From NCBI GenBank assembly GCA_019116745.1, contig DXBC01000013.1:1-35651 (forward strand): DNA of 35,651 nt, given 5' to 3'. A program made the position numbers and the translations under genes. Source of the DNA: Candidatus Lachnoclostridium stercorigallinarum. GTDB taxonomy: Bacteria > Bacillota > Clostridia > Lachnospirales > Lachnospiraceae. Numbering within the stretch: the stretch's first letter is position 1; each line of letters opens with the position of its first letter. The notes under the pieces were generated by a model that did not search any database, had not been told where the DNA came from, and was given only the letters and a program-made list of their open reading frames with translations. This document shows, piece after piece, positions 1 through 35,651 of the stretch.

Positions 1-300
1 GTTCTGGAGCATACAGTCTGTAAAGCCGCCGGTGGAGGCCCCCACATCCATGCAGACCTTTCCTTCCAGCCGGACGCCAAAATGAGTCATGGCCTTTTCC
101 AGCTTCAGTCCCCCCCGGCTCACATATGCCAGGGTATGGCCCCGCACCTCAATCTTTACCGTATCCTCAAAGGAACTGCCCGCCTTGTCCTCCTTCTGCC
201 CGTCCACATACACAATGCCGGACATGATAATGGCTTTCGCCTTTTCCCTGGACTGGGCCAGTCCCCGGTTTACCATTAAAACGTCTAACCGCTCTTTCAT
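1..300 (-). CDS. tlyA: TlyA-family rRNA (2'-O) methyltransferase / hemolysin A-like, N-terminal part only (runs off the left edge)
   Basis: Reverse-strand translation from 300 reads MKERLDVLMVNRGLAQSREKAKAIIMSGIVYVDGQKEDKAGSSFEDTVKIEVRGHTLAYVSRGGLKLEKAM...DVGASTGGFTDC: S4-like domain plus the VSRGGLKLEKA and DVGASTGGFTDC motifs; overlaps the dxs stop (ATGA). Confidence 0.9.
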   Translation of the reverse strand, partial: MKERLDVLMVNRGLAQSREKAKAIIMSGIVYVDGQKEDKAGSSFEDTVKIEVRGHTLAYVSRGGLKLEKAMTHFGVRLEGKVCMDVGASTGGFTDCMLQN

Positions 301-2192
301 CCGTCTCTCCTCATGTTCCCGTCTGTATCTTCTTCCAGAAAAAACTGCCTCATCCTGCGGATCACCGAATCGCTGTCGATTCCCAGGCACTCTCTCAGCA
401 GGGACACGTTTCCATGCTCCACATAGGCGTCCGGCAGGGCTATATTCAGCACCTTTATCTCTGGATAATGCTCATGAACATAGGCCGTCACCGCCAGCCC
501 GTAGCCGCCCTGGAGCACATTCTCCTCCAGCGTTACCAGCTTTCCGTGGCGTTCTGCCAGCCGGTCCAGCAGCTCCGTATCAATAGGCTTCACAAAGCGG
601 CCGTTGGCCAGAGAACAGGAAAACCCCGCCTCTTTCCATTTTTCTCTCACGTGCTCCGCCGTGCTCACCATGCTTCCCACTGCCAGAAGGGCGTAATCCT
701 CCTCCTCAAAGAGCATTTCGCCTTTCCCGTACTCCACAGGCGCACGGAACTCCCTCAGTCCCCTGTAGGCCTGCCCTCTCGGGTAGCGAATTGCCAGGGG
801 CCTGTCGTAAGTCACGGCAAAATCCAGCATATCCTGCAGTTCCCACAGATTTTTCGGAGCCATCACGCTCATATTGGGCACGGAGGTCAGATAGGAGTAA
901 TCAAAGATTCCCTGATGGGTTTCTCCGTCGCTCCCCACCAGCCCGGCCCGGTCAATGCAGAACAGCACCGGAAGATCCTGAATGCACACGTCGTGAACCA
1001 CCTGGTCATACCCCCGCTGGAGAAAAGAGGAGTACACAGCCACCACCGGCCTCAGCCCCGCGGCTGCCATTCCCGCCGCAGAGGTCACCGCGTGCTCTTC
1101 TGCAATTCCCACATCGAAAAACCGGCCCGGAAAACGTCTGGAAAACGCCTTCAGTCCCGTTCCGTCCGGCATGGCCGCCGTCACCGCCACAATCCTGGGA
1201 TCCTTCTCCGCCAGCTGACAGATTTTTTTCGCGAAAATATCTGTGTAGTCCGGATACTTCTTTTCTTCCTTCAGCTTTCCGGTCTTCACATCAAAGGGAC
1301 TGACCCCGTGGAAGCGGGCGGGATTTTTCTCCGCGGGAGCATACCCTTTTCCTTTTTTTGTCAGCACGTGAACCAGAACCGCGTGATCCAGCTTCTTGGC
1401 TTCCCGGAACACCTTCTGCAAAGCGCGGATGTCGTGACCGTTTACCGGCCCCAGATAGGTGATTCCCATATTTTCAAAAAGCATTCCCGGAATCACAAGC
1501 TGCTTGATGCCGTTTTTCGTCCTCGTGATCTTGTCAATGAGAGGTTTTCCCACCACCGGCAGCTTTTCCAGACTGCTGTTGACTATCCGCTTTAAGCCGT
1601 TATACCCTTCCCCAGTGCGGATCCCGTTGAGGTAACGGGACATTCCTCCCACATTTTCCGAGATGGACATATTGTTGTCGTTGAGGACAATAATGAAATT
1701 CCGGTTCATTCTCGCCGCGTTGTTCAGGGCCTCATAGGCCATGCCGCCGGTGAGAGCGCCGTCTCCGATGACAGACACCACATAGTGATTCTGCCCCAGA
1801 ATATCGCGTCCCTGAGCCATTCCCAGCCCGGCGGAAATGGATGTGGAGCTGTGGCCGGTGTCAAAGGCGTCGTAAGGGCTCTCCTTTCTCTTTGGAAAAC
1901 CGCTGATTCCTCCGTACTGGCGCAGGTCGTCAAACATCTCCCGCCGCCCGCTCAGGATTTTATGGGTGTAGGCCTGGTGGCCCACATCCCAGATGATCTT
2001 GTCCTCCGGCAGCTGAAAGCTCAGAAACAGGGCGATAGTCAGCTCCACCACTCCCAGATTGGAGGCCAGATGACCGCCGGTCACGCTGATTTTCTCAATG
2101 AGAAATTCTCTGATCTCCTGAGCCAGTTCCTTCAGCTCGTCACCGCTCAGTTTCTTTATATCATCCGGATTCTGTAATTGTTCCAGTATCAT
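297..2192 (-). CDS. dxs: 1-deoxy-D-xylulose-5-phosphate synthase
   Basis: 631 aa with ThDP-binding motifs (VGHQAYTHKILSGRR, VIGDGALTGGMAYEALNNA, DVGIAEEHAVTSAAGMA, DRAGLVGSDGETHQG). Confidence 0.98.
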   Translation of the reverse strand: MILEQLQNPDDIKKLSGDELKELAQEIREFLIEKISVTGGHLASNLGVVELTIALFLSFQLPEDKIIWDVGHQAYTHKILSGRREMFDDLRQYGGISGFPKRKESPYDAFDTGHSSTSISAGLGMAQGRDILGQNHYVVSVIGDGALTGGMAYEALNNAARMNRNFIIVLNDNNMSISENVGGMSRYLNGIRTGEGYNGLKRIVNSSLEKLPVVGKPLIDKITRTKNGIKQLVIPGMLFENMGITYLGPVNGHDIRALQKVFREAKKLDHAVLVHVLTKKGKGYAPAEKNPARFHGVSPFDVKTGKLKEEKKYPDYTDIFAKKICQLAEKDPRIVAVTAAMPDGTGLKAFSRRFPGRFFDVGIAEEHAVTSAAGMAAAGLRPVVAVYSSFLQRGYDQVVHDVCIQDLPVLFCIDRAGLVGSDGETHQGIFDYSYLTSVPNMSVMAPKNLWELQDMLDFAVTYDRPLAIRYPRGQAYRGLREFRAPVEYGKGEMLFEEEDYALLAVGSMVSTAEHVREKWKEAGFSCSLANGRFVKPIDTELLDRLAERHGKLVTLEENVLQGGYGLAVTAYVHEHYPEIKVLNIALPDAYVEHGNVSLLRECLGIDSDSVIRRMRQFFLEEDTDGNMRRDG

Positions 2193-2222
2193 ATCAATGT
2201 ACCTTTTCCCTGACGGCAGAAG

Positions 2223-3110
2223 TCAGTTTCTCCTGTCCGTCAGCATATTGATCAGTTCTTCCAAAAATTCATGATCTCCTCCCAGGGAACGGAGCAGCTT
2301 CACCGCCCGCCTTGAAATTTCCTTCACGTCCGCCCGGGCCTTGTCCAGACCTTCCAGCGTCACATAAGTGGTCTTGTTGTTCTTCTCGTCGCTGAGGGCC
2401 GGTTTTCCCAGCACTTCCTCGCTCTCCGTCATATCCAGGATATCGTCCTGAATCTGGAACGCCACGCCCACCAGGGAGGCAATCTCCTCCACCTTCTTTA
2501 CTTCTTCCCCGGAAGCTCCAGCCAGCACCGCCCCAATCATAAAGGACGCCTCCAGCAGAGCTCCTGTCTTTAAGCGGTAGATAAAATCCAGTTTTTCCCT
2601 GGGAATGGGCTTGCTGGTCAGCTCCACGTCCACCGTCTGGCCTCCGATCATCCCGTAAATACCGGTTTTCTCCGCCAGAATTCCCATACACCGGGCCGTC
2701 CTCGCCGGATCCGCCCCCATGGCCAGAGCTTTTGCAGCCGTCTCAAAGGCATAAATCATCAGCCCGTCCCCGGCCAGCACCGCCATGTCATAGCCGTACT
2801 TTACCCAGACTGTGGGCTTTCCCCTTCTCAGGGTATCATTGTCCATACAGGGCAGATCGTCGTGAATGAGAGATGACGTGTGTATCATCTCAATAGCAGC
2901 CATAAACGGTTCAATCTCTTCTCCCTTTCCGCCAAACAGACGGTAGCACTCTCTCATCATCACCGGGCGAAGGCGCTTTCCCCCGGCATTTACGCTGTAA
3001 TTCATGGCGTCCAGCACCGTCTTCTGAAACCCCTCCGCCGGCGGAAGGTATTTTTTTACAATCTCCTCCGCCTGTGCCGTCCGCTCTGCCAGCCTCTCTT
3101 TTCCCGTCAT
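2223..3110 (-). CDS. ispA: Polyprenyl (farnesyl/geranyl) diphosphate synthase
   Basis: 295 aa with FARM/SARM Asp-rich motifs (LIHDDLPCMDND; FQIQDDILD); next to dxs and xseB. Confidence 0.95.
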   Translation of the reverse strand: MTGKERLAERTAQAEEIVKKYLPPAEGFQKTVLDAMNYSVNAGGKRLRPVMMRECYRLFGGKGEEIEPFMAAIEMIHTSSLIHDDLPCMDNDTLRRGKPTVWVKYGYDMAVLAGDGLMIYAFETAAKALAMGADPARTARCMGILAEKTGIYGMIGGQTVDVELTSKPIPREKLDFIYRLKTGALLEASFMIGAVLAGASGEEVKKVEEIASLVGVAFQIQDDILDMTESEEVLGKPALSDEKNNKTTYVTLEGLDKARADVKEISRRAVKLLRSLGGDHEFLEELINMLTDRRN

Positions 3111-3331
3111 TCCTCTTCTACCTCCCCGCCAAGTATCTGAATCCGCTTTTCCACCCGGTCTATTTTATCATGGCACGATTTCACCAGCTTCATTCCCTCC
3201 TCATAATATCGGAAGGAATCCTCCAGGGAACACTCCCCTTCCTCCATTTTATTTAAAACCTCTTCCAGCCTGGCAAAGGTTTCCTCAATGGACAGCTCCT
3301 GCTCCCCTTCTGTTTTCTTCTTCGGCGACAT
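3107..3331 (-). CDS. xseB: Exodeoxyribonuclease VII small subunit
   Basis: 74 aa; SIEETFARLEEVLNKMEEGECSLEDSFRYYEEGMKLVKSC is typical XseB; directly follows xseA. Confidence 0.95.
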   Translation of the reverse strand: MSPKKKTEGEQELSIEETFARLEEVLNKMEEGECSLEDSFRYYEEGMKLVKSCHDKIDRVEKRIQILGGEVEEE

Positions 3332-3378
3332 GACATTCTTCCTTTCCTGTCACAGACCTGGGACTGTACCCGACGGCC

Positions 3379-4662
3379 TCAGTCTGTATTATTCTGCCCT
3401 GCGGCATTCCCGCCGGGCACATTTTCCTTTTTCTTTTCAGACGGATCTTTCCCTGTCCACGGCTGTCCCGGCGTACATTTCGTCACCGTGCCCGTCAGGC
3501 TTCCGTCCGTTAAAAACACCTGAAAGGGATCCCCCTCCTGTACCTGAGTCACAGATTTCAGCCGTTTTCCTTTTCCGTCAGTCACAAAGCCGTAGCCGGA
3601 ACTGAGCTTCTCCAGGGGAGACAAACCGGACAGCCTTCCTGACAGCAGAGCCAGGCGGTGGCGGTTTCTCTCCAGGCGTGTAGCCATAAGCCCTTCCAGC
3701 CGGTCCTGGGCATCCGCCAGAAACTGCCGCTTTTCATTGAGCTGCCGCTCCGGATGACGCAGTCTCAGCCGGTACTCTAGATCCCTGGTCTGAAATTTTT
3801 TCCGCTCCAGCGTTCTGGCCATGGCCCGTTCCAGCCGTTCTCTGCCAAACTTCACCTGCTCTTCAAACTGCCTGTAATCAAAAATGGCCAGCTCCGCCGC
3901 CGCTGACGGCGTGGGAGCCCGCAGATCCGCCACGTAATCGGCGATGGTCACATCCGTCTCATGGCCCACCGCCGAGATCACCGGTGTGCGGCAGTTAAAA
4001 ATGGCCCTGGCCACTATTTCCTCATTAAATGCCCACAGGTCTTCAATGGAACCGCCTCCGCGGCCCACAATGATCACATCCAGCCCCAGGGCATCCAGAG
4101 TCTCAATACCTCTGACTATGCTGTATTTGGCCTGCTCCCCCTGTACCAGAGCCGGACAGAGAACCAGCTGCACATAAGGATTTCTTCGCCTGGCAATATT
4201 CATAATGTCCCGGATCGCCGCTCCCGTACTGGCCGTGACGATTCCCACCGTTCTGGCATACCGGGGGATGGGCTGTTTGTACTCCGCGGCAAACATCCCC
4301 ATCTCCTCCAGCTCATCACGCAGCTTCTGAAAACGGAGAAACAGGTCTCCTGTTCCGTCCAGAGTGATTTTTTTCGCATAAAGCTGATAACGTCCGTCCC
4401 TCTCGTACACGTCAATGGAACCGGCCGCCACTACCTGCTGGCCCTCCCGCAGCTGAAAGGAAAGGCCGCTCCTGTTCCCTGCGAACATGACGGCGGGAAT
4501 GGCGCTGTTTCCGTCTTTTAGGGTGAAATAGATGTGTCCTGATGTGTGATATTTGCAGTTGGAAACCTCTCCCCTTACGGAGATCCGGCTGAGAGCGAAG
4601 TCCTGCAGAAACATATTCTTAATATAGGCATTTACCTGGGATACGGAATACACGCCGGCCAT
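3379..4662 (-). CDS. xseA: Exodeoxyribonuclease VII large subunit
   Basis: 427 aa; N-terminal OB domain (RGEVSNCKYHTSGHIYFTLKD), catalytic region (VGRGGGSIEDLWAFNEE, SAVGHETDVTIADYVADLRAPTPSAAAE). Confidence 0.97.
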   Translation of the reverse strand: MAGVYSVSQVNAYIKNMFLQDFALSRISVRGEVSNCKYHTSGHIYFTLKDGNSAIPAVMFAGNRSGLSFQLREGQQVVAAGSIDVYERDGRYQLYAKKITLDGTGDLFLRFQKLRDELEEMGMFAAEYKQPIPRYARTVGIVTASTGAAIRDIMNIARRRNPYVQLVLCPALVQGEQAKYSIVRGIETLDALGLDVIIVGRGGGSIEDLWAFNEEIVARAIFNCRTPVISAVGHETDVTIADYVADLRAPTPSAAAELAIFDYRQFEEQVKFGRERLERAMARTLERKKFQTRDLEYRLRLRHPERQLNEKRQFLADAQDRLEGLMATRLERNRHRLALLSGRLSGLSPLEKLSSGYGFVTDGKGKRLKSVTQVQEGDPFQVFLTDGSLTGTVTKCTPGQPWTGKDPSEKKKENVPGGNAAGQNNTD

Positions 4663-4665
4663 AAA

Positions 4666-5109
4666 CTACACCAGCTTCGCCAGAATTCCGTTTACAAACG
4701 CCGGAGAATCGCTTCCGCCGAATTTTTTTGCCAGCTCCACAGCTTCGTTGATCGCCACTTTTTCCGGAATGGAATCATCTTTTTTCATTTCATAGAGAGC
4801 CAGACGCAGAATCGTCAGCTCCACCTTTCCCATACGCCGGGTTTTCCAGCCCTCTGCCACCTGGTTGAGGCTGGCGTCCAGCTCCGGAATGGCCTCCATG
4901 ATCTGCTCCACACGGCGGTGGAGATATTCCCTGTCTTCTTCCCCGAGGCCTACCTGATGGACCACTTCCGTCTTTCCGTCCGCGTCCGTCTCATCCTCCT
5001 CGGGAGCGTCAAAATAACGGTCCAGCTGCTGCTCCGCCTCTTCTGTCTCATAAAAATTGGCGCTGAAAAGCATTTTAAAGCAGTGCTCCCGCAGTTCTCT
5101 TCTGGTCAT
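4666..5109 (-). CDS. nusB: Transcription antitermination factor NusB
   Basis: 147 aa; [20 protein letters not shown]...[27 protein letters not shown] is characteristic of NusB. Confidence 0.95.
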
Positions 5110-5220
5110 GTTTTCTCCTCCTGAGTTTAGTGTACGGAGACAGCGTATGCCCCTGCGGCCTGCGCTGTCCTGTCGTCAAAAAGTGTCCGCCGGAGGCGGA
5201 CTGTTCTGCTGAATGAAAAA

Positions 5221-5281
5221 GGTCAGATGTAAGCCGGCACCAGGGATAGGAATGGTGCAGGTTTACATCTGGTCTTTTTTT
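5221..5281. terminator. Bidirectional intrinsic-terminator-like hairpin
   Basis: CAGATGTAAGCCGGCACCA (5224-5242) pairs with TGGTGCAGGTTTACATCTG (5253-5271) with one mismatch and one wobble; T7 follows on the plus strand and the A-run before it gives a T-tract on the minus strand. Confidence 0.6.
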
Positions 5282-5374
5282 GTGAGGCGGCGCGCCGGGC
5301 TGGTTCGACGGCCGGGTCCTCTCTCTTCTGAGGGAGGCGCGCCGGCGGCTTCGCCTGGGCGCTCGGGGCCTGTC

Positions 5375-5502
5375 CGCAGTGCGCGCTCGACTCCGCTTCG
5401 CTCCGTCTCGCTCACGGGCTTCGCCCTATGCAGGAAGACGGATGCCCGGACGCTTTTGTGCAAGCACAACGCTGCCGGGCATCCGTCTTCCTGCGCACTG
5501 CT
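5375..5502. repeat. Nested inverted repeat (long cruciform/hairpin-forming element)
   Basis: CAGGAAGACGGATGCCCGG...CCGGGCATCCGTCTTCCTG, perfect 19-bp arms (about 5431-5449 and 5474-5492), inner TTGTGC-AA-GCACAA, and outer GCAGTGCGC...GCGCACTGC arms. Confidence 0.75.
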
Positions 5503-5592
5503 CATTGCTGTCGTGGACATTATACCATCCCCCCTCCCATTATGCAAGGTAAAGAAAGTATTACATATTTATGAAATTTCTCTTCTTTTCCT

Positions 5593-5732
5593 GCGAATCG
5601 GATAGGGGAAGTTCCTTCCCCTATCCGATTCGCGATACCACAGGAAGCTCACAGCAGAGCTGTTCGCTGTCCGCTGCCCGGCAAATGTCCGCCCATGCAG
5701 GCATGGCTGCCGCTTGCCGGGCCTATCGCGCA
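5593..5732 (+). repeat. Dispersed structured intergenic repeat, copy 1
   Basis: Perfect 19-bp hairpin GCGAATCGGATAGGGGAAG-TTC-CTTCCCCTATCCGATTCGC (5593-5633), then a block (5616-5732) 113/117 identical to 29535-29651. Confidence 0.9.
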
Positions 5733-5868
5733 AACCTCCGTGCCCGCTAACGCGGACACCACGAACCATGAAAGCCCTCGGACCGCTCCGTGCTGCGCAC
5801 TCATGCGATCCGGTCTGCAGGCAGCCCGTTTCGCCTCTGCTTTGAAACCGGGCTTTCAGAGCAAAAAA

Positions 5869-5896
5869 GGGAGAACAGCCCATTAACCGTTCTCCC
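5869..5896 (-). terminator. Intrinsic terminator of pfkA
   Basis: Minus strand GGGAGAAC-(12 nt)-GTTCTCCC followed by TTTTTT, 17 nt beyond the pfkA stop. Confidence 0.85.
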
Positions 5897-5912
5897 TCTG
5901 TTTTCCGGATTG

Positions 5913-6887
5913 TTATCTCACGAGAATTCTGCTGATCTCGTACTCATCTTCCGGAATTTCTTTCTTCATCGCCAGAGCTTCCTGGATATCAAAATCTACG
6001 AAAGCGCCGCCCTTGTAGGCCACTACGCGGTTGCTCTTTCCTTCGGCCAGAAGGTCTACCGCCTTGGCGCCCATGATGGAAGCGTACATTCTGTCCTTGC
6101 AGGTAGGGGTACCGCCTCTCTGCATGTGTCCCAGGATGGTTGCTCTCGTCTCAATGCCGGTGGCCGCCTCGATCCTCTTGGCCATGGATGCGGAATGTCC
6201 GATTCCCTCTGCATTGATGATAATGTGATGCTTTTTGCCTCTCTTGCGGTTGTCAATGATGCGGTTAATCAGCATCTGCTCGTCTCCGTCGTATTTCTCC
6301 GGAAGCAGGATGTCCTCCGCTCCGTTGGCGATTCCGCACCAGAGAGCGATATATCCGGCGTTGCGGCCCATAACCTCTACAATGCTGCAGCGCTCGTGGG
6401 AGGTAGAGGTGTCGCGGATCCGGTCGATAGCTTCCATGGCCGTATTCACAGCGGTATCAAAGCCAATGGTATAGTCCGTACATGCGATGTCCAGGTCAAT
6501 GGTTCCGGGAAGTCCGATGGTGTTGATGCCCAGAGCGGACAGCTTTCCCGCTCCCTGGAAAGATCCGTCGCCGCCGATGACAACGATTCCGTCGATGCCG
6601 TGCTTGCGGCAGATCTCCGCGCCCTTCTGCTGACCCTCAGCCGTGGTGAACTCCTGACATCTTGCCGTGTACAGAATAGTACCGCCGCGGTTGATGATAT
6701 CGGCTACGCTCAGGCCGTCCATATCCACGATCTCCTCCTGAAGCAGGCCGGCATAGCCTCTCATGATTCCCTTTACCTTTAATCCTTTATGAATTGCGGT
6801 TCTGACTACTGCCCGGATTGCTGCATTCATGCCCGGTGCATCACCGCCGCTTGTCAATACACCAATCGTTTTCACTTCTTTCGCCAT
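5913..6887 (-). CDS. pfkA: 6-phosphofructokinase
   Basis: MAKEVKTIGVLTSGGDAPGMNAAIRAVVR..., GGDGSF nucleotide-binding motif, PGTIDLDI active-site region, HMQRGG. The ORF track starts upstream at 6926; the MAKEV start at 6887 is preferred. Confidence 0.96.
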   Translation of the reverse strand: MAKEVKTIGVLTSGGDAPGMNAAIRAVVRTAIHKGLKVKGIMRGYAGLLQEEIVDMDGLSVADIINRGGTILYTARCQEFTTAEGQQKGAEICRKHGIDGIVVIGGDGSFQGAGKLSALGINTIGLPGTIDLDIACTDYTIGFDTAVNTAMEAIDRIRDTSTSHERCSIVEVMGRNAGYIALWCGIANGAEDILLPEKYDGDEQMLINRIIDNRKRGKKHHIIINAEGIGHSASMAKRIEAATGIETRATILGHMQRGGTPTCKDRMYASIMGAKAVDLLAEGKSNRVVAYKGGAFVDFDIQEALAMKKEIPEDEYEISRILVR

Positions 6888-6938
6888 AGTCAATCCCTCC
6901 ATATTGTTCTTATTTATATACATCAATCAAAAGTTATT

Positions 6939-9900
6939 CTAATTCATTTTTCTTATCTTTTCAATAGTTTTTTCTACAACCTTGACATTTTTTTCACCAT
7001 ACAATTCCGTCAATTTTCCCAAAAGTTCCCTGTCCGCTTCCACGTTCCACCCGGGAGGCAGGATTTTCTTCGCTTTCTCCTTTCTCAGATAGATGACAAC
7101 CCGGTCGCTGCCGTCAGACAGACGGAGCACATCCATCAGCTCCTTCTCACCAGCCATGTAGGAATCCTTGTCGGGAAACTGCAGCCACAGCTCTTTGGGA
7201 ATTTTTGAAAAGGGGATCACCTGCTCACAGATCAGTTTGCCCACAGGCTCGTCTCCCAGGGAAACCCGTCCCCGGATAAACAGCTTCGCATCCGGCTCCA
7301 GAAGCTCCCGGTTGGCATCAAAGTCTTTGGGAAATACCAGCACCTCCACGGATCCCACCAGGTCCTCTAAGGTGACAAAAGCCATATTCTTTCCCGTTTT
7401 TGTGATCTTGATGATGCGGTCGCTGACCAGTCCTCCCACCGTGACGATCTGTCCGTCAGACACCTTCGCTTCGTCCGTATCCTCATCCACAATAAAATCG
7501 GTGGTCATGGCGGTAATATTTTTTCTCCACCCCTCCTCATATTCTTCCAGGGGATGGCCGGTGACATACACGCCCAGCACCTCTTTTTCCATGGCAAACA
7601 TTTCTTCCCGGGGAAATTCTTCCACCTTCGGCATGGTGATCTGGAAATTCTCCCGATCCTCCGCCGCCGCAAAATCAAACAGGCTCAGCTGACCTTCCAT
7701 GGAAGTTTTCCTCTCCCGGCTCTTCTGGTCCATCATCTCCGGCACCACCATGAGCTTCTGTCTCCTGTTTCCCGGAAGGCTGTCCATGGCTCCTGCCTTG
7801 ATGAAGTTCTCCACCGTCTTTTTGTTGACCTCCTTCCCGCTCATCCGGCTGACAAAATCATCCAGGGAAGTAAAGGGACCGGCCAGATCCCTCTCCCGCA
7901 CAATGGCGTCCACCACGTTCCGCCCTATGCTCTTGATAGCGGAGAGACCATAGCGGATATTTTTCCCGGAAACGGAAAATCCACTCATTCCTTCGTTGAT
8001 ATCCGGCGGCAGGATGCTGATTCCCATCTGCCGGCAGGTGAGGATATACTCGGAAATTTTTGTGGTATTGTCCAGCACGGAGGTGAGCAGGGCCGCCATA
8101 AACTCCTGAGGATAATAGTATTTCAGATAGGCGGTCTGATAGGAAACCACAGCGTAGCAGGCCGCATGGGACTTGTTGAAGGCGTACTTGGCGAAATCGA
8201 TCATCTCGTCGTAAATGTGGTTTGCCGTCTTTTCGTCGATCCCGTTGGCAATGCAGCCCTTTACCCCTTCCGCCTCGTTTCCGTATACAAAGTTCTGCCG
8301 CTCCTTTTCCATGACGGAGGCCTTTTTCTTTGACATGGCTCTCCGCACCAGGTCGCTTCGTCCCATGGTATAGCCTGCCAGATCCCGCACGATCTGCATT
8401 ACCTGCTCCTGGTAGACGATGCAGCCGTAGGTAGGCTCCAGAATAGGCTCCATCTGGGGACAGTCGTAAGTAATGGAGGACGGATCATTTTTCCCTTTCA
8501 GGTATTTGGGAATAAAATCCATGGGGCCCGGACGGTACAGGGAAATTCCTGCGATAATGTCCTCCAGAGTGCGGGGCTTTAGCTCTTTCATAAAGCTCTT
8601 CATCCCGCCGCTTTCCAGCTGGAACACACCCTCGTCCTTTCCGCTGCCGATCATGTCCATTACATTGAGGTCATTGTAGTCGATCTTTAAGAGATCAATT
8701 TTTACATGATGGTTCTTTTCCGCCTGCTCCACCGCGTTCTGGATCACCGTCAGGGTCCGCAGGCCCAGAAAATCCATTTTCAGAAGACCCAGCTCCTCCA
8801 GCTCCGTCATGGTAAACTGGGTGGTGATGGTACCGTCGGCGCCTCTGGAGAGGGGCACATACTCATCCACATTGGTACGGCTGATCACAACTCCCGCGGC
8901 GTGCATGGAAGTGTGACGGGGCAGTCCTTCCAGCCTTTTTGACATATCGATAAGATACCGGACCTCATCGTCTGTCTGATAGGCATTTCGCAGATCCGGA
9001 CTGCTTTTTAAAGCCTTGTCCAGCGTAATTCCCAGATCCTTCGGAATCATCTTTGCGATGGCGTCGCATTTGGCGTAGGGAAGATCCAGCACACGGCCCA
9101 CGTCCCGGACCACTCCTCTGGCCGCAAAGGTACCGAAGGTGACGATCTGCACCACCTGGTCCTTTCCGTACTTCTGCACCACGTAGTCGATCACTTCCTG
9201 CCGCCTCTCGAAGCAGAAATCCACGTCAATATCCGGCATGGACACCCGCTCCGGGTTCAGGAAACGCTCAAACAGCAGGCTGTACCGAATGGGGTCAATA
9301 TCGGTGATCTCCAGGCAGTAGGATACGATGCTGCCCGCTGCAGAACCACGCCCCGGGCCCACGCTGATCCCGTTGGATTTCGCAAAATGGATGAAATCCC
9401 ACACAATCAGAAAGTAGTCCACATACCCCATGGAATGAATGACATCCAGCTCATAATCCAGACGTTTTCTCAGGGTTCCGTCATCCTCCGGATACCGCTT
9501 TTTCATACCTTCATCGCAGAGATGATTCAGATAGCTCCAGGAATCATACCCTTCCGGAACCTCATACCGGGGCAGCTTGGTCACTCCGAATTCAATCTCC
9601 ACATTGCACCGGTCGGCGATCTTCTGAGTGTTGTCAATGGCCTCCTGGGCATAGGGGAAGAGGCGCCTCATTTCCTCCTCCGACTTGCAGTAGTACTGAC
9701 CGCCCTCGTAGCGCATCCGGTTTTCATCCGCCACCTTTTTTCCCGTCTGAATACAGAGAAGAATATCGTGGGCCTCCACGTCCGTATCGTAGGTGTAGTG
9801 AATGTCATTGGTGGCTACCAGGTCCATGTTCAGCTCTCTGCTGAGCCGCAGCAGCCCCTGGTTTACCATCTTCTGGGCGGGAATTCCGTGATCCTGCAGC

Positions 9901-10421
9901 TCCAGGAAAAAGTTTCCCTTTCCGAAAATCCTCTCATATCTGAGGGCCGCTTCCTTCGCCTGATCGTAAAGCCCCCGCTCCAGATATCTTGGCACCTCTC
10001 CCGCCAGACAGGCGCTGAGGGCGATGATCCCCTCATGATACTGTTCCAGAATTTCATAATCCACCCTGGGCTTATAGTAAAAGCCGTCCACAAATCCTTT
10101 GGAAACGATCTTCATCAGATTGTGGTAGCCGGTGTCGTTTTCCGCCAGAAGCACCAGATGGTAATACCGGTCCTGGCCGCCCCCCGGCTCCCTGTCAAAC
10201 CGGGAACCGGGAGACACATAAACCTCACTTCCCAGAATGGGCTTGATTCCCGCCGCCTTTGCCGCCTTGTAAAACGCCACCGCGCCGTACATCACCCCGT
10301 GATCTGTGATCGCCAGGCTGTCCATGCCCAGCTCCTTCGCCCTGGCCACCAGCTCCTCTATCTTGCTGGAGCCGTCCAACAGGCTGTATTCTGTATGGAC
10401 GTGCAGATGTGTAAATGCCAT
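6939..10421 (-). CDS. dnaE: DNA polymerase III subunit alpha (DnaE)
   Basis: About 1160 aa; N-terminal PHP domain (FTHLHVHTEYSLLDGSSKI), PolC-type catalytic core (GPGRGSAAGSIVSYCLEITDIDPI, PDIDVDFCFERR), C-terminal OB region. The MAFTHLHVH start at 10421 is preferred over 10451. Confidence 0.97.
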   Translation of the reverse strand: MAFTHLHVHTEYSLLDGSSKIEELVARAKELGMDSLAITDHGVMYGAVAFYKAAKAAGIKPILGSEVYVSPGSRFDREPGGGQDRYYHLVLLAENDTGYHNLMKIVSKGFVDGFYYKPRVDYEILEQYHEGIIALSACLAGEVPRYLERGLYDQAKEAALRYERIFGKGNFFLELQDHGIPAQKMVNQGLLRLSRELNMDLVATNDIHYTYDTDVEAHDILLCIQTGKKVADENRMRYEGGQYYCKSEEEMRRLFPYAQEAIDNTQKIADRCNVEIEFGVTKLPRYEVPEGYDSWSYLNHLCDEGMKKRYPEDDGTLRKRLDYELDVIHSMGYVDYFLIVWDFIHFAKSNGISVGPGRGSAAGSIVSYCLEITDIDPIRYSLLFERFLNPERVSMPDIDVDFCFERRQEVIDYVVQKYGKDQVVQIVTFGTFAARGVVRDVGRVLDLPYAKCDAIAKMIPKDLGITLDKALKSSPDLRNAYQTDDEVRYLIDMSKRLEGLPRHTSMHAAGVVISRTNVDEYVPLSRGADGTITTQFTMTELEELGLLKMDFLGLRTLTVIQNAVEQAEKNHHVKIDLLKIDYNDLNVMDMIGSGKDEGVFQLESGGMKSFMKELKPRTLEDIIAGISLYRPGPMDFIPKYLKGKNDPSSITYDCPQMEPILEPTYGCIVYQEQVMQIVRDLAGYTMGRSDLVRRAMSKKKASVMEKERQNFVYGNEAEGVKGCIANGIDEKTANHIYDEMIDFAKYAFNKSHAACYAVVSYQTAYLKYYYPQEFMAALLTSVLDNTTKISEYILTCRQMGISILPPDINEGMSGFSVSGKNIRYGLSAIKSIGRNVVDAIVRERDLAGPFTSLDDFVSRMSGKEVNKKTVENFIKAGAMDSLPGNRRQKLMVVPEMMDQKSRERKTSMEGQLSLFDFAAAEDRENFQITMPKVEEFPREEMFAMEKEVLGVYVTGHPLEEYEEGWRKNITAMTTDFIVDEDTDEAKVSDGQIVTVGGLVSDRIIKITKTGKNMAFVTLEDLVGSVEVLVFPKDFDANRELLEPDAKLFIRGRVSLGDEPVGKLICEQVIPFSKIPKELWLQFPDKDSYMAGEKELMDVLRLSDGSDRVVIYLRKEKAKKILPPGWNVEADRELLGKLTELYGEKNVKVVEKTIEKIRKMN

Positions 10422-10552
10422 CGTCCCTCTCCTCCCGTCGTCGTATTCCATCGCCGTTTGTCTTCATCTTACCACACCGGGGCAATTCCATCAACGCAAA
10501 AGTACCGACCCTCTCCCATAGAGCATATTCCCCGGCCCATCCCATAAAGTAA

Positions 10553-10596
10553 GAAAGAAGCCGGCGCCGGAATTTCTTCCCGCGCCGGCCTCTTTC
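10553..10596 (-). terminator. Terminator-like hairpin at the end of the second tctC-like gene
   Basis: GAAAGAAGCCGGCGC ... GCGCCGGCCTCTTTC inverted repeat; its end overlaps the gene's stop codon. Confidence 0.55.
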
Positions 10597-11632
10597 AGGA
10601 GGCTGCAGGCTCAGAGCCTTTTACTTCCTCCAGAATCCCCCGGTATTCCTCATTGATCTCATCCAGAAAATCTCCAAATTCTTCATGTTCCTGGAAATCC
10701 TCTGTCCAGCCATAGCGGCTGCAGGTATCCTTCCACATATCCGTTTCCGTCATTTCCTTCAAGGTCTTTTCCCAGTACTCCAGGGCGTAGTCCGGCATAT
10801 CTGCCGGGCCGAACATCCCCCGCCAGTTGGCAAATTCCACATCGATTCCCTGTTCCCTGCAGGTGGGTATCTCCTCCATTCTTCCGTTGTCCAGGCGCTG
10901 GCCGGACGTCACCGCCAGAACGCGGAGATCCCCGCTCTCCATCAGCCCCACCACATCGCTGACACTGGCAGAAAGCACATCGATCCGTCCTCCCATAAGA
11001 TTGGACAGCGCTCCCCCGTTTTCATAGCCCTCGTAAACGATCTGGTCCAGACCGGTGACCCCGGCCGCCCTGGCCACCTCCAGAAACTGTATATGGTCCA
11101 TGGACCAGGTGGAAGAGGTTCCGCCGATCTTCACCCCTTCCGGATTCTCTTTCAGGACATCCATCACATCCCCTATAGTTTCATAAGGAGAATCGCTCCT
11201 CACCGCAAAACATCCGTAATCCACCAGGAGTTTTGCGATGGGCGTAGTATTTTCCTTATAATTATAGGGAGTCGTTCCATTCAGGTGAATCAGGCAGATG
11301 GGCGGTGAAAACACAGACAGTACCCTGTCCTCCCCCCGCTTTCCCGCCAGGTATTCCAGAGCTGCGCTGCCGCCCTTTCCCGGTTTGTTTGTCACCGGCA
11401 GGGGAACTGAAACCAGATCGGAAACGCTGAGACACTGGGACACCGCGCGAATCGTCAGGTCATATCCGCTTCCCGGCCCCGCCGGTGCGATCATTTCCAC
11501 CGCTTCCCTGGGATAAATCTCCTCCCCGGCCGTCCCCGTCTCCTCCGCAGCACAGCCCGTCAGAAAAGCTGCCATCAGAGCCATAACCGTAATAATCAGC
11601 CTGCTCCTCCTCGTGTAACCCTTCCCTGTCAT
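10595..11632 (-). CDS. Tripartite tricarboxylate transporter substrate-binding (TctC/Bug-family) lipoprotein, second copy
   Basis: Lipobox-like AFLTGCAAEETG, then EMIAPAGPGSGYDLTIRAVSQ...VTNKPGKGGSAALEYLAG...ANWRGMFGPADMP, typical of TctC/Bug receptors. The start at 11632 (MTGKGYTRR) is preferred; the ORF track starts at 11644. Confidence 0.88.
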   Translation of the reverse strand: MTGKGYTRRSRLIITVMALMAAFLTGCAAEETGTAGEEIYPREAVEMIAPAGPGSGYDLTIRAVSQCLSVSDLVSVPLPVTNKPGKGGSAALEYLAGKRGEDRVLSVFSPPICLIHLNGTTPYNYKENTTPIAKLLVDYGCFAVRSDSPYETIGDVMDVLKENPEGVKIGGTSSTWSMDHIQFLEVARAAGVTGLDQIVYEGYENGGALSNLMGGRIDVLSASVSDVVGLMESGDLRVLAVTSGQRLDNGRMEEIPTCREQGIDVEFANWRGMFGPADMPDYALEYWEKTLKEMTETDMWKDTCSRYGWTEDFQEHEEFGDFLDEINEEYRGILEEVKGSEPAAS

Positions 11633-13856
11633 TATCTCCCCCATCTTTCTTCTTTGTCATCCGTTCCATTGTTTCCAGAAGCTCTTTAAACCGAACCGGC
11701 TTCAGCAGGATCTCGTCCACTATCCCCTGTTCCTTCATGAGGATGGCGTCCTGCCCCACAAGACCGGTGAGCAGAATCACCTTCAGGCCGCTTCTCTGCT
11801 TGGCCTTTCTGGCCAGAGCCGTTCCCTTATACTTCGGCATCGTATCGTCCACGATCATAAGGTTCCAGTTTTTGTCTCCCCTGTACAGAGTTTCCATGGC
11901 TTTCTGGGCATCGGTGTAGGCATCTGTCTGATATCCCCTCAGCATCAGCCTTCTTTTCAGATACTTCACAATCTGCTCGTCGTCATCCACCAGAAGGACA
12001 GAGATTCTCCCCTCTTCCCGTTTCTCCTCCCATCCTTCTTCCGTCCCGGATTCCGGCAGCTGGGTCGCCGGAAAATACAGGCAGAACCGGCTTCCCTTTC
12101 CTTCTTTGCTGTCCGCAAGAACAAAGCCTCCGTGGTTCACCATAATATTCTTCACCACAGGAAGCCCCAGCCCTGTTCCCTTCCGCTTCGTGGTAAAAAA
12201 CGGGTCAAAAATCTGCTTCAGCATCTCCTTCTTCATTCCGCAGCCCGTATCGGACACTGTGATTTCCACATAACGGATATCCGCGGCCTCCCGGTACGCC
12301 TCCGGAATCTGATCTCTCCCGATCTCCCGGCTCGCCACGGTCAGCACGCCTCCGTTCTTCTCCATGGCCTGACAGCCATTGGAATACAGATTTAAAAGCA
12401 CCTGATAAATCTGGGTGGCGCTTCCGTATACGTTGACACCGGCAGCTCCCAGCTTTTTTTCCACCTGCACATTGGACGGCTTTAGCAGTTCCATCGCCCG
12501 CAGCGCCTCGTCCGCCACCGCATCGATGCACACCGGCGCAAAAAAACCGGTTTCCATCTCTTTTCTGCTGAAAGGAAGAATCTGCTCCACAATCTCCTTC
12601 CCTCTTATGCCTGCTTTGTAGATTTCCTCCATATCCCCGTAATACTCGCTTTCTTTTCCCAGCTGCTCCATCAGGAATTCCGAGTACCCGATGATAGGAG
12701 TGAGCAGATTGTTGAACTCATGGACAATGCCGCCGGCCAGCATGCCGATGGTGGTCAGCTTCTGATAGTGGCGGATCTGCTCCTGGCTCCGGCGCAGCTC
12801 TTCCAGGGTCCGGTTCATATCCCGCAGATATTTCGTCTCCAGCTTCAGCTTCTGCCGTTCCTTCTGCTGATGGTAAATGATCACTCCGCCCGCCAGAATC
12901 AGGGTACAGATCATCACTGCCAGCAGCACCAGATGACGCATTCCTGCCGTCTCCGTCTGCATAGCCGCATGGTACGGCATGACAGCAGACACATACCAGG
13001 AAACTCCGTCCAGGTTCATCCGGGAATATGACGCCATCAGCTGCACCGGCGGCATAATATTATTGGAATATTCCACATATACACTGCTTCCCTCCTCCAC
13101 GCTGTACTGTTCTTCCAGCATGCTGCGGAGGGAATCGTATCTGGCGTAATCTTCAAAACCTTCCAGATCTCTTTTATAGTTAAATCTTACCATCCGCTCC
13201 TCCGGATGGACGATCACTGTTCCGTTTTCATCCTTCACCGTAATGTATCCGCCGTTTTCCGGGCTGAGCATCTCGATGTACTGCCGGTAAATCTCCCCCA
13301 TATCCAGCACGCACACCACTGTCCCCACATAGCCGTTTCCCCCATAAACGTTGTTTGCCAGGGTCACTCCGTATTGTCCGTCCGAAAAAACCACCATCTG
13401 GCCGATCCCGCTTTTTTCCGCGCTGCCGTACTGGTGCAGATCCAGGTCAGCGCCGTCCAACAGCCCCACAAAAGGATACTGATCATAGTGGAACACCGGT
13501 TCTCCTTCCCGGTCCAGCACATAGATACTGGCAAGTCCCTGCTGATGGGACTGTATATAGGAAAAAATATATCCCTTCATTCCTGTGTCGTCCCCGGTTT
13601 CATAGTAGGTCTCAAACCCCTGCTGAAAGCCGGGAGTACGGGTCAGAATATCCACCTTTCGGATCTGCTCATCAAAAAAATTCTGGAGGTTCTGGGAAAC
13701 TGCCCGTGAGATCAGCAGAAGGTTTTCCTGCCTCTCCTTCATCACCACATCCATATAAGCGGAATATGTCACATTCATCAGATAGATCATCAGAAAAATG
13801 ATAACCCCTATGAATGGTATAATCAGCTTTTTCGTATTTCGCCTCAGCCAGTTCAT
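11460..13856 (-). CDS. Membrane hybrid sensor histidine kinase with extracytoplasmic Cache-type domain and C-terminal receiver domain
   Basis: N-terminal TM, Cache-like region (FDEQIRKVDILTRTPGFQQGFETYYETGDD...SIYVLDREGEPVFHYDQ), second TM, H-box GMLAGGIVHEFNNLLTPIIGYSEF, HATPase motifs (DTGCGM, GTGLGLPVVKNIMVNHGG), receiver domain (VLLVDDDEQIVKYL...MIVDDTMPKYKG...LLKP). The last ~50 aa after MTKKKDGG may not be genuine (see findings). Confidence 0.92.
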   Translation of the reverse strand: MNWLRRNTKKLIIPFIGVIIFLMIYLMNVTYSAYMDVVMKERQENLLLISRAVSQNLQNFFDEQIRKVDILTRTPGFQQGFETYYETGDDTGMKGYIFSYIQSHQQGLASIYVLDREGEPVFHYDQYPFVGLLDGADLDLHQYGSAEKSGIGQMVVFSDGQYGVTLANNVYGGNGYVGTVVCVLDMGEIYRQYIEMLSPENGGYITVKDENGTVIVHPEERMVRFNYKRDLEGFEDYARYDSLRSMLEEQYSVEEGSSVYVEYSNNIMPPVQLMASYSRMNLDGVSWYVSAVMPYHAAMQTETAGMRHLVLLAVMICTLILAGGVIIYHQQKERQKLKLETKYLRDMNRTLEELRRSQEQIRHYQKLTTIGMLAGGIVHEFNNLLTPIIGYSEFLMEQLGKESEYYGDMEEIYKAGIRGKEIVEQILPFSRKEMETGFFAPVCIDAVADEALRAMELLKPSNVQVEKKLGAAGVNVYGSATQIYQVLLNLYSNGCQAMEKNGGVLTVASREIGRDQIPEAYREAADIRYVEITVSDTGCGMKKEMLKQIFDPFFTTKRKGTGLGLPVVKNIMVNHGGFVLADSKEGKGSRFCLYFPATQLPESGTEEGWEEKREEGRISVLLVDDDEQIVKYLKRRLMLRGYQTDAYTDAQKAMETLYRGDKNWNLMIVDDTMPKYKGTALARKAKQRSGLKVILLTGLVGQDAILMKEQGIVDEILLKPVRFKELLETMERMTKKKDGGDNDREGLHEEEQADYYGYGSDGSFSDGLCCGGDGDGRGGDLSQGSGGNDRTGGAGKRI

Positions 13857-13890
13857 TCTCCCAGTCTCCTTTTTTCTGTCTCAGCAGTCT

Positions 13891-14148
13891 CTATTTTTTC
13901 TCCCGCAGCACTGCTCCGCAGAATGGGCAGCGGGCACCTCTGGGCAAAGGATATTTCATATCCAGTTTCTTCCCGCAGGCCGGACAGCGGTACATGGATT
14001 TCTCAAACAGATAGGAACCCAGCAGCATGCACAGAGCCGCCGCCCATCTTCCCGACGCCAGAAAGAAAATGCCGAAAAACACCGCAGCAATACACACCGG
14101 CTTCACCACAGCCAGCTCCATCCTGATTTTAAATTTTCTTCGCTCCAC
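13891..14148 (-). CDS. Small membrane protein with C-terminal zinc-ribbon-like CxxC...CxxC
   Basis: 85 aa; hydrophobic segments (VKPVCIAAVFFGIFFLASGRWAAALCMLLGSYLF) followed by CPACGKKLDMKYPLPRGARCPFCG. Confidence 0.7.
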   Translation of the reverse strand: MERRKFKIRMELAVVKPVCIAAVFFGIFFLASGRWAAALCMLLGSYLFEKSMYRCPACGKKLDMKYPLPRGARCPFCGAVLREKK

Positions 14149-14185
14149 AGCCGGTCCCCTTTCACTCCAAAAGAGGGTGCCGCGA

Positions 14186-14209
14186 AACCAGGCGGATATC
14201 CGCCTGGTT
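14186..14209. repeat. Perfect 24-bp palindrome downstream of tctA (possible terminator or protein site)
   Basis: AACCAGGCGGATATCCGCCTGGTT reads identically on both strands; no immediate T-tract. Confidence 0.6.
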
Positions 14210-14245
14210 CCACAACATCCCCTCGATTTTGCTTATCTTTTTATT

Positions 14246-15751
14246 TTACTTTGCCTTTTCCTTTTTGACAACCAGAGGTTTCACCACCGGCCACAGCAGA
14301 ACAACCATACATACCAGCATAACGATTCCGGTCACCGGACGTCTTAACAGGTTGATGAAAGCTTCTATCAGGGTATCGCCCTGAACGATGGTTACCGCGC
14401 GGCGCAGGTTGGACTCACAGATGGTTCCCAGCACAAGGCCAAGGATCATAGCAGAGCTGTTGAATTTGCACTTTACCAGCAGGAAGCCTGCCAGGCCGGC
14501 CACTGCCATAAGAATTACGTCCACAGCCGTATTCTTGGTGGCGTAAGCTCCGATGGTAGCCATCATAATAATGGTGGGTCCCAGAATGCTGTAAGGTACC
14601 TTCAGAATCTGTACGAACACCTTTGCAATCAAAATGGCCGCAAACACCATGACGATGTTGGACACGAACATGGACGCAAAAGTAGCGGACAGGAACTGGG
14701 GCTGGTCAATCAGAAGCAGCGGTCCCATGGTAACTCCCTTTAATACCAGAGCGGACATCATGATGGCTGCCGCGTTTCCTCCGGGAATACCTAAAGACAG
14801 CAGAGGAACCATAGCGCCGCCGGTCGCGGCGTTGTTGCCGGATTCAGGAGCCGCGATTCCTTCCAGACAGCCGGTTCCAAACCTTTCCGGATGCTTGGAG
14901 AGCTTCTGCTCCATGGAGTAGCACATAAAGGAAGCGATGGTAGCTCCCGCTCCGGGAAGGATACCGATGATGGTTCCCACTACGGAACATCTGGCCACTG
15001 TCCATTTTACGGAAAGAAATTCCTTCAGGCTTGGCATCTTTGCAGACATACTGCCGGTTCCTCCCACTGCAGTCAGCTTGGAAGGTTTTGCTGTCTGCTT
15101 CAGTACCTCAGTCACCGCGAAAAATCCGATCATCACCGGAATCATCTCAATTCCGGAGGTGAGGAAACGGGTTCCGAAAGTCAGTCTCGGCACGCCCAGC
15201 AGCGGATCCAGGCCGATGCAGGCCAGCAGCAGGCCCAGCAGACCGGAAATAATAGTGCGGCAGATATTGTCCGTCTCCAGACTGGTCAGAATGGACAGAC
15301 CCATAAAGGAGATGGCAAACAGCTCGGACGGGCCGAAGCTCAGCGCTGCCTGAGTCAGCTGCGGACTTAACAGCAGCATGCAGATTGCCGCAAACATTCC
15401 GCCGACAGCGGAGCACATCAGCTGCATTCCCAGAGCTTTTCCGGCCTCACCTCTCTGCGCCATGGGATAGCCGTCGTAAGTGGTGGGGGCACTGGAAGGC
15501 ACGCCGGGAATCTTAAACAGGATTGCCGTCATACCGCCGCCTGTAATGGACGCACAGTAGATGGCCACCAGAAAGGCAATGGCGCTCACCGCGTCCATCT
15601 GATAAGTAAACGGAATACCCAGCGTTACGGCCATGGTCGCGGACACTCCAGGAAGCGCTCCGAACAGAGTGCCCAGAAACACGGCGAAAATAATCAGCAG
15701 AAACATTGTGGGCTGAAATACTACAGATAATCCACTTGTCAATAATTCCAT
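14246..15751 (-). CDS. tctA: Tripartite tricarboxylate transporter large permease, TctA family
   Basis: 501 aa hydrophobic; GTLFGALPGVSATMAVTLGIPFTYQMD, GILPGAGATIASFMCYSMEQKLSKHPERFGTGCLEGIAAPESGNNAATGGAMVPLLSLGIPG is the TctA signature. Confidence 0.96.
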   Translation of the reverse strand: MELLTSGLSVVFQPTMFLLIIFAVFLGTLFGALPGVSATMAVTLGIPFTYQMDAVSAIAFLVAIYCASITGGGMTAILFKIPGVPSSAPTTYDGYPMAQRGEAGKALGMQLMCSAVGGMFAAICMLLLSPQLTQAALSFGPSELFAISFMGLSILTSLETDNICRTIISGLLGLLLACIGLDPLLGVPRLTFGTRFLTSGIEMIPVMIGFFAVTEVLKQTAKPSKLTAVGGTGSMSAKMPSLKEFLSVKWTVARCSVVGTIIGILPGAGATIASFMCYSMEQKLSKHPERFGTGCLEGIAAPESGNNAATGGAMVPLLSLGIPGGNAAAIMMSALVLKGVTMGPLLLIDQPQFLSATFASMFVSNIVMVFAAILIAKVFVQILKVPYSILGPTIIMMATIGAYATKNTAVDVILMAVAGLAGFLLVKCKFNSSAMILGLVLGTICESNLRRAVTIVQGDTLIEAFINLLRRPVTGIVMLVCMVVLLWPVVKPLVVKKEKAK

Positions 15752-15763
15752 ATACTACCTCCC

Positions 15764-16285
15764 TTAGAATGTCGGAACCAGAGATTCCACAAACAGTGCA
15801 AAGTCTCTCAGGAAGGAGATATTTCCTCTGGGAAGAAGCACACCCAGGAATACGGAGAATCCCACATACAAAATCACTGTGATCAGCAGGGAAGTTCCCA
15901 CCAGGAGAGCAATATTTCTCTGCCCCAGAAGCAGTCCGTAAGCCATCAGGAACACGAAGCAGGTTACCATAAAGCCCACCGGCTCATAGGCTAGAGCCAT
16001 AACCACCACCAGCACCATGCCGATGAACAGCTTGCTCTTGAAAAATCCCACTACATCGCCCGGAAACGCCTTAAATGCCGCAGATACCTCCGCCGGCTTA
16101 TGCATCCGGAAAAATTTAAAAATGTTCCACAGAATGGCCAGGATCAAAAGAGCCAGGATTCCCTGAGGCCACTGCTCGGCTCCCAGTTCATTGACCGCCG
16201 ACACAGGCATTGTCGCTCCCACATACCAGAAGCAGAAAATAGAGAAGCCAAGCAGCAATATGTTTACGATTAATTCTATTACCAT
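15764..16285 (-). CDS. tctB: Tripartite tricarboxylate transporter small permease, TctB family
   Basis: 173 aa, about four hydrophobic segments; located between TctC and TctA. Confidence 0.88.
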   Translation of the reverse strand: MVIELIVNILLLGFSIFCFWYVGATMPVSAVNELGAEQWPQGILALLILAILWNIFKFFRMHKPAEVSAAFKAFPGDVVGFFKSKLFIGMVLVVVMALAYEPVGFMVTCFVFLMAYGLLLGQRNIALLVGTSLLITVILYVGFSVFLGVLLPRGNISFLRDFALFVESLVPTF

Positions 16286-16316
16286 ACTGTTATCCCCTTA
16301 ATATATGCCGGACCTT

Positions 16317-17402
16317 TTACATCAGCCCTGCGCCCTTCAGATATTCCTCAAAAGTAACATACTCCTGATCGATCAGGCTCTGGAAATCTGCTCCTGTCTG
16401 GTATCCTTCCCGGTCCAGATAAACAGCATTCTTTAAGAATTCCTGATATTCGGGGCTGTCCCATGCTTTCTTGATGGCTGCATCCATAGCGGCCACTGCC
16501 TCCGCCGGAGTATCCGTGCGGGCAAAGATACCGCGCCAGGTTCCGATGTAGGAATCGATGCCCTTCTCGCCGGTGCACTCGATCTCCGGATAGGTGGACA
16601 TCCTCTCCTCAGACAGGGAGATCAGCGGAACGATATCGCCGGAGTCAATCAGACCTTTGATCTCATCCACGCCGCTGATGCTGATGTGGATATGGCCGCC
16701 TGCCATAGCGGAGCTCATCTCAGAACCGCTGGAGTAGCTGACGATCTTCACATAATTTTCCACTTCTGTCACGTCGCACCCCAGACCGCCGGCCAGTGTC
16801 TGCTTCATAGCCACAGAGTCTGCTCCCGTAGCGGTCAGCATGCCGCAGCTCAGCTCCTGGGGATGACTCTTGGCATATTCAATAAACTCGTCAAAATTGG
16901 TGAATTTTCCTTCCATTGCCTTTGCGGAAGATCCCACAATCAGAATGGAATGCACCAGTTTGGAAACAGGAATAAACTCTGCCTTGAAGTCCATGGGCAG
17001 AATCTTCTGCAGATCCAGCATGATCAGGGACTGGGTTCCCAGCATATAGGTATATCCGTCAGCCGGCTGTTTGTAGGCATAGTTCACGCCGTTGGCTCCG
17101 CCGGCGCCTTCCACATTCACGATCTCTACCGGAACGCCCAGCTCCTCCTCCAGAATCGGCTGCAGCGGTCTCAAGGTACCGTCGGCTCCGCCGCCAACCC
17201 CCCATGGACATACCAGGGTCACTTTTCTCTCCCATGTCCAGTCTGACGCGTCAGCCTGGGCCTCCTCCCCTTCAGCTGCCGGTGCTGCGGAATCTGCGGG
17301 AGCTGCCGTCTCGCCGGAGGAACCGCCTCCGCAAGCCGCCAGGGACAGCGTCATCACTGCTGACATAGCCAGGGCCGCAACCTTTTTCCATCTTTTTTTC
17401 AT
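16317..17402 (-). CDS. tctC: Tripartite tricarboxylate transporter substrate-binding lipoprotein, TctC/Bug family
   Basis: Signal peptide with lipobox (MTLSLAACGGG), VTLVCPWGVGGGADGTLRPL, VNVEGAGGANGVNYAYKQPADGYT. The MKKRWKK start at 17402 is preferred over 17441. Confidence 0.93.
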   Translation of the reverse strand: MKKRWKKVAALAMSAVMTLSLAACGGGSSGETAAPADSAAPAAEGEEAQADASDWTWERKVTLVCPWGVGGGADGTLRPLQPILEEELGVPVEIVNVEGAGGANGVNYAYKQPADGYTYMLGTQSLIMLDLQKILPMDFKAEFIPVSKLVHSILIVGSSAKAMEGKFTNFDEFIEYAKSHPQELSCGMLTATGADSVAMKQTLAGGLGCDVTEVENYVKIVSYSSGSEMSSAMAGGHIHISISGVDEIKGLIDSGDIVPLISLSEERMSTYPEIECTGEKGIDSYIGTWRGIFARTDTPAEAVAAMDAAIKKAWDSPEYQEFLKNAVYLDREGYQTGADFQSLIDQEYVTFEEYLKGAGLM

Positions 17403-17464
17403 CTCATTCCCTCTCTTTCTTTTTTTGTGCTTTTTGCACATTTTTTTCTTTAATTATCATTGTA

Positions 17465-17501
17465 CTATGTGCATCTTAACTCAGAGTCTATGTTATCTTA
17501 A
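17465..17501. promoter_or_regulatory. Direct repeat in the divergent tctC/response-regulator intergenic region (candidate operator)
   Basis: CTATGTGCATCTTAA (17465-17479) and CTATGTTATCTTAA (17488-17501), about 22-23 bp apart. Confidence 0.5.
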
Positions 17502-17546
17502 ATTTTTGTAAGGTAAACCTGCGTTACTGATTTTCCACAGCGTTCA

Positions 17547-17555
17547 TGTTATACT
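17547..17555 (+). promoter_or_regulatory. Candidate extended -10 promoter for the response regulator
   Basis: TGTTATACT (TGn-TATACT) about 36 nt upstream of the ATG at 17591; AGAAAGGAG RBS at about 17575-17583; no good -35. Confidence 0.4.
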
Positions 17556-17590
17556 AATGGAACAAGATGTTCGCAGAAAGGAGCTCTGTT

Positions 17591-18289
17591 ATGGCTGAAC
17601 AGCAGAATATTTTAGTAGTCGATGATGATCCGGCCATCCGGCGCATTATCTGCCGGGTTCTGGGAGCGGAGGGGTTCTCCACGGAAGAAGCTACCGGCGG
17701 CATTGACGCGGTGCACATGGCTGAACAGCGCTCCTATTCTCTGATTATTCTGGATCTCATCATGGAAGACATGGATGGCTTTCAGGTAATCAACTATCTG
17801 CGCACCCACGGAATCCTGACCCCGGTTTTTGTCCTCAGCGGCCGTCAGGCGGAGACAGACAAAGTGCTTGCCCTGGGAATCGGCGCCGATGACTATATTA
17901 CCAAGCCCTTCAGCACCATGGTCCTGTGCGCAAAGGTAAAAGCCTGCTTGAGAAGAATCTCCCTGTCCTCTCCAAACGGCCATACCGTTCTCACTGCCGG
18001 AGATTTCCAGTACGTCTGCGATGAGATGAAGCTGTATAAAAACGGGGATGAAATTCCTCTCTCCAGCAAAGAAGCGCTTCTCATGAAATATTTCATGAGC
18101 AATGTCAACCGCATTCTGACAAAAGAGCAGATTTATACCAATGTCTGGAACGACAGCATGGTTGATGACAACACTATCATGGTTCACATTCGGCGGCTTC
18201 GCATGAAAATCGAAGAGGATCCCAATCATCCCAGATATCTGAAAACCATACGGGGCATCGGCTATCAGCTGAAATCTCCTGAGCTGTAG
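17591..18289 (+). CDS. OmpR/PhoB-family response regulator
   Basis: Receiver domain (NILVVDDDPAIRRI...LIILDLIMEDMDGF...GADDYITKPFS) and winged helix (LSSKEALLMKYFMSNVNRILTKEQIYTNVW...VHIRRLRMKIEEDPNHPRYLKTIRGIGYQL). Confidence 0.95.
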   Translation: MAEQQNILVVDDDPAIRRIICRVLGAEGFSTEEATGGIDAVHMAEQRSYSLIILDLIMEDMDGFQVINYLRTHGILTPVFVLSGRQAETDKVLALGIGADDYITKPFSTMVLCAKVKACLRRISLSSPNGHTVLTAGDFQYVCDEMKLYKNGDEIPLSSKEALLMKYFMSNVNRILTKEQIYTNVWNDSMVDDNTIMVHIRRLRMKIEEDPNHPRYLKTIRGIGYQLKSPEL

Positions 18290-18357
18290 ACTCCGGAAAA
18301 TTCCGCCGCCAAAGCCCTTCTCTTTCACAGAAATAAGATTCCCGTCAAAAGCAAAAA

Positions 18358-18380
18358 GGAGACAGCATTCCGCTGTCTCC
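18358..18380 (-). terminator. Intrinsic terminator of the crh-like gene/operon
   Basis: GGAGACAGC-N5-GCTGTCTCC perfect 9-bp stem; minus strand continues with TTTTT. Confidence 0.75.
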
Positions 18381-18429
18381 TGAATTTTCTCATTTTTTAT
18401 TTTCCGGACGGTTCGGCCGGTTTTTTCGT

Positions 18430-18684
18430 CTATTTTGTGCTCAGATACTTTTCAATCTCCCGGACTGCCGCTTCCTCATCTTTTCCGTCTGCGCTCACGG
18501 TGATCTCCTCGCCGCTGGCCAGACCCAGAGTCATCATTCCCATGATGCTCTTGGCGTTAAAGCGGGCATCTCCGTTCTCCACATAGATGCTGCTTTCAAA
18601 CTGACTGGCAATCTGCACCAGCATTGCCACCGGTCTTGCTTCGAGTCCTGATGCGAGTTCAATCCTGATTGTCTTTCTTGTCAT
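18430..18684 (-). CDS. HPr-family protein, Crh-like (catalytic His replaced by Glu, regulatory Ser retained)
   Basis: MTRKTIRIELASGLEARPVAMLVQIASQFESSIYVENGDARFNAKSIMGMMTLGLASGEEITVSADG; GLEARP where HPr has G(I/L)HARP. AGGAGG RBS upstream supports the start at 18684. Confidence 0.9.
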   Translation of the reverse strand: MTRKTIRIELASGLEARPVAMLVQIASQFESSIYVENGDARFNAKSIMGMMTLGLASGEEITVSADGKDEEAAVREIEKYLSTK

Positions 18685-18695
18685 AATAATCCTCC

Positions 18696-19670
18696 TCATT
18701 CCTTGGAAACATCCGTTTCCGGCGCCTGTTCCCTTAAGCTTTCGGCAATTTCACTGAGACGGCGGAGCCGGTGATTGACACCGGACTTCCCCACAGGCGG
18801 CTCAAGAGCTTCCCCAAGCTCCTTTAGTGTTGCATCCGGCTTCAACAGCCTTGCCTGTGCCATCTGCTCCAGATTTTCAGGAAGACTCTCAAAGCCAATT
18901 GTATCACGGATATACTCAATATCCCTTATCTGCTTTACGGAAGCAGCTACCGTCTTGTTGATATTGGCCGTCTCACAGTTGACCTGGCGGTTCACACTGT
19001 TTCTCATCTCCTTCAGGATCCGGATATTTTCCAGCTCCATGAGAGACACCGGCGCCTCCATCACATTCAGAACATCTACGATCTGACTTCCCTCTTTGAT
19101 GTACACCACATAGTATTTCTTGCGCTTCACGATTTTGGCGTCCAGGTCAAAGGTACTCATGATTTCCCTCAGCTGTTCCGCCTTTGCCTCCGTGGCGCAG
19201 ACAATCTCAAAATGATAAAACTTTTCCGGATCGCTGACGGAACCGGCCGCCAGAAATGCGCCGCGGATAAATGCCCGCCGGCAGCACGCCTGCTGCGTCA
19301 CCACATTCCGGATCACGGAAAGATTTTCCCGGATTTCACCATCCGCCCCAATGAGCTTTGCCGCCTGAAGAACGCGGCAGGCGTCCTCATGCCTTCCCAC
19401 CGTCACGGTATAAACCCGATTCTTACGCAGGTGCACATTACGACGTATCGTCACATCCGTAACTATATTAAATGTTTTTTTCAATAATGTAAAGTACTTT
19501 CTTGCAACTGCCACATTTTCCGTGTGGATCCTGATGCAGTACCGGTCGTCGGCAGAAATCTGAATCCGGCCGCAGAGACTTAAAATCGCGGCGATTTCCG
19601 CGATCTGACAATGTCTTGCCGGACTGACCTGCCGGGACAGCTCATCTTTTACTCTGGAAGAAAATGACAT
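18696..19670 (-). CDS. whiA: DNA-binding protein WhiA (sporulation regulator homologue)
   Basis: 324 aa; MSFSSRVKDELSRQ..., RAFIRGAFLAAGSVSDPEKFYHFEIVC, RQVNCETANINKTVAASVKQIRDI, LKELGEALEPPVGKSGVNHRLRRL. Confidence 0.97.
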   Translation of the reverse strand: MSFSSRVKDELSRQVSPARHCQIAEIAAILSLCGRIQISADDRYCIRIHTENVAVARKYFTLLKKTFNIVTDVTIRRNVHLRKNRVYTVTVGRHEDACRVLQAAKLIGADGEIRENLSVIRNVVTQQACCRRAFIRGAFLAAGSVSDPEKFYHFEIVCATEAKAEQLREIMSTFDLDAKIVKRKKYYVVYIKEGSQIVDVLNVMEAPVSLMELENIRILKEMRNSVNRQVNCETANINKTVAASVKQIRDIEYIRDTIGFESLPENLEQMAQARLLKPDATLKELGEALEPPVGKSGVNHRLRRLSEIAESLREQAPETDVSKE

Positions 19671-19678
19671 TTCACACC

Positions 19679-20554
19679 TCAGCTCATCCGCTTGTTATCC
19701 TTATCAATATCCCGGTGCTCCAGCTTCACTCCCAGCTCCTTCTTCTCCTTCAGCCTGCTGTAGAGCGCTCCCGCCACCGTCACGGAACGGTGTTTTCCCC
19801 CGGTGCAGCCCACAGCGATCACCAGCTGGTTCTTCCCTTCCTTAATATAGTTGGGAATCAGAAACTCCATCATATCGTAGAGCTTTTCCAGAAATTTCTC
19901 ACAGGTGCCGCCCTGCATCACATACTCCCTCACCCTGGCGTCCTCTCCCGTCTGGTATTTCAGCTCCTCCACATAGTAGGGATTTGGCAGAAACCTCACG
20001 TCAAACACCAGATCCGCATCCACCGGAATTCCGTATTTGAAGCCAAAGGACAGGACCGTAACAAACAGGTTTTCATAGGGCTGGCCGCCGGAAAAGATTC
20101 TGGCCAGCTCCTCCCGCAGTTCCCTGGTAAGAAGGCTGCTGGTGTCCAGAATATAGTCTGCCTGCCGTTTCAGGAAAGCCACCTTTTCCCGTTCCCTGGC
20201 GATTCCCCGGTCCAGCCTGCCGTTTCCCGCCAGAGGATGATTTCTCCTGGTCTCCTTGTAGCGCTTGATGAGCACCTCGTCAGAAGCGTCCAGAAACAGG
20301 ATCTGACAGGGAATCTTCTTCATCTTCCACCGGTCCAGGATCTCCTGCAGCTGGGAAAGCTCATCCCCGCTTCGGATATCCACCCCCATGGCGACATCCT
20401 CCGGTTCCCCGGAATTTTCCCTCAGAAGATCCACAAATTTTTCCATAAGGAGAACCGGCATATTGTCCACGCAGTAAAAGCCCAGGTCCTCAAACATTTT
20501 CAGGGCCACTGTTTTTCCCGCCCCTGACATTCCCGTTACAATCACCAGCTTCAT
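19679..20554 (-). CDS. rapZ: RapZ/YvcJ family nucleotide-binding protein (RNase adapter homologue)
   Basis: 291 aa; VTGMSGAGKTVALKMFEDLGFYCVDNMPVLL; FLDASDEVLIKRYKETRRNHPL; VAVGCTGGKHRSV. Confidence 0.96.
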   Translation of the reverse strand: MKLVIVTGMSGAGKTVALKMFEDLGFYCVDNMPVLLMEKFVDLLRENSGEPEDVAMGVDIRSGDELSQLQEILDRWKMKKIPCQILFLDASDEVLIKRYKETRRNHPLAGNGRLDRGIAREREKVAFLKRQADYILDTSSLLTRELREELARIFSGGQPYENLFVTVLSFGFKYGIPVDADLVFDVRFLPNPYYVEELKYQTGEDARVREYVMQGGTCEKFLEKLYDMMEFLIPNYIKEGKNQLVIAVGCTGGKHRSVTVAGALYSRLKEKKELGVKLEHRDIDKDNKRMS

Positions 20555-21489
20555 GGCCGCCTTCCTTCCTCCGGCTCCTCAAATTCTCCCAGAGTCCGCA
20601 CCTCCAGCTCCAGAGAGACGCCGAACCGTTCCTCCACCGTTCTCTGCACGTCCCGGCACAGTTTCATGATATCACCGGCAGTGGCTCCGCCCCGGTTGAT
20701 CACAAAGCCGCAGTGTTTTTCCGAAACCTGGGCGCCGCCTACCCGGTAGCCTCTCAGGCCCGCGTCCTGAATCAGCTTTCCTGCAAAATATCCTTCCGGC
20801 CGCTTAAAGGTGCTGCCTGCGCTCGGATATTCCAGGGGCTGTTTTTCCCTTCTTCTCGCGGAAAAATCTTCCATGGCGGCGCAGATCTCCTCCCGGCTCC
20901 CCGTTTTCAGCTCTAGCTCCGCCTCCAGCACAATCAGTTTTCTCTCCGGTATGCAGCTTCTCCGATAACCCAGCTCCAGTTCATCAGCGGAAAGCTCCAG
21001 GATTTTCCCCTCTTCCGTCATCAGCCTGGCACGGCGGACCACATCCTTCATCTCAAAGCCGTAGGCACCGGCGTTCATCACCAGAGCCCCTCCCAGAGTT
21101 CCCGGAATTCCGCCGGCAGCCTCCAGCCCGGACAGCTCCCGGCGGCAGGCCTCCTTTGCCAGGCGGGAAAGCAGGATGCCTGCCCCCGCCCGGACTTCCT
21201 GTCCCCTGAAATCACAGAAGCTCCAGGCATCTCCCATGTGAATCACCACTCCCCGGTATCCCCGGTCTCCCACCAGGAGATTGCTTCCGTTTCCCAGCAG
21301 ATAAAAGGGCATTCCATGCTCTCTGCAGATTCTGACCACTGCGGCCAGGGCCTTCTCATCCTCCGGTGACACAAAATAGTCAGCCTTTCCGCCGGCCCGG
21401 AATGTCACATGAGGAGCCATGGGTTCCATGGTCCTCACATTGCTTTCTCCAGCCGCCGAAATCAGTTGTTCCAGCATTTGTTCCATCAT
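20551..21489 (-). CDS. murB: UDP-N-acetylmuramate dehydrogenase
   Basis: 312 aa; HVTFRAGGKADYF, LGNGSNLLVGDRGYRGVVI, GIPGTLGGALVMNAGAYG, PSAGSTFKRPEGYFAGKLI. Confidence 0.97.
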   Translation of the reverse strand: MMEQMLEQLISAAGESNVRTMEPMAPHVTFRAGGKADYFVSPEDEKALAAVVRICREHGMPFYLLGNGSNLLVGDRGYRGVVIHMGDAWSFCDFRGQEVRAGAGILLSRLAKEACRRELSGLEAAGGIPGTLGGALVMNAGAYGFEMKDVVRRARLMTEEGKILELSADELELGYRRSCIPERKLIVLEAELELKTGSREEICAAMEDFSARRREKQPLEYPSAGSTFKRPEGYFAGKLIQDAGLRGYRVGGAQVSEKHCGFVINRGGATAGDIMKLCRDVQRTVEERFGVSLELEVRTLGEFEEPEEGRRP

Positions 21490-21504
21490 TTCCCTCCGCT
21501 CGGA

Positions 21505-22440
21505 TCAGTCCGTCTGGGCGAAATTGGCCTGTACTCTGCGGTACAGCTCCTGGGCCGCATTATAGCCCATCTTCTTCTGACGGTAGTTTACTGCTGCTGT
21601 CTCCGTGATGATGGCCAGATTCCGTCCGGGACGGATGGGAATGGAATGGCAGACCACCTTATTTCCCAGAAACTCCGTATACTGGTCCTCCAGCCCGAGA
21701 CGGTCATACTCCTTGTCTCTGTCCCATTCCTCCAGTTTGATCACCATATCGATCTGCTGACTGTCTTTTACGCTCTCCACGCCGAACAGGGCCTTCACAT
21801 CAATGATGCCCACGCCTCTCAGCTCGATCATGTGCTTTGTAATATCGGGAGCGCTTCCCACCAGGGTGTCGTCGCTGACTTTGCGGATCTCCACCACATC
21901 GTCCGTCACCAGACGATGACCGCGCTTGATCAGCTCCAGGGCTGCCTCGCTTTTTCCGATGCCGCTCTCTCCCATAATCAGCACGCCTTCGCCGAACACA
22001 TCCACCAGAACTCCGTGAATACTGATCATGGGCGCCAGCTTCACATTCAGCCAGCGGATCACCTCCGCCATCAGGCCGGATGTAGCTTTCTCTGACACCA
22101 GGCAGGGGACTCCGTAATAATTGCACACGGTGATCATATCCTCATCCGGCATCAGCCCCCGGCTGAACAGCACACAGGGGATCTTGCTGGATACCAGCTG
22201 CTCATACCGCTGGAGTTTCTCCTCATGCCCCATGGCGGAAATATACGCCTGCTCCACATTCCCGATGATCTGCACCCTCTCATTGTCGAAATGATCAAAA
22301 AATCCGGCCAGCTGCAGAGCCGGGCGGTTTACCTCCGGATGGGTCAGCACAATTTTCTCCGCATCAATATCCGGCGTCATATTTTTTAACTGAAACTTCT
22401 GAATCAGCTCTGTAATCTCAACTCCGTGCATAAAAGGCAC
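21505..22440 (-). CDS. hprK: HPr kinase/phosphorylase
   Basis: 311 aa; P-loop GESGIGKSEAALELIKRGHRLVTDD, ELRGVGIIDVKALFG, PIRPGRNLAIITETAAVN. Confidence 0.98.
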   Translation of the reverse strand: MPFMHGVEITELIQKFQLKNMTPDIDAEKIVLTHPEVNRPALQLAGFFDHFDNERVQIIGNVEQAYISAMGHEEKLQRYEQLVSSKIPCVLFSRGLMPDEDMITVCNYYGVPCLVSEKATSGLMAEVIRWLNVKLAPMISIHGVLVDVFGEGVLIMGESGIGKSEAALELIKRGHRLVTDDVVEIRKVSDDTLVGSAPDITKHMIELRGVGIIDVKALFGVESVKDSQQIDMVIKLEEWDRDKEYDRLGLEDQYTEFLGNKVVCHSIPIRPGRNLAIITETAAVNYRQKKMGYNAAQELYRRVQANFAQTD

Positions 22441-22508
22441 CCTCCTTTTCCTTCCTTCTTTTGTCTTATCCTACCATAAATTCCCCCGATTGTCATTACA
22501 GAGAACCG

Positions 22509-24365
22509 TCAGTGAAAAAAATTGTAAACGCTCTCCGCCGCCTTCCGGTTCATTCCCGGAACCTGGCACAGCTCCTCCACATCCGCTCCCTTTACCGCCT
22601 CGATGGATTTGAAATGGCGCATAAGGGCCTTTCTCCTGGTTTCCCCGATTCCGTCAATATCGTCCAGTACCGAACGGACCTGGCCCTTGCTCCGCAGGCT
22701 GCGGTGATACTCAATGGCAAACCGGTGGGCCTCGTCCTGGATTCTGGTAATGAGCTTAAAGCCTTCCGAGTGACGGTCGATGGGAATTTCCACATTGTGA
22801 TAGTACAGGCCTCTGGTGCGGTGGTTGTCGTCCTTTACCATGCCGCAGACGGGAATCTCCAATCCCAGCTCGTCCAGCACTTCCAGGGCCACATTCACCT
22901 GGCCCCGGCCTCCGTCCATCATAATCAGATCGGGAAAGCGGGTGAAACTGCCGTACTCCTCTCCCACGCCCTTTTCCTTCAGCAGCTCATGCTCCTCCAG
23001 CCCGTGAGAAAAGCGCCGGATGAGCACCTCTCTCATGGAGGCGTAGTCGTTGGCCCCCTTCACCCATTTGATCTTGAATTTCCGGTAATCATTGCGCTTC
23101 GGCCGGCCGTCCTCGTACACCACCATGGAACCCACGGAGTCAAAGCCGCTGATATTGGAAATGTCGTAGGCCTCGATGCGGCGCACCCATTTTAGATCCA
23201 GCCAGTCCCCGATCTGGTTCATGGCGCCGATGGTGCGCAGCTCCTCCCGCTTGATCTTCTCCTTGTCCTGCTCCAGCACCATGGCCGCATTTTTCTGGGC
23301 CAGTTCCACCAGCCGCTCCTTCTGCCCTTTCTGGGGCACCAAAATCCGCACCTTCTGCCCCTTTTTCGCAGTCAGCCACTGACTGATGGTGTCCTCGTCC
23401 TCCAGCTTTTCCTGGACCCACAGCTCCCTGGGCACAAAAGGCGTGCCGGAATAAAACTGCTTTACAAAGCAGGTGAGAATCTGAGGCGTATCCTCCTCCA
23501 CTGCCGTTCTCAGATGAAAATGCTCTCTTCCGATGAGCTTTCCCTCCCGCACAAAAAACACCTGGACCACCGCGTCCTGATCGTCTCTGGCCATGGCGAT
23601 CACATCCCTGTCGTCTGTGGAGCTGCTGGTGATCTTCTGCTTCTGGGCCACCTGCTTCACGCTGTTTAACAGATCCCGGTATTCAATGGCCTTCTCATAG
23701 TCCATGGCCTCCGAGGCATCCATCATATTTTTTTCCAGCCTCTTCAGGATGGTATCGTATTTTCCGCTTAAAAATTCCACCACCTGGTCTATCCGCTCCC
23801 GGTACTCCTCCTGGCTGACATACCCCTGACAGGGGGCATCGCACTGCTTGATGTGATAATTGAGGCAGGGACGGTCCTTTCCGATGTCCTTCGGCAGAGA
23901 ACGGCTGCAGGTTCTGATCTTGTACAGTTTGTGAATCAGCTCGATGGTATCCTTCACCGCGCCGGCGCTGGTGTAGGGGCCGAAATAGCGGCTCTTGTCC
24001 TTTTTCATCTGCCGGGAAAACAGCACCCTGGGAAAGGGCTCTCCCACTGTCACCTTGATGTAGGGATAGGTCTTATCATCCTTCAGCATGGTGTTGTACC
24101 TGGGGCGGTACTCCTTGATCAGGTTGCACTCCAGCACCAGAGCTTCCAGCTCCGAGTCGGTAATAATATACTCAAATCTGGCAATCCGCGACACCATCTG
24201 CTCGATTTTGGCCGTCTTGTTCCGGCTGCTCTGAAAATACTGGCGAACCCGGTTTTTCAGGCTCACCGCCTTTCCCACATAGATGATCTCATCCTTAGCG
24301 TCGTGCATCAGATAAACCCCCGGCTGCGCCGGAAGCTTTTTCAGTTCTTCCTCTATATTGAACAT
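22509..24365 (-). CDS. uvrC: Excinuclease ABC subunit C
   Basis: 618 aa; GIY-YIG-like N-terminus ([31 protein letters not shown]), UVR region, RNase H-like C-terminus ([33 protein letters not shown]), HhH. Confidence 0.98.
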
Positions 24366-24368
24366 CCC

Positions 24369-24896
24369 TTACCTCCTGAACCGGTTCCCCTCAAACTTCA
24401 TCTGGGTTTCCAGATATCGTTTCAGGCTGTACAGCAGCTCTTCCGCGCTGTCCTCCCCGTTTCCCGGTATTTCCATGCCGCCGCAGATAATCTCCAGGGT
24501 GTTTCGGGAAAGCCGTTCCCCTTCCCGGTCCAGCAGCCGCCACTTTCCCTCGTAGCTCTCCTCGTCAAAAAACCGGAGAATAAACTGCTCGGCGAAATCA
24601 CCAGCCAGGGCCTCTTCCGTCTCCTCCGCCAGAGACGCCCTGTCTACCGGCTCAAACCGGTATTTCTGGGGCGCATCCGGATATTTATCCCGGTCCACCG
24701 GGCTCAGAAACATGTCCAGGGGTCTGGCAAACACCCGGAAATCTCCGTAGAGGGCCTGATAGATCACCAGCTCCTCCCCCGTCTCCGTATGCTCCGCCAC
24801 GGCAATCACCTGGTAGAGTTTATTCTTAAAATGCCGGTAACATTCTCCCGGCATGGGTTTTCTTCTCCGCTCACTCAAAATATCTTCCTCCGTCAA
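24369..24896 (-). CDS. DUF1653-domain protein with an additional C-terminal region
   Basis: N-terminal PMPGECYRHFKNKLYQVIAVAEHTETGEELVIYQALYGDFRVFARPLDMFLSPVD resembles DUF1653; C-terminal ~100 aa not recognised. Confidence 0.7.
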   Translation of the reverse strand: MTEEDILSERRRKPMPGECYRHFKNKLYQVIAVAEHTETGEELVIYQALYGDFRVFARPLDMFLSPVDRDKYPDAPQKYRFEPVDRASLAEETEEALAGDFAEQFILRFFDEESYEGKWRLLDREGERLSRNTLEIICGGMEIPGNGEDSAEELLYSLKRYLETQMKFEGNRFRR

Positions 24897-26368
24897 TCCA
24901 TCTGCATCCAGGGAATCACCGTATCGACTTTCCCGGAATCTTCCGGGGCGGGGCCGGCAGGGGAGATCTGTCCCGGCAGCTCCGGCAGGCTCTCCAGAGG
25001 CGGGATCAATTCCGCTGCCGGAACTTCGCCGGCGGCTCCGCTCTCTGCCCCGGTTCCGCTCCCTGTCTGGGCCTCTCCTTCCGCCGGAGCCGGATCTTCC
25101 TGCACGGCCCCGGTCTCCGTTTCAGCAGCCGCTCTGGACTGAGCGATGGCCTCCGCCTCGGCGGCCGCCTCTTCTTCCGTCTTCAGCCCTTCCCAGGTGT
25201 AGCTGCAGGCCGCCGACCAGAGCAGCCATTCATCATACCCGGCATCGTAAGTGGCCTGAATCTGGGCCCGTATTTCCTCCGGCCCGTACTCGATATAATG
25301 ATCCAGGTAGGAGGCGGTAAAATCCTGAAGCCAGGGCCGCACCACAGCCCGTCTTTCCCCATCCTGCCCGGCAGCTTCCAGCACCTGGGCTGATCCCTGA
25401 AGAGCGGACAGCACCGTGCGGTAAGGCTCCGTATCCGGATGCTCAATTCCGAAATTTCCATCTCCGTAGTGGGACGGATAAATCATCGGGCAGATATAGT
25501 CCAGATTCTTCGCCATGTCCTCGTAGACCTGTCCTACGGACTGGGAGTCCACCTCGCTGCCTATAATCGCGCCGAACACATCCGCCGCCACATAGATTCC
25601 CTGGGGCGCCAGGCGGTCGTAAGCATATTCTGTAAATTCCGTAATCACATCCGTTTTGGAACGGCTTCTGGTGTCCGCCTCGTCGAAGACCACATCGCCC
25701 ACTCCTTTTTCCGTACAAAAACGGATGTAATCAAACTGAACCTCATCAAAGCCCATGGCCGCCGCCTGGGTGCCGATCTCCACCAGATAATCCCAGACCT
25801 CTTCCTTGTAGGGATTGATCCAGGCCAGGCCGGACCGGTCACGGAACACACTTCCATCCGGCAGCTTCAGACACCATTCCGGTTTTTTCTCTGCCAGCCA
25901 GGGATCCCGGAATGCCACCACTCTGGCGATTACGTAAAGGCCGTAATCCTCCTTCAGCGTCCGGATCAGCTCCGGCATGTCCGCTACATAAGGACGGCTG
26001 GCCTCCGTCTCCGTCACCATGGGGGAATCCATGGCGCAGGTCACCCGCCCGTTATCATCCTTCAGGTCAATGACCACGGCGTTGATCTCCTTTCCCTGGA
26101 TCTGGGACAGAATTCCATCCATCATCTCCCCGCTCCCCGCAGCAGGGCCGGAAAGGTAAATTCCCTTCACTTTCACAGGAACTCTCTCCGGCTCGCTTTC
26201 CGTCTCCTCCTGGGCTGGCGTCTCCGCCTCCGCCTCCGTCGAGGCCGGTCCGGCCTCCGTTGTCTCCTCCTGGGAGGAAATGATCTCTTCCGGTTCTTCA
26301 TAGCGCCTGCATCCGCTCAGAGCCAGCACGCAGAGTCCTACCAACAGCCACTTTTTCATGTCATCCAC
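24893..26368 (-). CDS. Putative glycoside-hydrolase-like (DUF4015-type) lipoprotein
   Basis: 491 aa; lipobox LCVLALSGCRR; VKGIYLSGPAAGS...INAVVIDLKDDNGRVTCAM...YVIARVVAFRDPWLAEKKPEWCLK...DEVQFDYIRF...YVAADVFGAI resembles the DUF4015 putative glycosyl hydrolase family; low-complexity Ala/Glu/Pro C-terminal tail. Confidence 0.82.
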   Translation of the reverse strand: MDDMKKWLLVGLCVLALSGCRRYEEPEEIISSQEETTEAGPASTEAEAETPAQEETESEPERVPVKVKGIYLSGPAAGSGEMMDGILSQIQGKEINAVVIDLKDDNGRVTCAMDSPMVTETEASRPYVADMPELIRTLKEDYGLYVIARVVAFRDPWLAEKKPEWCLKLPDGSVFRDRSGLAWINPYKEEVWDYLVEIGTQAAAMGFDEVQFDYIRFCTEKGVGDVVFDEADTRSRSKTDVITEFTEYAYDRLAPQGIYVAADVFGAIIGSEVDSQSVGQVYEDMAKNLDYICPMIYPSHYGDGNFGIEHPDTEPYRTVLSALQGSAQVLEAAGQDGERRAVVRPWLQDFTASYLDHYIEYGPEEIRAQIQATYDAGYDEWLLWSAACSYTWEGLKTEEEAAAEAEAIAQSRAAAETETGAVQEDPAPAEGEAQTGSGTGAESGAAGEVPAAELIPPLESLPELPGQISPAGPAPEDSGKVDTVIPWMQMD

Positions 26369-26420
26369 CTTTCCTGTGTTTTTTCATCCGGACAGCGTCC
26401 CCGGTTATGCCGCCGGCCTG

Positions 26421-27173
26421 TTATCTTGCCAGAATCTCGTATCCGTCTTCTGTCACCAGCACCGTATATTCCCACTGAGCGGACAGACTTCCGTCTTCCG
26501 TCCAGACCGTCCAGTCGTCATCCGCATTCACAAACCAGTCGCTGCTTCCCCCGTTGATCATGGGCTCAATAGTAAAGATCATGCCCGGTTCCAGCTTTGG
26601 CCCTCTTCCCCTCTGCTTCACATGAAACACCAGGGGGCCTTCGTGAAAATCCAGTCCCACACCGTGTCCGCAGATGTCCGGAACCACGGAAAAACCGTTT
26701 TTCTCCGCATGGGCTTCAATAATCGCCCCGATTTCATTGAGATGGCCGCCGGGATGCACCGCTTTTAAACTCAGTTCCAGACACTCCTTCGTCACATCCA
26801 CCAGCTTCTTCGCCTGGGGGGATACGGTTCCGATGCAGTACATCCGGGACGCATCCGCATAATAGCCGTCCACAATGGTGGTCACGTCCACATTGATAAT
26901 ATCACCGTCTGCCAGTATCACTTTCTCCGACGGGATTCCGTGACAGATCACATCATTGACGGATGTGCACACGCTTTTGGGAAACCCTTCAAAATTCAGA
27001 GGCGCCGGAATTCCTCCCAGCTCCAGAGTCTTTTCGTGAACGGTCCGGTTAATGTCTTCCGTGGAAATCCCGGCCCGGATCATGGCGTCCACCGCATCCA
27101 GTACCTGGTTGTTCACTTCCCCTGCCCGGCGGATCTTTTCGATCTGCTCAGGCGTCTTTATAATTGGCTTCAT
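26421..27173 (-). CDS. map: Type I methionine aminopeptidase
   Basis: 250 aa; KTPEQIEKIRRAGEVNNQVLD, VCTSVNDVICHGIPSEKVILADGDIINVDVTTIVDGYYADASRMY, CGHGVGLDFHEGP, GMIFTIEPMI. Confidence 0.97.
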   Translation of the reverse strand: MKPIIKTPEQIEKIRRAGEVNNQVLDAVDAMIRAGISTEDINRTVHEKTLELGGIPAPLNFEGFPKSVCTSVNDVICHGIPSEKVILADGDIINVDVTTIVDGYYADASRMYCIGTVSPQAKKLVDVTKECLELSLKAVHPGGHLNEIGAIIEAHAEKNGFSVVPDICGHGVGLDFHEGPLVFHVKQRGRGPKLEPGMIFTIEPMINGGSSDWFVNADDDWTVWTEDGSLSAQWEYTVLVTEDGYEILAR

Positions 27174-27883
27174 GATTTCATCTCTCCCTTTCTGTCTTTC
27201 CTTTTCATTCCCCGGATCATGGACTTCGTCTCCCGGCTCACCCGGTTGGACTCGGTGATTTTCTGCAGAGCCTTATTGTAGGTCCAGTTGTCCAGAGAAC
27301 AGTTTTCCAGATATTTCATGGTGATTTCCGGCATTTTTACATAATAAACGGAAACCGCCCATGCCACCGCCATGCGCACGTAGTAGGCCTCGCTCCGGAT
27401 GCCGTCCAGGAGCTGAAACACTTCCCGGGCATAGTCTTCCTCGCAGTAATGGGACAGGGCCATCACCGCCGCGAACCGCAGCTCATACTCCCCCCGGCAC
27501 TTGAAATAGGGCTGCACAAATTCCCACACCTCCCGGCGAAGCGGTCCCTCCGCCGCCTTGTACGAGCCGCAGAACACGTCACAGACTGCCCAGCTGTCGA
27601 TCTTCTGCACAAAATCCGCCGTTCTGCCAAACAGCTCCGCCGGCTCCATTTTTTTCCAGGCTCCGGCCAGCACCAGTCCCTGAAGCTGACGTTCCTCGTA
27701 GGTATCGTCTGACGCCCCGTCCAGAAATCCCCGCCAGTCTCCCGCCAGGATTTCTTTCGCCAGCCGTCTCAGATCCGGAATCCTCACCCCCAGAATGTCT
27801 TCCGTCCCCGGCACCAGGCCTCCGTGAAACTCCTTATATTTCGGGTCTGCCAGCTCCAGCAGCCGCTTTTTTATGTCTTCCAT
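27170..27883 (-). CDS. DNA alkylation repair protein (AlkD-like HEAT-repeat)
   Basis: About 237 aa; LVPGTEDILGVRIPDLRRLAKEIL, DSWAVCDVFCGSYK, YYVRMAVAWAVSVYYVKMPE, DNWTYNKALQKITESNRVS. Confidence 0.88.
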   Translation of the reverse strand: MEDIKKRLLELADPKYKEFHGGLVPGTEDILGVRIPDLRRLAKEILAGDWRGFLDGASDDTYEERQLQGLVLAGAWKKMEPAELFGRTADFVQKIDSWAVCDVFCGSYKAAEGPLRREVWEFVQPYFKCRGEYELRFAAVMALSHYCEEDYAREVFQLLDGIRSEAYYVRMAVAWAVSVYYVKMPEITMKYLENCSLDNWTYNKALQKITESNRVSRETKSMIRGMKRKDRKGEMKS

Positions 27884-27946
27884 GGTTTTTCCTCCGTACA
27901 CTTACCGCCAATTATAACATATTTTCCTCATATTTCAAATTTTTCA

Positions 27947-27976
27947 TTGCCCCCATCCGACAAGTTGTGCTATATT
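27947..27976 (+). promoter_or_regulatory. Candidate sigma-A-type promoter for the DUF1846 gene
   Basis: TTGCCC-N18-TATATT with TGC immediately before the -10 (extended -10 character). Confidence 0.45.
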
Positions 27977-28022
27977 ATTACCTTATGAGCAAATATTAAT
28001 TTACCACAGACGGAGGCAGGAA

Positions 28023-29501
28023 ATGCGAATTGGATTTGATAATGAGAAATATCTGAAAATGCAGTCGGAACATATCCGGGAACGGATCAGTCAGTTCGGG
28101 GACAAACTCTACCTGGAGTTCGGCGGAAAACTGTTTGACGACTACCATGCGTCCCGGGTTCTCCCCGGCTTTGCTCCCGACAGCAAACTGCGGATGCTTC
28201 TCCAGCTGGCAGACCAGGCGGAGATCGTCATTGCCATCAACGCGGCGGATATTGAAAAAAACAAAGTGCGCTATGATCTGGGAATCACCTACGACGTGGA
28301 CGTGCTGCGCCTGATCCAGGCGTTTACGGACAAGGGACTTTATGTGGGCAGCGTGGTCATCACCCAGTACAGCGGCCAGCCTGCAGCAGATCTGTTCAAA
28401 AGCAAGCTGGAGCATATGGGCATCCGGGTGTACCGACACTATGTGATTGACGGCTACCCCAACAACATCTCTCTCATCGTCAGCCAGGAGGGCTACGGAA
28501 AGAACGACTACATCGAGACCACAAAGCCCCTGGTTATCATCACGGCTCCCGGACCGGGAAGCGGAAAAATGGCCACCTGCCTCTCCCAGCTCTACCACGA
28601 AAACATACGCGGAATCAAAGCCGGCTATGCAAAATTTGAGACCTTCCCCATCTGGAACATCCCGTTAAAGCATCCGGTAAACCTGGCCTACGAGGCTGCC
28701 ACCGCCGACTTAAACGACGTAAACATGATCGATCCCTTCCATCTGGAAGCCTACGGCGTGACCACGGTCAACTACAACCGGGACGTGGAGATTTTCCCGG
28801 TGCTCAACGCCATTTTCGAGGGAATCTACGGCACCAGCCCCTATAAGTCCCCCACGGACATGGGCGTCAACATGGCCGGCAACTGCATCATTGATGACGA
28901 AGCCTGCCGGGAAGCCTCCTATCAGGAGATCATCCGCCGTTATTATCAGGCTCTCAACCGCATGGCCAAGGAACAGGGCAGCCGGGATGAAGTCTACAAG
29001 ATCGAGCTGCTGATGAAGCAGGCAAAAATCTCCGTTGACATGAGAAGCACCGTAAAGGCCGCCAATGATCTGGCTCAGGCCACGGGAGCCCCCGCTGCCG
29101 CCATGGAACTTCCCGACGGCTCCATCGTCACCGGAAAAACCTCCGGTCTTCTGGGCGCTTCTGCCGCTCTTCTCTTAAATGCGGTAAAGGCACTGGGAAA
29201 TATTGATCACGATGTCCATCTGATCGCCCCCTCCGCCATCGAGCCCATCCAGAAGCTGAAAGTCAACTATCTGGGCAGCAAAAATCCTCGTCTTCACACC
29301 GACGAGGTCCTCATCGCCCTGTCCATGTGTGCCGCCACCGATGAAAATGCCCAGGTGGCTTTAAATCAGCTGTCCAGACTGAAGGACTGCCAGGTTCATA
29401 CTTCCGTCATGCTGTCCGACGTGGATATTAACATCTTCAAAAAGCTGGGAGTGGGACTGACCTCCGAACCCGTTTACGAGGAGCGAAGAATCTACCACTA
29501 A
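28023..29501 (+). CDS. DUF1846 domain-containing protein
   Basis: 492 aa; MRIGFDNEKYLKMQSEHIRERISQFGDKLYLEFGGKLFDDYHASRVLPGF is the characteristic DUF1846 N-terminus; GGAGG RBS. Confidence 0.9.
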   Translation: MRIGFDNEKYLKMQSEHIRERISQFGDKLYLEFGGKLFDDYHASRVLPGFAPDSKLRMLLQLADQAEIVIAINAADIEKNKVRYDLGITYDVDVLRLIQAFTDKGLYVGSVVITQYSGQPAADLFKSKLEHMGIRVYRHYVIDGYPNNISLIVSQEGYGKNDYIETTKPLVIITAPGPGSGKMATCLSQLYHENIRGIKAGYAKFETFPIWNIPLKHPVNLAYEAATADLNDVNMIDPFHLEAYGVTTVNYNRDVEIFPVLNAIFEGIYGTSPYKSPTDMGVNMAGNCIIDDEACREASYQEIIRRYYQALNRMAKEQGSRDEVYKIELLMKQAKISVDMRSTVKAANDLAQATGAPAAAMELPDGSIVTGKTSGLLGASAALLLNAVKALGNIDHDVHLIAPSAIEPIQKLKVNYLGSKNPRLHTDEVLIALSMCAATDENAQVALNQLSRLKDCQVHTSVMLSDVDINIFKKLGVGLTSEPVYEERRIYH

Positions 29502-29518
29502 ACCGAACTGTCACGATC

Positions 29519-29651
29519 GGATAGAGAAAGCTTCTTCCCCTATCCGATTCGCGATACCACAGGCAGCTCACAGCAGAGCTGTTCGCTGTCCGTTGCCCGG
29601 CAAATGTCCGCCCATGCAGGCATGGCGGCCGCTTGCCGGGCGTATCGCGCA
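29519..29651 (+). repeat. Dispersed structured intergenic repeat, copy 2
   Basis: 29535-29651 differs from 5616-5732 at 4 of 117 positions by direct reading; preceded by an imperfect version of the leading hairpin. Confidence 0.9.
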
Positions 29652-29655
29652 GAAA

Positions 29656-29695
29656 GGAGCGCGTCAGCCGATTTTGCAGCTGACACGCTCCTTTT
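29656..29695 (+). terminator. Intrinsic terminator downstream of the DUF1846 gene and repeat copy 2
   Basis: GGAGCGCGTCAGC...GCTGACACGCTCC (one mismatch) followed by TTTT. Confidence 0.75.
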
Positions 29696-29717
29696 CATTA
29701 TGAGAGATTCCTGACGG

Positions 29718-30812
29718 TTATCTCCACTCTTCTTCCAGAAATTTTACAATATCGATGGCCTTCGGCGGACACCCCTTCAGGCTCTTCTGAAACCCGCAGG
29801 TACACTGACCCACTCCCAGCTCTCCCGTCTTTCCGCGGTATGCCTGGCCGATACAGATCTTCTCCTTCTTCCCTCTGAGAGCACCGGCATCATTCAGCCG
29901 GTCCAGAGCGTAAATCAGAGAGCCGTAGCAGGCGCTGCAGGCGTCCTTCGCTTCCGCGTACTTTGCCAGGTTTTCCACCCGCCGGGTCATACGGAATTTT
30001 CCCTTTCCCACCGTATCCTCGTTCAGATAGATGAAATTGGCGTGTTCCGTATCCGTGCTCCCCACTCCCAGCTGTTCCGCCATGCGGATGTAGGGAACGT
30101 CGTCCACGGAATAGCCCATGCAGTCGCACACATAGCTGTCGCAGAGCACCGGATCCTTAAATCCCAGCACCCGGTTCATCACCACAGGATTTCCCCCCTC
30201 CTCAAAATCCAGGTCGCCGCAGATATTGTCCACCAGAATAAAGCTGTTGGGAGCGATGGTATTCAGATGGGCAATGGGCTTGTGGAGGCCCATGGTGTGA
30301 AAACGGCGCTTTTCCTTGTTTGGGATAATGCCTTTGTTATTTTTCAGGGCACAGGTGATGATGGTCTGACAGTGCCCCTTTAATACCGGCATATTGATCA
30401 TGTAATCCACCTCGGCCGCCCGGTCGCAGACGGCAATTTTCATGCCTTTCGCGTCGTACTCCCGGTAGCTGTCCTTCTGAAGGTCCACCAGCTCCACCCC
30501 GTACTTTTTTGCCACATCCCGGTAGCCGGCAGCCGAAAATGCCGCCTGGGTAGAATCTCCCACCCAGGATCCCTCCATAATGGCCACATTTCTGAAGCCG
30601 TGCTCTCTCAGATATTCCAGGGCGCCGTCCAGAAGCTCCCTGTGAGTCGTTCCCCCGGCAGAAGGATCCCTTGCCGTCACCAGGTTTGGCTTAAGAGCCA
30701 CCCGTTTTTCCCTGTCCCCGATGTCTCCGGCCACGTCGGCCCGCTCTAGAACCTTTTTAGCCATTTCCCTGTAATCTGTGCCGTGTATAATAATAATATC
30801 GTTTTTCTCCAT
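29718..30812 (-). CDS. DUF362 domain-containing protein
   Basis: 364 aa; KPNLVTARDPSAGGTTHRELLDGALEYLREHGFRNVAIMEGSWVGD...INMPVLKGHCQTIITCALKNNKGIIPNKEKRRFHTMGLHKPIAHLN typical of DUF362; C-terminal Cys-rich segment. Confidence 0.88.
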   Translation of the reverse strand: MEKNDIIIIHGTDYREMAKKVLERADVAGDIGDREKRVALKPNLVTARDPSAGGTTHRELLDGALEYLREHGFRNVAIMEGSWVGDSTQAAFSAAGYRDVAKKYGVELVDLQKDSYREYDAKGMKIAVCDRAAEVDYMINMPVLKGHCQTIITCALKNNKGIIPNKEKRRFHTMGLHKPIAHLNTIAPNSFILVDNICGDLDFEEGGNPVVMNRVLGFKDPVLCDSYVCDCMGYSVDDVPYIRMAEQLGVGSTDTEHANFIYLNEDTVGKGKFRMTRRVENLAKYAEAKDACSACYGSLIYALDRLNDAGALRGKKEKICIGQAYRGKTGELGVGQCTCGFQKSLKGCPPKAIDIVKFLEEEWR

Positions 30813-30951
30813 CCCTTATCCTCCGTTTCCATACCGTCTGTCACCACTGTACATGATACCACAGGCCGCGGAAGGGAGCAAGGGGAGAGTCCTTCCCGCG
30901 GCGGGGTCCTCATCATTACTTCCTTAAAGCAGCCGCAATATCACCAAAAAA

Positions 30952-30994
30952 GCGTTTCCGACCGGCAGCCTTTTCAGGCCGCCGGCAGAAACGC
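30952..30994 (-). terminator. Intrinsic terminator of ftsH
   Basis: Minus strand GCGTTTCTGCCGGCGGCCT-GAAA-AGGCTGCCGGTCGGAAACGC followed by TTTTTT. Confidence 0.8.
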
Positions 30995-31025
30995 CTCACT
31001 GTTTTTCTCATCCGTCAATGAAATT

Positions 31026-32942
31026 TTACTTCTCTTCTCCATGCCTTTCCGTCACCCGGACATTTTCCTTTTTCTCTTCCCCGTTTTCATCCGGTTCGGG
31101 GATTCCCTTCACCTCCCGGAAAATTTTCATAAACTCTTTTCCGGTGATGGTTTCCTTCTCAATCAGGAACTCGGCAATCTTATCCATAGCCTCACGGTTC
31201 TCCGACAGCAGCCTCTTAGCCTCCTCGTAAGCATCCTTCAGGATCCTCATGACCTCCTCGTCCACCTCAGCCTCTGTCTTGTCGCTGCAGTTGAGCACTG
31301 CTCTTCCGCCCAGATACTGATTCTCCCTGGTGGCCAGACCGATCAGCCCGAACTTCTCCGACATTCCGTACTGAGTCACCATGGCCCGCGCCACTCTGGT
31401 GGCCTGCTCAATGTCGTTGGCCGCTCCCGTGGTCACCGTGTCAAACACCAGTTCCTCCGCTGCCCGGCCGGCCAGATAGCCCACCAGCATGGCATCAATT
31501 TCCTTTTTCGTGTTCAGGTACTTTTCTTCCTCCGGCACATGCATCACGTATCCCAAAGCTCCCATAGTGCGGGGAACGATGGTAATCTTCTGCACCGGTT
31601 CCGCATCCTTCTGAAGGGCGGACACCAGGGCGTGGCCCACCTCGTGATAGGAAACGATCCGTCTCTCCTCTCTGCTGAGGATCCGGTCTTTCTTTTCCTT
31701 ACCCACCAGAACCACTTCCACTGCCTCAAACAGGTCCTTCTGAGATACTGCCTTTCTGCCGTTTTTCACGGCCATGATGGCAGCCTCGTTCATCATATTG
31801 GCCAGATCTGCTCCCACCGCTCCGGAGGTGGCCAGAGCGATCTCTTCAAAATCCACGGTATCGTCCAGAAGCACATCCTTGGAGTGCACTTTCAAAATAC
31901 TGATCCGGCCTTTCAGATCCGGCTTGTCCACAATCACTCTCCGGTCAAATCGTCCCGGGCGGAGAAGAGCCGGATCCAGAATCTCCGGGCGGTTGGTCGC
32001 TCCCAGAACCAGAAGGCCCTTGGAAGAATCAAATCCATCCATCTCGGAGAGCAGCTGATTCAGCGTCTGCTCCCTCTCGTCATTTCCGCCGCCGTAGCGG
32101 GAATCACGGCTTTTTCCGATGGCGTCGATCTCATCAATGAAAATAATGCAGGGGGCTGACTCCTGCGCCTGCTTAAACAGATCACGGACACGGGACGCTC
32201 CCACACCTACAAACATTTCCACGAAATCGGAACCTGTGAGGGAATAAAACGGCACGTGAGCCTCTCCCGCCACCGCTCTGGCCAGAAGAGTTTTTCCAGT
32301 TCCGGGAGGTCCCACAAGAAGGGCCCCCTTTGGCAGCTTCGCACCGATTTTTGTGTATTTTGCAGGGTTGTGAAGGAAGTCCACAATCTCGGTCAAAGAC
32401 TCTTTCGCCTCATCCTCGCCGGCCACATCCTTGAACGTCACTCCCGTTTCTTTCTGCACATAGACCTTCGCGTTGCTCTTTCCCACGCCCATGATTCCGC
32501 CTCCGCCCATGCGGCGCATCATCATGGTCATCAAAAATACGAGAAATCCAAACCACAGCAGAGAGCCCACAATATCCAGCATCAGGCTGTCCGTCTGCTG
32601 CAGCTTGCGGATCTCAATTCCCTGGTCTTCCAGCCGCTCCGTCAGCTGGTCGTCGCTCTCCATCCGAACCGTATAGTATCTCTTCAGCGGGGAAAAGCCG
32701 TCCACGCTGCTCTTGGGATGGATCTCGATCTCCGAGCTTCCCACTGCCACAGATTCAATCTGCTCTTCTTCCACCATCTGAATGAACTGATTGTAGGTAA
32801 GCTCTTCCTCCGAGCTGCTGGTGAGAGCATTTCTCATGAAATAAACAGTGGCAAACGTGATCAGAGCTGCAATCAGAAGAATGGTGATTGTCTGGCTGCC
32901 CTTGGGCGATTTGCCATTGTTGTTTTGTTGGTTATTATTCAT
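31026..32942 (-). CDS. ftsH: ATP-dependent zinc metalloprotease FtsH
   Basis: 638 aa; Walker [19 protein letters not shown], Walker [17 protein letters not shown] zinc motif. Confidence 0.98.
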
Positions 32943-32989
32943 ATGTGTTTTTTCTCCATTCCGGATAGAATCCTCTCCTACCCCACATT

Positions 32990-33018
32990 ATTATAATGTC
33001 ACTCTATTCATAAATCAA
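32990..33018 (-). promoter_or_regulatory. Sigma-A-type promoter for ftsH
   Basis: Minus strand TTGATT-N17-TATAAT. Confidence 0.7.
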
Positions 33019-33088
33019 TAAACAAAAAATAAAATTTTCCCAGGTATTCTGCCCTGTTTTTCATACAAACTAATAGGGAGGTGATGAG

Positions 33089-33265
33089 ATGAAAAAACAG
33101 GAATCCCCTGACTACCGGGAACACGAAGGTTTCGATCTGCGCAGGTCCGGCTCTTCCACAGACTGCACCGGACTGATTCCGGCCCTTCCCGCCTCAGAGG
33201 AAGAGCTGGAATTCTACAACGAGATGTATCCCTTCCTTCCCCGGGCTTCCGCAAACGCGAAATAG
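33089..33265 (+). CDS. Small uncharacterised protein, 58 aa (not in the supplied ORF track)
   Basis: AGGGAGGTGATGAG RBS then ATG; MKKQESPDYREHEGFDLRRSGSSTDCTGLIPALPASEEELEFYNEMYPFLPRASANAK*; followed within ~10 nt by a strong terminator. Confidence 0.75.
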   Translation: MKKQESPDYREHEGFDLRRSGSSTDCTGLIPALPASEEELEFYNEMYPFLPRASANAK

Positions 33266-33273
33266 GGTGAAAA

Positions 33274-33307
33274 AACGCCGTGAAATCAGTCTCACGGCGT
33301 TTTTTTC
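33274..33307. terminator. Bidirectional intrinsic terminator between the 58-aa ORF and azlD
   Basis: AACGCCGTGA-N8-TCACGGCGTT perfect 10-bp stem followed by a T-tract; A-run on the other side. Confidence 0.85.
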
Positions 33308-33320
33308 CGTTTTCCCGTCT

Positions 33321-33686
33321 TCAGGCAAACACTGCCTGCTTAAGCACCATGTACAGCACCGTTCCCAGGCCGATGCTGAGCAGGGAATTCTTTTTCCATC
33401 TGTGAATCAGGACCACCGCAAGCACTGCAGCCGCTTCCGGCGCTTCCCAGGCCGCGGCATCCCCTCCTCCGCCCCGCAGCTGCTCCCAGGCGGAAAGAAG
33501 CGGCGTCCTCAGGCAGTAAACCATCAGCAGGCCAATGGTGGCGTAGGGAAGAGTCTTCCCCAGATATTCCACGAAAGGCGGCGTTTTCCTGTCTCCCCGA
33601 AAAACGATAAAGGGCAGGAAACGGCTGATCACCGTAGCTGCCGTCATTGCCGCCACAATTCCAATCGCTGTGCTCATCTGACTCAT
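33321..33686 (-). CDS. azlD: AzlD family branched-chain amino acid transport protein
   Basis: 121 aa hydrophobic; TAATVISRFLPFIVF...PPFVEYLGKTLPYATIGLLMVYCLR; next to AzlC. Confidence 0.9.
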   Translation of the reverse strand: MSQMSTAIGIVAAMTAATVISRFLPFIVFRGDRKTPPFVEYLGKTLPYATIGLLMVYCLRTPLLSAWEQLRGGGGDAAAWEAPEAAAVLAVVLIHRWKKNSLLSIGLGTVLYMVLKQAVFA

Positions 33687-33687
33687 G

Positions 33688-34389
33688 TCACTCGCTCTCC
33701 TTTCCCGTTCCCTTTATTTTATAAGCCATAAACAGGATCACCAGAATCACCGCCATCGCCGGAATGATAAAACGATCTGCTCCGAAAATCAACAGGCACA
33801 CCGCGGTGGCTCCCATTCCCAGAAGGGCGGAAGAGTGCCCCTTTTTCTCCTCCCACTGTCCTGCGAAAATCACCACAAACAGGGCCGTAAGGGCAAAATC
33901 CATTCCCGTCGTGTCAAAGGTGAGAAAACTCCCCAGCAGCGCTCCCAGAAGAGTTCCTCCCACCCAGTAGCACTGATCCAGAAAGGAAATCCAGAAAAAC
34001 ACCTTGTCCCGATCCATCTCCGGCGGCGGATTTTCCGAGCACAGCACAGAAAAGGTCTCATCTGTCATGGCAAAGATCAGATAAGGCTTAAAACGCTTCA
34101 CCTCCCGGAATTTGTCCAGCATGGAAATTCCGTAAAACAAGTGCCTGGCGTTTAACATCAGGGACATGAGAAATCCGTATACCGGGCTGACCCCTGCCGC
34201 CAGCAGAGAGACCCCCAGATACTGCAGGCTTCCCGCGTACACCACAATGCTGATCATCACTGACCATATGGGACCAAAACCGCTGTCCGCCATCAAAATC
34301 CCGTAGGCTGCCCCCAGCACCAGATATCCGGCCATCACAGGAACTGTCCTGGGGAAGGCGTACTCCAGCTCCGTCTTCTGTTTGTTCAT
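33688..34389 (-). CDS. azlC: AzlC family ABC-type permease (branched-chain amino acid export)
   Basis: MNKQKTELEYAFPRTVPVMAGYLVLGAAYGILMADSGFGP..., LMLNARHLFYGISMLDKF, TDETFSVL. The ORF-track start at 34683 adds a non-homologous-looking 98-aa extension; the start at 34389 is preferred. Confidence 0.92.
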   Translation of the reverse strand: MNKQKTELEYAFPRTVPVMAGYLVLGAAYGILMADSGFGPIWSVMISIVVYAGSLQYLGVSLLAAGVSPVYGFLMSLMLNARHLFYGISMLDKFREVKRFKPYLIFAMTDETFSVLCSENPPPEMDRDKVFFWISFLDQCYWVGGTLLGALLGSFLTFDTTGMDFALTALFVVIFAGQWEEKKGHSSALLGMGATAVCLLIFGADRFIIPAMAVILVILFMAYKIKGTGKESE

Positions 34390-34480
34390 ACTCCCCACCG
34401 CTTTCCGGCATCCGCCGCAGAACCGCTCAGTCCCGGTACTGAACTCCTCATTTCCGCGCCGTGACTTTTCCAGTCCGCTC

Positions 34481-34510
34481 TTGACAAACGCCTGTATTTT
34501 TCCGTAAAAT
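34481..34510 (+). promoter_or_regulatory. Sigma-A-type promoter for the radical SAM gene
   Basis: TTGACA-N18-TAAAAT. Confidence 0.65.
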
Positions 34511-34566
34511 TGTATTTTATTGTAACGATTGTGAGTGAATTTGTCAATCAACGAGGTGCAGAAGAT

Positions 34567-35478
34567 ATGATTGATGCAGTCTGTGAACTGTGTCCCCGCC
34601 GGTGCGGCGTCGACCGCGCCGCCGTTCTGGGATTTTGCCGGTGCGGGACCCGGCCAAGAATCGCCAGAGCCGCCCTTCATCACTGGGAAGAGCCCTGTAT
34701 CAGCGGCGTCCGGGGAAGCGGAACGGTTTTTTTCAGCGGCTGTACGTTAAAATGCTGTTTCTGTCAGAACCATACCATCAGCAGCGGCGGTTTCGGGAAG
34801 GACATCACCCCCCGCCGTCTGGCTGATATTTTTCTGGAGCTGGAGGAAAAGGGCGCCCACAATATCAACCTGGTGACCCCCACCCAGTACCTGCCGTCCA
34901 TCCTGACGGCCCTGGATCTGGTCCGCCACCGCCTCTCCATCCCTATCGTCTGGAACACCGGCGGATATGAACGGACAGAAACCCTGGAACAGCTGAAAGG
35001 GTACGTGGACATTTACCTCCCGGATCTGAAATATTACAGCAGTGAGCTGTCGGGAAAATATTCCTGCGCTCCCGACTACTTCTCTTTCGCCTCCCGGGCA
35101 GTGGAAACCATGATCCGCCAAACGGGAACTCCCGTTTTCGCGGAAGAAGACGGCTGCTCCCTTATGAAAAAGGGAGTCATTATCCGGCACATGGTTCTTC
35201 CCGGTCAGAAGGAGGACTCCAAAAAAATCCTGAGCTGGATGAAGGAACACCTTCCGAAAAGCAGCTTTCTTCTCAGCCTTCTCAGCCAGTATACCCCCTT
35301 TTACCGCAGTGCACAGTTTCCGGAAATCAGCAGAAGAATTACCACCTACGAATACAATCAGGTTCTGGACTTTGCCATTGAGCTGGGGCTTACCGCAGGC
35401 TTCATGCAGGAGAAAAGCAGTGCAAAAGAAGAGTACACACCTCCCTTTGATCTGGAAGGCGTGGCTCCGCAGGAATAG
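34567..35478 (+). CDS. Radical SAM protein, PflX/COG1313-like (PFL-activating-enzyme-related)
   Basis: CELCPRRCGVDRAAVLGFCRCG N-terminus; radical SAM CTLKCCFCQNHTIS (CxxxCxxC); NLVTPTQYLPSILTAL. The MIDAV start at 34567 is preferred over 34510. Confidence 0.9.
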   Translation: MIDAVCELCPRRCGVDRAAVLGFCRCGTRPRIARAALHHWEEPCISGVRGSGTVFFSGCTLKCCFCQNHTISSGGFGKDITPRRLADIFLELEEKGAHNINLVTPTQYLPSILTALDLVRHRLSIPIVWNTGGYERTETLEQLKGYVDIYLPDLKYYSSELSGKYSCAPDYFSFASRAVETMIRQTGTPVFAEEDGCSLMKKGVIIRHMVLPGQKEDSKKILSWMKEHLPKSSFLLSLLSQYTPFYRSAQFPEISRRITTYEYNQVLDFAIELGLTAGFMQEKSSAKEEYTPPFDLEGVAPQE

Positions 35479-35510
35479 GGCGGAACGGCTGTCCGATCTG
35501 CGGACGCAAA

Positions 35511-35553
35511 AAAGGCGGATATCGAATTCTCTTCCGATTCGACATCCGCCTTT
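35511..35553. terminator. Terminator-like hairpin after the radical SAM gene
   Basis: AAAGGCGGAT-A-TCGAAT...ATTCGA-C-ATCCGCCTTT interrupted inverted repeat. Confidence 0.6.
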
Positions 35554-35651
35554 AAACTATCTCATCCATTGGACTGATTTCCTTTCTCTATTCTGTTTTT
35601 CTCTGTTAAATTTTCTCTTCCTCCGCGCTTCTAAGTTTCTTTGACTTTTTT

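Follow-up and report, generated by a model that had tools for sequence, protein, structure and literature searches.

A Structured Repeat Family Fused to Intrinsic Terminators in Lachnospiraceae, Most Likely a Mobile Element

Results

Two Copies of the Repeat behind Minus-Strand Genes

The window, a stretch of 35,651 nt from Candidatus Lachnoclostridium stercorigallinarum, contains two intergenic copies of a repeat of ~135 bp. The features around them all lie on the minus strand, on which the element is read here (strand E):

5597..5731, minus strand: element copy 1; on strand E it begins GCGCGATAGGCCCGG at 5731 and has its CCGAT end at 5597, with the palindrome reaching out to 5593
5593..5633, minus strand: terminal hairpin P4 at the distal end of copy 1, with perfect 19-bp arms 5593-5611/5615-5633
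5632..5729, minus strand: cloverleaf of copy 1, from covariation on alignment A1 and the fold
5632-5637/5724-5729, minus strand: closing stem P1 of copy 1
about 5676-5722, minus strand: arm P2 of copy 1
about 5645-5669, minus strand: arm P3 of copy 1, with a tandem GA internal loop
5733..5865, minus strand: unit B, between the terminator and copy 1, a degenerate Clostridiales-1 RNA with a 3' tail hairpin at 5733-5770
5866..5899, minus strand: pfkA intrinsic terminator, from the terminator scan
5913-6926, minus strand: pfkA gene (Pfam PF00365)
29516..29650, minus strand: element copy 2; on strand E it begins GCGCGATACGCCCGG at 29650 and has its CCGAT end at 29516
29655..29692, minus strand: terminator hairpin by copy 2, 14-bp arms AGGAGCGCGTCAGC/GCTGACACGCTCCT, bidirectional, read from the sequence
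29718-30812, minus strand: DUF362 gene (Pfam)

Alignment of the two copies bore out the first-pass annotation of this DNA, which had reported a ~135-bp repeat in two copies: 5616-5732 and 29535-29651 are collinear, with mismatches at 4 of 117 positions (copy 1/copy 2: 5645/29564, 5674/29593, 5708/29627, and 5723/29642). The 19-bp leading hairpin that it described as perfect in copy 1 was likewise confirmed, and this P4 end is the part most often lost in other copies. Two further long intergenic inverted repeats lie just upstream of copy 1, at 5430-5494 and 5216-5279, with 27-nt arms that are 89% and 85% complementary.

Copy 1 is separated from the pfkA terminator by 133 nt holding unit B, and copy 2 abuts the minus-strand T-run of the 29655-29692 hairpin, a short run (TTTC). 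This hairpin, which a simple terminator scanner passed over because its loop is 10 nt, probably also serves the plus-strand DUF1846 gene. Both copies follow the terminators of minus-strand genes (pfkA and DUF362) in the same relative orientation. The two had previously been assigned opposite gene contexts, and the argument over a fixed 3'-UTR role that was built on this contrast is wrong, since both copies lie downstream of minus-strand genes.

Fold and Covariation

The element folds into a closing stem, a long arm P2, an arm P3, and a terminal hairpin P4, a cloverleaf followed by a hairpin. Folds of the window copies were far more stable than those of dinucleotide shuffles (z = -6.4 and -8.2). 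In a 31-copy alignment from many species, 95% of the cells are paired in this fold, and the covariance check proposed earlier yielded 31 cells with two-sided changes, affecting 8 pairs, against 9.6 +/- 2.7 in shuffled alignments. Covariation for one fold, the criterion for a structured noncoding RNA, was therefore found. The tandem GA/GA internal loop of P3 is kept in 28 and 30 of the 31 copies, respectively.

Non-Watson-Crick cells on strand E comprise 93 G-T against 44 A-C, counts that come from related sequences and are indicative only. The excess of G-T suggests that strand E is the folding strand, as RNA or single-stranded DNA; the repeat had first been written as the reverse complement of this strand.

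Copy Number, Hosts, and Database Matches

A BLAST search of the assembly that contains the window (G000, a draft of 2.5 Mb in 191 contigs, 81% complete) returned 47 matches, corresponding to ~30 places with full or partial copies after removal of reverse-strand hairpin self-matches; ~16 of these are near full length. Several copies lie where contigs stop, the usual effect of a repeat that interrupts assembly. Further copies were detected by BLAST in 8 of 60 relatives, chiefly Candidatus Lachnoclostridium avicola (G003) and Ca. L. stercoravium (G006), with fewer in Ca. L. pullistercoris (G001), G011, and Blautia sp. An81 (G036). A scan of GTDB genomes with the first 22 nt of the element alone, with no T demanded so as to avoid bias, gave 66 loci, all in Lachnospiraceae or in records labelled just as higher taxa, and the element was found in over 20 further species of Lachnospiraceae. 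In Blautia, Mediterraneibacter, and relatives, the cloverleaf unit also occurs as a tandem duplication (L156, L160, L163, L173, and others).

Rfam assigned no family to the window at its gathering score, and the element itself, for which an Rfam search had been suggested, gave weak sub-gathering hits only (for example, Cupriavidus-1 at 31 bits against 45.5). A description of the repeat was absent from the open-access literature searched. Phage and plasmid sequences gave no match indicating carriage; the single IMG/VR hit, preceded by no terminator, was rejected as a chance match.

Fusion to Intrinsic Terminators

Nearly every copy, read on strand E, starts right after a terminator T-tract (..TTTTT|GYGCGATAMGCCCGGCAAGCGG), and nearly all 66 scan loci display this fusion to a hairpin and T-tract. 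A terminator was scored when the last 9 bases held at least 4 T and a hairpin was at least as stable as -9 kcal/mol; of the 74 non-redundant copies, 69 passed, compared with 17 of 195 random positions drawn from the same loci, coding DNA included. Three of the five exceptions are accounted for by a neighboring unit B or by a tandem second copy. The element had been regarded as free-standing; instead, its copies are fused to terminator T-tracts, and the repeats constitute a new, covariation-supported family fused to terminators.

The terminators used belong to unrelated genes and include a T-box attenuator before pheS. At L203 and L209, a T-box leader supplies the terminator to which the element is joined, and L209 lies upstream of pheS, so the element could influence attenuation of the pheS operon there. 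The earlier suggestion of a standalone structured RNA is less favored: strict fusion to unrelated terminators speaks for target-specific insertion.

Orthologous Sites and Junctions

The earlier call had been to look for empty sites in sister strains; in sister species, the terminator is often present at orthologous sites without the element. The DUF1846 site carries the element at full length in G000 and shortened in G003, and it is element-free in six congeners (G001, G002, G004, G005, G007, and G008); a terminator-like hairpin remains at the site in most of these. Element-free orthologues were also found in G003 for the L018 and L021 sites and in G000 for the L033 site of G003. A Blautia operon site exists in tandem, 50-nt, and 25-nt forms, with element-free orthologues in more distant species. 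The site orthologous to L271 could be a deleted copy instead of an empty site. As these comparisons are made between species, at 80-90% identity, the pre-insertion sequences are approximate.

Target-site duplication was assessed in 42 full-length copies by comparing the 14-mers on either side. The shared word averaged 3.29, against 3.25 +/- 0.13 with shuffled partners; the flanks share no more than chance, which indicates that the target is not duplicated. In 35 of the 38 full-length copies that end in ..GAT, the following base is a pyrimidine. The ends of the element, TGCGCGATAC and ..CTATCCGAT, read directly from the copies, are not inverted copies of each other.

Of the ~30 places in G000, ~25 retain the T-proximal end and about half retain the hairpin end. 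Loss of the distal end can follow insertion, as illustrated by the DUF1846 site in G000 and G003 and by the forms of the Blautia site. Because this loss is seen in orthologous pairs, truncation is no proof of retrotransposition, and TPRT, as read from one-sided truncation, is weakened. The description of the repeat as dispersed, structured, and probably mobile holds, given the ~30 places in G000, presence and absence at orthologous sites, and covariation. Leaving the mechanism aside, the terminator-fused family is most likely mobile.

Search for a Mobilizing Enzyme

A check for a RAYT-type transposase had been proposed. The Y1/RAYT domain (PF01797) was absent from G000 (81% complete), G001, G006, and G008, and degenerate in G003; it was intact only in G004 and G005, both without copies by BLAST. 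Y1/RAYT was rejected as the mobilizer, being absent from most copy-bearing congeners and not tracking copy number. The label REP/MITE-like fits loosely: the repeat is structured and dispersed, but no target-site duplication was found, and the Y1/RAYT family is absent from G000, G001, G006, and G008.

No reverse transcriptase (RT) was found in G000, within its 81% completeness, or in G006, and RT was set aside as the current mobilizer, as its presence shows no simple correlation with copies in the genus. Group II introns were likewise absent from the 81%-complete G000; most relatives with copies have them, as do many other relatives. An autonomous long version was considered and rejected, no split element being found within 8-kb loci. 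Overall, the genomes searched yielded no autonomous partner or mobilizing enzyme.

The Clostridiales-1 Neighbor

Clostridiales-1 (RF01699) is an orphan motif from a 2010 screen (PMC2864571). It matches 21 times in G000 and 62 times in G005. The element itself gives no gathering-score match to RF01699; only the adjacent unit B matches, at 5771-5856 with 33.1 bits, under the 48-bit cut-off, while intact relatives score up to 100 bits (L024). Clostridiales-1 differs from the element in sequence and structure, but many element copies in G000 have it alongside. In both G000 and G003, Clostridiales-1 occupies the same kind of site, beginning at terminator T-tracts, and an element copy, whole or shortened, often comes next. 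The variant at L214-L232 (G000 and G003) lacks MITE ends and starts TTTTT-ACTGTGAAAGCCCGG at T-tracts.

In G005, Clostridiales-1 copies (L080, L090, L095, L100, and L105) are ~203 nt long, with ends GATACCAGGGTCAAAAGGT..ACCTTTTGACCCCAACATC. All five G005 copies bounded by these end patterns are flanked by exact target duplications of 7-8 bp (TTTTTGG, TTTTATA, ATTCTCAT, TTTCTTT, and TAACCTT), which identifies them as MITEs. The one G006 copy bounded by the end patterns (L086) has no exact duplication.

Discussion

To our knowledge, strict landing at intrinsic terminators has been described mainly for group IIC introns, and strict terminator-edge fusion is not known for the pneumococcal BOX, RUP, and SPRITE repeats. 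We consider it probable that the repeat is a non-autonomous structured mobile element of Lachnospiraceae, ~135 nt long, that inserts at the downstream edge of intrinsic terminators. Insertion would take place between the final T of the tract and a pyrimidine, leaving the target unduplicated. A trans-acting enzyme may recognize the terminator hairpin and T-tract as DNA, as in group IIC introns. After insertion, deletions and tandem duplications would erode the distal hairpin end, with the T-tract junction left in place. Landing beyond the stop signal would spare genes and would thereby account for the number of copies tolerated.

Intrinsic terminators are the insertion sites of group IIC introns (PMC4424553). 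Like the element, these introns are located directly downstream of a hairpin and T-tract, without target duplication, and the best reading is that target choice in the element works like theirs. All four resident group II introns with a readable 5' end follow a hairpin and T-rich run (L071, L074, L304, and L308, of the Rfam D1D4-3 class). The element ends, GYGCG..CCTATCCGAT, are close to the group II intron pattern GUGYG..AY, and ..CCTATCCGAT resembles the resident intron ends ..CCTACTCGAT and ..CCTACCCGAT, resemblances that are post hoc. When the intron boundaries were examined, the 3' AU held, and the 5' end was GUGCG in some copies and GCGCG in others. In contrast to group IIC introns, the element carries no reverse transcriptase, is only 135 nt long, and has C at position 2 in many copies; its 5' part beyond the start has no similarity to the resident introns. 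Element copies gave no match to RF00029 (domain V) or to D1-D4, and the A equivalent to the bulged branch point is paired in P4. With domain V absent and this A paired, the element is not classed as a group II intron. It is unlikely that the element descends from a group IIC-type intron as a core-less relic, having kept terminator targeting and both intron-like ends (GUGCG..CCUAUCCGAU), and is mobilized in trans by resident group II intron machinery. If true, this would make it a 'SINE of group II introns' in bacteria, for which the abbreviated group III introns of Euglena chloroplasts offer a broad parallel.

Other small repeats share some of these traits. REP/BIME sequences with RAYT and palindromes derived from IS200/IS605 are, like the element, structured, extragenic, and multicopy near gene ends; the element differs in its fixed terminator fusion, as opposed to free spacing, and in that most copy-bearing congeners have no Y1. 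BOX, RUP, and SPRITE (PMC3049150) are, like the element, small interspersed structured repeats of Firmicutes.

The element could instead be a functional module selected at terminators and spread by recombination, a read-through RNA or DNA roadblock that aids termination or shields 3' ends, with the T-proximal part as the functional part. Preferential retention of that part in G000, together with the RNA-like tandem GA loop and covariation, agrees with this idea. We nevertheless regard it as rather unlikely, for the element is missing from most of the orthologous terminators in the genus, the neighboring genes are unrelated, a copy also follows a T-box attenuator, and the element would sit past the normal transcript end. 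Retrotransposition of an RNA in the orientation first written, with its 3' end at the T-tract priming RT in a SINE/LINE-like manner and truncation at the far end, appears about as doubtful as the intron relic. The fixed T-tract junction and one-sided truncation fit it, as does a TTTTT duplication at the truncated L021 site relative to its empty allele; against it stand the post-insertion origin of truncation at the DUF1846 and Blautia sites, folding of the other strand, and the failure to find an RT in the 81%-complete G000 or in G006.

Movement as single-stranded DNA by a Y1 transposase (IS200/IS605 or RAYT), with terminal hairpins as recognition sites, would account for hairpins near both ends, ends that are not inverted, an unduplicated target, and a fixed T-rich target. 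The distribution of PF01797, absent from G000, G001, G006, and G008 and intact only in G004 and G005, which have no copies by BLAST, makes this quite improbable. The size, copy number, and intergenic location would also suit an ordinary MITE of a DDE transposon, and the neighboring Clostridiales-1 family in G005 is such a MITE; the lack of target duplication in 42 full-length copies largely refutes this, no inverted terminal repeats were seen in the element, and the target specificity is of another kind, leaving this origin very improbable.

On the favored reading of a mobile element directed to terminators, Clostridiales-1, an orphan Rfam family, gains a mobile-DNA context, and caution is advised in structured-RNA screens of gut metagenomes, which pick up such elements. 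The site preference shared with group IIC introns suggests an unrecognized mobilization route. A small structured element with this preference across gut Lachnospiraceae further suggests that terminator edges may be a general safe harbor for mobile DNA.
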